Shown piece by piece: positions 1 through 64,000 of a DNA stretch of 64,000 nt (position 1 is the first letter of the stretch; each line of letters begins with the position of its first letter). The stretch lies in assembly GCF_030553305.1 (NCBI RefSeq), contig NZ_JARRAH010000001.1:1054001-1118000 (forward strand), in the 5' to 3' direction. Origin of the DNA: Halomarina ordinaria (GTDB lineage: Archaea > Halobacteriota > Halobacteria > Halobacteriales > Haloarculaceae). The notes beneath the pieces are model-generated. The model ran no database searches. It was not told the DNA's origin and saw nothing but the letters and a program-made list of their open reading frames with translations. The position numbers were made by a program, and so were the translations under genes.

Positions 1-150
1 GCCGACCGACTCGCCGCGCTCGCGGACCGGGCGTTCGGCGACCCGCTCCACCTGCTCGTCCTGCCGGGCGACCTCCACCTGCTCGAGGCGGAGGCGCTCT
101 CGGAACTCGCGGGCGCGCCCGCCGACGCGGTGGAGGAACGGACCGTCTGA
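1..150 (+). CDS. dphB: Diphthine synthase, C-terminal 49 residues (partial)
   Basis: The reading frame is open from the first base and ends with TGA at 148-150. The visible tail contains PLHLLVLPGDLHLLEAEAL followed by SELAGAP, which matches the conserved C-terminus of archaeal diphthine synthases (Pyrococcus DphB ends with a similar proline-rich LPG/LH..EAE..EIAGAP stretch). The enzyme methylates the modified histidine of elongation factor 2 using S-adenosylmethionine, a step in diphthamide formation in the cytoplasm. Only the end is present, so catalytic residues cannot be judged. It is convergent with artA, with only three bases between the stop codons. The family call rests on a short but distinctive tail. 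Confidence 0.75.
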   Translation, partial: ADRLAALADRAFGDPLHLLVLPGDLHLLEAEALSELAGAPADAVEERTV

Positions 151-153
151 GAG

Positions 154-1287
154 TCAGTCGTCGTTGGTGACGCCGCGTGGGGGACGACGACGGCGGTCGT
201 CGTCGTCGAACGAGTCGGCCAGTTCGTACTCCTTGCCGGTGAGCATGAACAGCGCGTCCTCGATGATGACGAACACCTCCGGGAGTTCCCGGACGACGAG
301 GTAGGTGATGGCGACGAGGGCGACGACCGAGAGGCTCTGGGCGAGGATGCGGTCGGCGACGAAGTACGACACCCGATAGGGGTCCTCGGCGGCGAACAGC
401 GAGAGGACGAGGTCCGGGAAGACGTGCAGGCGCTGCTGGCCGAACGTGAGGGAGATGAAGACGTTGCGCACGAGGTTCAGCGCGTAGATGACGGGGATGG
501 AGACGGCGAAGGCCTTGAACTTCCGCGAGAGGGGTGCCCGGACGGCCGCGATGGCGCCGACGAAGATGCTCATGCTCCCGACGCCCGTGCACGCGAGCAG
601 GATGGTGTAGGTGATGCGGTGGTCGCCGTCCCAGAAGACGAACGTGCTCTGGAGGTCCTCGCGGCCGACGACGGTGCCGCTCTCGACGGTGAAGTCGGCG
701 GGCTGGGTCTGGCCGAGCAACTCCATCAGGAACGCCGTCTGGGCGGTGACCGTCTCGATGAGGAACGCCCGGACGACGAACAGCGACTCCACGGGGAGGA
801 CGACGAGCCCCATCGCGGCCACCGCCCGCGAGAGGACGAACAGCGAGTCGCGCCCGTTCGCGAGGAGGTAGCCCGCGTAGAGGCTGCCGGGGACGGCCAC
901 GACGGCACCGATACCCTCGACGATACTGCGCTGGGTGACGGCGAAGTGGTGGACGAGCGTCAGCCAGAACACCCCGAAGAGCACCCACGCGCCGACCGAG
1001 AGGTAGCGCGCGCCGTCGGCCCCGCGGGTCCACGCGAGGGTCGCGCCGCCGACCGCGAGGAGCGACAGCAGCGCGGGTGTGAGGAACGCGCTCCAGTCGA
1101 ACGCGACGACGGCCGCCGTCGTCGCGGCCAGCAGGCCGACGTAGGCGAGCGGGAGCGGTCGGAGGCGGGCGTCGCGGTCGGCGGCCTCGAGGAGGGCGCC
1201 GCCGAGGAACGCCGCGACGACGAGCCACGCCAGCGGGTCCGCGAAACGGTGGGCCCACTCCAGCGCGGAGAGCAACGGACCGAACAT
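154..1287 (-). CDS. artA: Archaeosortase A (PGF-CTERM transpeptidase-like membrane enzyme)
   Basis: A 377-residue multi-spanning membrane protein of the exosortase/archaeosortase family. The predicted catalytic residues are visible: Cys233 in LLACTGVGSM, Arg274 in ALNLVRNVF and Arg313 in VADRILAQ. The spacing Cys-41-Arg-39-Arg is the same as I recall for Haloferax volcanii ArtA (C173, R214, R253), so this protein appears to have about 60 extra N-terminal residues. In the family, ArtA removes the C-terminal PGF-CTERM helix of S-layer-type proteins and links them to a lipid. Two proteins with exactly such tails are encoded directly upstream on the same strand. An ATG at 1287 with a TATA-like CCTATAC at 1311-1317 supports a short-leader or leaderless start. 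The C-terminal 35 residues are polar, acidic and arginine-rich, probably cytoplasmic. Confidence 0.93.
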   Translation of the reverse strand: MFGPLLSALEWAHRFADPLAWLVVAAFLGGALLEAADRDARLRPLPLAYVGLLAATTAAVVAFDWSAFLTPALLSLLAVGGATLAWTRGADGARYLSVGAWVLFGVFWLTLVHHFAVTQRSIVEGIGAVVAVPGSLYAGYLLANGRDSLFVLSRAVAAMGLVVLPVESLFVVRAFLIETVTAQTAFLMELLGQTQPADFTVESGTVVGREDLQSTFVFWDGDHRITYTILLACTGVGSMSIFVGAIAAVRAPLSRKFKAFAVSIPVIYALNLVRNVFISLTFGQQRLHVFPDLVLSLFAAEDPYRVSYFVADRILAQSLSVVALVAITYLVVRELPEVFVIIEDALFMLTGKEYELADSFDDDDRRRRPPRGVTNDD

Positions 1288-1310
1288 ACCAACCGATGGG
1301 CGAGAACCGG

Positions 1311-1317
1311 GTATAGG
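1311..1317 (-). promoter_or_regulatory. TATA-like element of artA
   Basis: CCTATAC on the minus strand, centred about 27 bases before the artA ATG. This is the spacing expected for a haloarchaeal leaderless transcript, and it supports the long N-terminal start chosen for artA. Confidence 0.5.
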
Positions 1318-1428
1318 TCTTGTCGTCGGTCGTAACGTGCCCGACCGCCGAGCGCTGTCGCTCGCGGGCGTAGCGTTCGAAGAAATGAAACGGGCCGGAC
1401 CGGAGTCCGGTGGTCAGTTACGGTTCAG

Positions 1429-3711
1429 TTAGTCGCGGCGGTGCGCGAGGAGCGCGGCGCCGATGAGCGCGATGAGCGCGGCGATGACGCCGAAGCCGGG
1501 ACCTTCGTTGTCCGTGGAGTCGTCGTCGTCATCGTCGTCGCTGTCGTCGGTTTCGTTGCCGTCGGTCTCGTTACCGTCGGCGTCGTCACCGTCGGTGCCG
1601 TTGTCGCCGTCGGTACCGTTGTCGTCATCGTCGTCGCCGTCGTCGGCGAGCGTGACAGTGGCGTCGGCGGTGACGGCGTCACCGTCGTCGGTGTACGGCG
1701 TGTCCTCGGCGCCGTCGGAGCTACCGAAGTCGTACTCCTCGTTGTCGTTCGTGTCCTCGTGCGCCATCGCGGTGACGCTCGCGGACTCCTCGAGCGGTTC
1801 GTCGAGGGTCACTTCAACGTTGGAGTGGGTGCCGGCGTCGAGGTAGTCGGACGCGCCGATGACGTCGCCGTCAGCGTTGTGGATGACTGCGAAGCCACCG
1901 TCGGGGAGGTCGACCGAGTCGACCGTGACGGTCTCACCGTCGCCCTCCTGGTCCGAGATGCTGACCGAGGCGGTCTCTGCGGGCTGGACGACACCGGCGA
2001 GGCCGGTGGTGCCGAGGCCGCTCGCAACGCCCTGACCGCGGACGGAGACTTCGAACTCGGTGTCAGCGGAGATGTCCGACATGTCGAACTCAGCGGCGAA
2101 GGTACCGTCCTCGCCGACCGTCGCCGTCTCCGAGAGCAGGAACGGGTTGTCGCCCGTCGCCTTCACCGTGACGTCGACCTCGACACCGGGCGCGAGGTTC
2201 GTCTCGCCGGTGATGGAGGCGTCGTCCTCAGCGTTGACGACGACCGTGTCCTCGTCGTCGACTTCCTGGGTGTCGACGTCGAGCGTCCCCTCCTCGATGG
2301 AGAAGTCCGTGCTGATGGACATGTCCTCGTCCGTGAGGGCACCGTCGCCATCGAGCATGAACGTCGCGTTGTACTCGTCGCCGGGCTCGGCGGTCGTGTC
2401 CGTCGGGTCGATGACGAAGTACATGCGGCCCTCGTCGTCCGTGACGATGTGGCCGTCGTTGGCGTCGATAGTCTTCGCGTTCTGGTTCGCGCCGGGGTTC
2501 GTCTGCTCGATGGTGATGTTCGCGTCACCGTTGAACAGCTTGTCCGTGTCGTACGAGCCGTGGATGCCCGTCGCATCCAGCTGGAAGACGAGGTAGTCCG
2601 ACTTGTCGTCTTCGGCGTTGTACGTGATGCTGTCGTCGCTGAGCGAGGCGTCCTCGACTTCCTCGAAGTCAGCGCCGTCCAGGTTCGCGTCACCCGAGGC
2701 GGTCATGGCGTCGAAGGAGTCGACGGACGCGCTGCGCAGGACGAGCGTGCCGACGTCGGTCTCCTCGACACCGCTGTCGTCACCGAATCCGACCGAGAGG
2801 TCGTAGTCGGCTGCGTCGAGCACGTCGTCGCCGCCGCCGGACGTGTTGACCCAGTCGTCACCAGCGTTGAACGAGCGGTCGTAGGTGTTGAACTCGAGGG
2901 TGACCTGGCCGTCGTCATCCTCGTCTCGAACAGTGACCGTCTCTTCGTAGCTGACATCCTCCTCGTCACCGATGGTGAGGTTGGCGGAGTCAGCGTTGCC
3001 TTCGAAGTCCACGACGATTTCAGCGACGTCGCCGCGTTCCTGCACGACGACGGACTCGTTGAAGTTCGCGTCGTCGTCGGTCTCGGCGTCGGGTTCGTAG
3101 GTGGCCGTCGCGCTCGCGTCGGTGTCGTCGACCTCGATGGTCAGTTCGTCACCGTTCTCGAGCTCGGTCGTGTTGACGAGAATCTCGCCGGTTCGACCGT
3201 CGACGGAGTACTCGACCTCGTCATCGCTGACGTTGGTCGCGTCTGCGTCGTTCTTGAAGACGTCCTGAACGTCGGCGTCCGACGACGAGATGGTCACGTC
3301 GTAGTCGCTGCGCTTCGAGTCGAGAACGAGGTGAGTGTCACCGCCGTCGTTCTCCTCGAAGTCGGCGCTCAGGTCCTGCTCGAGGAGCGAGAACTCGATG
3401 GTGTCGCCGTTACCGCGCAGTTCGTACTGCCCGGTCTCGAAGTCATCGGTGTCGATGATGACGTCGCCTTCACTGTCTGCTTCGTACTCACCCTCGAAGT
3501 CACCGTCGCCGGTGAAGAGGGTGAAGCCGTCGCCGCTGGCACCGGAGCCAGCCGCGTAGACGGCGTCCTGACCGACGAAGACTACTCCGTCGCTCATGTT
3601 GTCGTTAGCCGCAGACGCTGCTCCAGCGAACGCGATGGACCCCACGAATACGGAGAGGACCATCAGGCTTGCCAGGAACAGGCTGCGAACCTTGTTGTGT
3701 GTACCTGTCAT
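1429..3711 (-). CDS. S-layer-like surface glycoprotein with PGF-CTERM tail (larger paralogue)
   Basis: A 760-residue secreted, very acidic protein. Residues 1-34 form a haloarchaeal surface-glycoprotein signal peptide (KVRSLFLASLMVLSVFVGSI, then AASA). Residues about 35-215 form an N-terminal region absent from the neighbouring paralogue. From about 215 (RGDVAEIVVDFEG) to 510 it aligns by eye with the neighbour (BGTF/DUF7827-type surface domain), and residues about 590-690 (SVDLPDGGFAVIHNADG) fit the DUF7282-type domain. Then comes an Asp/Asn/Gly/Thr linker rich in N-X-T/S sequons, the PGF motif at 738-740, a hydrophobic helix and a basic end (HRRD): the tail recognised by ArtA, which is encoded next door. 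The role is probably cell-wall S-layer or an S-layer-associated protein; which of the two is the major S-layer protein cannot be decided here. Confidence 0.85.
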   Translation of the reverse strand: MTGTHNKVRSLFLASLMVLSVFVGSIAFAGAASAANDNMSDGVVFVGQDAVYAAGSGASGDGFTLFTGDGDFEGEYEADSEGDVIIDTDDFETGQYELRGNGDTIEFSLLEQDLSADFEENDGGDTHLVLDSKRSDYDVTISSSDADVQDVFKNDADATNVSDDEVEYSVDGRTGEILVNTTELENGDELTIEVDDTDASATATYEPDAETDDDANFNESVVVQERGDVAEIVVDFEGNADSANLTIGDEEDVSYEETVTVRDEDDDGQVTLEFNTYDRSFNAGDDWVNTSGGGDDVLDAADYDLSVGFGDDSGVEETDVGTLVLRSASVDSFDAMTASGDANLDGADFEEVEDASLSDDSITYNAEDDKSDYLVFQLDATGIHGSYDTDKLFNGDANITIEQTNPGANQNAKTIDANDGHIVTDDEGRMYFVIDPTDTTAEPGDEYNATFMLDGDGALTDEDMSISTDFSIEEGTLDVDTQEVDDEDTVVVNAEDDASITGETNLAPGVEVDVTVKATGDNPFLLSETATVGEDGTFAAEFDMSDISADTEFEVSVRGQGVASGLGTTGLAGVVQPAETASVSISDQEGDGETVTVDSVDLPDGGFAVIHNADGDVIGASDYLDAGTHSNVEVTLDEPLEESASVTAMAHEDTNDNEEYDFGSSDGAEDTPYTDDGDAVTADATVTLADDGDDDDDNGTDGDNGTDGDDADGNETDGNETDDSDDDDDDDSTDNEGPGFGVIAALIALIGAALLAHRRD

Positions 3712-4247
3712 GGTTGTGTGTCTACCATCGATGGCAGTATCGCCACCCGACCGAGCGGCCCGGTATCATGACCGCGAGAGTGGTCGGAATGGAATACTGT
3801 CATCATGGGCAGGGGTACAGGCAGAACCAACACTCATTGTTATAAATGCTTTCTGGTGAGTCAAACGCGATGACAAGGCCTCACACTCCCGAAATCAAGA
3901 CCTATAGCCTTTGTGTCGTTGCGGGGCGAACGACCGCCGAGCGGATGTCGGCCGTCTGACGTAGGACTGACGTTCCGCGCCGTAAGCCCGGATTTCCCCC
4001 GACCCAAGCGTGAGGACCGAACCGCTCGGTCGGGACTGGTCCCCCGGCCGCGGTGGCAGACCGCGTAGGGGGGAACCGGGGAGGGTGTGTCGAGTTTCGT
4101 ACACCGTCTCGGAGCGTGTAAACGAGTGCTTACGCGGCTCCCGGGAGGTCCGAACGCGCCGACTCGCGGTCGGCGTGTGAGTCGGTGAGACGCTACTGCT
4201 TCGCGCGTGAAGCCGAGAGAAAGGGAGGTCGTCGGTCGATACGCGGG
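3712..4247. other. Intergenic region between the two surface-protein genes
   Basis: A 536-base gap. The 3' side holds the promoter of the larger surface gene (TATA at 3840-3847) and its leader of roughly 100 bases. The rest (about 3890-4240) is GC-rich with no convincing gene. A 69-codon open frame on the minus strand at 3895-4104 is Arg/Pro/Ser-rich, unlike the acidic proteins around it, and I regard it as spurious. The region presumably also carries the terminator of the upstream paralogue, but I see no clear hairpin with a T-run. Confidence 0.5.
3840..3847 (-). promoter_or_regulatory. TATA box of the larger surface-glycoprotein gene
   Basis: CATTTATAAC on the minus strand contains a strong haloarchaeal TATA box. 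A start site about 25 bases downstream (near 3812) gives a 5' leader of about 100 bases before the ATG at 3711. This is unusual here because most genes in the window look leaderless. Highly expressed S-layer genes are known to have leaders. Confidence 0.6.
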
Positions 4248-5963
4248 TCAGTCGCGCCGGAGTGCGATGAGGCCGCCGGCGAGGAGCGCGACGATGGCGG
4301 CGACGGCGCCGAAGCCGGGGCCGAACTCGTCGCTCCCGCCGCCGGAGCCGTCGACGGACAGTGTCGCGCCACTGGAGACGGGGTTGTCGTCGACGACGTA
4401 GGGCGTGTCCTGTTCGCCCTCGCTCGAGACGTAGTCGAACTCCTGGTTCTCGTTCGTGTCGAGGTGCGCCATCGCGGTGATGTCGCCGCCCTGCTCGAAG
4501 GGCCGTTCGAGGCTGATCTCGACGTCCTCGTGGACGCCGGGCCGGAGGTACTCGGAGACGCCCCGGACGCTCGAAATCTCCTCGCCGTTCTGGTACGTCT
4601 CGTCGTGGATGACGACGTAGCCGCCGGTCGAGAGGTTCACCTCGTCGACGGTTACGTTCTGTCCGTCGGAGGACTGGTCGCTGAAGTCGATGGAGGCGCG
4701 TCGTCCCTCCCTGACGAGGGCGGGGACGCTCGTCTCTTCGACGCCGGAGCCGCTGACGGTCGCGGTGAACTCGGACCCGGCCTCGACGCCGGTGAGGTCG
4801 AAGGTCGTCCCCCAGTTACGGTCCTCGTCGACGGTGACCGTCTCGTCGAGGTCGACGTCGTCGGCTGTCACCCGGAGTTCCGACCCCGGTGCGACGGTGG
4901 TCGAGCCACTGAGGCTCGCGCCGGGGTCGGCGTAGGTGATGGCGGTCTCCTGGCCGTTCTCCATCTCGGTGTTGAACTCGGCCGTCCGGGGGACGACGCG
5001 GAACGACGTCGACACGCCGGCGGTCCGGTCGACGATGCCACTGGCGCTCGACACGGCGAACCGGACGTTGTACTGGTTGTTCAACTGGAGGTCGTCCGTG
5101 TCGATGATGATGAACACGACGCTGCGGGTCGAACTCACCACCAGCTTGAAGTTGTCCTCCGTCAGGGGGAGCGTCTCGCCCGTGCGCGCCCGCGAGACTG
5201 TCAGGAGGGCCACGTCGTCGTTCCCCTGACGGGCGTTCAGGAAGTCGAGGAACGCCTTCTCGAGTGACTCACCCTCCCCCTGGTTGGCGATGATGGCGCC
5301 CGTGATGCCGGAGCCGCCGAGCCGGTGGACGACCAGGTCGCCCTGAGCGATGCTGCTGGTCGCGGACGAGCGGTTGTACACCTCGTCGCGCGTGTTGAAG
5401 TCGCTCAGGTTGTACTGACCCGAGGCGGTGAGCGTACCGAAGGAGGTGGGTCCACCGTAGGTCAGTTCGAAGTTCGCCGTGTCGGCGACATCACCCCCTT
5501 CGTCCGGTCTGACCGCCAGGTCGTACTGGCCGGTCGGGAGCGGTTCGGTGGTGTTCGCGTTCCCGCCGACGTACTCCACGGTGTCGGCGTTGTTGCCGAC
5601 GCCGAAGCTCGGTCCGGGCCCCTGGGGCGTCGCGTAGGTGTTGAGCAGCACCGTCACCTGTCCGTCTAGGTTCCCGTCGCTGACGCGCAGCGTCGGGTTG
5701 TAGTTCGTCTCGTCGGAGTTGATGGTGACGTAGGCGGTGCTGACGCCGGGGAGTTCGACGTTTATCTCGGCGATGTCACCGCGCGACGCGTTGTAGTTGT
5801 TTGCCTCGAAACCGACGACGGTCGCGGTCTCGTTCTCTTCGCCTTGCTGCTGGAGGGTCGAACCCGTAGCGGAGCCGACCAGACTGACGGACCCGACGGT
5901 TACGGAGAGGACCATAAGCGTGGCCAGAAACAGGCTACGAATCCGGTTCGATGTGATTGCCAT
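4248..5963 (-). CDS. S-layer-like surface protein with PGF-CTERM tail (smaller paralogue)
   Basis: A 571-residue secreted protein. The signal peptide (NRIRSLFLATLMVLSVTVGS) is nearly the same as that of the neighbouring larger paralogue. The mature part begins almost at once with the shared domain (RGDIAEINVELPG near residue 60; LTASGQYNLSDFNTRDEV near 180), followed by the DUF7282-type domain (VDEVNLSTGGYVVIHDET near 460). The tail is GPGFG at about 548-552, a hydrophobic helix and ALRRD, an ArtA substrate signature. The acidic sequon-rich linker of the larger paralogue is replaced by a short Gly/Ser stretch (VDGSGGGSDEFGP). The pair probably arose by tandem duplication followed by loss or gain of the N-terminal domain. 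Role inferred: cell-surface structural or cell-wall-associated protein. Confidence 0.85.
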   Translation of the reverse strand: MAITSNRIRSLFLATLMVLSVTVGSVSLVGSATGSTLQQQGEENETATVVGFEANNYNASRGDIAEINVELPGVSTAYVTINSDETNYNPTLRVSDGNLDGQVTVLLNTYATPQGPGPSFGVGNNADTVEYVGGNANTTEPLPTGQYDLAVRPDEGGDVADTANFELTYGGPTSFGTLTASGQYNLSDFNTRDEVYNRSSATSSIAQGDLVVHRLGGSGITGAIIANQGEGESLEKAFLDFLNARQGNDDVALLTVSRARTGETLPLTEDNFKLVVSSTRSVVFIIIDTDDLQLNNQYNVRFAVSSASGIVDRTAGVSTSFRVVPRTAEFNTEMENGQETAITYADPGASLSGSTTVAPGSELRVTADDVDLDETVTVDEDRNWGTTFDLTGVEAGSEFTATVSGSGVEETSVPALVREGRRASIDFSDQSSDGQNVTVDEVNLSTGGYVVIHDETYQNGEEISSVRGVSEYLRPGVHEDVEISLERPFEQGGDITAMAHLDTNENQEFDYVSSEGEQDTPYVVDDNPVSSGATLSVDGSGGGSDEFGPGFGAVAAIVALLAGGLIALRRD

Positions 5964-6087
5964 GGTTGTTGGATGTACCTCGGTGCAGCGTCACTACACC
6001 CCACAGAACCGAGAACATTTCGGTTTGTATGAATGTAGTATCGTGTATACTGTCACCGGCTTCGATTGCTATGGTGCCCGCCAGCGG

Positions 6088-6096
6088 TATAAGTAA
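6088..6096 (-). promoter_or_regulatory. TATA box of the smaller surface-protein gene
   Basis: TTACTTATA on the minus strand. With initiation about 25 bases downstream, the transcript would have a leader of about 100 bases before the ATG at 5963, as for the larger paralogue. The leader region (5964-6070) is markedly AT-richer than its surroundings. Confidence 0.55.
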
Positions 6097-6222
6097 TAGT
6101 CATGTAACGTCTTGTTAGCGGATTGTCCCGACGTGCAGAACAGGTTCAGCGGTGGGTAACTTCGTGTCGGGGAACGGGGACGACAGGTTAGTGAGCTATT
6201 AACACCCGTCGGGCGGCGGGCG

Positions 6223-6996
6223 TCACTCGGCGGCGTCCGGCCAGGAGTCGAGGACCTCGACTTCGTGGCCGTCGTTCGTCCGGGTGAACGCGTAGACGTA
6301 GTCGCAGGACTCGGGGTCGCGGTAGTCCTCGGCGTGCCGGGCCGTGAGCGTCTCCCAGGCGTCCTCCAGGTCGTCGACCATGAGGGCGAAGTGGCCCCAC
6401 GCGTCGCCGAAGTCGTAGGAGCGACCGTCGTAGTTGTAGGTGAGTTCGATGGACATCGCCTCCTCGGCTGCGCCTTCCGGCTTCACGAAGTAGAGCGCGA
6501 AGTCGTCCATCTCCTCGCGTCGGACGAGGTCGAAGCCGAGTGTCCGTACGTACCAGCCGATCGCGGCGTCGGCGTCCTCGACGCGGACCATCGTGTGGTC
6601 GATGCTCCAGCGCGCACCGTGGTCGCGCTGGACGATCTCTATCTCGTGACCGTCGGGGTCGGTGACGAAGGCGTAGCGGCCCCCACAGGAGTCTGGGTCG
6701 CGGTAGTCCTCGACGCCCGCGTCCATCAGTTCCTCGTAGGCGTCGTAGACGTCGTCGACGCGGACGGCGATGTGGCCCCACGCGTCACCCATCTCGTAGG
6801 TCCGGTCGTCGTGGTTGTAGGTGAGTTCGAGGACCGCCCCCTCCTCGTGTACGTCCTCGGGCCCGAGATAGACGTTCGTGAACGTGTCCATCTCCATGCG
6901 GGCTTTCTCCTCGTAGTCGAAGTGGGTCGTGTACCAGTCGAGCGACGCGTCGAGGTCCTCGACGCGCATCATCGTGTGGTCGACGGTTGCGTCCAT
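6223..6996 (-). CDS. Tandem VOC-fold protein (glyoxalase I-like)
   Basis: A 257-residue protein made of two vicinal-oxygen-chelate half-repeats, about 1-125 and 130-257. Each begins with an HTMM/HTMVRVED motif (His metal ligand) and contains LELTYNHDDR / IELTYNYDGR, GDAWGH, and DGHEIEI / DGHEVEV, i.e. the His-Glu-His-Glu metal-ligand pattern of glyoxalase I. Related proteins isomerise the hemithioacetal of methylglyoxal. Haloarchaea use gamma-glutamylcysteine rather than glutathione, so the thiol would differ. Most haloarchaeal relatives have a single unit, so the fusion is notable. The gene stands alone, divergent from nothing nearby, and follows the small membrane-protein gene by 12 bases. 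Confidence 0.8.
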   Translation of the reverse strand: MDATVDHTMMRVEDLDASLDWYTTHFDYEEKARMEMDTFTNVYLGPEDVHEEGAVLELTYNHDDRTYEMGDAWGHIAVRVDDVYDAYEELMDAGVEDYRDPDSCGGRYAFVTDPDGHEIEIVQRDHGARWSIDHTMVRVEDADAAIGWYVRTLGFDLVRREEMDDFALYFVKPEGAAEEAMSIELTYNYDGRSYDFGDAWGHFALMVDDLEDAWETLTARHAEDYRDPESCDYVYAFTRTNDGHEVEVLDSWPDAAE

Positions 6997-7008
6997 GAGC
7001 GACCGGAC

Positions 7009-7479
7009 CTACTCCGGGGAGTCACTAATCGTTTTGTACCCGCGGACCGCCGGCCAATAGAGCCACCACGCCGCGAGCAGCAACAGGAGCGTCCCGACGG
7101 GGAGGGCCGTGTACCCCAGTCGCTGAGCGAACCCGAGGACGAGCGGGAACTGGGTCACGGCCGCGAGCGCGAGGAGGCCGCCGGTCAGCCGGGGGTCCTC
7201 GCGCCAGACCGTTCCGACGGCGGCGCTCGCGAGCGCGCAGCAGTAGAGCACCGCGCCGACGACCCACGACTGGAGGAACGTCGGGACGCCGCCACCCGTG
7301 AACGTCAGGAAGTCGGGGAGCGTCGTCAGGTGGAGCGGCGCGGTGTTGACGAGACCGAACGGGAAGACGAGCGTCGCCTCGCCCGCGACGAGGACGACCG
7401 TCCACGGCACGACGCCGAGGGCGAGGAGGACGAGGAGCCGTCGCACGGGCGAGGCGGGCGCCGACGGGGAGGCGGTCAT
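7009..7479 (-). CDS. Small haloarchaeal membrane protein (TIGR04206-like)
   Basis: A 156-residue protein with about five hydrophobic segments (near residues 12-32, 70-90, 95-115, 118-140) and few charged loops. It resembles the haloarchaeal TIGR04206 family, which has no known function; that assignment is from memory of the family and is tentative. Its ATG overlaps the TGA of the upstream DRG GTPase gene (ATGA, 7476-7479), so the two are translationally coupled. Nothing catalytic is visible. Confidence 0.65.
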   Translation of the reverse strand: MTASPSAPASPVRRLLVLLALGVVPWTVVLVAGEATLVFPFGLVNTAPLHLTTLPDFLTFTGGGVPTFLQSWVVGAVLYCCALASAAVGTVWREDPRLTGGLLALAAVTQFPLVLGFAQRLGYTALPVGTLLLLLAAWWLYWPAVRGYKTISDSPE

Positions 7480-8588
7480 CGACGCACGATGAGCCTGAGG
7501 ACGTCCTCGTCCGCCAGTTCGTGCTCGCGACCGACCTGCTGTTCGTCGTGTTTCGCGCTCGGGCCGGAGACGCGCGCGAACCGGAAGCGCGAGTCGAGGT
7601 CGCCGCCGAGTTTCGAGAGGGCGTCGTCGATGGTGTTCTCGCCCTCGCGGAGCACGAGCGGTTCCTCGTAGTCGACGCCGCGGCCCGGTTTGTCCATGTA
7701 CACCCGGATGAGACCGAGCGACTCCCAGATGGACTCGCGCAGCGAGTCCAGCCCGCGTCCGTCCTCGGCGCTGATGAAGACCGCCTCCTCGGGGTCGATG
7801 TCCCGCTCTCTGAGGTCCTCGTGGACCGTCTCGAGGTAGTCGCGGTCGATGAGGTCCGCCTTGTTGACTGCGACGAGCGAGGGGAGGTAGACGCGGTTGG
7901 CCATCAGCGCGTCGACGAGGCGGTCGATAGTCAACTGCTCGCGGACCGTCGCGTCGGCGTTGATGTAGTCGTACTCGCGGAGGACGCCCTTGATGGTCTC
8001 CTCGTCGAGGCCGACGTCGCCGGGCGTCGTCACCTTGATGCCGCCCTTGTGTTTCTTCGAGACGCTGACGTTCGGGGGGCGACTGTCGAGGCGTATCTTG
8101 TTCGCGTACAGTTCCTCGCGCAGGCGGTCGTACTGCTCGATTTCGAACACGGAGAGGACGAACAGCACGAGGTCGGCGGTGCGGACGACCGACAGCACCT
8201 CCCGGCCGCCCCCGCGTCCGCCGGCCGCCCCCTCGATGAGCCCGGGGACGTCGAGTATCTGGATGTTTGCCCCGTTGTACTGGAGCATGCCGGGGTTGAC
8301 GTCGAGGGTGGTGAACTCGTACTCGCCGACCTCGCTCTCGGCGTTGGTGAGCGCGTTGAGTAGCGTCGACTTGCCGACGCTCGGGAAGCCCACGAGCGCG
8401 ACGGTCGCGTCGCCGGTCTTCTCGACGGCGTAGCCCTCCCCGCCACCGGCCGAGGAGCGGTTCTCCAGTTTCTCTTTCTTCTGCGCGAGTTTCGACTTCA
8501 GCCGGCCGATGTGCGCCTCTGTGGACTTGTTGTACGGAGTGGTGGCGATCTCCTCTTCGATTGCCGCTATCTCCTCCTCAAGTCCCAT
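7476..8588 (-). CDS. drg: DRG-type GTP-binding protein (OBG/HflX superfamily)
   Basis: A 370-residue GTPase of the developmentally regulated GTP-binding family, linked to ribosome function. An N-terminal helical region (1-60, EEEIAAIEEEIATTPYNKST) precedes the G domain: G1 GFPSVGKST, G2 around EYEFTTLDVNPG, G3 DVPGLIEGAAGGRGGG, G4 AVNKADL and G5-like ISAEDGRG. The C-terminal part (about 290-370) is the TGS domain. I chose the ATG at 8588 because MGLEEEIAAIE is the usual start of haloarchaeal DRG proteins; the in-frame extension upstream has no family resemblance. The stop overlaps the start of the next gene. Confidence 0.92.
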   Translation of the reverse strand: MGLEEEIAAIEEEIATTPYNKSTEAHIGRLKSKLAQKKEKLENRSSAGGGEGYAVEKTGDATVALVGFPSVGKSTLLNALTNAESEVGEYEFTTLDVNPGMLQYNGANIQILDVPGLIEGAAGGRGGGREVLSVVRTADLVLFVLSVFEIEQYDRLREELYANKIRLDSRPPNVSVSKKHKGGIKVTTPGDVGLDEETIKGVLREYDYINADATVREQLTIDRLVDALMANRVYLPSLVAVNKADLIDRDYLETVHEDLRERDIDPEEAVFISAEDGRGLDSLRESIWESLGLIRVYMDKPGRGVDYEEPLVLREGENTIDDALSKLGGDLDSRFRFARVSGPSAKHDEQQVGREHELADEDVLRLIVRR

Positions 8589-8639
8589 TACCCAACGCTC
8601 CGCTGTCGCACCCGAAAAGGCTTGTCTTGCGCTTCGGCA

Positions 8640-8648
8640 GTTATATAC
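8640..8648 (+). promoter_or_regulatory. TATA box of the 66-residue protein gene
   Basis: TTATATACC lies about 28 bases before the ATG at 8672, the classic leaderless arrangement. It decides the start of the small downstream gene against a longer in-frame extension. Confidence 0.6.
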
Positions 8649-8671
8649 CGGTCCCACGAGTCGTTCGGGCG

Positions 8672-8872
8672 ATGAGCGACGCCGAGCGGTTCCGCGACAG
8701 CACCCAGATCGTCCTGCCCGTCGGCGCGCTGGACGGTCTCCGGCGGACCATCGAGCGCGACTTCACCCTCACACTCCACGAGCAGGGTGACGCGCTGCGC
8801 ATCATCGGCTCTCCCGTCGAGATCAAGGAGGCGAGCGACTGGCTCGCACGCAAGGGCGTGTTCGTCCCGTAA
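8672..8872 (+). CDS. Small conserved haloarchaeal protein (VNG_1110C-like)
   Basis: A 66-residue protein beginning MSDAERFRDSTQIVLPVGA and containing the conserved-looking RIIGSPVEIKEASDWLARKG near the end. It resembles the small haloarchaeal VNG_1110C family, recalled from memory, which has no known function. The start is set by the TATA box at 8640-8648. The gene is divergent from the DRG gene, with 83 bases between the start codons. The 293 bases downstream to the L11 gene hold only the L11 promoter. Confidence 0.65.
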   Translation: MSDAERFRDSTQIVLPVGALDGLRRTIERDFTLTLHEQGDALRIIGSPVEIKEASDWLARKGVFVP

Positions 8873-9133
8873 TCGCACCCGCTCACGGTTCCCGTCGTTC
8901 GAAGCCTGTCCGTCCGTTTTTCCCCCGTGACCCGGCGGTCTCCCGACCCGACGGTCGAGGTGGCGTCGCCCCGTCCGGTGGAGTACGACGAATCGGTTGC
9001 TGTGGCTTCGTGTGCGCGAGTCAGAGGGAATCGGCAGCGACCCCACCACCCTCGTTCGACCGACGAGCAAGGGCGAGCGCGACGCCCGCTCACGGTGTGT
9101 GACGCCGGGACGCACGGGGCGGCGATAAGACAA

Positions 9134-9141
9134 TTCTTAAA
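9134..9141 (+). promoter_or_regulatory. Promoter of the L11 gene
   Basis: TTCTTAAA about 28 bases before the L11 ATG at 9166, giving a leaderless or nearly leaderless transcript. In halobacteria L11 is known to be transcribed separately from L1-L10-L12. Confidence 0.6.
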
Positions 9142-9165
9142 CCGGCGTGGGCGGTCATAGCGAAC

Positions 9166-9654
9166 ATGGCCGGAACTATCGAAGTACTCGTCCCCGGCGG
9201 CCAGGCGAACCCTGGCCCGCCGCTCGGTCCCGAACTGGGGCCGACCCCCGTGGACGTGCAGGCGGTCGTCAGCGAGATAAACGAGCAGACGGCGGCGTTC
9301 GACGGCACGGAGGTGCCCGTCACCGTCAGCTACGACGACGACGGCTCGTTCGACATCGACGTCGGTGTGCCGCCGACGGCGGCGCTCGTCAAGGACGAAC
9401 TCGGGTTCGAGACCGGCAGCGGCCGACCCCAGGCGGAGTTCGTCGCCGACATCTCCATCGAACAGCTGATGAAGATCGCGGAGCAGAAGCTCCCCGACCT
9501 GCTCGCCTACGACGTCAAGGGCGCCTCGAAGGAGGTCGCGGGCACCTGCGCCTCGCTCGGCGTCACCGTCGAGGGCGAGGACGCGCGCACGTTCAAACAG
9601 CGCGTCGAGGACGGCGAGTTCGACGAGCAGTTCGGCGAGCAGGCGGCGGCGTAA
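9166..9654 (+). CDS. rpl11: 50S ribosomal protein L11
   Basis: 162 residues with the conserved N-terminal PGGQANPGPPLGPELGP loop and the C-terminal rRNA-binding domain (AGTCASLGVTVEG). L11 binds the GTPase-associated region of 23S rRNA together with L10-L12, whose genes follow. The acidic tail (DGEFDEQFGEQ) is typical of halophiles. The gene has its own promoter, and about 175 bases separate its stop from the L1 start, consistent with the known halobacterial arrangement of separate transcripts. Confidence 0.97.
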   Translation: MAGTIEVLVPGGQANPGPPLGPELGPTPVDVQAVVSEINEQTAAFDGTEVPVTVSYDDDGSFDIDVGVPPTAALVKDELGFETGSGRPQAEFVADISIEQLMKIAEQKLPDLLAYDVKGASKEVAGTCASLGVTVEGEDARTFKQRVEDGEFDEQFGEQAAA

Positions 9655-9739
9655 GCCGTCTGACGGGTTCTCTGCGGTCCGACGTTCTCACGACCGACGA
9701 GCGTCCCGCGAGGGTGAGGCGTCCCGCTACTTCGACGTG

Positions 9740-9745
9740 TTTAAG
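9740..9745 (+). promoter_or_regulatory. Promoter of the L1-L10-L12 operon
   Basis: GTGTTTAAGTC contains the TATA element TTTAAG. Initiation about 25 bases later (near 9768) gives a leader of roughly 65 bases containing the hairpin at 9798-9820. This agrees with the known halobacterial L1-L10-L12 messenger, which has a leader of about 70 bases. Confidence 0.6.
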
Positions 9746-9797
9746 TCCGCGACGCCGGTGAGATGGAGACGAGGCAGGTTCACGCCTGTTTCACGCC

Positions 9798-9820
9798 GTA
9801 GTAGCCATATGGCGGACTAC
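9798..9820 (+). promoter_or_regulatory. Candidate L1-binding autoregulatory hairpin in the leader
   Basis: The leader folds as GTAGT - A - GCC - ATAT - GGC - GG - ACTAC: a 5-bp stem, an asymmetric internal loop (A opposite GG), a 3-bp stem and an AU loop. Two short helices joined by an asymmetric loop are the architecture of L1-binding sites on 23S rRNA and on archaeal L1 messengers. The hairpin is followed at once by a strong ribosome binding site (GGAGGTG, 9821-9827) five bases before the ATG, so L1 binding would block translation. The function is inferred from the fold and position. Confidence 0.65.
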
Positions 9821-9831
9821 GGAGGTGAACA

Positions 9832-10470
9832 ATGGCAGATCAGGCAATAGAAGACGCAGTCTCTCGCGCACTAGACGAGGCGCCGCCACGGAATTTCCGT
9901 GAGTCGGTCGACCTCGCCGTCAACCTGCGCGATCTGGATCTCAACGACCCGTCCAACCGTGTCGACGAAGGCATCGTCCTTCCGAGCGGGACCGGACAGG
10001 AGACTCGTATCGTCGTGTTCGCGGAGGGTGAGACAGCCATCCGAGCACAGGACGTCGCCGACGAAGTGTTCGACGGCGACGACCTCGAAGACCTGGGTGA
10101 TGATACCGACGCCGCGAAGGACCTCGCTGGCGAGACGGACTTCTTCATCGCACAGGCGAACATGATGCAAGACATCGGCCGCTACCTCGGGACCGTCCTC
10201 GGTCCGCGAGGGAAGATGCCGACCCCGCTGCAGCCGGACGACGACATCGTCGAAGTCGTCAACCGGATGAAGAACACGGTGCAGCTTCGCAGCCGGGACC
10301 GGCGGACCTTCCACGCCCGCGTGGGCGCAGAAGACATGACGGCCGACGAAATCGCCGACAACATCGACGTCATCATCCGTCGGTTGGAGGCGGACCTGGA
10401 GAAGGGGCCGCTCAACATCGACTCCGTCTACGTGAAGACGACGATGGGCCCCTCGGTGGAGGTGGCCTAA
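9832..10470 (+). CDS. rpl1: 50S ribosomal protein L1
   Basis: 212 residues, with the L1 core ([20 protein letters not shown] near 120-140) and the C-terminal RNA-binding end ([11 protein letters not shown]). L1 forms the stalk at the E site and, in archaea, represses its own operon. It is preceded by the strong ribosome binding site and hairpin described in the leader, and its TAA is directly followed by the ATG of L10. Early codons are AT-richer (GAAGACGCAGTC) than the rest of the operon, perhaps to keep the start accessible. Confidence 0.97.
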
Positions 10471-11517
10471 ATGTCCGCAGAGTCCGAGCGCAAGACCGAA
10501 GTCATCCCGCAGTGGAAGCGCGAGGAGGTCGACGCGCTCGTCGACACCCTCGAGTCCTACGAGAGCGTCGGCGTCGTCAACATCGCGGGCATCCCGAGCC
10601 GACAGCTCCAGGCGATGCGCCGCGACCTGTACGGCACCGCGGAACTCCGCGTCTCGCGGAACACGCTGATGGTCCGCGCGCTGGAGGAGGTCGACGACGG
10701 CCTCGAGACGCTCGTCGAGCACATCGAGGGGCAGGTCGGCGTCATCGGGACGAACGACAACCCCTTCGGCCTCTACCGGCAACTCGAGGCGTCGAAGACC
10801 CCCGCGCCCATCAACGCCGGGGAGGTCGCCCCGAACGACATCGTCATCCCCGAGGGTGACACCGGCATCGACCCCGGGCCGTTCGTCGGCGAACTCCAGC
10901 AGGTGGGCGCCAACGCCCGCATCCAGGACGGCTCCATCAAGGTCCTCGAGGACTCGACGGTCCTCGAGGCCGGCGGTGAGGTCGACCAGCAGCTCGCCAA
11001 CGTGTTGAGCGAACTCGGCATCGAGCCGAAGGAGGTCGGCCTCGACCTGCGCGGCGTCTACTCCGAGGGCGTGTTCTTCGAACCCGAGGAACTCGCCATC
11101 GACGTCGACGAGTACCGCGCGGACATCGAGTCCGCCGTCGCCGCGGGCCGCAACCTGTCGGTCAACGCCGTCTACCCGACGGCGCGGACCGCGGACCTCC
11201 TGCTCGCGAAGGCGAGCACGGAAGCCCGCAGCCTCGGCGTGTACGCGGCCATCGAGAGCCCCGACATCGCCGACGACCTCGTCGCCAAGGCCGACGCGCA
11301 GATGCGCGCGCTCGCGGCCCGCATCGACGACGAGGAGGCGCTCCCCGAGGAACTGCGCGGTGCCGACCTCGCCGCGCCCGCCGACGAGGCGGCCGGGACC
11401 GAGGAGGAGCCCGACGACACCGAGGAATCGACTGACGACCAGGACGCCGAGGCCGACGACACCGACGACGACGACGGAGACGACGGTGGCGACGCGCTCG
11501 GCGCGATGTTCGGATAA
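10471..11517 (+). CDS. rpl10: 50S ribosomal protein L10 (P0 stalk protein)
   Basis: 348 residues. The N-terminal part ([46 protein letters not shown]) binds 23S rRNA. The C-terminal helices (about 230-300) carry the L12 dimers, and the acidic tail ends in GDALGAMFG, the same end as L12. The gene starts directly after the L1 stop and is followed 15 bases later by L12. Length and domain order are normal for archaeal L10. Confidence 0.97.
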
Positions 11518-11532
11518 CGAGACCCTAGACCA

Positions 11533-11874
11533 ATGGAGTACATCTACGCAGCACTCATCCTGAACGAAACGGACGAAGAGATCAACGAAGACAACCTCAC
11601 CGAGGTCCTCGAAGCCGCCGGCGCGGACGTCGAGGAGTCCCGCGTGAAGGCGCTCGTCGCCGCGCTCGAGGACGTCGACATCGAGGAGGCCGTCGAGCAG
11701 GCGGCCGCCGTGCCCGCCGCGGGCGGTGCCGCCGCGGGCGGCGCGGCCGACGCCGAGAGCGAGGAAGTCGAGGAAGAAGCCGAGGCCGAGGAGGCCGAGG
11801 CGGACGCCGACGACGGCGACGACGACGAGGACGACGAGGCCAGCGGCGAGGGCCTCGGCGCCCTCTTCGGCTGA
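11533..11874 (+). CDS. rpl12: 50S ribosomal protein L12 (P1 type)
   Basis: 113 residues: an N-terminal dimerisation domain ([20 protein letters not shown]...), an Ala/Gly hinge ([17 protein letters not shown]), an extremely acidic linker and the conserved GLGALFG tip that recruits translational GTPases. It is the last gene of the L1-L10-L12 operon. No obvious hairpin terminator follows; the next gene begins 137 bases later with its own TATA-like element at about 11979-11986. Confidence 0.97.
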
Positions 11875-12011
11875 CCCGGTCCACGCCGACTCGCTCGGCT
11901 TCACACCGACCTTCTCACGTTTATCACGCCGACGAGCGGCTGCCACGGCGACGGACCACGAGGCGTCCGGGTCCGAGCCTTTAGGTACGATGCCGGGACC
12001 ACTCCGGCGCG

Positions 12012-13250
12012 ATGGTCCCCGACGCCGGTCACCTGCTCGTCGCGCCGCGAGCGGCGGGACTGACGCTCGCGTTCGTCCTCGGCGGCGTCGCCCTCGGGAC
12101 GGCGAGCGGCCTCCTCCCCGGCCTCCACGCGAACAACATGGCGCTCGTGCTCGCGGTGCTCGCGCCGACGCTCCCCGGCCCGCCCGTCCTCGTCGGCTGC
12201 GCGATGCTCGCGGCCGGCGTCGTCCACACCTTCCTCGACGTGGTGCCCGCGCTGGCGCTCGGCGTCCCCGACCCCGCGATGGCCGCGAGCGCGCTCCCCG
12301 GTCACCGGCTCGTCCTCGAGGGGCGCGGCGGCGAGGCGCTCCGCCTCTCGGCGTTCGGGAGCGCCGCCGCCGTCGTCGTGGCCGTCCCGCTCGCCGTCCC
12401 GATGACGTGGCTCATGACGGCGCTCTACCCGACGATTCGCGCGCACCTCTCGCTGGTCCTCGGCGGGGCGGCGCTCCTGCTCGTGCTCACGGAACGGAGC
12501 CATCGACGGCGGGTCGGCGGGGCGCTCGCCGCCGCGACGAGCGCCGCCCTCGGCTGGGTCGCCCTCGACTACCCCGTCGCGGGACCGTTCGGCGCGGGCG
12601 ACGTCCTCCTGCCGCTGTTCGCGGGGCTGTTCGGCGCGCCCGTCCTCATCGACGCCGTCGGCGGGGCGGGCGTCCCACCCCAGGCCGACCCGACGGTGAC
12701 GCTCTCGCGGCGCGCCGTCGGGGGACTGGGAACCGTCGGCACCGTCGCCGGCGCGGTTGTCGGCTACGTGCCGGGCGTGTCGAGCGCCATCGCGGCCACG
12801 CTCGCGCTCCTCGCGGTCCCCGGTCGCTACGGCGGCCGGGGGTTCATCGTCGCCACCAGCGGCGTGAACACGGCCAATACCGTATTCGCACTGTTCGCGC
12901 TCGTGGCGCTCGGGCAGCCCCGGACGGGCGTGCTCGTGGCGATGGACCGGGCGGGCGTCCCGCTCGACCTGCCGCGACTGCTCGTCGCCGTCGTCGTCGC
13001 GGCGGCGGCGGGGTTCGCGCTGGTCGTCACCCTCGGCGACCGGTACCTGGAACTCGTCGGGCGCGTCGACAGCACCCGCCTCTCGGTGTCGGTCCTCGCG
13101 ATGCTGGTCGCCCTCTCGTTCGCGTTCGCGGGCGGCGCGGGCGTCGTCCTGTTCGCGGTGAGCGCGCTCGTCGGTCTGCTTCCGGTCCGTCTCGGCGCAC
13201 GACGCGCCCACCTGATGGGCGTGCTGATGGGGCCGCTCGCGCTCGGGTGA
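12012..13250 (+). CDS. TctA/DUF112-family membrane permease
   Basis: A 412-residue protein with about ten membrane segments. The two halves carry the family signatures GLLPGLHANNMAL (near 38) and GYVPGVSSAIAATLA (near 255), and SGVNTANTVFALFALVALG near 280. This resembles the TctA (large) subunit of tripartite tricarboxylate transporters and its archaeal DUF112/COG1784 relatives. No TctB or TctC binding protein lies nearby, as is usual for the archaeal single-gene version, so the substrate is unknown. The start at 12012 is supported by a TATA-like CTTTAGG about 30 bases upstream. The gene is convergent with corA. Confidence 0.85.
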   Translation: MVPDAGHLLVAPRAAGLTLAFVLGGVALGTASGLLPGLHANNMALVLAVLAPTLPGPPVLVGCAMLAAGVVHTFLDVVPALALGVPDPAMAASALPGHRLVLEGRGGEALRLSAFGSAAAVVVAVPLAVPMTWLMTALYPTIRAHLSLVLGGAALLLVLTERSHRRRVGGALAAATSAALGWVALDYPVAGPFGAGDVLLPLFAGLFGAPVLIDAVGGAGVPPQADPTVTLSRRAVGGLGTVGTVAGAVVGYVPGVSSAIAATLALLAVPGRYGGRGFIVATSGVNTANTVFALFALVALGQPRTGVLVAMDRAGVPLDLPRLLVAVVVAAAAGFALVVTLGDRYLELVGRVDSTRLSVSVLAMLVALSFAFAGGAGVVLFAVSALVGLLPVRLGARRAHLMGVLMGPLALG

Positions 13251-13319
13251 GCACGGGTGCGGTACGGATACGACCCCAGCAACGGATGCGGACGGAGGCG
13301 CGGACGAGGGCGGGGACGC

Positions 13320-14312
13320 TCAGAGGTACGCCTGCTCGCGGAAGTACGCGAACATGACGAGCGCGACGAGCGCCATCCCGAGCATTGCGGCGGGATAGCC
13401 GTAGGTCCAGCCGAGTTCGGGCATGTTGTAGCGGCTGTCGGCGAAGTTCATCCCGTAGACGCCGGCGATGAACGTCAGCGGGAGGAAGACGGTGGCGACG
13501 ACGGTGAGGCGCTTCATCACCTCGTTGGTCGACTGTGAGAGCGTGTTGAGGTAGATGTCGCGCGCGCCGCTCGTCAGATCGCGGTACGTCTCCGTGAGGT
13601 CGACGATGTGGACGAGGTGGTCGGAGACGTCGCGGAAGTACTTCTCCATCTCCGGGCGCACGTGAGCGGTGTCGCCGCGGGCGAGCGACCCGACGGCCTC
13701 GCGCGTCGGCCACGTCACCTTCCGGAAGGCGAGGAGGTCGCGGCGGACCGCGTTGATGCGCTCCAGGGTCTCGATGTCGGTCGAGACGAGGACGGCCTCC
13801 TCGATGTGTTCTATCTGCGTCTCGATGCGGTCGAGCAGGTCGAAGTAGCGGTCCACGACGGCGTCGACGACCCGGTAGGCGGTGTAGTCGGCCCCGCGCT
13901 GGAGGAGACGCTCGTCCCACAGCGTCACGGCCGACCAGACGCGCCCGACCGCCTCGATGGGCGACAGCGAGAGCGTACACACCCAGTCCGGCCCGATGAA
14001 GACGCCGAGGGGTTCGTCGCGCACCTCCTCGTCGAACGGCCGGTCCCCCCGCGTGAGTTCGGCCTCCTTCACGAGGAGGAACGTGTACTCGGTGAAATCC
14101 TCGGCCTTCGGCCGGACGTTGTTGAGTACGTCCTCGACCGCCAGCGGGTGGATGCCGAAGACGTCGGCGACCAGACGCAGTTCCGTCTCGGTGGCGTCGG
14201 TCGCGTCGACCCAGGTGGTGCCGTCCTCGGCTTTCATCGCCGAGAGGTCGGCCGACCCCTCGACGGTTCGAGGTTCGACCGCGCCCGAGTCGTAGGCGAG
14301 CGCGCTTATCAC
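13320..14312 (-). CDS. corA: CorA-type magnesium/cobalt transporter
   Basis: 330 residues: a large cytoplasmic N-terminal domain (1-265, DATDATETELRLVADVFGIH) and two C-terminal membrane helices with the signature GMN at 287-289 (YGMNFADSRYN) in the loop between them. CorA pentamers import Mg2+ (or Co2+/Ni2+) through the membrane. The start is a GTG at 14312 that overlaps the TGA of the small upstream membrane-protein gene (GTGA), implying coupled translation. Confidence 0.93.
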   Translation of the reverse strand: MISALAYDSGAVEPRTVEGSADLSAMKAEDGTTWVDATDATETELRLVADVFGIHPLAVEDVLNNVRPKAEDFTEYTFLLVKEAELTRGDRPFDEEVRDEPLGVFIGPDWVCTLSLSPIEAVGRVWSAVTLWDERLLQRGADYTAYRVVDAVVDRYFDLLDRIETQIEHIEEAVLVSTDIETLERINAVRRDLLAFRKVTWPTREAVGSLARGDTAHVRPEMEKYFRDVSDHLVHIVDLTETYRDLTSGARDIYLNTLSQSTNEVMKRLTVVATVFLPLTFIAGVYGMNFADSRYNMPELGWTYGYPAAMLGMALVALVMFAYFREQAYL

Positions 14313-14548
14313 GGCGCGTCGCCCCCGTCACGGTCCTCGCGCGCCGGGGACGTGGGGGTCCCCGTGTTCGCCCGGTCCGCACGTCCCCGGCGGCCGGGCG
14401 GCCCGTCGCCCATGACCACGAGGGAGACGCCGACCATCACCCCCGGAATCGTCAACCAACGGCCGGGGTAGGCGGCGACGGCGCCGATACCGTAGCCGCA
14501 GAGCGCGAGCGCCGTCAGCGCCACGCCGGCGGTGCGACTGGGGTGCAT
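14309..14548 (-). CDS. Small membrane protein upstream of corA
   Basis: 79 residues, unrecognised. Two hydrophobic stretches (about 8-28 and 30-46) are followed by a charged, disordered C-terminus (GRRGRADRANTGTPTSPARE). It overlaps the start of corA by four bases and so is probably in its operon; a role in membrane insertion or modulation of CorA is speculation. ATG at 14548. Confidence 0.6.
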   Translation of the reverse strand: MHPSRTAGVALTALALCGYGIGAVAAYPGRWLTIPGVMVGVSLVVMGDGPPGRRGRADRANTGTPTSPAREDRDGGDAP

Positions 14549-14594
14549 GCACTCGCTCGACCCGCCAGCGAAAAAAGCGTATGCGTCGAGAGGA

Positions 14595-16085
14595 CTACGG
14601 CAACCGGAACGTCGGCCCCTCGTCGGTGTCCTCCACCTCGACGCCGAGGGCCTCCAGCGACTCGCGGATGTCGTCGGCGCGGTCGTAGTTGCCCGCCTCG
14701 CGCTCGCGCTCGCGCACGCCGAGCAACAGGTCGACCACCTCGCCGGCGACGGTGACCGTCCCCTCGTCCCCTCCCTCGCCGAAGGTGAGGCCGAGGACGT
14801 CCCCGCCGAGCGTCTCGAACGCCTCGACCGCCTCCCGGAGCCCCCGGTAGTCGTAGGTCCCGTGTCCGTCGAGGTGGCGGTTGACCGCGCGGGCGACGTC
14901 GAGGAGGGCGGCGAGTCCCTCGCGGGTGTTGAAGTCCTCGTCCATCGCGGCCGCGAAGTCCGTCGTCGCCTCCTCGACCCCTGTTCGAAGCGCGTCGTCG
15001 GTCACCGTCGCGTAGGCGTCCGGTCCGTCGAGGGCTGCCACCGCGCGCTCGTGGGCGCGGTCGAGACGCTCCCAGCGCTCCTCCGCCTCGGCGATGGTCG
15101 CCTCCGAGTAGGTCTGGCGGCTGTCGTAGGCCGTCGAGAGCAGGAAGGTGCGTACGACGTCGCCGCCCAGTCGCTCGACGGCGTCCGCGACCGTCCAGAA
15201 GTTCCCGAGGCTCGAACTCATCTTCTCGCCCTCCATCTCCAGCAGGCGGACGTGGAGCCAGTAGCGCACGAATTCCTCGCCCGTCGCCGCCTCGCTCTGG
15301 GCGATCTCGTTCTCGTGGTGGGGGAAGACGAGGTCCTGACCGCCCATGTGGATGTCGAGCGTCTCGCCCAGGTGCGCCATCGACATCGCCGAGCACTCGA
15401 TGTGCCAGCCGGGACGCCCCTCGCCCCACGGCGAGTCCCACGTCTGTGCGCCCTCGCACGCGACCTCGGGCGAGGCGGCCCCCGCCCCCTCGTGGCGGTG
15501 GTCGGCGACCGTCACGGGGTCGACCCCGCCGGCCTTCCAGAGCGCGAAGTCGGTCGGGTTGCGCTTCTCGGCGCGTTCGTTCTCGGGCGCCTGCGCTTCG
15601 AGGTCCTCCGTGGACTGGTTCGAGAGCTTCCCGTAGTCGGGGAACGTCGAGGTGTCGAAGTAGACCGAGCCGTCGGCCTCGTAGGCGTGGTCCGACTCGA
15701 CGAGCGTCTCCACGAGGTCGAGTATCTCGGGGACGTGTTCGGAGACGCGGGGGTAGACCTCCGCCCGCTTGAGGTTGAGCGCGCGCATGTCCGCGATGGT
15801 CCGGCCGACGGCGTCGTGGGCGACGCTCGCCTCGTCGTCGCCGAGTTCGCCGATCCGTGCGACGATCTTCTCGTTCACGTCGGTGAAGTTCTCGACGTGC
15901 CTGACGTCGTAGCCCGAGTGGTCGAGCCAGCGGTGGACGACGTCGGCGTGAGTCCACAGGCGGGCGTGGCCGAGGTGCGCCGGGTCAGAGACCGTGAGAC
16001 CGCAGACGTAGAGGAGGACCTCGCCGTCGCGCGCCTCGAAGGGCTCGCGCTCGCCCGTGAGCGTGTTGGTCACGCGTAGGGTCAT
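14595..16085 (-). CDS. cysS: Cysteinyl-tRNA synthetase
   Basis: 496 residues, class I. The HIGH-like motif is HLGHARLW (near 28), preceded by the zinc cysteine in VCGLTVSD. Other zinc ligands lie in ECSAM and FPHHENEIAQSEA, and the KMSKS-type motif is EGEKMSSSLGNF (near 265). It charges tRNA-Cys in the cytoplasm. I use the ATG at 16085 (MTLRVTNTLTGE); an in-frame ATG ten codons earlier adds a non-conserved MKRSSEEHRV. The gene is divergent from the galactokinase remnant. Confidence 0.95.
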   Translation of the reverse strand: MTLRVTNTLTGEREPFEARDGEVLLYVCGLTVSDPAHLGHARLWTHADVVHRWLDHSGYDVRHVENFTDVNEKIVARIGELGDDEASVAHDAVGRTIADMRALNLKRAEVYPRVSEHVPEILDLVETLVESDHAYEADGSVYFDTSTFPDYGKLSNQSTEDLEAQAPENERAEKRNPTDFALWKAGGVDPVTVADHRHEGAGAASPEVACEGAQTWDSPWGEGRPGWHIECSAMSMAHLGETLDIHMGGQDLVFPHHENEIAQSEAATGEEFVRYWLHVRLLEMEGEKMSSSLGNFWTVADAVERLGGDVVRTFLLSTAYDSRQTYSEATIAEAEERWERLDRAHERAVAALDGPDAYATVTDDALRTGVEEATTDFAAAMDEDFNTREGLAALLDVARAVNRHLDGHGTYDYRGLREAVEAFETLGGDVLGLTFGEGGDEGTVTVAGEVVDLLLGVREREREAGNYDRADDIRESLEALGVEVEDTDEGPTFRLP

Positions 16086-16185
16086 TACCCGGTGTTCTTC
16101 GGAGGAGCGTTTCAATCCGTCGGAACCGTGAGCGACGACGGCACGCGGTCGAAATCACCTTCCCACGCCCCGTCGTCGTCCCGGC

Positions 16186-16395
16186 GTGAACGACCCGGAC
16201 GCCGGCGCGCGGAAGTCGACGGGGGACCAGCGAGCGGCGGCGCGGGCGGCGTTCGAGGCACGCTTCGGGGGGGCACGCAGAGTCACGTCACCGCCGCCCC
16301 CGGCCGGGTGAACCTCCTCGGGGGACGAGACGGGCATCGAGGCGGACGTGTCCGCCTGCGCGCCCGCCGACGGCGTCTCGGTGACCGAGTTCTAG
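16186..16395 (+). pseudogene. Galactokinase remnant (frameshift plus large internal deletion)
   Basis: Three pieces in galactokinase order are visible in 210 bases. From a GTG at 16186, frame 1 reads ...RAAFEARFGG, typical of the N-terminus before the first strand. After a run of seven G (16267-16273) the match continues one frame over as VTAAPGRVNLLGG, the galactokinase signature (GRVNL-G). Near 16324 it returns to the first frame as ETGIEADVSACAPADGVSV, then EF and a TAG at 16393-16395, which fits a galactokinase C-terminus. About 300 codons between the signature and the end are missing. The stop overlaps that of the convergent gene. The identification rests on short motifs, not an alignment. 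Confidence 0.6.
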
Positions 16396-16868
16396 ACGGA
16401 GCGTCCGACGGCGGCCTCGACGACGCGAACCGCGGTCGGGCCGTCGCGCCGCGAGACGAGCACCAGGAGCGCGTCGTCCGCGGCGGCCGCTACCTGGCAC
16501 GCGACGTCCGCCGTGCGCAGGCGCCCGAGGACCTCCTCCAGAAGTCGCGCGTCCACGTCGCCCGTCGCGAGGACGCCGGTCGAGGAACCGCCCGGTCCGT
16601 AGGCCGTCCCAGCGAGGTGAAAGAGCGCCTCGCTCTCCCCATCGGCGGGGCCGAGTCCGCTCCGCATCGAGACGCTCGCCGACCCGTCGAACGGAGTGGG
16701 GGCTGTCAGTTCGTCGGCGTAGCGACGGAGCGCGGCGGTGACGGCGTCGTCCTCGCCGACGTCGAGCGTCCGGGCGGCGGCGGCGTAGTTCACGACCCCC
16801 GCGCGGAGGGCGTCGTAGAGGAAGGGGCGGGCGCGGACGGCGGCGCGGGTCTCTTCGGCCAGCGACAT
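16392..16868 (-). CDS. Haloarchaeal DUF7523-like protein
   Basis: 158 residues, soluble, with Leu/Ala-rich helices: an N-terminal segment (MSLAEETRAAVRARPFLYDA, then LRAGVVNYAAAARTL) resembling a helix-turn-helix and a C-terminal alpha/beta region that may be ACT-like (LATGDVDARLLEEVLGRLRT). It fits my memory of the haloarchaeal DUF7523 family, of unknown function. The start is the ATG at 16868. It is divergent from cbiX, and its stop overlaps the galactokinase remnant. Confidence 0.65.
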   Translation of the reverse strand: MSLAEETRAAVRARPFLYDALRAGVVNYAAAARTLDVGEDDAVTAALRRYADELTAPTPFDGSASVSMRSGLGPADGESEALFHLAGTAYGPGGSSTGVLATGDVDARLLEEVLGRLRTADVACQVAAAADDALLVLVSRRDGPTAVRVVEAAVGRSV

Positions 16869-16957
16869 CGTGAGAGGGTGCGTGCGAGGACGGCAAAAGC
16901 GGTTCGGAGCGGTTCGGAGCGGGGAGCGACCGGGAGCGAAACCACCGGAAGCGAAGG

Positions 16958-16965
16958 TCTTAACC
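16958..16965 (+). promoter_or_regulatory. TATA-like element of the cbiX gene
   Basis: TCTTAACC lies 24-31 bases before the ATG at 16989, consistent with a leaderless transcript, and favours this start over any upstream in-frame codon. Confidence 0.5.
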
Positions 16966-16988
16966 GCGAAAAACCCTCAGTTCCGGCC

Positions 16989-17861
16989 ATGTCGCAGGCG
17001 CTCGTCATCGTCGCCCACGGCTCGCACCTGAACCCCGATTCGAGCACGCCGACGTTCGACCACGCGGACACGATCCGCGCCGCCGGCGCGTTCGACGAGG
17101 TCCGCGAGGCCTTCTGGAAGGAGGAACCGTCGTTCCGGGAGGTACTCCGGACGGTCGAGTCGGAGGAGGTGTTCGTCGTCCCGCTGTTCATCAGCGAGGG
17201 CTACTTCACCGAGCAGGTCATCCCCCGGGAACTCCGCCTCGACGGCTGGGACGTCGCCGAGTGGGACTCCGACGGGACGGACGCGAGTCACGTCACCCTC
17301 ACCGCGGCGGACGTCGAGAAGACCGTCCACTACTGCGGGCCGGTCGGCACCCACGACGCGATGAGCGACGTCATCGTCCAGCGCGCCCAGTCGGTGACCG
17401 GCGACCCCGACGTGGGGGAGGGCTTCGGCCTCGCCGTCGTCGGTCACGGCACCGAGCGCAACGAGAACAGCGCGAAGGCCATCCACTATCACGCAGAGCG
17501 CATCCGGGAGTCGGGGCGCTTCGCGGAGGTGGAGGCGCTGTTCATGGACGAGGACCCCGAGGTGGACGACGTCGCCGAGTTCTTCGAGAGCGACGACGTG
17601 GTCGTCGTCCCGCTGTTCGTCGCCGACGGCTTCCACACCCAGGAGGACATCCCCGAGGACATGGGCCTCACCGACGACTACCGCACCGGCTACGACGTGC
17701 CGGCGACGGTCGACGGGACGGACATCTGGTACGCCGGCGCCGTCGGCACCGAGGCGCTGATGGCCGACGTCATCCTCGAACGCGCCGCCGACGCCGGCGC
17801 CGACGTGCGCGACGCCATCTCGCGGGTCCGCGCCGAGACGGGCGGCGCGGTGGGCGACTGA
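16989..17861 (+). CDS. cbiX: CbiX-type sirohydrochlorin cobaltochelatase, two-domain
   Basis: 290 residues with two CbiX/SirB-like halves. The N-terminal half has VAHGSHLNP (catalytic His), VVPLFISEGYFTEQVIP and a second metal-binding region. The C-terminal half has VVGHGTERNEN, VVPLFVADGFHTQEDIP and an Asp/Glu-rich end. Such proteins insert cobalt (or another metal) into sirohydrochlorin in cobalamin or sirohaem synthesis. The double-length form resembles bacterial CbiX-L and is common in haloarchaea. The next gene encodes a DR2241-like Fe-S protein, its usual partner. No other cobalamin gene is in the window. Confidence 0.88.
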   Translation: MSQALVIVAHGSHLNPDSSTPTFDHADTIRAAGAFDEVREAFWKEEPSFREVLRTVESEEVFVVPLFISEGYFTEQVIPRELRLDGWDVAEWDSDGTDASHVTLTAADVEKTVHYCGPVGTHDAMSDVIVQRAQSVTGDPDVGEGFGLAVVGHGTERNENSAKAIHYHAERIRESGRFAEVEALFMDEDPEVDDVAEFFESDDVVVVPLFVADGFHTQEDIPEDMGLTDDYRTGYDVPATVDGTDIWYAGAVGTEALMADVILERAADAGADVRDAISRVRAETGGAVGD

Positions 17862-17924
17862 GTTCGAGTCTCAGGACGGTCCGAACGACCCGCCTTTATC
17901 GCCCTCGCGCCCGTCGGTTCACGC

Positions 17925-18869
17925 ATGGACGCTTCCCTGTTCGGTCGATTCCGCACGGCGACCGACTACGTCCGCGACTGGTCGACGTGGCGTGACCTCC
18001 CCGAGACGCGACGCGCGTTCCTGCGCTGGGTCGAGGGGGCCGACGACCTGGACATCGAGGAGCGCTACGCGGCGCTGCGCGGCGACGGGATTCGACGGCG
18101 GTGGGGGCAGTTGCTCCTCACCGTCAGTCTGGAGCGGGGACACCGCTCCTACGACCTCCGCCACGAGGACGACGCGGACCGCTCGACCGACGAGTTGACC
18201 ACCCACGACGACCCGCTCGACGCCCGCCACCTCGCCACCGAGGACGACGACGGGCGCTACCGGCCGCTGAAGACCGCCCCCACCCTCCGGACGGGGTGGG
18301 TGTTCCCCGACCTCTCGGGCGAGGAGGTCGTCGAGGCCATCGACTACTTCTACCCGGCGACGGTCGCCAACTGGCACCGCGAGCGCGAGGGAGCCCTCGA
18401 CGTCACCCACTGGCGCGAGACCGCGGAGCGCCAGACCGGCATCTACGACGTCGTCGACGAACTCTCCGGCGAGCAGGTGGAGTGGCTCGCGCAGTCCTGT
18501 TGCGTCGATTCGCAGTGTCTCAAACGGCGGATGTGGGACGAGGAGGAGGGAGCGGAACTCGACGTTCCGCGCGGCGAGGGGGCGTTCCCCTGCCGCGAGC
18601 CGTGTTCGCTGGTCGTCGCCGCCGCGCGCAAGTGGACGACGCTGGAGCGAGAGGAGGCCCGCGAGTACACCTTCACGCTCACGCCGAGCGAGAAGGAGCA
18701 GGTCGAGGACCTCGTCGATGCGGTCGCGGACGGCCGGGTCGGGGAGATACGCGAGGCCGACGTCTACGAGGGGGCGAACCGCTACCGGGCGCGCTACCTC
18801 CGGGCGAAACGCTTCGACGACGAGGGGAACCTCTCGGGCGTGCCGACCGACGACGAGGAAGCGGACTGA
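17925..18869 (+). CDS. DR2241-like iron-sulfur protein, CbiX partner
   Basis: 314 residues. The N-terminal 110 residues are helical. The core (WVFPDLSGEEVVEAIDYFYPAT) and a cysteine cluster (SCCVDSQC and CREPC, near 187-230) match the DR2241 family, in which a 4Fe-4S type domain is associated with or fused to a CbiX chelatase. It may stabilise or supply electrons to the chelatase encoded immediately upstream; this is inference from gene order and the family name. A TATA element (CTTTATC, 17894-17900) lies about 27 bases before the ATG, so it also has its own promoter. Confidence 0.78.
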   Translation: MDASLFGRFRTATDYVRDWSTWRDLPETRRAFLRWVEGADDLDIEERYAALRGDGIRRRWGQLLLTVSLERGHRSYDLRHEDDADRSTDELTTHDDPLDARHLATEDDDGRYRPLKTAPTLRTGWVFPDLSGEEVVEAIDYFYPATVANWHREREGALDVTHWRETAERQTGIYDVVDELSGEQVEWLAQSCCVDSQCLKRRMWDEEEGAELDVPRGEGAFPCREPCSLVVAAARKWTTLEREEAREYTFTLTPSEKEQVEDLVDAVADGRVGEIREADVYEGANRYRARYLRAKRFDDEGNLSGVPTDDEEAD

Positions 18870-18881
18870 CGACGGGGCGAC

Positions 18882-19466
18882 TCAGGGACGAGCGTAGACG
18901 ACGTAGCCGGCCCCCGCGAGGGCGGCGACGACGGCCAGAACGGCGAGGACGACCGCGACCGCACCGTCGGTGGTCACCGTCGCCGCCGCGAGGGCGACCG
19001 CGACGCCGCCGAGGGCGACGGCGGGGACGGTGGTCGTGTCCCCGCCCGACGCGCCGCGCGTGACGGCGGCGAGCGACTCGGTGGGGCGCTCGTTCCCGTC
19101 GGCCGGTTCCGACAGCGACTCGTCGACCTCGACGGGGGGTTTCTCGCTCACGGTCGGTTCCACCTCGACGCTGACGTCGGCGGTGGTCGCGCCGTAGGCG
19201 ACGGCGACGGTGAGTCGACCGCGGGTCGCCGCGTCGGGCGCCACCTCGACCGTCGCGCGTTCGGTGTCGCCCTCGGTGACGTAGTGGTGACTCGCGTCGA
19301 CGGTGGCGACGCCGGCGAGGGCGTCGTCGAGGCTGAGGTGGACGCGCGTCGCCGACCCGTGGTTCCGCAGGAGCACCTCGAAGCTCCCGGCGGCGGTGAA
19401 CGCCTCCGGAACGCGCACCGAGTGCATGCCCTCCTCGTTCAGGTCGACGACGAGTGTCTCGCTCAC
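18882..19466 (-). CDS. Haloarchaeal DUF7524-like membrane-anchored protein
   Basis: 194 residues from a GTG at 19466 (VSETLVVDLNEEG). A beta-rich extracytoplasmic or cytoplasmic domain (1-95, VRVPEAFTAAGSFEVLLRN) is followed by an acidic linker and two C-terminal membrane helices (near 145-190). An in-frame TTG nine codons earlier is possible but unlikely: the stretch GTTTTTTGACC at about 19490-19500 on the minus strand is a plausible TATA element that fits the GTG. It resembles the DUF7524 family, of unknown function. It is convergent with the DR2241-like gene. Confidence 0.6.
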   Translation of the reverse strand: MSETLVVDLNEEGMHSVRVPEAFTAAGSFEVLLRNHGSATRVHLSLDDALAGVATVDASHHYVTEGDTERATVEVAPDAATRGRLTVAVAYGATTADVSVEVEPTVSEKPPVEVDESLSEPADGNERPTESLAAVTRGASGGDTTTVPAVALGGVAVALAAATVTTDGAVAVVLAVLAVVAALAGAGYVVYARP

Positions 19467-19499
19467 TGTCGAGGGGTCGTTAGGGGGGGTCAAAAAACT

Positions 19500-19694
19500 T
19501 CAGGCTGGCGCCTCGCCGCGCATATCCGGCGGGAGGAGGTTCGGGATACCCTCCTCGATGGGGTACTCCTCGCCGCACTGCGTACAGACCAGCCGACCGT
19601 CGAGGACCTCCTCGTCGTCGCGCCGGACGACCTCCAGTTCGAGGTCCTGCTTGTCCAGCGGACAGCAGAGGATGTCCATCAGTGATTCCTTCAT
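19500..19694 (-). CDS. Trm112-like zinc protein
   Basis: 64 residues: MKESLMDILCCPLDKQDLEL, with Cys10/Cys11 and Cys37-X2-Cys40 (RLVCTQCGEEYPI) and the conserved GIPNLLPPD end. The Trm112 family is a small zinc platform that activates several methyltransferases acting on tRNA, rRNA or release factor. I chose the ATG at 19694, where the family motif begins, rather than an in-frame start nine codons upstream. It lies between purA and the DUF7524-like gene on the same strand. Confidence 0.85.
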   Translation of the reverse strand: MKESLMDILCCPLDKQDLELEVVRRDDEEVLDGRLVCTQCGEEYPIEEGIPNLLPPDMRGEAPA

Positions 19695-19740
19695 ACCTCC
19701 GTTGTGGGTGGTGGGTGGCAAAAACGTGCCGGGTCCGCCC

Positions 19741-21090
19741 TCAGAACGGCGTCTCGAGGACGACCGTCTGTTCGCGCCCAGGACCGACGCCGACGGCGTA
19801 GAGGTCGGCGTCGAGTTCGTCGCTCACGTACTCGAGGTAGGTCCTCGCGTTCTCGGGGAGGGCGTCGTAGCCCTCGCTCGCGACGGCCGCCCAGTCGACC
19901 TCGGGCCAGCCGTCGAACTCGCGGTAGACCGCCTCACACCGCCCCCACTGCTCGGTCGTCGGTGGCATCGTCAGCAGTTCCTCGCCGTCGAGGTCGTAGG
20001 CGTGGCCCACCCGCACGGTGTCGAGGCCCGCGAGCACGTCGACGTGGTTCACGGCGAGTCCGGTGAAACCGTTGGCGCGGGCGGCGTGGCGGAGCATCGG
20101 CACGTCCAGCCAGCCGACGCGCCGCGGGCGGCCGGTGACGGTGCCGTACTCGCCGCCCTCGTCGCGGATGTAGGTCGCCAGTTCCTCGGCCTCCCCGCTC
20201 GTGTCGCCGCCCCCCTCGGGGGTCTGGCCCTCGACGGCCCCGAGTTCGGTCGGGAGGGGCCCGGTGCCGACGCGCGAGAGGTAGGCCTTCACGACGCCGA
20301 CGACCTCGCCCCGCCCGATGACGGTCGGCCCGACGCCGGTACCGACGGCGGCCGCGCCGGCGGTCGGGTTCGACGAGGTGACGTACGGGTAGATGCCGTG
20401 GTCGATGTCGATGGCGGTGCCCTGCGCCCCCTCGAACATCACCCGCTCGCCGTCGCCCATGCGCTCGGCGAGGAACTCCCCGCAGTTGACGGCCATCCCC
20501 GACAGCCGCTCGCCGTACGCCCGGTAGGTCTCGAAGAGGGCGTCGACGTCGAACGCCTCGCCGGCGTCCAGTCCGTAGACCTCCTCGGCGAGCGCGCGCT
20601 TCTGCGGGACGACGTACGCCAGGCGCTCGCGCAGCACCTCGGGGTCGAGCAGGTCGCCGACGCGGATGCCCCGGCGACCCGCCTTGTCCTCGTAGGTGGG
20701 GCCGATGCCGCGACCGGTCGTGCCCGCCGCGAGGTCCTCCTTCGCCTCCTCCTCGACGCCGTCGAGGACGCGGTGGTACGGCATGATGACGTGCGCGCGC
20801 TCGGCGACGCGCACGTCGGGGTCGAGGCCGCGCTCGTGGAGCGTGTCCAGTTCCGCGAACAGCGTCTCCGGGTTGACGACGCAGCCGTTGCCGAGGACGC
20901 CCACCTTCCCCCTGACCGCGCCGCTGGGGACGAGCGAGAGCTTGTACTCCTCGCCGTCGTGGACGACCGTGTGACCGGCGTTGTCCCCGCCCTGGTACCG
21001 GGCGACGACGTCGGCGTCCTCGCCGTAGAGGTCGACGACACCTCCCTTCCCTTCGTCGCCGAGTTGCGACCCGACGATAGTGACAGTCAT
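19741..21090 (-). CDS. purA: Adenylosuccinate synthetase
   Basis: 449 residues. The N-terminal P-loop-like GSQLGDEGKGGVVDLYG, DNAGHTVVHDG, the IMP-binding TTGRGIGPTYEDKA and GTGVGPT are all present, together with the usual C-terminal base-binding region (NHVDVLAGLDTVRVG). It converts IMP, aspartate and GTP to adenylosuccinate, the first committed step to AMP. The Gly pair after GDEGKG (where bacteria have Lys-Ile) is what I expect in haloarchaeal enzymes. ATG at 21090, with a TATA-like GGTTTAGC near 21116-21123. Confidence 0.96.
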   Translation of the reverse strand: MTVTIVGSQLGDEGKGGVVDLYGEDADVVARYQGGDNAGHTVVHDGEEYKLSLVPSGAVRGKVGVLGNGCVVNPETLFAELDTLHERGLDPDVRVAERAHVIMPYHRVLDGVEEEAKEDLAAGTTGRGIGPTYEDKAGRRGIRVGDLLDPEVLRERLAYVVPQKRALAEEVYGLDAGEAFDVDALFETYRAYGERLSGMAVNCGEFLAERMGDGERVMFEGAQGTAIDIDHGIYPYVTSSNPTAGAAAVGTGVGPTVIGRGEVVGVVKAYLSRVGTGPLPTELGAVEGQTPEGGGDTSGEAEELATYIRDEGGEYGTVTGRPRRVGWLDVPMLRHAARANGFTGLAVNHVDVLAGLDTVRVGHAYDLDGEELLTMPPTTEQWGRCEAVYREFDGWPEVDWAAVASEGYDALPENARTYLEYVSDELDADLYAVGVGPGREQTVVLETPF

Positions 21091-21263
21091 CGAGCGAAGG
21101 TTTCAGAGGACGTGCTAAACCGGTTACGGTCCGGGCGATACCCCCTCGCGCCCCAGTTCACCCGGTCGCGAGCGCGCGCTTCGCACGCCAGCGGGCCACA
21201 ACGCCTATAACCGTTGACGAGGTAGACGTTAGCAATCCCGTTTTTTCTCGCAAGGGACAGCAA

Positions 21264-21292
21264 CCTTTAAAGGCTGTTAACACAAGTTAACA
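21264..21292 (+). promoter_or_regulatory. TATA box plus inverted-repeat operator of the winged-helix gene
   Basis: CCTTTAAAGG (21264-21273) contains the TATA box and is itself palindromic. Two bases later comes a perfect inverted repeat, TGTTAAC-ACAA-GTTAACA (21275-21292), ending six bases before the ATG at 21299. The repeat would cover the transcription start, the usual place for a repressor site. Because the gene it precedes encodes a DNA-binding protein, autoregulation is the simplest reading (inference). Confidence 0.65.
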
Positions 21293-21298
21293 AGTGCC

Positions 21299-21604
21299 AT
21301 GATAGACAGACTGGAGAAAGAAGTCGACATGCTGGAACGCCATCTGCAGGTCCTCAAGATGGTGATAGACAACGAACCCATCGGTATCGTGAAGATGTCC
21401 AACGAGACGGGCTACCCGCACCACAAGGTGCGCTACTCCCTTCGCGTCCTCGAGGAGGAGGACCTCATCGAGCCGTCGAGTCAGGGGGCCATCACGACCG
21501 ACAGCACCGCGGACTTCGTCTCTGAACTCGACGACAAGGTCGACGACATCGTCGACAAACTCGACGGGATGAAGATAGACGAGATGGCCGAGATCGAGAG
21601 CTAG
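21299..21604 (+). CDS. Winged-helix transcriptional regulator (small)
   Basis: 101 residues. A basic/acidic N-terminal helix (MIDRLEKEVDMLERHLQVLK) is followed by a winged helix-turn-helix (IVKMSNETGYPHHKVRYSLR with VLEEEDLIEPSSQG as the wing) and a C-terminal amphipathic coiled-coil-like tail (VSELDDKVDDIVDKLDGM) suited to dimerisation. It fits a family of small archaeal predicted regulators, with no target known to me. A striking inverted repeat sits between its TATA box and start. It is convergent with the large coiled-coil gene, and the two stops share a 14-base palindrome. Confidence 0.75.
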   Translation: MIDRLEKEVDMLERHLQVLKMVIDNEPIGIVKMSNETGYPHHKVRYSLRVLEEEDLIEPSSQGAITTDSTADFVSELDDKVDDIVDKLDGMKIDEMAEIES

Positions 21605-21609
21605 CTAGC

Positions 21610-23514
21610 TCACAGTTCTGGAACCGTCAGGTGGAAGCGCCGCTCTCGCGCCTCCACGAGGCAGAGGTGGAACCCGCGTTTTCTCGAGAGGCGAACGAAA
21701 CTCGCCCGCCTTCCACCGCCGAACAGCCCGCCGCTCGCGGTCGCCTCGCTCGCGAGTTCGAGCGCCCGCGGGTCGAAGAAACTCGACGCGACGACGAACG
21801 CCCCGACGAGCGTGTCGTAGGCCTCCGCGACGCGCTCGGCACCCGCGAGCAGGTCGTCCACCGCCACCTCGCCGGCCGGGTCGCGCGCGTCGTGGAAGTC
21901 GACGACGAGCAGCGGGTTGCCGAGGCGGTCGCGACAGACCACGTCGAACGTCGGGGAGGCCTCCTCCAGGTCGACGGTCCCGTCGAGTTCCGCGCGGTCG
22001 ATGTCGGGAATCGCGTCGTAGAGCCCCTCCAGCGCGTCGACGTGGCCCGTGTCGATGAGTTCGAACGGCAGGTCGAGGACGACCCACTGGACGAACTCGT
22101 AGGCGAGCGTCCCCTCGAGGAACTCCGCGAAGGGCCGCCCCTCGACGCGCGTCGTCTCGGCGTCGAAGCGCGTGTGGTGTTCCAGGTCGAGGTTCGCCCG
22201 GAGGCCGTCCTGGTCGTCGTAGCCGTCCCGGACGTCGTCGAGCGTCATCGCCCCCCGGGAGTGATAGCGCACGAAGAGGTTCGTCCCGGCCAGCGCCTCC
22301 TCGGGCGTGCGGTCGACGGTCGACGCGGCCGCGTCGGCGTCGGCCGTCACCTCGGCGAGACGCGCCTCGAGTCGGTCGATTTCGGCTTCGAGGCGGTCGA
22401 CCTCCTCGCGGAGCGTCGCCACCTCCTCGCGCAACGCCTCGTTCTCCTCGCGCAGGTCGGCCCGCGCGTCGAGCAGGTCGTCGACGCGCCCGGCGAGTCG
22501 CTGGCGCTCGGTCTCCCGCTCGTCCAGCGCCGACCGGAGCGCCTCCGGGTCGTCGGGGACCTCGCCCGACACGCGGTCCTCGCCGCCGTCGACGGCGGGG
22601 CGCTCGCGGGACCCCGGTCCGGTGTCTCCCGGGGCGCGTCCCTCGCCGTGTCGTCGGACCGCCGACGCGAGGTCGTCCGGCACCTCGGTGGGGGTCGGGT
22701 CCTCCCCGGTGCCCTCGTCGGACCCGCGGGCCGTCGCGGTGGTGCGGTCGTCCGCGTCGAGAGCGTCGGGACGGTCCGTCCCCTCCGGGGCGTCGGACCC
22801 GACGGCGGTCGGTCCCGCGGGGGGGTCGTCCGCCCGCTCCGCGCCGGGGAGCGTCCGGCCGCGCGAACGCGAGTCGGCGCGCTCCTCGCGCTCGGGTCGG
22901 TCCGGGACGGCGGCGGTGAGGGGTTCCGCGTCGCCCCCGTCCCTGCCGGCGTCGGCCCCGACGTCCGTCCCCGCGTCGGACGCCTCGGGGAGGTCGAGAA
23001 CGGGGACCGACGCGGCGACGACGGTGTAGACGCCGACCTCCTCGGAGGCGCGCTCGAACGCCTCCTCGCCGACGAGCGGCCGCTCGCTCTGGCCGACGAA
23101 GGCGACGCTCATGGCGTCGCCGCCGTAGTAGAGCCGGTAGTAATCGCCGCTGAGGACGTTCTCCGAGAGTTCGACGTAGCCGGTGAACCCCCCCTCGCGG
23201 AGGGTCTCGTCCACCTCGTCGAGGGGCGTGTCGGCGGTGTAGTAGCGTCCGCGGCGGTCACCGTCGCGTTCGAGCATCGTGAACAGGAGCGGGAAGGCGG
23301 GGTCGGGCGCGGCGTAGGCCGTCCCCTCGCTCGCGGCGACGTCCTCGACGGTGCCGCCGTAGACGCCGACCGCCCGGCCGTTGAGCAGGAACAGCCACGT
23401 GCCGCCGGCCTCGACGGCGCCCGTGAACGACGCCGCGGCGAGGTCGGGGAGGTCGGCACCCGACACCGGGCGGGACTCCCACTCGCGTATCTGGTCGACG
23501 GTCCGTTGGTGCAT
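21610..23514 (-). CDS. Large haloarchaeal protein with coiled coil (DUF7527-like)
   Basis: 634 residues, no recognised enzymatic motif. Residues 1-175 form a compact alpha/beta domain (TWLFLLNGRAVGVYGG; YYRLYYGGDAMSVAF; VYTVVAASV). About 180-320 is a disordered Asp/Gly/Arg/Pro linker. About 320-400 is a long heptad coiled coil (ENEALREEVATLREEVDRLE). Residues 400-634 form a second globular domain (YDTLVGAFVVASSFF near 560) with some resemblance to a nuclease-like fold, which I cannot support further. It matches my memory of DUF7527 proteins of haloarchaea. The architecture suggests a dimeric scaffold or sensor. Confidence 0.6.
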   Translation of the reverse strand: MHQRTVDQIREWESRPVSGADLPDLAAASFTGAVEAGGTWLFLLNGRAVGVYGGTVEDVAASEGTAYAAPDPAFPLLFTMLERDGDRRGRYYTADTPLDEVDETLREGGFTGYVELSENVLSGDYYRLYYGGDAMSVAFVGQSERPLVGEEAFERASEEVGVYTVVAASVPVLDLPEASDAGTDVGADAGRDGGDAEPLTAAVPDRPEREERADSRSRGRTLPGAERADDPPAGPTAVGSDAPEGTDRPDALDADDRTTATARGSDEGTGEDPTPTEVPDDLASAVRRHGEGRAPGDTGPGSRERPAVDGGEDRVSGEVPDDPEALRSALDERETERQRLAGRVDDLLDARADLREENEALREEVATLREEVDRLEAEIDRLEARLAEVTADADAAASTVDRTPEEALAGTNLFVRYHSRGAMTLDDVRDGYDDQDGLRANLDLEHHTRFDAETTRVEGRPFAEFLEGTLAYEFVQWVVLDLPFELIDTGHVDALEGLYDAIPDIDRAELDGTVDLEEASPTFDVVCRDRLGNPLLVVDFHDARDPAGEVAVDDLLAGAERVAEAYDTLVGAFVVASSFFDPRALELASEATASGGLFGGGRRASFVRLSRKRGFHLCLVEARERRFHLTVPEL

Positions 23515-23577
23515 GTTCCCGCGATTAGTCCGGACGGTGATATACTTTGATTCTCCCTCGGGGTGACAGGTCGTCGC

Positions 23578-23856
23578 CTACAGTTTCGACTCGGCGTCGT
23601 CGGCGAGTTCCTGCATCCGCTTGCTGATGCGCCCGGCGTCGGAGAACTCGTCGTCGCTCATCGCGCTCGCGAGGGCGTTCCCGAGCACGAAGACGGCGTG
23701 TTTGTGTTCGCTCTTGGACTTGTGGACGTCGCCGGGCTCGACGTCGAGCTGGTAGTAGGCGTCGAACAGCGAGCTGTCGACGTCGTCCTGACCGTTGAAG
23801 TACTCCAGGATGATGACCATCTGCTCGTGGAGTTCGAGGAGTTCGTCCTTGTGCAT
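23578..23856 (-). CDS. UPF0058 family protein
   Basis: 92 residues beginning MHKDELLELHEQMVIILEYF, the hallmark of archaeal UPF0058 proteins; the rest is helical and charged (KSKSEHKHAVFVLGNALASA). Its function is not known; a DNA- or RNA-related role has been supposed for the family. The start at 23856 is set by the family motif and by a TATA box (GTTTAAA, 23881-23886) about 27 bases upstream, which makes the longer in-frame extension unlikely. Confidence 0.85.
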   Translation of the reverse strand: MHKDELLELHEQMVIILEYFNGQDDVDSSLFDAYYQLDVEPGDVHKSKSEHKHAVFVLGNALASAMSDDEFSDAGRISKRMQELADDAESKL

Positions 23857-23880
23857 GGGTACGCTATGCTCCGAGGCCGG

Positions 23881-23886
23881 TTTAAA
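23881..23886 (-). promoter_or_regulatory. TATA box of the UPF0058 gene
   Basis: CGTTTAAACC on the minus strand, about 27 bases before the ATG at 23856. It decides the start of the UPF0058 gene. Confidence 0.6.
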
Positions 23887-23998
23887 CGTACCGCGCAGAA
23901 CGATACCCATCCCCGTGGATGTGGCGGGAGGACGAGACCGGGTGACACCGGTCACTCGGCGGGACGCGTTCGACCGGTGCCGACGTCCGCTCCCGAGG

Positions 23999-24214
23999 TC
24001 AGAAGACGTACTCGTCTTCGTGGCCCATCATGCCGTCGTCCTCGAAGGCCCCCGGTTCGTCGTCGTCCATGGGGCCGCTCGTCTTGTACGCGCGCAGCCC
24101 CGCCGCAAGCAGGTCTTCGACGGCCTCGTCGCGGTTGACGAACTCTCCCTGCTCGATCATCTGTGTGATTTGCATCTCGAGGTGCTCCGGAATCGTGATC
24201 TCCACCTTGGGCAT
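23999..24214 (-). CDS. Ribbon-helix-helix (CopG-like) DNA-binding protein, DUF7120-like
   Basis: 71 residues: MPKVEITIPEHLEMQITQMI is a typical ribbon strand plus first helix, and GEFVNRDEAVEDLLAAGLR the second helix. The acidic C-terminal tail (DDDEPGAFEDDGMMGHEDEYVF) is unstructured. Such proteins bind DNA as dimers of dimers. The start at 24214 is set by the motif and by a TATA element (TTAAATACC, 24239-24247) 25 bases upstream, so the transcript should be leaderless. Target unknown. Confidence 0.85.
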   Translation of the reverse strand: MPKVEITIPEHLEMQITQMIEQGEFVNRDEAVEDLLAAGLRAYKTSGPMDDDEPGAFEDDGMMGHEDEYVF

Positions 24215-24238
24215 TGACACCCGAGGCTTTGACAGTCG

Positions 24239-24247
24239 GGTATTTAA
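24239..24247 (-). promoter_or_regulatory. TATA box of the ribbon-helix-helix gene
   Basis: GAATTAAATACCC on the minus strand, about 25-33 bases before the ATG at 24214. The next 170 bases (to 24416) are AT-rich and probably carry a divergent promoter: GTTTTATAATC at 24325-24335 faces the molybdoenzyme gene. Confidence 0.6.
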
Positions 24248-24416
24248 TTCCTGCGGGGAATCTTGGTGGTACGGCAAAGCCGACACCCAGTAGAGCGAAA
24301 TAATCTTTCGAGTTGTGTCCGCTTGTTTTATAATCGAGTAATCACTTCCGCGCTCGTACGCCGAGGGCCCCGTCCGAAGTCGACGCACCTACCTCCCCCG
24401 CGCGGCTAGCCGGTGT

Positions 24417-25013
24417 ATGAGCGTACGCGACGTGACGCACCTCCACGAGGAGTTCGACGGCGAGCGCCTCCCGCCGGGCCAGCGCGAGACCGAGCGGTTC
24501 CCGGTGCTCTCGAAGAGCGGGACGCCTTCGTGGTCGCCCGACACCTGGGAGTTCGAGGTGTGGGGCGCCGTCGACGAACCCCGTTCGTTCTCGCTCGAGG
24601 CGTTCACCGACCTCCCCCACGAGACCCAGCGACAGGACTTCCACTGCGTGACCGGCTGGAGCCGGTTCGACAACGAGTTCACGGGCGTCACCTTCCCCAC
24701 CCTCGCCGACCTCGCGGGCGTCGACCCCGAGGCGACCCACGTCATGTTCCACGGCTTCGACGACTACACGACCGACCTCCCCCTCGACGCGTGCATGCGC
24801 GAGGAGGTGCTGTTCGCGTGGGAACTCGACGGCGAGCCCCTGCCGGACGACCACGGTGGGCCGGTGCGCGTGGTCACCCCACACAAGTACGCCTACAAGG
24901 GGGCGAAGTGGGTCGACGGCGTCGAGTTCCTCACCGACCACGAACGGGGCTACTGGGAGAAGCGCGGCTACTCCGACAGCGCGAACCCCTGGAACGAGGA
25001 ACGGTACAGTTAG
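24417..25013 (+). CDS. YedY/sulfite oxidase-like molybdopterin oxidoreductase
   Basis: 198 residues. The molybdenum-ligand Cys77 lies in DFHCVTGWSRFDNEFTGV, and the family residues GFDDYTTDLPL and VRVVTPHKYAYKGAKWV follow. No signal peptide or Tat motif is present, so it is cytoplasmic, unlike bacterial YedY/MsrP. The family carries the oxidoreductase molybdopterin-binding fold; the substrate is unknown (candidates: oxidised methionine or sulfite). The end (GYWEKRGYSDSANPWNEERYS) is a typical C-terminus for these short haloarchaeal versions. Confidence 0.85.
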   Translation: MSVRDVTHLHEEFDGERLPPGQRETERFPVLSKSGTPSWSPDTWEFEVWGAVDEPRSFSLEAFTDLPHETQRQDFHCVTGWSRFDNEFTGVTFPTLADLAGVDPEATHVMFHGFDDYTTDLPLDACMREEVLFAWELDGEPLPDDHGGPVRVVTPHKYAYKGAKWVDGVEFLTDHERGYWEKRGYSDSANPWNEERYS

Positions 25014-25053
25014 AAGGATAGCCTCAAGGGTCCGGAACCCCGACTTCTAGGTA

Positions 25054-26406
25054 ATGGAATCGGCGCGCAGCGGAGGCGTGGCGGCGGACGCGCGCGAGCG
25101 GGGCGTGCTCGTCAGTCGGTCCTGCGAGGTACCGGACGTCTCCTTTCGAGCCTTTCTCACCGAACGGGCGGTCCCACGAATCCACTGGTCGGCGCCGGAC
25201 GGTCTCGAGGTGGCCGGCGGCGGCGCCGCCGTCCGACTGCGGGCGAGCGGGCCCGACCGCTTCGAGACGCTGCGCACCGGCGCGCGCGCGGTGTTCGCCG
25301 ACGTGGACCACGACGGGCCGCGCGCGACCCGCCCGCGGATGCTCGGGGGCCTCGCGTTCACCGACGACCACGACGCGACGGGGCCGTGGACGGGGTTTCC
25401 CGCCGCCGGCTTCTCGCTCCCCGCCGCGCAACTCACCCGGACGAGCGAGTCGACGTACCTCACCGTCTCGCGGTTCGGCCCCGACGTCGACCCCGAACGC
25501 GTGGAGGCCGAACTGGAGCGCGTCCGCGAGGACGTCGCGACCCTCCCGGCGATGGTCCCGAGCGGCGACCCACCCGGGGTTCGCGCGACGCGCCACCGGA
25601 CGGACGCCGCGGAGTGGCAGGCGGGCGTCAGCGAGGCGGCCGCGCGCATCCGCGAGGGCGCCCTCCGGAAGGTGGTGCTCGCGCTGGCGCTCGACGTGGA
25701 CCTCGCCGGCGAGGTGGACGTCCCGAGCGTCCTCGAACGCCTCCGGCGGACCTACCCGCAGTGCTATCGCTTCCTCGTCCAGCCAGCCGAGACGGCCGGC
25801 TTCTTCGGCGCGCCGCCCGAGCGCCTCGTCCGGTTGACGGGGCGGCACGTCGAGACCGAGGCGCTCGCCGGGTCGGCCGCCCGGGGCGACACCCCCGAGG
25901 AGGACGCCGACCTCGCCGCCGCGCTGGTCGAGAGCGAGAAGATACAGCACGAACAGGGCCTCGTCGCGGAGACCATCCGCGACCTGCTCGCCCCGCTGGG
26001 CGAGGTGACCGTCGGCGACCAGGAGGTCCACCGCCTCGCGACCATCCAGCACCTCCGGACGCCCATCACCGCCGACCTCGCGGCCGACGAGCACGTCCTC
26101 TCCATCGTGGAGGCGCTCCACCCGACGCCGGCGGTGGGCGGCCTCCCGCCGGACGTCGCCGAGCGGACCATCCGCGAGACGGAGACGTTCGAGCGCGGCT
26201 GGTACGCCGGACCGGTCGGCTGGTTCGACGCCGACGGCGACGGGGAGTTCGCCGTCGGCATCCGCTCGGGCGTCGCCGGCGACCGGCGCGCGACCCTGTT
26301 CGCCGGCAACGGCATCGTCGGCGACAGCGACCCCGAGGACGAGTGGGACGAGGTCCGCCTGAAGTACCGCCCCATACTCGACGAGCTCGAGCGTACCGGA
26401 GAATGA
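25054..26406 (+). CDS. menF: Isochorismate synthase (menaquinone pathway)
   Basis: 450 residues of the chorismate-binding family. The C-terminal half carries the active-site motifs: LRKVVLALALD, ETEALAGSAARG, HLRTPITADL, LHPTPAVGGLP and WYAGPVGWFDADGDGEFAVGIRSG. It converts chorismate to isochorismate, the entry step of menaquinone synthesis. The N-terminal half is divergent, as is usual. Its TGA overlaps the ATG of menD (ATGA, 26403-26406), so the two are co-translated. It is separated by 40 bases from the molybdoenzyme gene. Confidence 0.94.
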   Translation: MESARSGGVAADARERGVLVSRSCEVPDVSFRAFLTERAVPRIHWSAPDGLEVAGGGAAVRLRASGPDRFETLRTGARAVFADVDHDGPRATRPRMLGGLAFTDDHDATGPWTGFPAAGFSLPAAQLTRTSESTYLTVSRFGPDVDPERVEAELERVREDVATLPAMVPSGDPPGVRATRHRTDAAEWQAGVSEAAARIREGALRKVVLALALDVDLAGEVDVPSVLERLRRTYPQCYRFLVQPAETAGFFGAPPERLVRLTGRHVETEALAGSAARGDTPEEDADLAAALVESEKIQHEQGLVAETIRDLLAPLGEVTVGDQEVHRLATIQHLRTPITADLAADEHVLSIVEALHPTPAVGGLPPDVAERTIRETETFERGWYAGPVGWFDADGDGEFAVGIRSGVAGDRRATLFAGNGIVGDSDPEDEWDEVRLKYRPILDELERTGE

Positions 26407-28157
26407 GGACGGCGAACCGAAACACCCTGTGGGGGGCGGTCCTCGTCGACGAGCTGGCGAACGCCGGCGTCGACGCGGTCTGTCTCGCCCCCGGCAGCCG
26501 GTGTACCCCCCTGACGGTCGCGTTCGCCGACCACCCCGACGTCGAGACGTTCTCGCACCTCGACGAGCGCTCGGCGGCGTTCTTCGCGCTCGGGCGAGCG
26601 AAACGGACGGGTCGGCCGACGCCGCTGGTCTGCACCTCGGGGACGGCGGCCGCCAACTTCCACCCCGCGGTCGTCGAGGCCCACCAGGCGCGCGTCCCCA
26701 TGCTCGTGCTGACGGCGGACCGCCCGCGGGTCCTCCAGCACAGCGGCGCGAACCAGACCATCGACCAGGAGAAGCTCTACGGCGACGCCGTCCGCCACTA
26801 TCGGACCCTCCCGGAGCCCGAGGCCGACGCCCGGAAGCTCCGCGCGCTCCGGACGGCCCTCGCGCGGGCCGTCGCCACCGCGGCCGGCGTCGAACCGGGA
26901 CCCGTCCACCTCAACGTCCCCTTCGAGAAACCGCTGGAGCCGACGCCCGTCCCCGGGGACGTGCCGGAGGGGTTCGCCGACGCGCACCCGGAGGCGGTCG
27001 AGGGGCGTGACGGCCCGTTCGTCTCGGTGGCGGCGGGCGCGCCCGAGGTGGACGCGGCGACCCTCGAGGACCTCGCGGGGACGCTGGGGGCCGCCGACCG
27101 ACCGCTCGTCGTCTGCGGCCCGGAGGCGGACCTCGCACCCGCGGCGCTCGCCCGACTGACCGGCACCCTCGCCGCGCCCGTCCTCGCCGACCCGCTCTCG
27201 GGTCTCCGGTTCGGCCCCCACGTCGATGGGAACGTCCTCGGGGGCTACGACGCCTACCTCGACGGGGTCGAGCCCCCGGACGTCGTCCTCCGGTTCGGCG
27301 CCGCGCCCACGTCGAAGGTCGTCGGGACCTACCTCTGGGACGCCGACGCCCGCCAGGTCGTCGTCGACCCCGCCGGCGGGTGGCGCGAGGCGACGTTCAC
27401 CGCGACCGACCTCGTCGTCGCCGACCCCACGCGGCTGGTCGACGCGCTGGCCGACCGCCTCGACCCCGAGGACGGCCCCGAAAGAGGGTGGCGAGACCGC
27501 CTCGTCGCGCGAGAGGACGCGTACTGGGGGCTGGTCGAGGAAGACGAGACGTTCTTCGAGGGGGCGGTACTCGGAGACGTGACCGCGCTCGCGCCCGACC
27601 CGGCGACGCTGTTCGTCTCGAACAGCATGCCCGTCCGCGACCTCGACCGATTCGGTCGACCCCGGTCCGCGGCGCTCACCGCGCTCGGCAACCGGGGGGC
27701 CTCCGGCATCGACGGTATCACCAGCAGCGCCCTCGGCGCGGGGAGCGCCACCGACGACCCGCTGGTGCTCGTCACCGGCGACGTCGCGTACTACCACGAC
27801 ACGAACGGCCTGCTCGCGGTGGCGCGCTGCGGCGTCGACGCGACCATCGTCGTCGTGAACAACGACGGCGGCGGCATCTTCCACCGCCTCCCCATCGAGG
27901 ACCACGACCCGCCGTTCACGGAGTTCTTCAGGACCCCCCACGGCCTCGACTTCGAACCGACCGCGGACCTCTACGGCCTGGAGTTCGTCCGGACGGCTAC
28001 CCGCGAGGGGTTCCGGGAGGCGTACCGCGACTCGCTCCGACGGGAGGGGACGCAGGTCGTCGAGGTGCGCCTCGACGGCGAGGCGTCGCACCGTCACCGC
28101 GAGGCGTTCGAGCAGCGCGTGGCGGCCGCTCTCGGCGACGGGGCGCGAAAAAAGTAG
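26403..28157 (+). CDS. menD: 2-succinyl-5-enolpyruvyl-6-hydroxy-3-cyclohexene-1-carboxylate synthase
   Basis: 584 residues, a thiamine-diphosphate enzyme that joins isochorismate with 2-oxoglutarate. The N-terminal catalytic part has APGSRCTPL and HLDERSAAFFALG (the activating Glu). The C-terminal cofactor domain has GNRGASGIDGITSSALG, LVTGDVAYYHDTNGL and VVVNNDGGGIFHRLPI. Length is normal. ATG at 26403 inside the menF stop region. The gene is followed by the convergent peroxiredoxin gene, so the menB-A-C-E part of the cluster is probably a separate transcript. Confidence 0.95.
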   Translation: MRTANRNTLWGAVLVDELANAGVDAVCLAPGSRCTPLTVAFADHPDVETFSHLDERSAAFFALGRAKRTGRPTPLVCTSGTAAANFHPAVVEAHQARVPMLVLTADRPRVLQHSGANQTIDQEKLYGDAVRHYRTLPEPEADARKLRALRTALARAVATAAGVEPGPVHLNVPFEKPLEPTPVPGDVPEGFADAHPEAVEGRDGPFVSVAAGAPEVDAATLEDLAGTLGAADRPLVVCGPEADLAPAALARLTGTLAAPVLADPLSGLRFGPHVDGNVLGGYDAYLDGVEPPDVVLRFGAAPTSKVVGTYLWDADARQVVVDPAGGWREATFTATDLVVADPTRLVDALADRLDPEDGPERGWRDRLVAREDAYWGLVEEDETFFEGAVLGDVTALAPDPATLFVSNSMPVRDLDRFGRPRSAALTALGNRGASGIDGITSSALGAGSATDDPLVLVTGDVAYYHDTNGLLAVARCGVDATIVVVNNDGGGIFHRLPIEDHDPPFTEFFRTPHGLDFEPTADLYGLEFVRTATREGFREAYRDSLRREGTQVVEVRLDGEASHRHREAFEQRVAAALGDGARKK

Positions 28158-28180
28158 GGCTCGACGGTTCCGCGACGCGG

Positions 28181-28654
28181 TCAGACCGACTCGACGGCGT
28201 CGAGGAGTTCGTCGTAGTCGGGTTCGACGGTCGGGTCGTCGCTCACCCACGCGTAGGTCACCTCGCCGTCCTCGTCGAGGACGAACACCGCCCGGTTCGC
28301 GACCCCGAACAGGCCGAGGTCCTCGATGTCGATGGTCAGATCGTAGGATTCGATGACGTCGCGACCCATGTCGCTCACGAGGTCGAACTCGAGGCCGTGT
28401 TCGTCGCGGAAGGCGTTGAGCGAGAACGCCGAGTCCGCGCTGACGCCGTAGAGCGTCGCGCCGGCGGACTCGAACTCGCCGAGGTGGTCCTGCAGCGCGA
28501 CCATCTCGTTCGAGCACGGCGGCGTGAACGCCCCCGGGAAGAACGCGAGGACGGTCGGGCCGTCGCCGAGGTGCTCCGAGAGGTCGAACTCCTCGACGTC
28601 GCCGTTCGCGAGCGTCGCGGTGAACGTCGGTGCGCTGTCGCCTTCGGATACCAT
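28181..28654 (-). CDS. Peroxiredoxin (AhpE/BCP type)
   Basis: 157 residues with the thioredoxin fold. The peroxidatic Cys47 lies in FFPGAFTPPCSNEM, and no second cysteine is present, so it is a 1-Cys type relying on an external thiol. It reduces hydroperoxides in the cytoplasm. I start at the ATG 28654 (MVSEGDSAPTF); the in-frame codons upstream are not family-like. It is inserted on the opposite strand inside the menaquinone cluster. Protection of the redox-active quinone pathway is a possible reason, but coincidence is as likely. Confidence 0.88.
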   Translation of the reverse strand: MVSEGDSAPTFTATLANGDVEEFDLSEHLGDGPTVLAFFPGAFTPPCSNEMVALQDHLGEFESAGATLYGVSADSAFSLNAFRDEHGLEFDLVSDMGRDVIESYDLTIDIEDLGLFGVANRAVFVLDEDGEVTYAWVSDDPTVEPDYDELLDAVESV

Positions 28655-28795
28655 ACGTGAGGGAAGGGTCGCCACCCGCATAAGGACGGAACAACAGGTG
28701 AAACTCACCGCCACTCGCCGGCCGTGAGCGTCCCGCGCGAGTGGAGAACCCGACCGACCCCACCACTTTTGTTCACCTGTCCGGACAGTTCTCGC

Positions 28796-29041
28796 ATGGC
28801 ACTGGACGCAGCGGCTTCGGCCACCGACCTCCGGACGGCGCTCGTCGCGGTCGGTCTCGTCTGCCTGTTCGCCCTCCTCGTCGCCATCGGGCCGGGCGAC
28901 CCCGTCACGGTGCTCGCGGTCGCTGGGTTCGGGCTCTCCTGGATACTCCTGCTGTCCCTCGTCGTCCGCGTCGCACGAGCGACGGAGCGGACGGCGGCCG
29001 CCGTCGAACGGCTGGCGGACGACCGACGCGCCGAGGAGTGA
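28796..29041 (+). CDS. Small membrane protein between menD and menB
   Basis: 81 residues, unrecognised: two membrane helices (about 12-32 and 36-58) followed by an amphipathic charged tail (ARATERTAAAVERLADDRRAEE). The start is the ATG at 28796, about 25 bases after an AT-rich ACTTTTG. It is on the same strand as menB, which starts 38 bases after its stop. A role in holding menaquinone enzymes at the membrane is only a guess. Confidence 0.65.
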   Translation: MALDAAASATDLRTALVAVGLVCLFALLVAIGPGDPVTVLAVAGFGLSWILLLSLVVRVARATERTAAAVERLADDRRAEE

Positions 29042-29079
29042 CCGGCAACCTTTTTCGACCGGCCGCGCGCACGAGGGGC

Positions 29080-29967
29080 ATGGTTTCGGAACTCTTCGAC
29101 GCGGACCGCTGGGACCCCGTCGACGGCTTCGACTTCGAGGACGTCACGTACCACCGGGCGCGCGAGCAGGGGACGGTGCGGATCGCGTTCGACCGCCCGG
29201 CGGTGCGAAACGCCTTCCGCCCGCGGACGGTCGACGAACTCTACACCGCGCTCGACCACGCCAAGCGCCAGACGGACGTCGGCTGCGTCCTCCTCACCGG
29301 GAACGGTCCCTCACCGAAGGACGGCGGGTGGGCGTTCTCCTCGGGCGGCGACCAGCGCATCCGCGGCGCCGACGGCTACCAGTACGAGGGCGACGAGGAG
29401 GGAGCGGGACCGACGGGTCGCCTCCACATCCTCGAGGTCCAGCGCCTCATCCGGTTCATCCCGAAACCCGTCGTCGCCGTCGTCCCCGGCTGGGCCGTCG
29501 GCGGAGGGCACTCGCTGCACGTCGTCTGCGACCTCACGCTCGCCTCCGCCGACCACGCGAAGTTCCTCCAGACGGACCCCGACGTGGCGAGTTTCGACGC
29601 CGGCTTCGGCAGCGCCTACCTCGCCCGGCAGGTGGGTCAGAAGAAGGCCCGGGAGGTGTTCTTCCTCGGGAAGACCTACTCCGCCGAGGAGGCCGCCGAG
29701 ATGGGGATGGTCAACGAGGCGGTCCCCCACGAGGACCTGGAGGCGGTGGCGCTCGAGTGGGCCGAGGCGATAAACGGGAAGTCCCCCACGGCGATCCGGA
29801 TGCTGAAGTACGCGTTCAACCTCGACTCCGACGGACTGGTCGGCCAGCAGGTGTTCGCCGGCGAGGCGACGCGACTGGGCTACATGACCGACGAGGCCGC
29901 GGAAGGCCGGGACGCGTTCGTCGAGGGACGCGAACCGGACTTCTCTGCGTTCCCCTGGCATTACTGA
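29080..29967 (+). CDS. menB: 1,4-dihydroxy-2-naphthoyl-CoA synthase
   Basis: 295 residues of the crotonase superfamily. MenB-specific features are visible: RPAVRNAFRPRTVDELYTAL, GWAFSSGGDQRIRG, VVPGWAVGGGHSLHVVCDL and the C-terminal YMTDEAAEGRDAFVEGREPDFS. It closes the second ring, turning o-succinylbenzoyl-CoA into 1,4-dihydroxy-2-naphthoyl-CoA. ATG at 29080, preceded by a TATA-like CCTTTTTC about 27 bases upstream. The stop is followed after three bases by a large palindrome (29971-30010). Confidence 0.95.
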   Translation: MVSELFDADRWDPVDGFDFEDVTYHRAREQGTVRIAFDRPAVRNAFRPRTVDELYTALDHAKRQTDVGCVLLTGNGPSPKDGGWAFSSGGDQRIRGADGYQYEGDEEGAGPTGRLHILEVQRLIRFIPKPVVAVVPGWAVGGGHSLHVVCDLTLASADHAKFLQTDPDVASFDAGFGSAYLARQVGQKKAREVFFLGKTYSAEEAAEMGMVNEAVPHEDLEAVALEWAEAINGKSPTAIRMLKYAFNLDSDGLVGQQVFAGEATRLGYMTDEAAEGRDAFVEGREPDFSAFPWHY

Positions 29968-29970
29968 CCA

Positions 29971-30010
29971 CCTTTTGCTGCGCGGGCGGCTTCGCCGCCC
30001 GCTGGCAAAA
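29971..30010 (+). repeat. Composite palindrome after menB
   Basis: Outer arms CTTTTGC (29972-29978) and GCAAAA (30005-30010) enclose an inner perfect stem GCGGGCGGC-TTC-GCCGCCCGC (29982-30002). It starts three bases after the menB stop. A similar element follows another gene at 35005-35063. On RNA it would be a strong hairpin with U-rich and A-rich flanks, suggesting transcript termination or 3'-end protection. Confidence 0.7.
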
Positions 30011-30185
30011 TCTGGACCAAAACCGCGTCTCACCCCCTCGCTACGCTCGAGGGTTCGACGCGTCCGCTCGCTCGTTCACTCGCTCGCGTTACAGCGCATC
30101 GAACGAGACGTGGACTCGACCTCTTCTCACTGCTGATGAACCGACGGTAACCGTTCCCCGTGAGTGGTAGATGACACACGCGAAC

Positions 30186-30195
30186 GTTTAAATAC
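30186..30195 (+). promoter_or_regulatory. Strong TATA-like element far upstream of menA
   Basis: GTTTAAATAC is among the best TATA matches in the window, but it lies about 160 bases before the menA ATG. A short palindrome (30144-30154) precedes it. The element reads almost as well on the other strand, so direction is uncertain. Confidence 0.45.
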
Positions 30196-30351
30196 GGAAA
30201 CGGGACCAGCGTCGCCATCCACTGACTCCGGCCGCGGGGCGGTCAGGGCGGGTGGGCGACGCGCCGTCCCGCGGAGCGCCACGCGTCGCCTGTTCACACC
30301 GGTCGACAGCGGATGCCAAGTTTGACGCTCTCGGCGTCCTGATTCGGGGCA

Positions 30352-31293
30352 ATGAGTACGGAGGTCTCTCGAACGAAGGCGTGGCTGATGGCCGCGCGGC
30401 CACAGACCCTTCCGGCGGGCGCGTCGCCCGTCGTCGTCGGGACCGGGCTGGCGGTCGGGAGCGGCGTGTTCTCCCCGTTGCCGGCGCTCGCCGCCCTCGT
30501 CGGCGCGCTCCTCCTGCAGGTCGGGACGAACTTCGCCAACGACTACTACGACGCCGTCAGGGGCGCCGACACCGACGACCGCGAGGGGTTCACCCGCGTC
30601 ACGCAGTCGGGGCTCATCGCGCCTCACGAGGTCAAGCGCGCGATGTACCTCACCTTCCTCACCGCGATACTGCTCGGCACCTACCTCGTCTACGTCGGGG
30701 GCGTGCCCATCCTCGTCGTCGGGCTGGCGAGCGTCGCGGCGGGCATCGCCTACACGGGCGGCCCCTACCCCTACGGCTACCGGGGGCTCGGCGACGTGTT
30801 CGTCTTCGTCTTCTTCGGCCTCGTCGCCGTCACCGGGACGTACTACGTCCAGGCGGTCGACGTGCTGGCCGACCCGCTCGCGCTCTGGGTACCGGCGGGG
30901 ACGGTCCCGCTCGCGGCCGTCGTCGCCAGCCTCCCGGCAGCGGGGCTCTCGACGTGCATCCTCGTCGTCAACAACATCCGGGACCGCGAGACGGACGCGG
31001 CGGCCGGCAAGCGTACCCTCGCGGTCACCTTCGGGTACGCGTTCAGCCGCGTCGAGTTCCTCGCGCTGCTCGGGATGGCCTACGTCGTCCCCGTCGTCTT
31101 CGCGGCGACGGGCGACGGCCTGCTCACGCTCCTGCCGCTGCTCACCCTTCCGCTCGCCGTCTCGCTGTCGCGGACGGTGCTCACGGAGACGAGCGGCGCG
31201 GCGCTCAATCCCGCACTCGAGACGACCGGAAAGCTCCTCGCGGCCCACTCGGGGCTGTTCGCCGTCGGCCTCGCCGCACCCGCGCTGTTATGA
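30352..31293 (+). CDS. menA: 1,4-dihydroxy-2-naphthoate polyprenyltransferase
   Basis: 313 residues, a UbiA-family integral membrane prenyltransferase with about nine helices. The first Asp-rich motif NFANDYYDAVRGADTDD (near 60) and the second NNIRDRETDAAAGKRTL (near 205) bind prenyl diphosphate through Mg2+. It attaches the isoprenoid chain to dihydroxynaphthoate in the membrane. Its TGA overlaps the ATG of menC (ATGA, 31290-31293). ATG at 30352. Confidence 0.95.
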   Translation: MSTEVSRTKAWLMAARPQTLPAGASPVVVGTGLAVGSGVFSPLPALAALVGALLLQVGTNFANDYYDAVRGADTDDREGFTRVTQSGLIAPHEVKRAMYLTFLTAILLGTYLVYVGGVPILVVGLASVAAGIAYTGGPYPYGYRGLGDVFVFVFFGLVAVTGTYYVQAVDVLADPLALWVPAGTVPLAAVVASLPAAGLSTCILVVNNIRDRETDAAAGKRTLAVTFGYAFSRVEFLALLGMAYVVPVVFAATGDGLLTLLPLLTLPLAVSLSRTVLTETSGAALNPALETTGKLLAAHSGLFAVGLAAPALL

Positions 31294-32327
31294 ACGTCGA
31301 GCCGTACGCGCTGACACTCGCGCACCCGTTGACGACGGCGGCGGGGACCATCGAGGAACGCGAGGGGTTCGTCGTGACCGTCGCCCACCGCGGGGAGCGG
31401 GGCGTCGGCGAGGCGACGCCGCTCCCCGGGTGGACGGAGTCCCGGGACGACTGTGAGGCGGCGCTCCGCACGGCCCGGCGGACCGCCGAGCGTGCGGACG
31501 TCATGACTGCACTCGACGAGCTATCCGAGACGCCCGCCGCGAGACACGCCCTCTCGCTCGCGGTGCTCGACGCCCGGTCGCGAGCGACGGGCGTCCCGCT
31601 CTACCGCCACCTCGGCGGGACGAGTGCCGTGTCGGGAGTGCCCGTCAACGCCACCGTCGGTGACGGGTCGCCCGCGGAGACGGCGACCGAGGCGAACGAC
31701 GCCGTCGGGGACGGCTTCCGGACCCTCAAGGTGAAGGTCGGCGCCCGGTCCGTCGCGGCGGACGTCGACCGCCTCGAAGCGGTTCGCGCTGCCGTGGGCG
31801 GCGAGGTCGACCTCCGCGCGGACGCGAACGCGGCGTGGACGCCCGCGCAGGCGCACGAGGCGTTCGAGGCGTTCGGCGAACTGGGTGTCGAGTACGTCGA
31901 GCAACCGCTGGACGACGACGACCTGTCGGGCCACGCCGCCCTGCGAGGCGGCCCGGTGGGCGTCGCGCTCGACGAGTCGCTCGCGGCGTGCGGTCCCGAG
32001 GCGGTCCTCGCGGCCGCCGCCGCCGACGTCCTCGTCCTGAAGCCGATGGCGCTCGGCGGCCCCGACCGGGCGCGCGTCGTCGCCCGACGGGCGCGGGAGC
32101 GCGGGCTCGACGTGGTCGTGACGACGACCATCGACGCGGTGTACGCTCGCACCGCCGCCGTCCACCTCGCGGCGAGCCTCCCGGCGGTCCCCGCCTGCGG
32201 ATTGGCGACGGCGTCGCTGCTCGCCGAGGACCTCGCGAACGACCCGTGTCGGGTCGGAGACGGCGAGATAACCGTCCCAGAAGGAAAAGGAAATGTACCA
32301 GCGCATTCTGCTTCGACAGGTGCGTGA
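31290..32327 (+). CDS. menC: o-Succinylbenzoate synthase
   Basis: 345 residues of the enolase superfamily: a capping domain (1-110), then a barrel with LKVKVG (Lys base), DLRADANAAW, EQPLDDDD, ALDESLA and VLKPMALGG. It dehydrates SHCHC to o-succinylbenzoate. It overlaps menA by four bases at its start, and its last 35 bases overlap the start of menE, so menA-menC-menE are tightly coupled. The last 15 residues (GKGNVPAHSASTGA) are probably non-essential coding space shared with menE. Confidence 0.92.
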   Translation: MNVEPYALTLAHPLTTAAGTIEEREGFVVTVAHRGERGVGEATPLPGWTESRDDCEAALRTARRTAERADVMTALDELSETPAARHALSLAVLDARSRATGVPLYRHLGGTSAVSGVPVNATVGDGSPAETATEANDAVGDGFRTLKVKVGARSVAADVDRLEAVRAAVGGEVDLRADANAAWTPAQAHEAFEAFGELGVEYVEQPLDDDDLSGHAALRGGPVGVALDESLAACGPEAVLAAAAADVLVLKPMALGGPDRARVVARRARERGLDVVVTTTIDAVYARTAAVHLAASLPAVPACGLATASLLAEDLANDPCRVGDGEITVPEGKGNVPAHSASTGA

Positions 32328-33801
32328 CTGGCTGGGCCACCGTTCGCGCGTGACGCCGGACGCCGCGGCACTCGTCGATACCGCGAGCGGCGCGTCGCTC
32401 ACGTTCGCCGACCTCGACGCCGAAGTCGAGGCGCTGGCCGGGCGACTCGCCGCGGAGGGCGTCTGCGTCGACGACCACGTCGGGATGCTCCTCGACGCCA
32501 GTCCGACGGCCGTCACCGTCGTCCACGCGGCGATGCGCGTCGGCGGCGTGCTCGTCCCGCTCTCGACGCGACTGACGACGGCCGAACTCGAACCGCGTAT
32601 CGAGCGCGCCGACCTCGACGTCCTCGTCTGCGAGGCGGGGACGGAGGCGCGCGCGCTCGACGCCGCCGGTGACGTCCGCGTCGTCTCCGTCGACGCGGAC
32701 GGCGAGGCGGCCGCCATCGGGGCGACCGACCCCCAGCCGTTCGACCTCCCCGAGTGGGACGCCGACGACCCGCTCGCGATGCTCTACACCTCGGGGACGA
32801 CCGGCGCGCCGAAACTGGTCGTCCTCACCGTGATGAACGTGCTGTCGAGCGCGAGCGCCAGCGCCTTCCGGCTCGGAACGCTCCCGGACGACCGCTGGGC
32901 GTCGCCCCTGTCGATGAGTTCGATGGGCGGACTGGCGCCCCTCTACCGGACGACGCTCTACGGGACCGCGCTCGTCCTCTGTCCGACGGACCCCGACGAC
33001 TTGCTCGAAGCACTCGGCGACCAGCGCCCGACCGGGGTCTCGCTCGTCCCGACGCTCCTCGCGCGACTGCTCGAGGAGGGCGACCTCCCCGACTCGCTGC
33101 GGTTCGTCCTGCTCGGGGGCGCACCCGCCCCGGACGACCTCGTTCGGGAGTGCGGCGAGCGCGGCGTCCCGGTCTGTCCGACCTACGGCATGACCGAGAC
33201 GGCCTCGCAGGTCGCCACCGCCCGCCCCGGCGAGGCCCCCGCTCACGTCGGGACCGTCGGCCGGCCGCTGCTGTTCACCGAGGTGACCGTCGTCGACGAC
33301 CACGGCGACCCGCTCCCGCGCGGGCACGGCGGCGAACTCGTCGTCGCCGGCCCGACGGTCACGGCCGGCTACTACGACGACCCGGCGGCCACCGCCGAGG
33401 CGTTCTGTCCGCACGGCCTGCTGACCGGCGACGTCGGCCGCGTCGACGCCGAGGGGCGCCTCTGGGTCGGCGACCGGAAGGCCGACCGCATCATCACCGG
33501 CGGACAGAACGTCGACCCGAACGAGGTCGTCGCCGCCCTCCGGTCGCTCGAGGGCGTCCGCGACGCCGCCGTCGTCGGCCTCCCCGACGAGGAGTGGGGC
33601 GAGCGCGTGGCGGCGCTCGTCGAGACGGAGAACGGTCTCGACGAGTCGAGCGTCGAGGCCCACTGCCGCGAGCGACTCGCGGGGTACAAACTCCCCCGCG
33701 TGGTCGGCTTCGGCCCGCTCCCCCGGACCGAGTCGGGGACCGTCGACCGGGCGGCGGTCCGCGAACGGCTGGAGGCGGTCCGCGCCACCACCGACTCCTG
33801 A
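32293..33801 (+). CDS. menE: o-Succinylbenzoate-CoA ligase
   Basis: 502 residues of the ANL adenylating family. The AMP motif LYTSGTTGAPKLVVLT, the A5 motif PTYGMTETASQVAT, the hinge GDVGRVDAEGRLWVGDRKAD and the catalytic C-terminal Lys region (TESGTVDRAAV, in which the usual Lys after GTV is replaced by Asp-Arg) are seen. It activates o-succinylbenzoate to its CoA ester for MenB. The ATG at 32293 lies inside menC with a purine-rich ribosome site (AAGGAAAAGGAA). A later start is possible, but MYQRILLRQVRDWLGHRS looks native. Confidence 0.88.
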   Translation: MYQRILLRQVRDWLGHRSRVTPDAAALVDTASGASLTFADLDAEVEALAGRLAAEGVCVDDHVGMLLDASPTAVTVVHAAMRVGGVLVPLSTRLTTAELEPRIERADLDVLVCEAGTEARALDAAGDVRVVSVDADGEAAAIGATDPQPFDLPEWDADDPLAMLYTSGTTGAPKLVVLTVMNVLSSASASAFRLGTLPDDRWASPLSMSSMGGLAPLYRTTLYGTALVLCPTDPDDLLEALGDQRPTGVSLVPTLLARLLEEGDLPDSLRFVLLGGAPAPDDLVRECGERGVPVCPTYGMTETASQVATARPGEAPAHVGTVGRPLLFTEVTVVDDHGDPLPRGHGGELVVAGPTVTAGYYDDPAATAEAFCPHGLLTGDVGRVDAEGRLWVGDRKADRIITGGQNVDPNEVVAALRSLEGVRDAAVVGLPDEEWGERVAALVETENGLDESSVEAHCRERLAGYKLPRVVGFGPLPRTESGTVDRAAVRERLEAVRATTDS

Positions 33802-33817
33802 GGCCCACTCGACGTGG

Positions 33818-33825
33818 ACTTATCT
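33818..33825 (+). promoter_or_regulatory. TATA-like element of the NRDE gene
   Basis: ACTTATCT lies about 28 bases before the GTG at 33849, supporting that start and a leaderless transcript. Confidence 0.45.
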
Positions 33826-33848
33826 CGCGCCGTCACCTACTCCCGTTC

Positions 33849-34625
33849 GTGTGTACACTCACCGTGGCCTGGCAGGTCTTCGACTCACACCCGGTGGTCG
33901 TCGCCGCGAACCGCGACGAGCGACTCGACCGGCCCTCCACCGCGCCCGCCGAGTTCCGCGACGGCGAGCATCGCGTCGTCGCCCCGCGCGACGAGGAGGC
34001 CGGCGGGACCTGGCTCGGCTACAACGACGCGGGCGTCGTCGTCGCCGTCACCAACCGGTGGGTGGGTGACCTGGGCGGCGAGCGCTCGCGCGGCCTGCTC
34101 GTCCGCGACGCGCTCCGCGAACCGAGTGCCGACGCCGCCCTCGCCGTCGTCGAGTCGGAACTCGACGCGCGCGACTACGAGGGGTTCAACCTCCTGCTCG
34201 CGGACGCCGCGGACGCACTCCTCGTCGAGTACGACGGCGCGCCGAGCGCCACCCGCCTCGACCCGGGTGTCCACGTCGTCATGAACGTCGGTTACGACAC
34301 GACGTACGTCGTCCCCGACGTCCGGCCGGACCTCGCGCGCCAGCAGGCCGAGAACGGGAAACGCCTGCTCCGGGCGCTCCTCCCCGAGGACGGCGAGCGC
34401 GCGGCCGGGTGGCGCGAGCGCGCGGCCGACGCCCTCGGCGACCACGACTACGGCGTGTGTATCCACCCCCCCGAGGCGGCGGCCGACGGCGAGGGGCCAG
34501 CCGCCGGGTTCGGCACCAAATCCTCGTCGCTGGTCGCTATCGACGCCGACGGGCGGGGGGACTACCGCTTCGCGCCGGGGCCGCCGTGCGTCACCGACTA
34601 CGAACCCGTGGACAGTCAGATTTAA
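33849..34625 (+). CDS. NRDE (TANGO2-like) family protein
   Basis: 258 residues starting at GTG with Cys as residue 2 (MCTLTVAWQVF), followed by VVAANRDERLDRPS, the family name motif, and GGTWLGYNDAGVVVAVTNRW. The fold is of the N-terminal nucleophile type, and Cys2 is the likely nucleophile after methionine removal. Relatives include TANGO2, linked to haem or lipid handling, but the archaeal role is unknown. The TAA at 34623-34625 is part of the TATA box of the next gene. Confidence 0.88.
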   Translation: MCTLTVAWQVFDSHPVVVAANRDERLDRPSTAPAEFRDGEHRVVAPRDEEAGGTWLGYNDAGVVVAVTNRWVGDLGGERSRGLLVRDALREPSADAALAVVESELDARDYEGFNLLLADAADALLVEYDGAPSATRLDPGVHVVMNVGYDTTYVVPDVRPDLARQQAENGKRLLRALLPEDGERAAGWRERAADALGDHDYGVCIHPPEAAADGEGPAAGFGTKSSSLVAIDADGRGDYRFAPGPPCVTDYEPVDSQI

Positions 34626-34627
34626 TC
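34620..34627 (+). promoter_or_regulatory. TATA box of the winged-helix gene, overlapping the NRDE stop
   Basis: ATTTAATC spans the stop codon of the NRDE gene and lies about 28 bases before the ATG at 34651, a compact leaderless promoter embedded in an upstream stop. Confidence 0.55.
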
Positions 34628-34650
34628 GCCCCTCTCCCCCTCTAGGTCGT

Positions 34651-34998
34651 ATGAGCGCCACAGCATCCGAGGAGGACCTGACCGACGACGAGTTGGCGGG
34701 TCTCGAACTCGTGCGCGAGAGCGGGGGCATCCACCAGAGCGAGTTCTGGAAGGCCCTCGACGTCTCCTCGCGCAAGGGGAGTCGCATCGTCGAGTCGCTG
34801 GTCGAGAAGGAACTCATCGACCGCGAGGACACGGTCTACGAGGGGCACAACACGTACTACCTGACGCCGACGGCCGCCGACCTCGACTTCTCGCTGCTGA
34901 TGGCCGGCGACATGCTCTCGCCGTTCGTCGCCGACGACGAACTCGACACGAGCAGCGACGCCTTCTCGCAGTGGATCATGCGGCTGGCGTACCAGTAG
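34651..34998 (+). CDS. Winged-helix transcriptional regulator (MarR/Lrp-like)
   Basis: 115 residues: an acidic N-terminus, then a winged helix (GGIHQSEFWKALDVSSRKGS as helices 2-3, VESLVEKELIDREDTVYEGH as helix and wing) and a C-terminal helical region (FSLLMAGDMLSPFVADDEL). No ligand domain is present. It is leaderless, with its own promoter in the end of the NRDE gene. It is followed six bases after the stop by a composite palindrome similar to that after menB. Confidence 0.8.
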   Translation: MSATASEEDLTDDELAGLELVRESGGIHQSEFWKALDVSSRKGSRIVESLVEKELIDREDTVYEGHNTYYLTPTAADLDFSLLMAGDMLSPFVADDELDTSSDAFSQWIMRLAYQ

Positions 34999-35004
34999 TC
35001 GGAC

Positions 35005-35063
35005 CTTTTTACGCCTCGGGTGCGCTTCGCGCACCGCTCGGCGCAGAAAGCTACGGTAAAAAG
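35005..35063 (+). repeat. Composite palindrome after the winged-helix gene
   Basis: Outer arms CTTTTTAC (35005-35012) and GTAAAAAG (35056-35063) are perfectly complementary. Within them lies the perfect inner stem GGTGCGC-TTC-GCGCACC (35019-35035). The element begins six bases after a stop codon, as does the one after menB, and shares its plan: a T-rich arm, a GC stem with a TTC loop, and an A-rich arm. The following 70 bases are rich in further GCGG/CCGC self-complementary words. Confidence 0.75.
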
Positions 35064-35204
35064 AGCCGCGAACAACGCGGCGCGTTGCTCGCGGTGGACC
35101 GCGTCGCGAAGCGGCGCGGACCCTGGATACCGTTCGTTAGGTTCGGTGGAGAGCGCCGGGAGCGTTCCGGGGGTCCGTCGAGCGGCGGGGACGTGCGGCA
35201 GGAG

Positions 35205-36620
35205 TCAGATACCCCGTGGCCCGGTTATCGTCGGCATCGCGGCGACGTTACCGGACCCGACCGCCCGCCCGACGGTCGCCCACAGACGGTCGACGGTCCG
35301 GGTGAGCGGCGACTCCGTCGGTTGCGACTCGGCCGCGGCGCGCTGGTAGTCCACGTAGCGGACGTTCACCGTCACGGGGTGGCCCACGTCGTCGCTGATG
35401 CGCTCGCGTAACTGTTCGGCCAGGACCGGGTACTCGCTGTCGGCGGTCCGTCCCACCGTCACCGTCACCGTCTCGACGCTGCCGAACGCCTCCATGTCGT
35501 TGTAGTCGGTCTGGACGCCGACGAGGTCGAGGCCCTCGTAGGTGTCGTCGGACAGCACCGCCTCGACGTCGCGGTCGACGGTCTGCTCGTAGGCGATGTG
35601 CTGGTAGGTCGCGAACGAGGTGAGCACGAGCATGACGGCGAACGCGAGGACGACGACGGCGTAGGCGCCCGTCCGGACCGAGACGGAGACGTTCTCCCGG
35701 ACGCTCCCGACGACCGACGACCGGTAGCCGAGCGAGACGAGGCCGACGTACGCCGCGACGTTGATGAAGATGATGTTCATCAGGAGCAGGACGACCGCCC
35801 CGAGGGCGACCAGCGGGTCGCCCCAGACGACGCCGATGCCGGCGGTGGCGGCGGCGGGGACGATGGCCGCCGCGACGGCCACCCCCGCGATGGAGACGGG
35901 GAGGTCGGTCGCCAGCGCGAGCGCCCCGGCGAACCCGGCGGCGACGGCGATGACGAGCGTCAACATCCCCGGCGTGAGGAACGAACTCACCTGGTCTATC
36001 TGAGAGACGGCCGTCGAACTCGGGACGAAGTACGCCCACTGCAGCGCCAGGCTCATCAGTATCGCGGCGAGGAACGCGACGACGAGGCCGAGCGCCTGCG
36101 AGAGGACGCTCTCGACGACCATCTCCCGGTCGCTGATGACCGCGCCGACGCTCGCCGAGAGCGTCGACCCCGCGAACGGCGCGATGACCATCGCGCCGAC
36201 GATGACGATGGCCGTATCCAGCAGGAGGCCCGCGACGGCGACGACGGCACTCAGCGCGGCGAACGCGATGTACGTCCGGCGCCCCGGCGTCAGGTCGTCC
36301 GCGCGCTCGCGGAGTTCGGGGTGCGAGACGCCCGCCTCCCCCTTCGGCCCCTCGACGTAGCGGTCGGCCACGGCGTCGGCGTTCGGGACGACCGCCCGGT
36401 CGACGTCCGTGACGACGGTGTAGGTGTCCTCGTCGAGGCCGGCGTCGTAGAGCCGGTCGAGTATCGCGTCTACCGCCCCCGCCGGGACGGGTACGTGAGC
36501 GATGACGCCGTCGCGCCCGCTCAGTTCGTCGCCGAGGAGGTAGTCGACGCCCGCGTCGTCGAGCGTCCGCTCGACCTCGGTTCGGACGTCGTTGGGGACG
36601 AAGACCTGGATGAGCCGCAT
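35205..36620 (-). CDS. DUF389/TIGR00341 membrane protein
   Basis: 471 residues. A cytoplasmic N-terminal ACT-like domain (MRLIQVFVPNDVRTEVERTL; 1-90) is followed by the DUF389 membrane core of about eight helices (AIVIVGAMVIAPFAGSTLSA, SDREMVVESVLSQ, AAIVPAAATAGIGVVWGD) and a soluble C-terminal domain (about 360-440, VTVTVGRTADSEYPVLAEQL). The family is of unknown function, possibly a channel or transporter. The stop is at 35205, facing the winged-helix gene and its palindrome. ATG at 36620. Confidence 0.9.
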   Translation of the reverse strand: MRLIQVFVPNDVRTEVERTLDDAGVDYLLGDELSGRDGVIAHVPVPAGAVDAILDRLYDAGLDEDTYTVVTDVDRAVVPNADAVADRYVEGPKGEAGVSHPELRERADDLTPGRRTYIAFAALSAVVAVAGLLLDTAIVIVGAMVIAPFAGSTLSASVGAVISDREMVVESVLSQALGLVVAFLAAILMSLALQWAYFVPSSTAVSQIDQVSSFLTPGMLTLVIAVAAGFAGALALATDLPVSIAGVAVAAAIVPAAATAGIGVVWGDPLVALGAVVLLLMNIIFINVAAYVGLVSLGYRSSVVGSVRENVSVSVRTGAYAVVVLAFAVMLVLTSFATYQHIAYEQTVDRDVEAVLSDDTYEGLDLVGVQTDYNDMEAFGSVETVTVTVGRTADSEYPVLAEQLRERISDDVGHPVTVNVRYVDYQRAAAESQPTESPLTRTVDRLWATVGRAVGSGNVAAMPTITGPRGI

Positions 36621-36748
36621 TGCCGGGAGGACAGCGGGTGCCCGTTTCAGTGTTCTGGCTCGGGACGGTCACCCACGAGAGAGCCGTCGGTAAGGTCCAT
36701 TGACCGCGAGCGAAGAAGGAACGCAGTTCGTGTCGAACGCGAGCGCGG

Positions 36749-38341
36749 TCAGCCGATGAGTCGCTCCTCGTCCTCCCAGTAGTCCTGGCGGATCTGGTAC
36801 TTCTGGACCTTGCCGGTGGCAGTTTCGGGGAGGTCCTCGACGAACTCGACGCGTCGGGGTATCTTGTAGGCCGCCATGTGCTCGCGGGCGAACGACTCGA
36901 TGTCGTCCGCCGTGAGGTCAGACCCCGGTTTCGGGACGACGAGCGCCGTCACCAGTTCGCCCCACTCGTCGCTCGGCGTGGGGATGACCGCCACCTTCCG
37001 GACGTCGGGATGGTCGTAGAGCGTGTCCTCGACCTCGATGGACGAGACGTTCTCACCCCCGGAGATGATGATGTCCTTCTTCCGGTCCTGGATGGATATC
37101 ATCCCGTCCTCGTCCCACGTGGCGAGGTCGCCCGTGTGGAAGTAGCCCGGCCTGCGGGCGTTGAACGCCTCGTGGGTCTCCTCGTCCTTGTTGAGGTAGC
37201 GGTCCATCACCTGGTTGCCCTTCACGACGATTTCGCCCATCGACCGCCCGTCGCGGGGGACGTCCTCGCCGTCCTCGTCGACGACGCGCACGTCCGTCGC
37301 GAGGGTTTCGGAGCCCTGGAAGGACTTCATCTCGCGGCCGCGCTCGGCGAGGCGGCGCGGGGAGTTCGACGTGGTGATGATGGGGGCCGTCTCCGTGAGG
37401 CCGTAGATGTGGATGATGCGCCAGCCGATGTCGTCCTCGACCGTCTCGATGGTCGCCTTCGGCGGGGCGCTCCCCGCGGTGGCGATGCGCACCTCCCGGT
37501 CGCCCGTCGTGGGTTCGTCGGGGTGCTCCTCGCGGTAGGCGATGAGACGGTTGAGCACCGTCGGCGCGCCGCACAGGAACGACACGTCGTGGTCACGGAC
37601 GCGTTCGAGCGTGCCCGCCGGGTCGAACGTGCGCTGACAGACGTGCGTCCCGCCGGTGCCCGTGATGGCGTAGGTGTGGCCCCAGCCGTTGCAGTGGAAC
37701 ATCGGCAGGGTCCAGAGGTAGGTGTCGTCGTCGCGTATCTCCATGTGCTGGTTGAGCACCAGCGCGTGCCAGTGTTCCGTCCGGTGGGTCCGGACGACGC
37801 CCTTCGGGTCGCCCGTCGTCCCGGAGGTGTAGTTGATGGAGGCGTCGTCGTCCTCGTCGATGTCGGGGCGCTCGGGCGCCTCGGGCGAGGCGTCGGCGAG
37901 CAGCCCCTCGTAGTCCGTCCAGTCGCCCTCGATGTCGTCGGCGCGATACCCGACGAAGTGTTCCGCGGGCACCGACTCGCGGACCGACTCGATGTTCTCG
38001 GCGTAGTCGTAGTCCGCGATGACCGTGTCCGCCGCGCAGTCGTTGAGGATGTACTCGAATTCCTCGGGCACGAGGCGGTAGTTCATCGGGACGAACACCG
38101 CCCCCAGTTGGTTCGTCGCGTAGAGCGACTCCAGGAAGTAGTGGGTGTTCGGTGCGAGCAGCGCGACTCGGTCCCCCTGTTCGACCCCCAGGTCGGCGAG
38201 CGCGTTCGACAGGCGGTTCACCCGCTCGCCGAACTCCGCGTAGGTGTACTCGGTCCCGTCGTGAGCGACCACCCCGACCACGTCGTCGTAGAGGTCGAGC
38301 GCCCGGTCGAGGAAGTCGAGCGTCCGCATTTGAACCTTCAT
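36749..38341 (-). CDS. Acyl-CoA synthetase (ANL family)
   Basis: 530 residues. AMP motif INYTSGTTGDPKGVVRTHR, substrate region LWTLPMFHCNGWGHTY, A5 IHIYGLTETAPIITTSN, hinge YFHTGDLATWDEDGMISIQDRKKD, and C-terminal catalytic Lys in ETATGKVQKYQI. The pattern MFHCNGW is typical of medium-chain or short-chain acyl-CoA ligases of the dicarboxylate/fatty-acid type. It forms acyl-CoA from a carboxylate, ATP and CoA; the substrate is unknown. It stands alone, separate from the acyl-CoA genes near 52-63 kb. ATG at 38341; MRTLDFLDRA four codons later is an alternative start. Confidence 0.88.
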   Translation of the reverse strand: MKVQMRTLDFLDRALDLYDDVVGVVAHDGTEYTYAEFGERVNRLSNALADLGVEQGDRVALLAPNTHYFLESLYATNQLGAVFVPMNYRLVPEEFEYILNDCAADTVIADYDYAENIESVRESVPAEHFVGYRADDIEGDWTDYEGLLADASPEAPERPDIDEDDDASINYTSGTTGDPKGVVRTHRTEHWHALVLNQHMEIRDDDTYLWTLPMFHCNGWGHTYAITGTGGTHVCQRTFDPAGTLERVRDHDVSFLCGAPTVLNRLIAYREEHPDEPTTGDREVRIATAGSAPPKATIETVEDDIGWRIIHIYGLTETAPIITTSNSPRRLAERGREMKSFQGSETLATDVRVVDEDGEDVPRDGRSMGEIVVKGNQVMDRYLNKDEETHEAFNARRPGYFHTGDLATWDEDGMISIQDRKKDIIISGGENVSSIEVEDTLYDHPDVRKVAVIPTPSDEWGELVTALVVPKPGSDLTADDIESFAREHMAAYKIPRRVEFVEDLPETATGKVQKYQIRQDYWEDEERLIG

Positions 38342-38478
38342 GAACGTTCGGCCGGGTGTTTCGAGGGCGACGGCTAATGGTTTTCGCCGTCGCTCCGCAA
38401 ATCCGCCTGTGTTAGGTAATCGCTGGTTGTGTTACGTCGCCGCGGAGGGGCGGGGGAGGCGAGGACCGGTCGCCGACG

Positions 38479-39747
38479 TCAGGCCAGCGCGCTCCCGACC
38501 CGGATTATCTCGCGCTCGCCGAAGGCCGGCCCGACGAACTGAATCCCCACTGGTAGGCCGTCGGTCTCGCCGGCGGGGACGGAGACCGCCGGCAGGTTCG
38601 CGAGGTTGACCGGGACGGTGTTGACGTCCGCGAGGTACATCTGGAGCGGGTCGTCGAGGCTCTCGCCGCGCTCGAAGGGCGGGACGGGCATCGTCGGCGA
38701 GGCGAGGACGTCGGCCTCCGAGAGCGCCGCGTCGAAGTCCTGGGCGACCCACGCCCGGGCGTCCTGGGCCTTCGCGTAGTACTTGTCGTGGTAGCCCGCC
38801 GAGAGGGCGTACGTGCCGAGGAGGATTCGGCGCTTGACCTCCTCGCCGAAGCCCTCCTCGCGGGCGCGGGCGAACGCCTCGTTCCAGTTGCCCTCGTAGC
38901 CGCCGGAGACGCCGTAGCGGACGCCGTCGAAGCGCGCGAGGTTCGAGGACGCCTCGGAGGTGGCGATGACGTAGTAGGCGGCGACGGCCCTCTCGACGGA
39001 GGGGAGCGACACCTCGACGGTCTCGGCCCCCTTGTCGCGCAGGTCGTCGAGCGCGGCCTCGAACGCCTCGCGGACCCCCTCGTCGACGCCCGTCACGAGT
39101 TCGGTCGGGACGCCGACGGTCGTCCCCTCGACGTCGCCGTCGGCGGCGCTCGCGTAGTCGCCACCGGCCTCGGCCTCGCGCGTCGTCGCGTCGCGCTCGT
39201 CGACGCCCGCGATGACCTCCAGCAGTTCGGCGGCCGCCTCGACCGTGGGCGCGAGCGGGCCGATCTGTTCCAGCGAGTTGGCGTAGGCGACGAGGCCGTA
39301 GCGCGAGACCAGCCCGTAGGTGGGCTTGATGCCGACGACGCCGCAGAAGGCGGCGGGGTTGCGGATGGACCCGCCGGTGTCGGTGCCGAGCGCGAGGTCG
39401 GCCTCGCCGGCGGCGACGGCGGCCGCCGACCCACCCGACGAACCGCCGGGGACCCGCCCGGGGGCGACGGGGTTCTCCGTCGGCCCGAAGTGGGACGTCT
39501 CGGTGGTCGAGCCCATCCCGAACTCGTCCATGTTGGTCTTGCCGACGATGGTGGCACCGGCGGCCTTCAGCCGCTCGACGACGGTGGCGTCGTACGGCGG
39601 GACGTACTCCTCGAGCATGGCCGACCCGCAGGTCGTCCTGACGCCCTCCGTGGAGATGTTGTCCTTGACGGCGACGGTTCGGCCGGCGAGCGGACCATCA
39701 GCCTCGCCCTCGACGGTCTCCTCGGTGATGAAGACGTTCTCCGCCAT
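38479..39747 (-). CDS. gatA: Asp/Glu-tRNA amidotransferase subunit A
   Basis: 422 residues of the amidase-signature family. The triad is visible as Lys in TVAVKDNISTEGVRTTCGSA, the cis-Ser in PGGSSGGSAAAVA and the nucleophilic Ser in GTDTGGSIRNPAAF. It releases ammonia from glutamine, which GatB uses to convert misacylated tRNA to Gln- or Asn-tRNA. Its ATG directly follows the gatC stop (39747/39748). gatB is not in this window, as in many haloarchaea where it is unlinked. Confidence 0.95.
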   Translation of the reverse strand: MAENVFITEETVEGEADGPLAGRTVAVKDNISTEGVRTTCGSAMLEEYVPPYDATVVERLKAAGATIVGKTNMDEFGMGSTTETSHFGPTENPVAPGRVPGGSSGGSAAAVAAGEADLALGTDTGGSIRNPAAFCGVVGIKPTYGLVSRYGLVAYANSLEQIGPLAPTVEAAAELLEVIAGVDERDATTREAEAGGDYASAADGDVEGTTVGVPTELVTGVDEGVREAFEAALDDLRDKGAETVEVSLPSVERAVAAYYVIATSEASSNLARFDGVRYGVSGGYEGNWNEAFARAREEGFGEEVKRRILLGTYALSAGYHDKYYAKAQDARAWVAQDFDAALSEADVLASPTMPVPPFERGESLDDPLQMYLADVNTVPVNLANLPAVSVPAGETDGLPVGIQFVGPAFGEREIIRVGSALA

Positions 39748-40026
39748 CTACGACACCCGCGGCCCCTTGAACTGGCCGTCCTCGGTCTCGGGGGCGTTGG
39801 CGAGCGCCGCCGACTGGTCGAGGCTCTCATGGACCTCGTCGGGACGCATGACGTTCACGAGGTCGCGCTCGCGGTCCACCTCGGGGACCTCGTCGAGGGT
39901 GTCGAAGTACGCGAGGATGTCGGCGAACTGTTCGGCGAACCGGCCGACCTCCTCCTCGTCCAGCGCGACCCGCGCGAGGCCAGCCACGTGGCGGACCTCC
40001 TCGGGGTCGACCGATGCATCGCTCAT
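39748..40026 (-). CDS. gatC: Asp/Glu-tRNA amidotransferase subunit C
   Basis: 92 residues: VDPEEVRHVAGLARVALDEE, VGRFAEQFADILAYFDTLDEV and VNVMRPDEVHESLDQSAALA are the conserved blocks. GatC wraps around GatA and stabilises its contact with GatB. It abuts gatA with no spacer. ATG at 40026. The upstream region is shared with the divergent TFB gene. Confidence 0.95.
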   Translation of the reverse strand: MSDASVDPEEVRHVAGLARVALDEEEVGRFAEQFADILAYFDTLDEVPEVDRERDLVNVMRPDEVHESLDQSAALANAPETEDGQFKGPRVS

Positions 40027-40114
40027 ACTGGCCCCTGTTACGGGCGAACACTAAGGGTTTCGAAAGGGTGGATTCGCCGCGTAGCGGGCGTGGCACGCCG
40101 TCTCACGTTCAACG

Positions 40115-40122
40115 GATTTAAG
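40115..40122 (+). promoter_or_regulatory. TATA box of the TFB gene
   Basis: GATTTAAG gives a predicted start near 40147 and a leader of about 50 bases before the ATG at 40195. A leadered transcript is unusual in this window. Confidence 0.5.
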
Positions 40123-40194
40123 TCACTCGGTTCCGTATTGTTGTGCACAGAGCGACGATTCTGGGTCGCGCGGCCCACCCACCCATCCCACACG

Positions 40195-41187
40195 ATGACA
40201 GATACCACCATCCGGCGGCGCACGAACGAGCGAGAGCACGAGGAGGCACGAACAGCGGACGAGGAGGAGCGAGAGAGCCAGGAGTCCGAACTGGTCTGTC
40301 CGGAGTGCGGCGGCCGCCTGGAGTCGGACACCGAACACGGCGAGACCGTGTGTTCGGAGTGCGGCCTCGTGGTCGAAGAGGACAGCATCGACCGCGGCCC
40401 GGAGTGGCGCGCGTTCGACTCCGCCGAACGGGACCAGAAGTCGCGCGTCGGCGCCCCCACCACGAACATGATGCACGACAAGGGGCTGTCGACCAACATC
40501 GGCTGGCAGGACAAGGACGCCTACGGTAACTCCCTGTCCTCGCGCCAGCGCCAGAAGATGCAGCGGCTGCGCACGTGGAACGAGCGCTTCCGCACGCGCG
40601 ACTCCAAGGAGCGCAACCTCAAGCAGGCGCTCGGGGAGATCGACCGCATGGCCAGCGCCCTCGGCCTCCCGAAGAACGTCCGGGAGACCGCCAGCGTCAT
40701 CTATCGGCGCGCGCTCGCCGAGGACCTCCTGCCCGGCCGGTCCATCGAAGGAGTGGCGACGAGCGCCGTCTACGCCGCCGCCCGGCAGGCCGGCACCCCC
40801 CGCAGCCTCGACGAGGTGACGGGCGTCTCGCGCGTCGAGAAGGACGAGATAGCCCGCACGTATCGGTACGTCGTGCGTCAGCTCAGCCTGGAGATAAAGC
40901 CGGCGGACCCCGAGAGCTACGTCCCGCGCTTCGCCAGCGAACTCGACCTCAGCGACGAGACCGAGCGCCGGGCGCGCGAACTGCTGTCGAACGCGAAGGA
41001 GCAGGGCATCCACTCCGGGAAGTCGCCCGTGGGGCTGGCGGCGGCGGCCATCTACGCCGCGGCGCTGCTCTCGAACGAGAAGGTCACCCAGAGCCAGGTC
41101 TCCGACGTGGCCGACATCTCCGAAGTGACCATCCGTAACCGGTACCACGAACTGCTCGAAGCCGAGGGCAACGCCCCGGCGCTCTGA
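40195..41187 (+). CDS. tfb: Transcription initiation factor TFB
   Basis: 330 residues. The N-terminal charged extension (1-33) leads to the zinc ribbon (LVCPECGGRLESD / VCSECGLVVEE, about 34-62), the B-finger/reader (GPEWRAFDSAERDQKSRVGAP), and two cyclin-like repeats (about 125-215 and 220-315; the second with SVAHGSGKSPVGLAAAAIYAAA-like SGKSPVGLAAAAIYAA). It binds TBP-TATA complexes through the BRE and recruits RNA polymerase. Haloarchaea carry several TFBs; which paralogue this is cannot be told here. ATG at 40195. Confidence 0.96.
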   Translation: MTDTTIRRRTNEREHEEARTADEEERESQESELVCPECGGRLESDTEHGETVCSECGLVVEEDSIDRGPEWRAFDSAERDQKSRVGAPTTNMMHDKGLSTNIGWQDKDAYGNSLSSRQRQKMQRLRTWNERFRTRDSKERNLKQALGEIDRMASALGLPKNVRETASVIYRRALAEDLLPGRSIEGVATSAVYAAARQAGTPRSLDEVTGVSRVEKDEIARTYRYVVRQLSLEIKPADPESYVPRFASELDLSDETERRARELLSNAKEQGIHSGKSPVGLAAAAIYAAALLSNEKVTQSQVSDVADISEVTIRNRYHELLEAEGNAPAL

Positions 41188-41280
41188 GCGCGGCCGGTAT
41201 CTGTCTTCGTCCTCTCGTTCTCTCCACCCGCCAGCGACGCGTATCGGAACCGCGAAACCCCGGCCGCTCGCAGGGGAGTC

Positions 41281-41760
41281 ATGGAGACGACCCGCCACTT
41301 CGTGGCGACGGTGTACGTCGTCAACGACGGCGCGACGGCGCTACACGAACACGAGCGACTGGGCATGTGGCTCCCGCCCGGTGGCCACCTCGACCGTGAC
41401 GAACTGCCCCACGAGGCGGCCGCCCGGGAGGTGCGCGAGGAGACCGGCCTCGACGTCGACCTGCTCGCGCCGACGGGCGACGTCGGCTCCGAGACGGCCC
41501 GTTCGCTCCCGACGCCCCAGCAGTTCCTGCTGGAGGACATCGACGTCCACCCCGACGGCTCCGTGAGTCACCAGCACGTCGACTTCGTCTACTACGGGCG
41601 CGTCCCGTCCCGCGACATCGACCCGGCGGGCCACGACGAGGCCGACGCCGCGCGCTGGGAGTGGTTCACGCGCGAGGACCTCCGCGCGAACGCCGACCGT
41701 CTCGAACCGGACGTCGTCGAGGTGGGTCGGCGGGCCATCGCGGCGGTCGGCGAGCGTTAG
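41281..41760 (+). CDS. Nudix hydrolase
   Basis: 159 residues. The Nudix box is intact: GGHLDRDELPHEAAAREVRE followed by ETGL (G-x5-E-x7-REVREETG). Preceded by HEHERLGMWLPP, and a C-terminal AARWEWFTREDL typical of the fold. It hydrolyses a nucleoside diphosphate linked to another moiety; the substrate is not predictable. It overlaps the convergent PHP gene by four bases at their stops. Confidence 0.9.
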   Translation: METTRHFVATVYVVNDGATALHEHERLGMWLPPGGHLDRDELPHEAAAREVREETGLDVDLLAPTGDVGSETARSLPTPQQFLLEDIDVHPDGSVSHQHVDFVYYGRVPSRDIDPAGHDEADAARWEWFTREDLRANADRLEPDVVEVGRRAIAAVGER

Positions 41761-42440
41761 AACAGCGAGGTCATCGCCAGCAGCGCGCGGCGCTTGACGG
41801 CGCCGCCGGCCTGCCGGAAACTGATGCGCCAGGGGGTGCGCCGGCCGACGACGGTGGTCTCGCCGGCGACGATGGCGTCGAGGATGCCCTCGGCGCTCCG
41901 GTCGTCGGTCGCGACGTGCGTCACGGCCTGGCCGACCATCTCGGCGATGTGGGCGTCGCTGCCGGCGGTCATCGGGAGGCCGCGACGCTCGGCGAAGCGT
42001 TCGGCCTGCCGGTTCGACCGCCCGGTCAGCAGGCGCGAGTTGTACACCTCGATGGCGTCGGCGCTCGCGAGTTCGTCGCGGGTGATGTGGGGGGCGACGC
42101 CGTGACGCGACTTCTGGAAGGGGTGGGGGACGACGGCGATGCCACCCTGGTCGCGGATGCGGTCGAGCGTCTCGGTGAACGAGAGGCCGGGCGGGACGGC
42201 CTCCTCGAGGCCGAGACCGAGGACGTGACCGGCCTGACTCGTTATCTCCATCCCCGTGATGCCGACGAGGCCGTACTCGTCGGCGACGGCCGCCATCTCG
42301 AGGCTGGCGTCTATCTCGTCGTGGTCGGTGACGGCGATGGCGTCGAGACCCACGGCTTCCGCCTGCTGGAGGATGAGTTCGATGGGGTCCCGCCCGTCGT
42401 ACGAGAGTTCGGAGTGGGTGTGGAGCTCGACCGACAGCAC
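41757..42440 (-). CDS. PHP-domain phosphoesterase
   Basis: 227 residues. Metal-binding motifs of the polymerase/histidinol-phosphatase fold are visible: ELHTHSELSYDG, AVTDHDE, GMEIT, VVPHPFQ and AGSDAH. It probably hydrolyses a phosphoester (histidinol phosphate or a nucleotide 3',5'-bisphosphate in relatives). The start is a GTG at 42440, supported by an AT-rich CTTTTTTCC about 25 bases upstream (42464-42472 on the minus strand), so leaderless. Confidence 0.85.
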   Translation of the reverse strand: MLSVELHTHSELSYDGRDPIELILQQAEAVGLDAIAVTDHDEIDASLEMAAVADEYGLVGITGMEITSQAGHVLGLGLEEAVPPGLSFTETLDRIRDQGGIAVVPHPFQKSRHGVAPHITRDELASADAIEVYNSRLLTGRSNRQAERFAERRGLPMTAGSDAHIAEMVGQAVTHVATDDRSAEGILDAIVAGETTVVGRRTPWRISFRQAGGAVKRRALLAMTSLF

Positions 42441-42591
42441 GAGCGACGGTTCGGAGTGCGAGGAAAAAAGCCGTCCGGTCTCGTCGCCTCGGCGACCACG
42501 CGGCCGTCGCGCGAGCGCGCGTCGGGCCGTCGATTCGCCAGTCGAAGTACATCTATCTGTAGATTCGACGCCGTCTCGACCCGTCGATATT

Positions 42592-42602
42592 CACATATAT
42601 GT
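42592..42602 (+). promoter_or_regulatory. TATA element of purL
   Basis: CACATATATGT, about 70-80 bases before the purL ATG, implying a leader of roughly 45 bases. An interrupted palindrome (42541-42569) lies 25 bases upstream, in the place of an upstream regulator site. Confidence 0.45.
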
Positions 42603-42670
42603 ATAGAACCGGCGGTCGGAGCGGCGGGCGATGGAAACCCCTATTGCTCCGGTTCGCACACGCACACCCA

Positions 42671-44860
42671 ATGAGCCTCGCCCCCTCGGACCGCGCGCTC
42701 GTCGTCGAGGAACTCGGTCGGGAGCCGACGCCGGCGGAGGAAGCGCTCTTCGAGAACCTCTGGAGCGAACACTGCGCCTACCGCTCCTCGCGCCCCCTGC
42801 TGTCGGCGTTCGACAGCGGCGAGGCAGTCGCCGGCGAGCCCGAACGGGGCGATATCGTCGTCGGCCCCGGCGACGACGCCGCCGTGGTCGCGCTCTCGCC
42901 CGAGTGGTACGTCACGCTCGGCATCGAGAGCCACAACCACCCCTCCTACGTCGACCCGTACGACGGAGCGGCGACGGGCGTCGGGGGCATCGTCCGCGAC
43001 ACGCTCTCGATGGGCGCCTACCCCATCGCGCTGACCGACTCGCTCTACTTCGGTGGGTTGCTCGACCGGCCGGCGGCCGAGGACGCGGACCGCGAGCACT
43101 CGCGGTACCTCTTCGAGGGCGTCGTCGAGGGCATCGCGGACTACGGGAACTCCATCGGCGTCCCTACCGTCGGCGGGAGCGTCGCCTTCCACGACGGCTA
43201 CGTGGGCAACCCGCTGGTGAACGTCGCCTGCGTCGGCCTGCTCCACGCCGACCGACTCGTCACCGCCGAGGCGGAGACGCCCGGGAACGCCCTCGTCCTC
43301 GTCGGCAACGCCACCGGCCGCGACGGCCTCGGGGGTGCCTCCTTCGCCAGCGAGGACCTGAGCGAGGATGCAGAAACGGAAGACCGCCCCGCCGTCCAGG
43401 TGGGGGACCCGTACACGGAGAAACGGCTCGTCGAGTGTAACGAGGCGCTGCTCGACGAGGGCCTCCTCGTCGCGGCGCGCGACCTGGGGGCGGCCGGCCT
43501 CGGGGGCGCGTCGAGCGAACTCGTCGCGAAGGGCGGCCTCGGCGCGCACATCGACCTCGAGCGCGTCCACCAGCGCGAACCGAACATGCGCCCGCTGGAG
43601 ATTCTGCTCGCGGAGTCCCAGGAGCGGATGTGCTACGAGGTCCGCCCGGCGGACGTCGACCGCGTCCGGGAACTCGCCGAGCGCTTCGACCTCGGCTGCT
43701 CGGTCATCGGGGAGGTCACCGAGGGCAACTACGTCTGCGCGATGGACGGCGAGGTGGTCGTCGACGTCCCCGCCGAGTACCTCGCCGAGGGTGCGCCGAT
43801 GAACGACCTCGACGCGGTCGCCCCGGAACCCCCAGTTCAGGACCTCCCCGACGTCGCCCTCGAGACGGCGTTCGAGGCCGTCGTCGGCAGTCCGAGCACG
43901 GCGAGCAAGCGCTGGGTCTACCGGCAGTACGACCACGAGGTCGGCGCCCGGACCGTCGTTCGCCCCGGCGACGACGCCGCGCTGCTCGCGATTCGCGAGT
44001 GCGGCGACGAGACGGGCCTCGCGCTCTCGGCGGGCGCGGAACCCAACTGGACGAGCGCGGCCCCCTACGAGGGGGCGCGCGCCGTCGCACTGGAGAACGC
44101 GACGAACCTCGCGGCGAAGGGCGCACGCCCGCTCGCCGCGGTCGACTGCCTCAACGGCGGGAACCCCGAGAAGCCCGAGGTGTACGGCGGCTTTCGTGCC
44201 GTCGTCGACGGCCTCGCGGACATGTGCAGCGCGCTCTCGGTCCCCGTCGTCGGGGGGAACGTCTCGCTGTACAACGACTCGACGAGCGGCCCCATCCCCC
44301 CGACGCCGACGCTGGCCGTGGTGGGGACGACCGACGGCTACGCGACGCCCCCGGCGACGTTCGCGGGCGAGGGGACGCTCCTCGTCGTGGGCGACGCCGA
44401 GGACGGCGAGCACGCGCTCGGCGGGAGCGAGTACCTCGCCCGGTTCGGTGGGAGCGACGCCTTCCCCGCGCCGCCGGCCGACGACGACGCGGCCGGCCTC
44501 GTCGAGGCGCTGGCGGACGTGGCCGGCCGCGAGGGGACGCTCGCGGTCCACGACGCGAGCCACGGCGGCCTCGCGGTCACGCTGGCCGAGATGGTGACGA
44601 CGGCGGCGGGCGCGCGCGTCGACCTCGGGGGGACGGACGCCCACGGGCGCCTCTTCTCCGAGCGGGCGGGCCGGGCCGTCGTCGAGACGACCGACCCCGA
44701 GGGGGTCCGCGAGGCGTTCGCGGGCGTCGCGCCCGTGAGCGAGGTAGGGACGGCCGACGCGTCGGGTGCGCTCGCGCTGACCGCCGGCGGCGAGACGCTT
44801 CGCTACGACGCGGCGGCGATTCGAGACCTGCGGGCCGTCATCGAGCGCGAACTCGCGTAG
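42671..44860 (+). CDS. purL: Phosphoribosylformylglycinamidine synthase subunit II
   Basis: 729 residues, the small-type PurL that works with PurS and PurQ (not in the window). [66 protein letters not shown] and the C-terminal [14 protein letters not shown] are all conserved. It converts FGAR to FGAM using ATP and ammonia from PurQ, purine synthesis step 4. ATG at 42671; the in-frame codons upstream cover the promoter. Its last 23 bases overlap the convergent PAP2 gene. Confidence 0.96.
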
Positions 44861-45716
44861 CGTCCTCGTGCTCCTCGCCGGGACCGGCCTCCTCCGGAGC
44901 GCCGGCGCGTTCGCGGTCCGTCCACCCGTAGCGCTCGACGACGCGCGGTGCCAGTTTCACGCTCACGACGGCGAGGACGATGCCGGCGAGGACGTCGATA
45001 CCCCAGTGGATGCCGAGGTACATCGTCGAGACGACGACGCTGGTGGCGACCAGGACGGCGAGCGGTACCCACCGCGGGTACGTCTCGCGGGTCTCCCACG
45101 CGAGGAGCGCGACGGTCACCGACAGCGACGTGTGCAGCGACGGGAAGACGTTGGTGTTCGCGTTCACCTCGCTCGTGAGCAGCTGTGAACTCGGGTAGGT
45201 GGTGTACAGCAACGCGTCGACGAGTTCCGGCATGACGTTCCGGGGGCCGTAGGAGATGAACAGCGTGTAGCAGACGAGGCCGATGGCGTAGTTGAGGCCG
45301 TAGGCGACGGCGGTGCGCTGGAGCGCGTCGGTCCGCGGGAGCGCGAAGTACGCGAGGACCGGGAAGACCAGCAGGAAGACGTAGCCGTAGACGTAGATGA
45401 ACGAGAAGTACGCCGTGAGCGTCGGCGTCGCGAACGACTGGAGGCTCGCGACGAACGTCCCCTCCAGGTCGAGGATGTAGGCGGTGACGTTGATACCGAC
45501 GAGCCAGGACACGTCGGGGCCGTAGTCGCGTCCGAGTTTACTCAGCAGGAGGCTCGCGCCGAGGACGGCGAGGCTGGGGGCGGCGACCCGGAGTCGGCGT
45601 TCGGCGTCGCCGTACGTCGCGCGCAGGCGGTCGAGGCCGACGACGCCGAACGCCGTCACGACGAGCATGCTCCCGCAGACGAGGACGAGACTGACGACGA
45701 CGGTCGCGAGGCTCAT
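44838..45716 (-). CDS. PAP2-family membrane phosphatase
   Basis: 292 residues with about seven membrane helices. The lipid-phosphatase signature is present: [19 protein letters not shown] (PSLH) and [17 protein letters not shown] (the second catalytic His). The first motif (KXXXXXXRP) is replaced by SYGPRN, as in the inositol-phosphorylceramide synthase-like branch. It would act on lipid phosphates at the outer membrane face. The C-terminal 35 residues are acidic and disordered, and overlap the end of purL. ATG at 45716, eight bases from the upstream binding-protein stop. Confidence 0.85.
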
Positions 45717-45723
45717 GGTGGTG

Positions 45724-47499
45724 TCACCGCTGGTGGAGGGCGCCGTCGTGGTAGCGGTAGCCCGCGTCGACGAACTCGGCGCGGGCGCGCTCGACGTCGA
45801 GGTCGCCGTCCTCCCCGGGGAAGGGGAGGACGGGGTCGGTACCGTTCCACGCGAGCGAGTCGGGGAGCCAGTCGGTCGTGGCGAGGGGGCTCGCGGCGGC
45901 GGTCGCGTGGCCGTCGAACACCGACTCGACGACGTGTTCCCTGTCGAGCAGGCGAGCGACAGCCCGACGGAACCGGAGGTTCGAGAGGGGTGCCTGCCGG
46001 GTGTTGTAGCCGACGTGGTAGAACACCGGCGAGGCGTCGGTGGCCACCTCGACGGCGGAGTCGGTGGCGGCGGCCCGCTCGAGTTTGGTCAGCACTCCCG
46101 CCCCGAGCGCGGTCGCCGTCACGTCGGCGTCGCCCGCTTCGATGGTCTGGACCGCGACGTCGTCGGAGGGGACGGCCTGGAAGACGAGACGGTCGAACGC
46201 GGGGCCGACGACGACGTCCTCGAGTGCGCCGTCGAGCGTCCTGCAGAAGTGGTCGTCGGTCGGGGCGAGGACGACCCGGCGGCTCTCCTCGAGCGTGTCC
46301 AGACGCAGCGGACCGCTCCCGACCGGGTCGGCGTTGTCCCAGACGAGCGCCTCGGTCGTCTCCTCGTCGACGGACACCCCTGCGACCGTCGCCGGACCGG
46401 TCCGCTCGTGCCAGACGTGCTGCGGGAGTATCGGGACGGTGAGCGCCCGCGTCGCCGCGGGGTGGGCGGTGTCGTCGAACGCGAGTTCGACCGTCCGGTC
46501 GTCGACCACGGAGGCGTCGGCGACGAGCGAGGCGCGCCCGCGGAACCGCTCGGCGGGCACCGGTGCGTCCGCCTCGCCGAGCGACGTGTCCCGGAGGAAG
46601 CGGTAGGTGAACGCAACGTCGTCGGCGGTGAGGGTGCGGCCGTCGTGCCACGACGCCTCGCGCAGTCCGACGGTGGCGCGCAGGCCGCCGTCGTCGGTGT
46701 CCGACCACTCCCACTCCGTCGCGAGCCAGGGGCGGACGGCCCCCCCGTACTCCCGGCCGAGCGCGTCGTAGAGCAGTTCCGTCACCACGCCCCGGTCGCG
46801 GTACTCCGCCGCGATGGGGTTGAGGTTCCGCGTCGGGCGCACGTCCCGCAGGAGGGCGGTCAGGGTGGTCGCGTCGGGGTCCTCGCGCTCGACGGAGAGG
46901 TAGGCGAGTGAACTCGTGGGCCGTTCGTCCCATCCCGCGAACCGGTCGGTTCGCCTCGCGAGGATGTCGTCCGGGTACGCGACGACGGTGAAGGGTTGCG
47001 TCTGGACGACCTCCTGCAGGAGGTCCGCGACGACCTGAGGACGCTCCTCGCGGGCGGCCCGCCGCTGGGCGTCGAGGAGTTCGTCCATCGTGAAGTCGAC
47101 GTAGCCGAAGGGGTTCTGGCGACCCCGCTCGCCGACGAACTGCGAGTGGAGGAGCGGCCGGAGGAAGTCGGGGTCGTTCCCCTCGACGAAGGGGGCGACG
47201 TAGAGGTCGAAGTCGTGGTTGATGAGCAGTTGTCGGTAGAGTTCCTCACGCGGCAACGGGTGCAGTCGCGTCTCGATACCGACGGCTTCGAGCGCGCTCG
47301 ACAGCGCACGGGCGATACGGACGGCGTAGGGGTCCGAGTCGGTGGGGAGGGTCTTGATGGAGAGCGAGAGCGGCGAGGAGCGGCGGCGACCGGCGAGGTT
47401 GCGGAACCCCTGGAGGCATCCGGCCGACGCGGCGAGCGCCGCGCTGGCGCCGCAGAGCACGTGCCGCCTGCGCAGTCCATCGCGTCGTGTGGGGGACAT
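45724..47499 (-). CDS. Peptide/nickel-type ABC substrate-binding lipoprotein (orphan)
   Basis: 591 residues, SBP family 5. The N-terminus has a twin-arginine signal (GLRRRHVLCGASAALAAS) followed by a lipobox ending at Cys28 (ASAGC), so it is exported folded and lipid-anchored. The binding domain is recognisable in the second half (ATEWEWSDTDDGGLRATVGL, EASWHDGRTLTADDVAFTYR, GSGPLRLDTLEE, FRRAVARLLDREHVV). The N-terminal 200 residues also contain a partial family-like segment (LRPLLHSQFVGERGRQNPFG). No permease or ATPase gene is adjacent, so the partner and ligand are unknown. Confidence 0.88.
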   Translation of the reverse strand: MSPTRRDGLRRRHVLCGASAALAASAGCLQGFRNLAGRRRSSPLSLSIKTLPTDSDPYAVRIARALSSALEAVGIETRLHPLPREELYRQLLINHDFDLYVAPFVEGNDPDFLRPLLHSQFVGERGRQNPFGYVDFTMDELLDAQRRAAREERPQVVADLLQEVVQTQPFTVVAYPDDILARRTDRFAGWDERPTSSLAYLSVEREDPDATTLTALLRDVRPTRNLNPIAAEYRDRGVVTELLYDALGREYGGAVRPWLATEWEWSDTDDGGLRATVGLREASWHDGRTLTADDVAFTYRFLRDTSLGEADAPVPAERFRGRASLVADASVVDDRTVELAFDDTAHPAATRALTVPILPQHVWHERTGPATVAGVSVDEETTEALVWDNADPVGSGPLRLDTLEESRRVVLAPTDDHFCRTLDGALEDVVVGPAFDRLVFQAVPSDDVAVQTIEAGDADVTATALGAGVLTKLERAAATDSAVEVATDASPVFYHVGYNTRQAPLSNLRFRRAVARLLDREHVVESVFDGHATAAASPLATTDWLPDSLAWNGTDPVLPFPGEDGDLDVERARAEFVDAGYRYHDGALHQR

Positions 47500-47595
47500 C
47501 GGTAGGTTTATGTCATATCTTCGTCGTGTTCGACGCGGTCGAAGATACGTATTTCTCCGGAGGGATAACTGGTCCGATGTAGCGCATCGGAACGA

Positions 47596-48861
47596 CTAAA
47601 CCGCTCCGATTAGGGGAAGGACGAGCGCCGTCACCCAGCAGGCGGCGCCGAGGGCGACCGTCCGGCGGTCCGAGGCGGCCCCGCCCGCCGCGAGGATACC
47701 CGCCGCGAGGAGCACCGCGCCGCGGTGGAGGACCACCCGAATCGGGAGCGACGCGACCCCGAGGAGGGCGTAGTCGAGGACGACGGCCACCCCGAGACCG
47801 ACGGCGACGAGCGTGAACGCAGTGCCGCGGTCGCACGCGCGAGACGACGCGACCGCCGCGGCGGGGACGCCGAACGCGAGCACCGGGTACAGCAGGCCGG
47901 CGGCCACCTTCGGCGTGACGCCGCCGAGTATCCCCTCCAGCGCGATGCCGCCGACGCGGACGCCGAGGTAGAGCCCCGCCGGCACGACGGCGGGTGCGAG
48001 TGCCGCCGCGGCCGAGCGGACGCCCTCCCCGTCGAACCGCAGGCCCAGGTGGCGGCCGACGGGGAGGAGCAGGAGGGCGGCGGCGGGGACGCTCGCGCTG
48101 GGGACGAACCGGACCACCGAGGCCCAGCCGTCGCCGTCGGCCGTCCCGCCGTTGCCGAGGTTGACGCGAATGACCTCGTCGACGAACGGCGCGTCCATGA
48201 AGTCGACCTCGACGCGCCGCTGGGCGTCGCTGATGCCCGAGACGGTGTGTCGCAACCGGAACCAGTCCCAGTGTTCGCTGTGGGCCTGCATGGCCGTCCA
48301 GTCGGCGCCGGGCGGGGCGTAGGCCCGGACGTGGTCGCGCGCGCCGAGGTACGTCCCGTCGTGGAGCTGGTAGCGTTCGCGGAGCCACTCGCCGTCGCCC
48401 CCGGCCTCCGGGTCGGCGCCGGCGGGTTCGACGTAGGTGTACCGCGTCGCGCCGTGGGCGTCGCGCCAGACGAGGCGGTCGTCGACCACCTCGAAGGGGG
48501 CGTCCTCGAACGTCCCGTTGGTCGCGTTCTCGGCCGGGGCGCTCTCGTTGACCGGTCCGTCGGTCGTGTTGTTCACCTGCCAGTCGACGGCCGTGTCGTC
48601 GGTCATCGCGGCGCGGACCGTCGTCGGGTCGTCGAGGACGACGACGTTGAGCGCGAGTGTGCGCGTAGAGAAGTCCTGTCGCTTGCTCGTGTAGGGCCAC
48701 AGGCGGTCGCCGTCGGGGGTCGGTTCGACGAGGTGGGGGCCGTCGGCGCGCTCGAGACGCTCGCGCTCGGTCTGTGCGCCGATGTCGTCGACCGCCGTCG
48801 CGCCCGCGAGGAGCGCGACGACCAGCAGCCCGGCGACGAACATCGTCCCGTCGTCTGCCAT
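47596..48861 (-). CDS. Membrane protein with N-terminal extracytoplasmic domain
   Basis: 421 residues, not confidently recognised. An N-terminal signal-anchor (FVAGLLVVALLAGATAV) is followed by an extracytoplasmic domain (30-230) with LNVVVLDDPTTVRAAM and RYQLHDGTYLGARDHVRAYA, which faintly recalls the LssY C-terminal domain; three N-X-S/T sequons occur near 95-115. The C-terminal half (240-421) has six or seven membrane helices. It lies 96 bases upstream of the orphan binding-protein gene on the same strand and might share a function with it. ATG at 48861. Confidence 0.6.
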   Translation of the reverse strand: MADDGTMFVAGLLVVALLAGATAVDDIGAQTERERLERADGPHLVEPTPDGDRLWPYTSKRQDFSTRTLALNVVVLDDPTTVRAAMTDDTAVDWQVNNTTDGPVNESAPAENATNGTFEDAPFEVVDDRLVWRDAHGATRYTYVEPAGADPEAGGDGEWLRERYQLHDGTYLGARDHVRAYAPPGADWTAMQAHSEHWDWFRLRHTVSGISDAQRRVEVDFMDAPFVDEVIRVNLGNGGTADGDGWASVVRFVPSASVPAAALLLLPVGRHLGLRFDGEGVRSAAAALAPAVVPAGLYLGVRVGGIALEGILGGVTPKVAAGLLYPVLAFGVPAAAVASSRACDRGTAFTLVAVGLGVAVVLDYALLGVASLPIRVVLHRGAVLLAAGILAAGGAASDRRTVALGAACWVTALVLPLIGAV

Positions 48862-48911
48862 TCAGACCCGCGGATAGGGACGGTTCCGGTAAATAGTTTC
48901 TCGCCGGGGAG

Positions 48912-49091
48912 TCACGCGAGCGTGAGTGCGATGGGGACGCCGAAGACGACGGCGAGACCGACGAGCGCGACGACGAAACCGGTGACGACCTGTCCGCGGC
49001 TGTACGGTCCCTGCGGGGCGGTCTGGCGCTCGTCCGGACGGGGTTCGGGGGTCGTGCTCTCGTGGTCAGCGTGGTCGTCGTGGTCGCTCAT
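48912..49091 (-). CDS. Small membrane protein, DUF7550-like
   Basis: 59 residues: a His/Asp-rich start (MSDHDDHADHEST), a short polar region and one membrane helix (VVTGFVVALVGLAVVFGVPI) near the end. This layout matches small haloarchaeal DUF7550 proteins as I remember them. The His/Asp cluster could bind a metal. The function is unknown. ATG at 49091, stop TGA at 48912-48914. Confidence 0.65.
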   Translation of the reverse strand: MSDHDDHADHESTTPEPRPDERQTAPQGPYSRGQVVTGFVVALVGLAVVFGVPIALTLA

Positions 49092-49183
49092 GTCGCCCCC
49101 TGGTCGGGGAGCACACTTTGCCTTATCGGAGTGTCCGGGTCGGGGGGCGTGCGCTTTTTGATGCCGCGTGACAGACAGTGCCT

Positions 49184-49381
49184 ATGCCCGTACCCGGCTA
49201 CGACCCCGAGGACCTGGACCGCCTGCTGCTCGACCGACTGGGCGAGCGCGAACCGGCGACCCTCCTCGACGAGGCGGCCCTGCGCCGCTACGAGGCGGGC
49301 GCAGACCTCGTGGACGTCCTCGACGGGGAGACGGTCCGCGAGCTACTCTCCCAGTCGAGCGAGGCGTCGGAGTCCGAGTGA
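49184..49381 (+). CDS. Small acidic protein upstream of hisF
   Basis: 65 residues from the ATG at 49184 (MPVPGYDPEDLDRLLLDRLG). It is helical and acidic, with a C-terminal run of Ser/Glu (SQSSEASESE). Unrecognised. An AT-rich CTTTTTGATG about 30 bases upstream is a possible promoter. It precedes hisF by 66 bases and may be cotranscribed with it. Confidence 0.6.
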   Translation: MPVPGYDPEDLDRLLLDRLGEREPATLLDEAALRRYEAGADLVDVLDGETVRELLSQSSEASESE

Positions 49382-49447
49382 CGCGCGGGCGACGCGGTGG
49401 CACACAGTCGAAATCGTGAAACCGGCGTCCAGCCAACCCTCGGGCAG

Positions 49448-50260
49448 ATGCTGACCAAGCGGATCATCCCCTGTATCGACGTGGACCTGGACGAGGACGG
49501 GAACGCGGCGGTGTACACGGGGGTCAACTTCGAGAACCTCCAGTACACGGGCGACCCCGTCGAACTGGCGAAGAAGTACAACGAGGCCGGCGCCGACGAG
49601 TTCGTCTTCCTCGACATCACGGCGAGCGCCGACGGCCGCGAGACGATGCTCTCGGTCGTCGAGCAGGTCGCCGACGAGTGTTTCATCCCGCTCACCGTCG
49701 GCGGCGGCATCCGCACCCGCGAGGACATCAAGGAGACCCTCCGGGCGGGCGCGGACAAGGTGTCGATAACCACGGGCGCGCTCGAACGCCCCGAACTCAT
49801 CACCGAGGGGGCCGCCGCCTTCGGCAGCCAGTGCATCGTCATCAGCGTGGACGCCCGCCGACGGTACGACGAGGCGGGCGAGCACTTCGTCGAGGTCGAC
49901 GGGGAGTCCTGCTGGTTCGAGTGCACGAAGAAGGGCGGTCGGGAGGGGACGGGCGTCGACGTCGTCGAGTGGTCGCGCGAGGCCGAGGAGCACGGCGCGG
50001 GCGAACTGTTCGTCAACTCCATCGACGCCGACGGCACCAAGGACGGCTACGACATCCCGCTGACGAGCGCCGTCTGTGACACCGTCTCGACGCCCGTCAT
50101 CGCCTCGTCCGGCTGTGGCGGCCCCGAGGACGCCTACGAAGTGTTCACCGAGGCGGGCGCCGACGCCGCCCTCGCCGCCTCCATCTTCCACTTCGGCGAG
50201 TACACCATCGACGAGGTCAAGGCCTACCTCGACGACCGGGACGTCCCGGTCCGTCGCTGA
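49448..50260 (+). CDS. hisF: Imidazole glycerol phosphate synthase subunit HisF
   Basis: 270-residue TIM barrel: IIPCIDVDLDEDG (catalytic Asp), GADEFVFLDITASADGR, TVGGGIRTREDIKE, VISVDARRRYDEAG (second catalytic Asp) and ASSGCGGPEDAYEVF. It forms IGP and AICAR from PRFAR with ammonia supplied by HisH, in histidine synthesis. Two cysteines and an acidic insertion (GESCWFECTKKGG) lie after the second catalytic Asp. ATG at 49448. The 283 bases after the stop have no gene but contain a hairpin. Confidence 0.96.
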   Translation: MLTKRIIPCIDVDLDEDGNAAVYTGVNFENLQYTGDPVELAKKYNEAGADEFVFLDITASADGRETMLSVVEQVADECFIPLTVGGGIRTREDIKETLRAGADKVSITTGALERPELITEGAAAFGSQCIVISVDARRRYDEAGEHFVEVDGESCWFECTKKGGREGTGVDVVEWSREAEEHGAGELFVNSIDADGTKDGYDIPLTSAVCDTVSTPVIASSGCGGPEDAYEVFTEAGADAALAASIFHFGEYTIDEVKAYLDDRDVPVRR

Positions 50261-50421
50261 CGGGTCCAGGGTCGACGACCGGAACTGCTCCGGGAGCGCT
50301 TCAGACCCCCGAAATCGACCGACAGAACCGTCTCGACTGTTTACTTTCACCGAGCTAGCCGCCCCCTTTTGCCGGTCGGTCGCTAGCCTCTAGTCGTCCC
50401 CTCGGGGCCGGGAATCGACCG

Positions 50422-50438
50422 CCTCCGGTGCCCGGAGG
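50422..50438 (+). repeat. Perfect hairpin in the leader of the zinc-microprotein pair
   Basis: CCTCCGG-TGC-CCGGAGG is a perfect 7-bp inverted repeat. It is nested in a weaker, longer one (GTCGTC at 50393-50398 with GACGAC at 50444-50449; CCGGG at 50408-50412 with CCCGG at 50431-50435). It lies between hisF and the zinc-finger genes, about 105 bases before the first ATG. It could be the hisF terminator or a leader structure. Confidence 0.5.
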
Positions 50439-50543
50439 GACGCGACGACGTGTGCACTCGGCGGCGGCCGCGTGTGCCGGGGGGTCCCCACACCGCCCCC
50501 CATCCCCACACCGCACCGAACCGCCGATTCACGGAGACTTCGA

Positions 50544-50756
50544 ATGACGACAGACCACCTACGCCGAGCGCCGCCGGGCGCCTCCCGGCGGCCGACCGAC
50601 CGAGAGCGCCGCCCGGCAGTGTCGGGCCCCCACCCGGGGTACGACCGCTACGGGCGGCTCGACCACTACTACTGGCGCTGCGAGCGCTGCGGCCTGGAGG
50701 CGACCGACGCGGCGCTCGAACGCCGCTGTCCCCGCTGCGGAGGGGACGATGCCTGA
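50544..50756 (+). CDS. Zinc-finger microprotein 1
   Basis: 70 residues from the ATG at 50544: a basic, disordered N-terminal half and a C-terminal zinc ribbon with Cys46-X2-Cys49 (RCERCGLEATD) and Cys62-X2-Cys65 (RCPRCGGDDA). Such short CPxCG-type zinc proteins are a recognised but mostly uncharacterised class in haloarchaea. A GGAG seven bases before the start is the ribosome site; no TATA box is close, so the transcript is leadered. The last eight bases overlap the second zinc-finger gene. Confidence 0.72.
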   Translation: MTTDHLRRAPPGASRRPTDRERRPAVSGPHPGYDRYGRLDHYYWRCERCGLEATDAALERRCPRCGGDDA

Positions 50757-50940
50757 GGAGCGCGCCTCGCCGAGCGGCGGGTGGCACGAGGTGTACGGCG
50801 CGATGGCCGTCGACACCGACTTCGAGGCCGACAGCCTCGACTGTCCCGCCTGCGGCGACGACTGCCCGCGCCTGCACGGCCGGACCTTCTGGTGTCCCAC
50901 CCACGGGACGTGGGAGGCCCGCTCAGCGAGCGCCGCCTAG
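50749..50940 (+). CDS. Zinc-finger microprotein 2
   Basis: 63 residues from the ATG at 50749: Cys32-X2-Cys35 (DCPACGDDC), Cys39, Cys49 (FWCPTHGTW) and His52 form a likely zinc site. Its start overlaps the end of the first zinc microprotein by eight bases in a different frame, so the two are translationally coupled and may act together. The stop overlaps that of the convergent lipoprotein gene by a few bases. Function unknown. Confidence 0.7.
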   Translation: MPEERASPSGGWHEVYGAMAVDTDFEADSLDCPACGDDCPRLHGRTFWCPTHGTWEARSASAA

Positions 50941-51674
50941 GCCCCGCCCTGTCGCTCGACGGCCAGCGTGAACCCCCACGTCGCCTGCTCGCCGCCGCTG
51001 GCGGGTCCCTCCTCCTCGTCGCCGACGGAGAACGTGCTCTCGAAGCGGAACTCCCCGGTCGGAACACACGGCTCTCCTTCCTCCATCTCACCGAGCGCCC
51101 ACACGCCGAGGTCCGAACTCGCGGACGCCCCCGCTTCGAGCGTCCGCGTCCGGTACTCGTCGGTGACGGCGACCCCCGATTCGAGCCGCCAGCAGCCCTG
51201 CGAGACGGGGTCGTACTCGTCGGCCGGTCCCGGGAGCAACATCAATCCCCCCTCCTCGCGGGAGGTGACGTACTCGAACACCACGGCCCGTCCCTCGCCG
51301 ACCGTCACCGTCCGGTCCGACTCGTTGGTCACCGTCGCGCGCAGGCGGGGCGGGCGCTCGCCGGTCGCCGTCGCCTCGAGTACCTCGACCTCCGGACGGA
51401 CGGCGAGGTCCGGCGCGTCGTCCGTCTCGGCGACGGAGACGGTGACGTGGTCGGTCGGTTGCGACCCGCCGTCGGTGTCGTTCCCGTCCGTGCCGTTCGT
51501 GTCGTTCGTGTCGTTCGTGTCGTTGCCGTCGCTCTCGTTTCCGTCCGTGTCGTTCGTGTCGTTGCCGCTCCCACCGCCGCCGTTCCCGCCTGCACCGGGC
51601 GAGTCCGCGACGCAGCCGGTCAGCAGGCCCGCGAGCGACACTGCACCGAGTCTGATGGTCGTTCGTCGTCGCAT
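50937..51674 (-). CDS. Sequon-rich Tat lipoprotein
   Basis: 245 residues. A twin-arginine-type signal (MRRRTTIRLGAVSLAGLL) ends in a lipobox with Cys21 (LLTGC), then comes a 45-residue linker made almost only of N, D, G, T, S and E (for example NDTNDTDGNESDGNDTNDTN) with about ten overlapping N-X-T/S sequons. The globular domain (85-245; TVSVAETDDAPDLAVRPEVE, VTNESDRTVTVGEG) is beta-rich and resembles an immunoglobulin-like fold. Secreted and lipid-anchored, probably heavily N-glycosylated. I start at the ATG 51674. Confidence 0.75.
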   Translation of the reverse strand: MRRRTTIRLGAVSLAGLLTGCVADSPGAGGNGGGGSGNDTNDTDGNESDGNDTNDTNDTNGTDGNDTDGGSQPTDHVTVSVAETDDAPDLAVRPEVEVLEATATGERPPRLRATVTNESDRTVTVGEGRAVVFEYVTSREEGGLMLLPGPADEYDPVSQGCWRLESGVAVTDEYRTRTLEAGASASSDLGVWALGEMEEGEPCVPTGEFRFESTFSVGDEEEGPASGGEQATWGFTLAVERQGGA

Positions 51675-51746
51675 GACCGTCCGATGGCGAGACACGGACA
51701 AAAGTCCGCTCCAGTGTCAAACGGCGGTTTGATGGCTTCGTGGCGG

Positions 51747-51926
51747 TCACCCGGACAGCGTCCCGCTCGTGAATTTCGGGCGGCGCCCGCGGCTGAACTG
51801 GACGAACGGCGCGAGCAACACCGGTCCCAGGAAGACGCCGACCCACCCGAAGACCATCGTCCCGAGGACGTACGCGAGCACGACGACGCTCCGTGTGAGG
51901 AGAGAGCGGAGCGTACCCACGAGTAC
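51747..51926 (-). pseudogene. C-terminal fragment of an AI-2E/PerM-type transporter
   Basis: On the minus strand a frame that ends at 51747 reads SLLTRSVVVLAYVLGTMVFG followed by WVGVFLGPVLLAPFVQFSRG. This matches the final helix pair of AI-2E family (UPF0118/PerM) transporters, which in haloarchaea end with LFGWYGLFLGP-type sequences. Upstream, the frame runs without a plausible start into the rpoL gene, and no other part of the transporter is present. It therefore looks like a remnant, although a very short independent protein cannot be excluded. Confidence 0.45.
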
Positions 51927-51982
51927 GGGTGGTAGGTCGCCGAGACGGCGACGTGGGTCGCGAGAGGGGAGCGTCAGTCGGA

Positions 51983-52267
51983 CTACGCCGCGGACTGGAA
52001 GGCGTCGCGGAAGGCGGTCGTCTTGTCCTTGACGTTGCGGGCGGCGGCCTCGAGCGCGTCGAGCGGGTCGACCTCCCCGTCGGTCTTGACCGTCAGGATG
52101 GGGTCGGTCTGGCCGCCCGACTGCTCGGGGTTCACGTCGTAGGTCGCGGCGGTGACGCCCGCCGTCTCCAGGAGCGCCCCCTTCAGCACGTTCATGAAGG
52201 TGTGGTCCTCGCCGGCGATCTCGATAGAGAGTTCCGTCGGCTCGTTGTCGATGACCCGGAGTTCCAT
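51983..52267 (-). CDS. rpoL: DNA-directed RNA polymerase subunit L (Rpb11)
   Basis: 94 residues: [21 protein letters not shown] followed by [12 protein letters not shown] is the conserved Rpb11/RpoL core that pairs with RpoD (Rpb3) in the assembly platform of RNA polymerase. Length is normal. ATG at 52267, divergent from the acyl-CoA ligase with 81 bases between the start codons. Confidence 0.95.
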
Positions 52268-52348
52268 ACACGTACGTCGTCGATGCGTCGTTTCAACGTT
52301 TCGAAGCCGACGGTAGAGTTACAAGCCGCGACCACGGGACATACGGGT

Positions 52349-53956
52349 ATGGTTACCACGATAGGTGATACCCTCGAACAGTCCGCCGACAAGTACCCGG
52401 ACCGCGCGGCCGTCGTCTACCCGCGACGCGGCCAGCGCTGGACGTTCGCCGAGTTCGACGCCGAGGTGAACCGCCTCGCGGACGCCCTCGCCGACCTCGG
52501 CGTCGAGCGGGGCGACCGGGTATCGACGGTCCTCTACAACGGGAGCGAACTCGTCCTCACGGTGTACGCCTGCGCGAAACTCGGTGCCGTGTTCAACCCG
52601 CTGAACTACCGCCTCCCCGCGGGCGAGGTCGAGTTCATCCTCGGCGACGCCGAGTCGAGCGTCGTCGTCTTCGAGGCGGCCACCCGCGAGGCCGTCGCCG
52701 GGGCGCGCCCCGACCTGGAGACCGTCGAGGAGTACCTCTACGTCGACGGCCCGGCAGCGCCGACGGGCGAGGGGAGCGAGACGACCGACCTCCCCGAGTT
52801 CGCCGACGACTTCTACGACGTGCTCGCGACGGGAAGCACCGACCCGCCGAGCGCGACGGTGTCGGAGGACGACGTCTACGCGTTCATCTACACCTCGGGG
52901 ACGACGGGCCGGCCGAAGGGCGTCGTCCACGAGCACCGCGACATGGTCGAGCACAGCCTCATCTGCCTCGCCGAGAGCGGCATCGACAAGAACGCCGTCG
53001 GGCTGTCGGTCCTGCCGCTGTACCACTGCGCGGAACTCCACGCCAACCTCTTCCCGCGGGTCCAGGTCGGCGCCACCTCGATAATCCACCACGAGTTCGA
53101 CCCGGTGGCGACCCTGCGGGCGATAGAGGAGTACGGGGTCACCCAGCTGTTCTGCGCGCCGACGGCGTGGAACGCCCTCCTGCAGGTCGTCCCGGACCTC
53201 GACGTGGACGTCTCCTCGCTCGAAATCGGGTTCTACGGGGCGGCGCCGATGCCCCGGCGCGTCCTCGACGGGTGCATGGAACACTTCACCGAGGACTACC
53301 TGCAGGCCTACGGGATGACCGAAATCGGCCCCTGCGGGACGTTCCAGCACCCCGACGAACAGCTCTCGAAACAGGGGTCGGCGGGGCTGCCGGCGCTCGG
53401 CCACGACATGCGCATCGTCAGGCCGAACCGCGCCCCCGACGAGGTGGTCGAGCGGGGCGAGGTCGGCGAGATACTCTTCTCGGGGCCCTGCACCATGCGC
53501 GAGTACTGGAACCGCCCCGACGCCACCGCCGAGTCGCTGCGCGAGGCGGAGGGGAAGACCTGGTACTACACGGGGGACCTGGGCTACCGCGACGAGGACG
53601 GCTACCTGTTCGTCGTCGACCGGAAGGACGACATGATACTCTCGGGCGGCGAGAACATCTACCCCACCGAAGTCGAGGACGTGCTGTTCTCCCACGACGA
53701 CGTGGTCGAGGCGGCCGTCGTCGGCGAACCGGACGAGGAGTGGGGCGAGCGCGTCGTCGCCTACGTCGTCACGGCGAGCGGGGGCGAACCCGCCGAGGCG
53801 CTCGACGCCCACGTGCGAGCGAGCGACGGCGTGGCGGACTTCAAGCGCCCGCGCACCTACTACTTCGTCGACGAACTGCCGAAGAACCCGAGCGGGAAGG
53901 TCCAGAAGTTCAGGCTCCGCGACGACGAGGCGGCCGCGAGCGGCGAGACGGTCTGA
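52349..53956 (+). CDS. Acyl-CoA synthetase (fatty-acid type)
   Basis: 535 residues of the ANL family. AMP motif FIYTSGTTGRPKGVVHEHR, LSVLPLYHCAELHANLFPR, A5 LQAYGMTEIGPCGTF, hinge YYTGDLGYRDEDGYLFVVDRKDD, Lys in KNPSGKVQKFRLRDDE. It activates a carboxylic acid to acyl-CoA and is the first gene of a long run of acyl-CoA metabolic genes. ATG at 52349. The substrate is not predictable from sequence alone. Confidence 0.88.
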   Translation: MVTTIGDTLEQSADKYPDRAAVVYPRRGQRWTFAEFDAEVNRLADALADLGVERGDRVSTVLYNGSELVLTVYACAKLGAVFNPLNYRLPAGEVEFILGDAESSVVVFEAATREAVAGARPDLETVEEYLYVDGPAAPTGEGSETTDLPEFADDFYDVLATGSTDPPSATVSEDDVYAFIYTSGTTGRPKGVVHEHRDMVEHSLICLAESGIDKNAVGLSVLPLYHCAELHANLFPRVQVGATSIIHHEFDPVATLRAIEEYGVTQLFCAPTAWNALLQVVPDLDVDVSSLEIGFYGAAPMPRRVLDGCMEHFTEDYLQAYGMTEIGPCGTFQHPDEQLSKQGSAGLPALGHDMRIVRPNRAPDEVVERGEVGEILFSGPCTMREYWNRPDATAESLREAEGKTWYYTGDLGYRDEDGYLFVVDRKDDMILSGGENIYPTEVEDVLFSHDDVVEAAVVGEPDEEWGERVVAYVVTASGGEPAEALDAHVRASDGVADFKRPRTYYFVDELPKNPSGKVQKFRLRDDEAAASGETV

Positions 53957-54072
53957 GACCGCCGCTCGCCTCCGGGAGCCACTCGAACTACCATCGTTCG
54001 GCGTGAGCGCGTTCGGGGAATCGTTGCTAGCTCTCTCGCCGCACAGTCGAACATTGCTAACCCGTGGCGCAG

Positions 54073-54080
54073 GAATTAAG
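54073..54080 (+). promoter_or_regulatory. TATA box of the HADH-crotonase gene
   Basis: GAATTAAG about 27 bases before the ATG at 54104. Upstream, the near-repeats TCGTTGCTAGC and ACATTGCTAAC (about 54021-54062) could be a regulator half-site pair. Confidence 0.55.
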
Positions 54081-54103
54081 CCCTCTCCCCCGCCCCTCTC
54101 GCC

Positions 54104-56059
54104 ATGGAGTTAGGTGACATCGACCGCGTCGCCGTACTGGGCGCGGGGAACATGGGGCACGGCATCGCGGAAGTCGTCGCGCTCGCGGGCTACGACGTCC
54201 GGATGCGTGACATCGAGGAAGACATCGTCGAGGAGGGCTACGACCAGATGGCCTGGAGCCTGGAGAAACTCGCCGAGAAGGGCCTCGTCGACGAGGACCC
54301 GGAGACGGTGCTCGCGCGGGTGGAGACGACCGTCGACCTCCGCGAGGCCGTCGCGGACGCCGACCTCGTCATCGAGGTCGCCCCCGAGCAGATGAGCATC
54401 AAGAAGGAGGTGTTCGCCGAGGTGGACGACTACGCCCCGGAGGACGCGATACTCGCCTCGAACACCTCCTCGCTCTCCATCACGGAGATAGCGAGCGCGA
54501 CCGACCGCCCCGGACAGGTCGTCGGGACGCACTTCTTCAACCCGCCGGTGAAGATGGACCTCGTCGAGGTCATCTACGGCGCGGAGACGACCGACGAGAC
54601 GGCGGAACTCGCCTACGCGTTCGTCGAGGCCATCGACAAGACGCCCATCTACGTCCGCAAGGACGTCAACGGCTTCGTCGTCAACTCCGTGCTCGGCCCG
54701 TTCGGCGACGAGGCGGCGTGGATGGTCAGCGAGGGCGAGGCCACAGTCGAACAGGCCGACGCGGCGATGGTCCACCGGAAGGGCTACCCGATGGGACCGT
54801 TCGAACTCTCTGACCTGACGGGCATCGACATCGGCTACCACGTCCGCAAGGAGGCGGGCAAGCCCATCCCGCCCATCGTCCAGGAGAAGGTGGACGCGGG
54901 CGACCTCGGCCAGAAGACCGGACGGGGGTACTACGAGTACGAGGACGGCGAGGGGACGACGTACGAACCCGGCGACGGCGAGGGGTTCGACACGCTCCGC
55001 GTCGAGGCGCGGATGATAAACGAGGCGGCGAAACTCGTCGGGAACGACGTCGCCACGGCCGAGGCCATCGACACGGGGATGCGCCTCGGCGGGGGCTATC
55101 CCGAGGGACCGTGCCGACGCGCCGACAAATACGGCCTCGACACCGTCCTCGAGAAACTGCGCTCGCTCCACGACGCGACCGGCGAGGAACGCTACGAACC
55201 CGCCGACTACCTCGTGGACCTCGTCGAGTCGGGGAAGACGGGGGAGGACGCCGGCGCGGGGTTCTACGACTACGGTGGGGGGGACGAGCGCGACTACCAG
55301 TTCCTGAACGCCGACCTCGACGACCGGGGCGTCCTCGCGGTCGAACTCGACCGCCCCGAGCGCCTGAACGCGCTCTCGCGCGACCTGATGGACGAGATCG
55401 TCCACGTCCTCGACACCGCCGATCTCGACGAGGTGCGCTGCGTCACGTTCGAGGGGGCGGGCGACCGGGCGTTCTGCGCGGGCGCCGACATCGGCGGCTT
55501 CGGGGGGTTGGCGCCGACCGACGCGATGGACGTCACGGAGGTGTTCGCGACGGTCGCCGCCTTCCCGCGACCCACCCTCGCGAAGATAGACGGCTTCTGT
55601 CTGGGCGGCGGGCACGAACTCGCGCTGGCGTGTGACCTCCGCATCGCCACCGAGGGCTCGGAGTTCGGCTTCCCCGAGATAACGCTCGGCCTCATCCCCG
55701 GCGGCGGCGGCACCCAGCGCGCGATGCGGATGCTGAGCGAGTGTCGCGCGAAGGAACTCGTCTTCCGGGGGAACCGCATCGGCGCCGACCGCGCCGAGGA
55801 GTGGGGGCTCATCAACCGGGCCGTCCCGGCCGAGGAGTTCGACGCGTGCGTCGACGAGTTCGTCACCGACATCGTCGAGGGACCGCCAATCGCCCTCGAG
55901 GTCGCGAAGTCCGTCATGGACGAGGGGGCGGACGCGACCCTCGACGCCGGCCTCAAACTCGAGAGCCAGGGCTTCGGCCTGCTCACCAGCACGGAGGACA
56001 TGAAGGAGGGGACCACCGCGTTCGCGGAGAAACGCGACCCCGAGTTCGAGGGGCGCTGA
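54104..56059 (+). CDS. 3-hydroxyacyl-CoA dehydrogenase / enoyl-CoA hydratase fusion
   Basis: 651 residues, two enzymes in one. Residues 1-390 are the NAD-dependent dehydrogenase: VAVLGAGNMGHGIAEVVALA (Rossmann), LASNTSSLSITEIA, GTHFFNPPVKMDLVEVI, and a second C-terminal HADH domain (ARMINEAAKLVGNDVA). Residues about 395-651 are a crotonase: DRAFCAGADIGGFGG, GFCLGGGHELALACDLRIA, FPEITLGLIPGGGGTQ with the catalytic Glu. It carries out two steps of beta-oxidation, hydration and oxidation. The order (HADH first) is the reverse of bacterial FadB and common in archaea. It is leaderless, and its stop is one base before the thioesterase start. Confidence 0.93.
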   Translation: MELGDIDRVAVLGAGNMGHGIAEVVALAGYDVRMRDIEEDIVEEGYDQMAWSLEKLAEKGLVDEDPETVLARVETTVDLREAVADADLVIEVAPEQMSIKKEVFAEVDDYAPEDAILASNTSSLSITEIASATDRPGQVVGTHFFNPPVKMDLVEVIYGAETTDETAELAYAFVEAIDKTPIYVRKDVNGFVVNSVLGPFGDEAAWMVSEGEATVEQADAAMVHRKGYPMGPFELSDLTGIDIGYHVRKEAGKPIPPIVQEKVDAGDLGQKTGRGYYEYEDGEGTTYEPGDGEGFDTLRVEARMINEAAKLVGNDVATAEAIDTGMRLGGGYPEGPCRRADKYGLDTVLEKLRSLHDATGEERYEPADYLVDLVESGKTGEDAGAGFYDYGGGDERDYQFLNADLDDRGVLAVELDRPERLNALSRDLMDEIVHVLDTADLDEVRCVTFEGAGDRAFCAGADIGGFGGLAPTDAMDVTEVFATVAAFPRPTLAKIDGFCLGGGHELALACDLRIATEGSEFGFPEITLGLIPGGGGTQRAMRMLSECRAKELVFRGNRIGADRAEEWGLINRAVPAEEFDACVDEFVTDIVEGPPIALEVAKSVMDEGADATLDAGLKLESQGFGLLTSTEDMKEGTTAFAEKRDPEFEGR

Positions 56060-56060
56060 G

Positions 56061-56531
56061 ATGAGCGCCGAGGGCGAGTGCGAGGACGCGCCGGCGGCCG
56101 CGACGGTCGAGCGCCGCCTCCGCGATGAGGTCGGCGACCACGGCCTCTTCCAGTGGTTGGACGTCGACTTCGAGGTGCTGGAACCGGGCCGGGTCGCCAT
56201 GACCGTCCCCTTCGACGAGAAGTTCGCCAACCTCACCAGCGGGACGATGCACGGCGGGGTGACGGCGACGCTCGTCGACACGGTCAGCGGGTTCGCCCTC
56301 CGCTCGACGTTCGACGACCCGGAGCGGACGTTCCTCACGACGACGGACCTCGACGTGCGCTACGTCCGGCCCGTCCGCGACGACGTGCGCGCCGTCGGCG
56401 AGGTGGTCCGCGCCGGGGGGTCGATGGGCGTCACCGACGTGACGGTGACGAGCGAGACGCCCGAAGGCGAGCGAAAGACCGTCGCCACCGGGGCGACGAG
56501 TTACCGACTCTTCCGGGGTGAGGAGTCGTGA
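56061..56531 (+). CDS. PaaI-type acyl-CoA thioesterase (hotdog fold)
   Basis: 156 residues with a single hotdog domain: ANLTSGTMHGGVTATLVDTVSG carries the helix and the catalytic Gly/Asp positions of PaaI-like thioesterases, and DVRYVRPVRDDVRAVGEVVR the following strand. It hydrolyses acyl-CoA or aryl-CoA esters, freeing CoA. It starts one base after the dehydrogenase-crotonase stop, and its own stop overlaps the GTG of the MaoC gene, so the three genes form one operon. Confidence 0.85.
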   Translation: MSAEGECEDAPAAATVERRLRDEVGDHGLFQWLDVDFEVLEPGRVAMTVPFDEKFANLTSGTMHGGVTATLVDTVSGFALRSTFDDPERTFLTTTDLDVRYVRPVRDDVRAVGEVVRAGGSMGVTDVTVTSETPEGERKTVATGATSYRLFRGEES

Positions 56532-56980
56532 GCGAGCGCGAGAGCGTCTTCGAGCGCACGGCGGTCGGCGGGCGCGTCACCACGCAGGGACGCACCGTCA
56601 CCGGCGCGGACGTGACCAACTTCGCCGGCGTCAGCGGCGACTTCAACCACCTGCACACGGACGCCGAGTCGATGGCCGACTCGGGGTTCGGCGAGCGCAT
56701 CGCCCACGGCGCGCTCGTCTTCTCGATGATGACGGGGTTGCTCTGGCAGTCCCGGAGCAAGGAGGAGCGCGACGCCGTCGTCGCCTTCTACGGCGTCGAC
56801 CGCCTGCGCTTCCGGGCACCGACGTTCATCGGCGACACGATACACGTCGAACTCGAGGTCACGGAGAAGGAACCGCGCGACCACCCCGTCGGCAACGGCG
56901 TCGTCACCTACGACGCGGAGGTGGTGAAGGGCGACGGGACCGTCGTGCTCTCCTGCGAACTGCGGTCGCTGCTGGCCTAG
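56528..56980 (+). CDS. MaoC-like (R)-specific enoyl-CoA hydratase
   Basis: 150 residues of the hotdog/MaoC family. The hydratase signature is TNFAGVSGDFNHLHTDAESM (Asp and His catalytic pair), followed by ERIAHGALVFSMMTG. It hydrates enoyl-CoA to the (R)-3-hydroxy isomer, used in polyhydroxyalkanoate or branched-acid metabolism. It begins at a GTG overlapping the thioesterase stop (GTGA). It overlaps the convergent CPBP gene by four bases at the stops. Confidence 0.87.
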   Translation: MSERESVFERTAVGGRVTTQGRTVTGADVTNFAGVSGDFNHLHTDAESMADSGFGERIAHGALVFSMMTGLLWQSRSKEERDAVVAFYGVDRLRFRAPTFIGDTIHVELEVTEKEPRDHPVGNGVVTYDAEVVKGDGTVVLSCELRSLLA

Positions 56981-57786
56981 AACGGCAGGAACAGGAGCGC
57001 CGCCTCGACGGCGGCGGTCTCCATCTGCGTCCCGCCCTCGGGCGCGTACGTCAGCGCCACGTAGGCCAGCGCGAACAGCGTGGCGTTGTACGCGCCGTGG
57101 ATGACCGCCGGGACGACGACGTTGTCGGTCGCCTCGTAGGCGACGGCGAACACGAGCGCCGGGAGCGCGAGCCCCGCGATGTAGACGGCGCGTCCCTCCG
57201 GCGTGCCGGTCAGCGAGGGGTAGTGGACGACGATGAAGATGAGCGTCGCCAGACCGATACCGACGATAGGACCGAACGACTCGCGGAGGCGACCCTGGAC
57301 GATGCCCCGGAAGAGGAGTTCCTCGCCCGGCCCCACGAGGAGGAACGAGGCGGGAATGAGCAACAGCAGGAGTTCGGGTTGCGGGAGGACGATGTCGATG
57401 ACGCTGTTCTGGGCGGACTCGACGCCGAGGAGGAGGCGAGCGATGCCCACGCCGAAGTTGGCGACCATCGCCAGCACGTAGCCGCTGACGATCCAGACGA
57501 GGTCGCGCGTGGTCGGGACGCGGACGCCGACGAACGACCGGCCGCGGCCGGTCCACCAGAGGTACGCGCCCGCGACGAGCAACACCCCGATACCCTGGAC
57601 GAACACGAGCGAGAGGACGAGGCTGAGGCCACGGGTGATGGGGACGCCGACCGCCGGGAGGACGAGGGCGACGAGGTTCACGAGGGCGACGCCCGCTCCC
57701 AGACCGACGGCCGCGAGGAGGACGGCGGCGACCACAGCGACGACGCGGGCGCGTGGAGAGCGGTCACTACGCGAGGAGACGACCAT
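56977..57786 (-). CDS. CPBP-family intramembrane metalloprotease
   Basis: 269 residues with about eight membrane helices. The Abi/CPBP motifs are present: LVGPGEELLFRGIVQGRLRE (EExxxR), IFIVVHYPSL and PAVIHGAYNATLFA. Relatives process prenylated or other membrane proteins, or confer bacteriocin immunity; the archaeal substrate is not known. It sits between the two halves of the acyl-CoA island on the opposite strand to its neighbour. Confidence 0.87.
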   Translation of the reverse strand: MVVSSRSDRSPRARVVAVVAAVLLAAVGLGAGVALVNLVALVLPAVGVPITRGLSLVLSLVFVQGIGVLLVAGAYLWWTGRGRSFVGVRVPTTRDLVWIVSGYVLAMVANFGVGIARLLLGVESAQNSVIDIVLPQPELLLLLIPASFLLVGPGEELLFRGIVQGRLRESFGPIVGIGLATLIFIVVHYPSLTGTPEGRAVYIAGLALPALVFAVAYEATDNVVVPAVIHGAYNATLFALAYVALTYAPEGGTQMETAAVEAALLFLPF

Positions 57787-57836
57787 GAGCGTCGTACGGG
57801 TCGCCCGGGCAAAAGCCTACTCGCTCGGGACGGACG

Positions 57837-58373
57837 TCACTCCTGATAGAGGCTGCCGAGGATGTCCGGGTCGGTCCGGAACTTCAGGACGTTGTGGACC
57901 ACGGAGTTGCGGAGGTTCTGGACGGCCGTGCCGTGTTCCTTGTAGAACTCGTGTATCCACTTCGACTCCGCCGCGCGGTTGGGGAACATCATCACCGACT
58001 TCCACTGGTACTCCCCGTCGGAGAGGAACATGAGCAGCGTGTTCGGCGACTCCTGGATGTACCGCAGGGCGTCGCGCCACGTCTCGGCGAAGTGCTCCGG
58101 GTTGAGTTTGAACTCGAACATCCCGAAGATGAAGTACTCCTCGTTGGGGACGATGGCCTCCCGGAAGACGCCCTGTTCGCGCATCCCCCGGATGGACTCG
58201 CTGACGGTGACGTGCGACACCTCGATGCCGTGTTTCTCGTCGAGGATGCGCGCCAGTTCCCGCGAGGAGAGCTGTGAGTCCGCCGACAGCTCCTTCAGGA
58301 TGAGGACGTCGCGTTCCTTGAAGTCCCAGTCGGGGGCCTCTTCGGGGTCGGTGTTCGTGCCAGGGGTGCTCAT
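57837..58373 (-). CDS. Winged-helix regulator (Lrp-like) of the acyl-CoA island
   Basis: 178 residues: an N-terminal winged helix (FKERDVLILKELSADSQLSS and RELARILDEKHGIEVSHVTV) and a C-terminal alpha/beta region (about 90-178; EYFIFGMFEFKLNPEHFAET, LLMFLSDGEYQWKSVMMFPN) that could be a ligand-sensing domain. It lies 58 bases after the alpha/beta-hydrolase gene on the same strand and probably shares its transcript. Control of the surrounding acyl-CoA genes is inferred from position only. ATG at 58373. Confidence 0.72.
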   Translation of the reverse strand: MSTPGTNTDPEEAPDWDFKERDVLILKELSADSQLSSRELARILDEKHGIEVSHVTVSESIRGMREQGVFREAIVPNEEYFIFGMFEFKLNPEHFAETWRDALRYIQESPNTLLMFLSDGEYQWKSVMMFPNRAAESKWIHEFYKEHGTAVQNLRNSVVHNVLKFRTDPDILGSLYQE

Positions 58374-58431
58374 AGCCCCGTCTCACGCTCCCGGAACGTC
58401 GTCCTTTCGGTCCCGAGGGGGGACGAGAGGG

Positions 58432-59286
58432 TCACAGCAGCACCTCCCGGAGTTCCTCGCGGTAGGCGTCGGGGCGGTCCTCGACGACCCAGTGGTACGC
58501 CCGCTCCAGTTCGACCACCTCGCCGTCGAGGTCGTCGGCGAGTCGCTCGCCGTAGGCCAGCGGTTGCATCCGGTCGTCGACGCCCCACAGGCAGTAGACG
58601 TCGGCGTCGATGGCGCCGTAGTCGATTTCCGTGGTGTGGTTGGTGTTGGTGGCGACGGCGGCACGCGCGAGCGCGCGCTGGCCGCCCGCCGCGAGCCACG
58701 GCGCCTTCATGCCGTCGAGCCACTCGGGGTCGGCGTCGTCACCGTAGAGGCCGTCGTCGAAGGCGAAGTCGAGTCGCGCCTCGAACTCGTCGGCGTCCAT
58801 CGCCTCCGTCTTCGGCAACCCCATCGTCGAGATGAACTCGACGGGCCAGGAGTCGTAACAGACCGCGTTCGAGAGCACGAGCGTCTCGACGCGGTCGGGG
58901 TGGTGGGCGGCGAAGCGGAGCGCGACGCCCCCGCCGATGTCGTGGGCGACCAGCGAGACGCGCTCGACGTCTAACCGGTCGAGCAGGTCCGCGAGCGCCA
59001 GTTCCTGCGCGCGGATGGAGCGGTCGAAGCCCTCGTGCCGGTCGCTGTTGCCGTAGCCGACGAGGTCCGGGGCGATGGTGCGGCGGTCGTCGTCGAAGGC
59101 GGGCGCGACGCGTCGCCAGAGGAACGACCACGTCGGGATGCCGTGGAGGAAGACGACGGGCGTCGACTCCCCCGTACCCGACGGCGTCCCGCTGTCCCGG
59201 TAGGCCATCGACACGTCGTGGCCGTCGACGGAGACGGTCGTCTCCTCCTGGGCGGCGGTCCACGCCTCGTGGTCGGGGTCGGTCAT
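58432..59286 (-). CDS. Alpha/beta hydrolase with Asp nucleophile (dehalogenase/epoxide-hydrolase type)
   Basis: 284 residues. The nucleophile elbow reads LVAHDIGGGVALRFA, so the nucleophile is Asp116 rather than Ser. The oxyanion region is FLHGIPTWSFLWRRV, the acid is near Asp238 (LWGVDDRMQP) and the base His265 (YHWVVEDRPD). This Asp-His-Asp triad is the pattern of haloalkane dehalogenases, fluoroacetate dehalogenases and epoxide hydrolases, not of esterases. The substrate is unknown. It starts one base after the acyl-CoA dehydrogenase stop and is therefore co-transcribed with it. Confidence 0.83.
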   Translation of the reverse strand: MTDPDHEAWTAAQEETTVSVDGHDVSMAYRDSGTPSGTGESTPVVFLHGIPTWSFLWRRVAPAFDDDRRTIAPDLVGYGNSDRHEGFDRSIRAQELALADLLDRLDVERVSLVAHDIGGGVALRFAAHHPDRVETLVLSNAVCYDSWPVEFISTMGLPKTEAMDADEFEARLDFAFDDGLYGDDADPEWLDGMKAPWLAAGGQRALARAAVATNTNHTTEIDYGAIDADVYCLWGVDDRMQPLAYGERLADDLDGEVVELERAYHWVVEDRPDAYREELREVLL

Positions 59287-59287
59287 G

Positions 59288-60427
59288 TCAGAGGATGCGG
59301 TCGGCGATGATGTTCTTCTGAATCTCGCTGGTCCCCTCGTATATCTTCGTGATGCGGGCGTCGCGGTAGTAGCGCTCGGCGGGGTAGTCGGAGACGTAGC
59401 CCGACCCGCCGAACACCTGCAGCGCGTCGTCGCACACCTCGACGGCGTTCTCGCTGGCGAAGAGCTTCGCCATGCTCGCGTACTTCATGCCGAGGTCGCG
59501 GTCGCCCTCCGCCGCGTAGCCGGCCGCGCGGTAGGTGAGCGAGCGGGCGGCCTCCACCTTCGTCGCCATCTCGGCGAGTTTGTGCTGGATGGCCTGGAAC
59601 TCGGCGATCTTCTGGCCGAACTGGTCGCGCTCGTTGGCGTAGTCGATGGCGGCGTCGAGCGCGCCCTGGGCGGCACCGACCGCCTGGGAGGCGACGCTCG
59701 CGCGCCCGCCGGCGAAGAAGTTCATCAGCTGGTAGAACCCCTCGTTCTCCTCGCCGATGAGGTTCTCCTCGGGGACGCGCACGTCGTCGAGGACGATCTC
59801 CGCGAGGTCGCTCGCGCGAATGCCGAGTTTGTTGTCGATCTTCGTCGGCTCGAAACCGTCGACGTCGGTCGGGACGAGGATGGCGCTGATGCCCTTGTGG
59901 CCCGCGCCGGGGTCGGTCTTGGCCATCACGACGCCCACGTCGGCGACGGTACCGTTGGTTATCCACATCTTGTTGCCGTCGATGACCCACTCGTCGCCGT
60001 CCTTCTCGGCGGTCGTCTCGATGCCCGCGACGTTCGACCCGTGGGCGGGTTCGGAGATGCACGAACAGGAGACGGTGTCGCCGGCGGCCACGCCGGGGAG
60101 CCACTCCTCTTTCATCCACTCGTCGCCGAACCTCGATATCATCGACGTGCCGAACCCGGCGCTCCCGACGGCGCTCCCGATACCGGGGTCCGCGCGCCAC
60201 AGTTCCTCGGTGACGATGATGGACGAGAGGAGGTCCATGCCGGCGCCCCCGTACTCCTCGGGGATGTTCGGGGCGACGAGGTCGAACTCAGCGGCCTTCC
60301 GGCGCAGGTCCTCGGGGTACTTCTTCTCCTCGTCGTGCTCGCGCGCGACGGGCTGTATCTCGTTCTCGCCGAACTCGCGGACGGCGTCGCGGATCGCCTC
60401 CTGCTCGGCCGTGGTCTGGAATCCCAT
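59288..60427 (-). CDS. Acyl-CoA dehydrogenase
   Basis: 379 residues of the FAD-dependent family: SCSCISEPAHGSNVAGIETT, VIDGNKMWITNGTVADV, QAVGAAQGALDAAIDYANER, and the C-terminal catalytic Glu in TKIYEGTSEIQKN. It introduces the double bond into an acyl-CoA as the first step of beta-oxidation, passing electrons to ETF. ATG at 60427, with a TATA-like CTATTTTACG near 60447-60456. Its stop is next to the alpha/beta hydrolase start. Confidence 0.93.
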   Translation of the reverse strand: MGFQTTAEQEAIRDAVREFGENEIQPVAREHDEEKKYPEDLRRKAAEFDLVAPNIPEEYGGAGMDLLSSIIVTEELWRADPGIGSAVGSAGFGTSMISRFGDEWMKEEWLPGVAAGDTVSCSCISEPAHGSNVAGIETTAEKDGDEWVIDGNKMWITNGTVADVGVVMAKTDPGAGHKGISAILVPTDVDGFEPTKIDNKLGIRASDLAEIVLDDVRVPEENLIGEENEGFYQLMNFFAGGRASVASQAVGAAQGALDAAIDYANERDQFGQKIAEFQAIQHKLAEMATKVEAARSLTYRAAGYAAEGDRDLGMKYASMAKLFASENAVEVCDDALQVFGGSGYVSDYPAERYYRDARITKIYEGTSEIQKNIIADRIL

Positions 60428-60493
60428 GCCGTCAGGTTAGCTTCCGACGTAAAATAGCCTCGGGTCTGTCCCGTACAGTGGTAATCGAGGTGA

Positions 60494-61285
60494 CTACTCC
60501 CCCGAGAAGTCCGGCTCGCGTTTCTCCATGAACGCCGTCGCCCCCTCGCGGTGGTCGTCGGTCTCGAAGACGGCCGCCTGGTGGGCCGCCTCGCGGGTCA
60601 TCGCCTGGTCGAGCGACTGTTCCAGCCCCTGGACGAGCGCGCGCTTCGACGTCTCCAGCGCGACGGTCGGCCCCTGTGCGAGTTCCTCGACGAATGCGTC
60701 GACCTCCCCCTCGAAGTCGTCGCCGTAGACGTGGTTGAACAGTCCCAACTCGTGGGCGTCGTCGGCGTCGAGCAACTCGCCCGTGAACACCAGTTCCTTC
60801 GCCTTGTTCATCCCGACGATGCGCGGGAGGAAGTAGGAGGTACCGGTGTCGACGGCCAGACCGACCTGCTTGAACCCGAAGCTGATGCTCGCCTCCCGGC
60901 TCGCGAGCTGGACGTCACAGGCCAGCGCGAGGTTCGCGCCCGCGCCGAAGGCGACGCCGTCTATCTTCGCCACCGTCGGCAGGTGGAACTTCGCCACGCG
61001 CTCGATGGCCCGACTCGTCTCCTGGTGGATGCGCCGGACGGACTCCGCGAGCGACGCCTCGCCCGAGAGCCGCGCGGACATGGCGTTGACGTCGCCGCCC
61101 GCCGAGAAGCTCCCGCCCGACCCCGTGACGACGAGCGCGCGGGCGTCCGAGTCCTCCACCTCGTCGAGGCGGTCGAGCAGCGTCGTCGACACCTCGTGGG
61201 TGATGGCGTTGCGCATCTCCGGACGGTTGAGGGTGATGGTGGCTATCTCCTCCTCGACGTCGAGCAGCACCGCGTCCTCGCTCAT
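60494..61285 (-). CDS. Enoyl-CoA hydratase/isomerase (crotonase)
   Basis: 263 residues: ITLNRPEMRNAITHEVSTTL, GSGGSFSAGGDVNAMSARL (CoA-binding oxyanion), and KIDGVAFGAGANLALACDVQ. The usual catalytic Glu of FPE-type motifs is replaced: FGFKQVGLAVDTGTSYFLPR has Lys at that position, so it may be a specialised crotonase rather than a standard hydratase. I chose the ATG at 61285 (MSEDAVLLDVEEE), with a TATA-like CCTTTTAGC upstream. It is probably a separate transcript from the acyl-CoA dehydrogenase, 66 bases downstream. Confidence 0.87.
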   Translation of the reverse strand: MSEDAVLLDVEEEIATITLNRPEMRNAITHEVSTTLLDRLDEVEDSDARALVVTGSGGSFSAGGDVNAMSARLSGEASLAESVRRIHQETSRAIERVAKFHLPTVAKIDGVAFGAGANLALACDVQLASREASISFGFKQVGLAVDTGTSYFLPRIVGMNKAKELVFTGELLDADDAHELGLFNHVYGDDFEGEVDAFVEELAQGPTVALETSKRALVQGLEQSLDQAMTREAAHQAAVFETDDHREGATAFMEKREPDFSGE

Positions 61286-61485
61286 GGCACCACCACCGGA
61301 GGCCACGCTAAAAGGTGTTGTCGGACGTGACGGTTTACGGAACAGTCCGGTGCGGGGGTTCCGGACACCAGCGTTCAGGTGTAGTGGTCGTGAGGTTTAC
61401 ACTCGTCCGTCGAGCGACGGTGAGCGTCGAACGGGGGGGCCGCCACGGTTCCCGCTCGTCTTCCCGAGGTTCTCGTTCGCTTCGC
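61286..61485. other. Intergenic region between crotonase and acyl-CoA ligase
   Basis: 200 bases without a gene. It carries the crotonase promoter (about 61300-61310) and a perfect inverted repeat GTCCGG-(10)-CCGGAC (61345-61366). Two copies of GGTTTAC (61332 and 61394) lie in the same stretch. Their role is unknown. Confidence 0.4.
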
Positions 61486-63039
61486 TCACTCGTCACCTCG
61501 CAACTCGAACTTCTGGACCTTCCCCGTCGTCGTCCGGGGGAGTTCCTCGACGAACTCCACCTCGCGGGGGTGTTTGTACTCCGCGAGCCGTTCCAGGCAG
61601 TACTCGCGCAGGTCGTCCTCGGTCACCTCGGCGTCGGGCGCGGGAACCACGAACGCCTTCACGGTCTCGCCGCGGCGCTCGTCGGGGACGCCGACGACGG
61701 CGGCGTCGGCGACGGCGGGGTGCTCGAAGAGGAGTTCCTCGACCTCCCGGGGGTAGACGTTGTAGCCCGCCGTGTTGATCATGTGCTTGGCGCGGTCGAC
61801 GACGTAGAAGAAGCCGTCCTCGTCGTGGTAGCCGATGTCGCCGGTGTGGAACCAGCGGGTGCCGTCCTCGTCGGTGAAGGCCTCCTCGTTGGCCTCGGGC
61901 AGGCCGTAGTACCCCTTCATGACGTTCGGCCCGGCGACGACGAGCTCGCCCGTCACGTCGTTCAGGTCCGCTCCCTCCTCGTCCACCGGACCGCGCTCGA
62001 CGGGCGGGACGTCCTCGAACGCCCCGTCGACGATGCGCGCGCGGACGCCGTCGATGGGCTTGCCGATGCTACCCGGACGGCGCGCCTCGGGGCTGTTGGC
62101 GTGCGTGACGGGGCTCGTCTCCGTGAGGCCGTACCCCTCGTAGAGGTCGACGTCGTAGAGGTCCTCGAAGCGACGCATCACCTCGACGGGGAGGCTGCTC
62201 CCGCCGGAGTTGGCGAAGCGGAGCGAGGAGAGGTCGAACGCCTCCGCGTTGGGCTGGTTGATGAGGTCGTTGTACATCACCGGGACGCCGTGCATGATGG
62301 TGATGTCCTCCTCGGCGATGAGCGCGGCCGCCCCCTGGGCGTCCCACGACGGCAGAGGGTAGTACGCTCCGCCCTCGAACAGCGTGCCCAGCATGGTGAC
62401 GGTCATCCCGTAGATGTGGAACAGCGGGAGGACGCCGAGCATCCGGTCGCCGTCCTGGAACCCGCCGGGCATCAGGTCGCCCGTGGCGCGGGCGTTCGAC
62501 CCCAGGTTCTCGTGGGTGAGCAGGACGCCCTTCGGCTGGCCGGTCGTCCCGGACGTGTACGGCTGGACGGCCACGTCGTCGCCCTCGCGCTCGACGACCG
62601 GGCGTTCCTCGTCGGCGAGGAACGCCTCGAACGACGTGGCGCCCTCCGCCTCGCCGCCGACGCTCACGACGTGTTCGACGCCCGTCTCCGCCTGGACCGC
62701 GCGGACGACCGGCACGAGGTCGGCGAGCGTCACGACGACCCGGGCACCGCTGTCCGAGAGCAGGTGGGAGATCTCGCGCTCCTTGTACTGGGGGTTCATC
62801 GGGACGACGATGCCGCCCGCCCGGAGCGTCCCGGTGAAGGCGGTGACGTACTGCGGGAGGTTCGGGAGGTAGATGCCGACGCGGTCGCCCGCGCCGACCC
62901 CCCGGTCGTCGAGCGCGGCCGCGAACCGCCCGGTACGCGACCAGAACTCCTCGTAGGTCTGCGTCTGGCCGTCGTAGGAGAGCGCGGGGGCGTCGGGCGA
63001 CTCCGCCGCGGTCGAGCCGATGTCTGAGACGAGGTTCAC
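61486..63039 (-). CDS. Acyl-CoA synthetase (ANL family) next to the LivF gene
   Basis: 517 residues. AMP motif VQPYTSGTTGQPKGVLLTHE, LGVLPLFHIYGMTVTMLG, A5 LYEGYGLTETSPVTHA, hinge WFHTGDIGYHDEDGFFYVVD and Lys in RTTTGKVQKFELRGDE. It starts at GTG 63039 (MNLVSDIGSTAAES). A TATA box (ATATAACT, 63072-63079 on the minus strand) and a palindrome at its predicted transcription start are present. It lies just downstream of the branched-chain-type ABC transporter genes on the same strand, so its substrate may be what that transporter imports. Confidence 0.88.
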   Translation of the reverse strand: MNLVSDIGSTAAESPDAPALSYDGQTQTYEEFWSRTGRFAAALDDRGVGAGDRVGIYLPNLPQYVTAFTGTLRAGGIVVPMNPQYKEREISHLLSDSGARVVVTLADLVPVVRAVQAETGVEHVVSVGGEAEGATSFEAFLADEERPVVEREGDDVAVQPYTSGTTGQPKGVLLTHENLGSNARATGDLMPGGFQDGDRMLGVLPLFHIYGMTVTMLGTLFEGGAYYPLPSWDAQGAAALIAEEDITIMHGVPVMYNDLINQPNAEAFDLSSLRFANSGGSSLPVEVMRRFEDLYDVDLYEGYGLTETSPVTHANSPEARRPGSIGKPIDGVRARIVDGAFEDVPPVERGPVDEEGADLNDVTGELVVAGPNVMKGYYGLPEANEEAFTDEDGTRWFHTGDIGYHDEDGFFYVVDRAKHMINTAGYNVYPREVEELLFEHPAVADAAVVGVPDERRGETVKAFVVPAPDAEVTEDDLREYCLERLAEYKHPREVEFVEELPRTTTGKVQKFELRGDE

Positions 63040-63044
63040 GATGA

Positions 63045-63079
63045 ATCACCGTGATGGTCCGGCCGGAGGTAGTTATATG
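63045..63079 (-). promoter_or_regulatory. Promoter and candidate operator of the acyl-CoA synthetase gene
   Basis: On the minus strand ATATAACT (63079-63072) is a TATA box. About 25 bases later, at the predicted start, lies the perfect inverted repeat ATCAC-C-GTGAT (63045-63055), five bases before the GTG. A repressor bound there would block initiation. The nearby winged-helix regulator at 57837-58373 is a candidate binder (inference). Confidence 0.5.
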
Positions 63080-63147
63080 TTATCACTTGGTTACAGCTAA
63101 CGTTCGAACTTATCGGGAGAGCGAGTGACCCACCCGCCGAGGGACGA

Positions 63148-63960
63148 CTACCCGCCGAGGTACGACTGGCGGATGTAGTCGTCGCCCCGGAGTTCCTCGG
63201 GCGCCCCCTCGCGGACGACCTCGCCGTTCTCCAGCAGGTAGATGCGGTCGGCGTGGTTCAGCGCGAAGGTCACGTTCTGCTCGCAGAGCAGTATCGTGAC
63301 GCCCTCCTCGCGGATGCGGTCGATGCCGTCGCTGATGTCCTGGAGGATGACCGGCGCGAGGCCGAGCGTCGGTTCGTCGAGGACGAGCAGGTTCGGGTCG
63401 CCCATCAGCGCCCGCCCGATGGCGAGCATCTGCTGTTCGCCCCCGCTCATCGTGTTCGCCTCCTGGTCGGTGCGCTCCTCGAGCGCGGGGAAGAGGTCGT
63501 AGACGAACGCGAGACGGTCGTCCGCGCTCCCGTCCTGGCGGTAGGCCCCGAGTCGGAGGTTGTCCTCGACGGACATGAACCCGAACAGGTCGCGCTTCTC
63601 CGTGCAGTGGATGAGGCCGTCCTGGACGAGCGCACGGGGCGTCCGGTCGCGGACCTCCCGCCCCTCGTAGGTGACCGACCCCTCGTAGGGGAGGAAGCCC
63701 GACACCGTGTTCGCCATCGTCGACTTCCCCGCCCCGTTCGGGCCGATGAGCGCGACGAACTCGCCCTCACCGACGCGCAGGTCGACGTCGCGGAGCGCGT
63801 TGACCTTCCCGTAGGAGACCGAACAGTCCGACACCGACAGCAGGTCGGCACTCGACCCGGTCGTCTCGGTGTCGCTCTCCGTGGTGGTCTCACCGGCGGC
63901 CCCCTCGTCGGGTGCGTCGTCCGCGGTGGCGAGCAGTCCCGGCAGGTGTGTCGGGAACAT
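63148..63960 (-). CDS. livF: Branched-chain amino acid-type ABC transporter ATPase (LivF)
   Basis: About 270 residues. After an acidic, Thr/Glu/Asp-rich N-terminal extension (about 35 residues, unusual for LivF) come the LivF features: Walker A GPNGAGKST, a Q-loop, the short DNLRLGAY region, the signature TMSGGEQQMLAIGRALMG, Walker B LLVLDEPTLGLAP and LLCEQN. It powers import of branched-chain amino acids or, in relatives, other carboxylates. The ATG at 63960 overlaps the TGA of livG (TGATG); a GTG at 63963 is possible. It lies next to an acyl-CoA synthetase. Confidence 0.92.
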   Translation of the reverse strand: MFPTHLPGLLATADDAPDEGAAGETTTESDTETTGSSADLLSVSDCSVSYGKVNALRDVDLRVGEGEFVALIGPNGAGKSTMANTVSGFLPYEGSVTYEGREVRDRTPRALVQDGLIHCTEKRDLFGFMSVEDNLRLGAYRQDGSADDRLAFVYDLFPALEERTDQEANTMSGGEQQMLAIGRALMGDPNLLVLDEPTLGLAPVILQDISDGIDRIREEGVTILLCEQNVTFALNHADRIYLLENGEVVREGAPEELRGDDYIRQSYLGG

Positions 63961-64000
63961 CACATCTCACCCCCGAGGTAGGCGCGCTGGACCTCCGGGT
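63960..64000 (-). CDS. livG: ABC transporter ATPase LivG, C-terminal end (partial)
   Basis: Only the last 12 or so codons are in the window: PEVQRAYLGGEM before TGA at 63960-63962. DPxVxxAYLGG is the conserved end of LivG-type ATPases, which pair with LivF. It runs off the end of the window and is translationally coupled to livF. Confidence 0.7.
   Translation of the reverse strand, partial: PEVQRAYLGGEM

Follow-up and report, generated by a model that had tools for sequence, protein, structure and literature searches.

The window, i.e. the whole 64,000-nucleotide stretch of DNA analysed (C1:1054001-1118000 of a 3.61-Mb haloarchaeal genome), carries two composite palindromes in intergenic DNA closely behind stop codons. 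The first lies between an enoyl-CoA hydratase-like gene and a UbiA-type gene, both on the plus strand, and the second between a MarR-like gene on the plus strand and a DUF389 gene on the minus strand, which converges on it. Direct reading of the sequence recovers both palindromes where they were first described in an initial annotation made from the letters alone. Their parts and immediate neighbors are as follows:

29080-29967, plus strand: enoyl-CoA hydratase-like gene as called, with its TGA stop at 29965-29967
29968-30022, plus strand: core of the first element (55.3 bits; this copy was part of the training set)
29968-29972, plus strand: left arm CCACC
29973-29976, plus strand: T-run
29982-30002, no strand assigned: inner hairpin, with stem halves GCGGGCGGC (29982-29990) and GCCGCCCGC (29994-30002) around TTC
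30007-30010, plus strand: A-run
30012-30018, plus strand: CTGGACC box
30019-30022, plus strand: second A-run, ending the tail CTGGACCAAAA (30012-30022)
30024-30062, plus strand: second hairpin, CGCGTC..CCCTCG..CGAGGG..GACGCG
34651-34998, plus strand: MarR-like gene, with its TAG stop at 34996-34998
35003-35062, plus strand: core of the second element
35003-35005, plus strand: left arm ACC
35006-35010, plus strand: T-run
35019-35035: inner hairpin, GGTGCGC (35019-35025), TTC, GCGCACC (35029-35035)
35045-35049, plus strand: degenerate A-run AGAAA
35050-35056, plus strand: variant box GCTACGG
35058-35062, plus strand: second A-run
35066-35094, plus strand: second hairpin CCGCGAACAACGC..GCGTTGCTCGCGG, its pairing read from the sequence
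35205-36620, minus strand: DUF389 gene

The bounds originally drawn needed revision: the palindromes stand, but the frame of the first element starts at CCACC (29968), directly after the stop of the preceding gene, and continues through the tail and the second hairpin. Likewise, the second element does possess an A-rich arm, but as AGAAA, the A-run that had been paired in its place (35058-35062) being the second A-run of the tail. A pattern search turned up more copies of the same design in the source genome, among them an identical second copy of the inner palindrome of the first element at C1:2465195, and BLAST aligns the two unlinked loci (C1:2465181 for the second) at 84.9% over 126 nt, the likeness extending through the tail ATCTGGACCAAAA and the second hairpin. 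The second element is similarly related to a copy at C1:492820 (77% identity over 134 nt). The conserved CTGGAC tail, a constant mismatch near the stem base and a second hairpin common to dispersed copies in this genome all go beyond the initial account, as do a class of copies in front of promoters and, in relatives, duplicated gene 3' ends.

A covariance model built from 60 copies, with the first element included and the second excluded, recovered the latter out of sample (35003-35052, 28.5 bits, E=3.6e-6); both belong to one large family, and the proposal of a common plan for the two elements holds. The same search identified 1,298 copies in 102 of 116 Halobacteria genomes and 44 of 46 genera, bearing out the idea of a family with many copies across the haloarchaea, and the 23 model copies in the source genome dispose of the concern that no further ones might exist there. 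Named genomes with copies include those of Haloferax, Haloarcula, Halococcus, Natrinema, Haladaptatus, Halarchaeum, Halorhabdus and Halomarina. Copy number ranges from 0 to 75 per genome: Halococcus thailandensis (G235, L160) and Halomarina halobia (G238, L233) have 52 and 75 copies, while 14 of the 116 genomes, several of them in one genus (g26), have none above threshold. Of 57 genomes in the family, 28 contain a simple tail pattern, AAAAN{0,2}CTGGACSAAAA, as do 108 of 194 in the class, with one match per search in the reversed control; the exact tail AAAAGCTTCACCAAAA occurs in only 1 of the 57 and was discarded as a family marker. Matches in viral contigs and in AT-rich bacterial contigs are probably due to chance. 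Searches of the window and four loci against Rfam gave no family above the gathering threshold, and no earlier description was found in open-licence PMC papers, though a prior account elsewhere is possible.

Members of the family share a characteristic order of parts: the stop codon is followed by CCAcC, TTTT or TTTTT, a GC hairpin of free sequence, AAAA or AAAAA, and a tail consisting of G, T or C, then CTGGACC or CTGGACG, then AAAA and often a second hairpin. The inner part falls into a few types, TTTTTcttcgTCGGGT..ACCaCTCctcgAAAAA, TTTTrCTGC..CTGGYAAAA and TTTTATCCACGA..CAGGGTAAAA, each with a GC stem of free sequence. At the stem base CCA pairs with TGG, with an unpaired C alongside. The base pair adjoining the T-run swaps, such that CCACG accompanies AAAACCTGG, and in some copies of the source genome the foot base pairs covary (GTACC with GCTAC, CGACC with GATCG). 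The T-run, commonly seen as TTTTTC, and the A-run are invariant in 60 of 60 aligned copies, whereas the invariance of the CTGGAC box in the alignment is partly by construction, the box having belonged to the search pattern; model matches are not bound to it. T-runs point both ways and, on either strand, come before the hairpin. Within the 2.06 Mb of chromosome read, TTTT..AAAA pairs enclosing a perfect stem of at least 6 bp number 18 against 3 for AAAA..TTTT, with a few loci counted twice through overlapping tracts. An inner stem of at least 6 bp is present in 82% of 118 family copies as opposed to 16% after dinucleotide shuffling, and the median RNA folding z of these copies is -4.2. RNAalifold reports two-sided changes in 5 of 12 pairs, an understatement of the pairing since the alignment misplaces stems of unequal length. 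Some copies (L003 at C1:1413455, L463, L468) have extra hairpins within the tail, either between the A-run and GGACC or 3' of GGACC, with the outer frame kept. At L106 (near C1:2711753 + 180) a long (TA)n tract comes after the element, shortly before the next gene.

Orthologous sites show that the inner sequences differ and mostly still pair, as the initial annotation had noted for its two examples. Downstream of the enoyl-CoA hydratase gene the element is present in 4 of 8 congeneric genomes and absent from the other 4; of the four copies, two form good folds from entirely different stems, while that at L465 folds weakly and that at L468 is degraded. In another genus, 6 of 7 genomes have an element 3' of NuoI with differing stems, most keeping the hairpin plan and one (L459) altered. 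At a third site, GGTGGGTTCGC/GCGAACCCACC in two genomes corresponds to AGAGGGTCGCC/GGCGACCCTCT in a third.

With respect to genes, three classes of copies can be distinguished, genes having been called with a simple codon-usage caller, such that some distances may be off. Over the 2.06 Mb of source chromosome in which position was assessed (57% of the genome), all 21 model matches lie between genes, and the start of 17 of them falls at -3 to +14 nt relative to a sense stop, where placement alone would put 2.8% (p=3e-23); this supports the stop-adjacent position first reported. Among forward copies in relatives the distance from the stop to the element is 0-19 nt, and it stays within 8 nt in 39 of 44. 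Copies of the second class are directed toward the 3' end of an opposite-strand gene. Those of the third precede a gene that reads away from them, at ~28-62 nt from its start codon; four of these represent one gene in four congeners (L401, L407, L412, L433), with the element ~50 nt upstream, facing away and near the expected core promoter. Many of the 38 of 136 copies that fall outside the first two classes, all without repeats, belong to the third, and the others are unassigned.

The second class is marked by a further peculiarity: across the element from the reverse gene, the final bases of that gene occur a second time, this copy stopping 0-15 nt short of CCACC. Such a repeat accompanies 34 of 43 copies facing a reverse-gene end as against none of 44 behind forward stops (p=3e-16, a value that is too small as related sequences were counted separately). 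Overall, 45 cases were found, with a median length of 49 nt and a range of 21-196 nt; between flanks of different loci, an alignment of comparable strength was obtained in 1 of 220 comparisons. Junctions within the gene are CCA-rich (21 of 45, with 7.5 expected), about five of them being tandem copies in which the match is built in. At some loci (L112, L113, L423, L217) gene end and element form tandem arrays, and at L217 (5126-5420) and L456 (1164-1439) tandem neighbors with different tails (CTGGACC, CGTGGGCG) and different stems stand between near-identical gene-end copies. Plain tandem duplication as the sole origin was rejected, as a second adjacent element occurs at only ~11 of ~45 loci and near-identical repeats can accompany a single element (e.g. 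L178).

The NuoI site offers a comparison of alternative states: G036 has the element with a repeat of ~130 nt, while G001 has a single copy of that stretch without an intact element. The difference may reflect insertion in G036 or recombinational loss in G001; with the element present in 6 of 7 genomes, the latter is here no less likely than the former. The source genome apparently has one gene-end repeat, at C1:2475640 3' of a thiolase gene, which was seen by eye, as were its counterparts in G011 (L404) and Haloferax profundi (L154). Element and repeats recur in different genera at the same core-metabolism genes, namely an argF-like gene, citrate synthase, NuoI and thiolase (L125, L159, L184; L217, L228; L428, L442, L454-L460; L154, L404, C1:2475640), sometimes with an identical breakpoint; such sites may be hot spots or the traces of old events.

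The element is probably mobile, as its dispersal, its presence or absence from species to species and the flanking repeats suggest. One tentative possibility, which we consider clearly less probable than not, is that a class-wide archaeal mobile palindrome places terminators at gene ends and, when it enters facing a gene on the reverse strand, copies the final 20-200 nt of that gene such that its end stays intact, by a route matching neither transposition with a fixed target duplication, HUH transposition nor reverse transcription. With regard to these routes, the reverse transcriptase domain PF00078 occurs in just 1 of 116 genomes, and insertion as a target-primed retroelement is rejected. 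PF01797 (Y1, HUH) is found in 80 of the 116, with copy number not associated (median 7.5 with and 10 without, p=0.16), arguing against IS200/RAYT-type mobilisation; no Y1 transposase was found in the source genome or in G036, each with 23 copies. MITEs are likewise set aside: terminal inverted repeats and a short target duplication of fixed length are lacking, the flanking repeats being 21-196 nt, variable and confined to one orientation.

The element can be placed against several known systems. Bacterial REP/BIME palindromes are also short, multicopy, extragenic and often located behind stops, but REPs are 20-40 bp, carry GTAG or CGTC tags and are served by RAYT transposases in many genomes (PMC2817692, PMC3733652); the present element is longer, has T- and A-runs, shows no link to a Y1 transposase and has a consensus without a GTAG or CGTC tag beside a 20-40 bp palindrome. 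The small mobile repeats (SMRs) and PATEs of Haloquadratum walsbyi resemble it in being haloarchaeal, ~50-110 bp long, non-coding and of enigmatic mobilisation, but SMRs have inverted ends, no target duplication and locations within other mobile elements, and PATEs have IS605-type ends (PMC3119063), whereas the element sits behind stops with long gene-end repeats; the separation is drawn from their published descriptions. Bacterial intrinsic terminators share the GC hairpin and the T-run near a stop but have the opposite order: here the T-run precedes the hairpin on both strands, in keeping with the excess of T-stem-A over A-stem-T arrangements. The integron attC site, too, is an imperfect palindrome behind a stop, in which the arms are conserved, some bases are unpaired and the tip varies. 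The resemblance is one of plan only: no cassette organisation was seen, and the AAC..GTT core boxes are absent from the alignment, where the stem base is CCA..TGG. Extragenic palindromic repeats and T-run terminators are known kinds; the family, its order of parts and the gene-end duplications match none of the known systems tested.

The two-way T-runs in every aligned copy, at the ends or shield points of transcription units, lead us to infer that the two palindromes represent a single extragenic element, dispersed throughout the haloarchaeal class and serving as a two-way transcription terminator or insulator at transcription-unit borders, with a probability of roughly 0.5. A precedent is presented by Haloferax, where T-stretches terminate ~95% of transcripts in a reporter (PMC7237163). 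The run of ~4-5 T behind a gene end that typifies archaeal terminators is present in all 60 aligned copies and at the sense stop in 17 of 21 copies of the source genome. A polymerase leaving the gene would meet the T-run a few bases 3' of the stop and terminate there, while one arriving from the opposite side, as DUF389 transcripts would at the second element, would meet a double T-run (TTTTTGGTCCAGCTTTTT). Enclosed by the opposed T-runs, the GC-rich palindrome might slow the polymerase, or fold or be bound, as a backstop to read-through, and such a role would explain why pairing is kept while the sequence drifts fast. Copies in front of start codons occupy a place where an insulator would be useful. 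The element is predicted to spread by a duplicative route, accompanied in one orientation by a copy of the adjoining gene's end.

The backstop is the weakest step in this scheme: from either direction the T-run is reached before the hairpin, which therefore cannot act like a bacterial terminator hairpin, and known T-run termination needs no hairpin there. The CTGGAC box and the constant mismatch are left without explanation, and degradation or weak folding affects 2 of the 4 copies behind the enoyl-CoA hydratase gene. The T5C terminators of Haloferax volcanii likewise have a T-run soon after the stop in intergenic DNA, but are bare T-runs, some with an upstream hairpin, in contrast to a palindrome within two opposed T-runs followed by a CTGGAC box (PMC7237163). 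Nor is the validated Haloferax ftsZ2 T5C terminator a member of the family, there being no element at that place in four Haloferax genomes.

The principal competing view, to which we give about one chance in four, holds that the element is mainly a selfish REP- or MITE-like mobile palindrome which settles behind stops because insertion is least harmful there, any terminator effect being incidental or later co-opted. It accommodates the near-identical copies at unlinked loci (the first element and C1:2465181), presence and absence between congeners, the tandem arrays, the gene-end repeats and the wide range in copy number. Against it, the very tight stop-codon spacing and the T-runs, present throughout the alignment, look selected, and inverted ends, a fixed target duplication and a linked transposase are all wanting. 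The initial annotation had offered terminators, RNA 3'-end protectors and targets for a nucleoid protein, of which terminators fare best, the other two gaining no specific support. An RNA element, with transcripts passing the T-run and the hairpin marking or protecting the mature 3' end or forming a cleavage site for an endonuclease such as aCPSF1, seems improbable: the inner bulges and tail show strand polarity, the median RNA folding z is -4.2 and many Haloferax 3' ends are reported to have hairpins nearby (PMC7237163), but the element also stands behind stops in the reverse direction, where the RNA would be its complement, and the first T-run, at 5-13 nt from the stop, would, given an activity like that of other Haloferax T-runs, terminate most transcripts ahead of the hairpin. 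Still less probable is binding of a chromosome protein to the element as DNA, in cruciform or hairpin form, with the CTGGAC box and the mismatch as putative contacts; the constancy of both beside a free stem (that of the box being partly by construction) and the almost empty reversed-pattern controls fit it, but by itself it does not predict two-way T-runs directly behind stops. Chance palindromes, many short ones of which arise in GC-rich intergenic DNA, are ruled out by the copy number across 102 of 116 genomes, the out-of-sample match to the second element, the shuffles and the asymmetry in tract order.

Archaeal terminators have been thought of as bare T-runs, and a repeated two-sided gene-end module in nearly all Halobacteria genera tested, as envisaged in the terminator or insulator reading, would serve tests of termination and insulation. 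The gene-end duplications, in turn, suggest that DNA across the whole class moves or is repaired by a route not yet accounted for.
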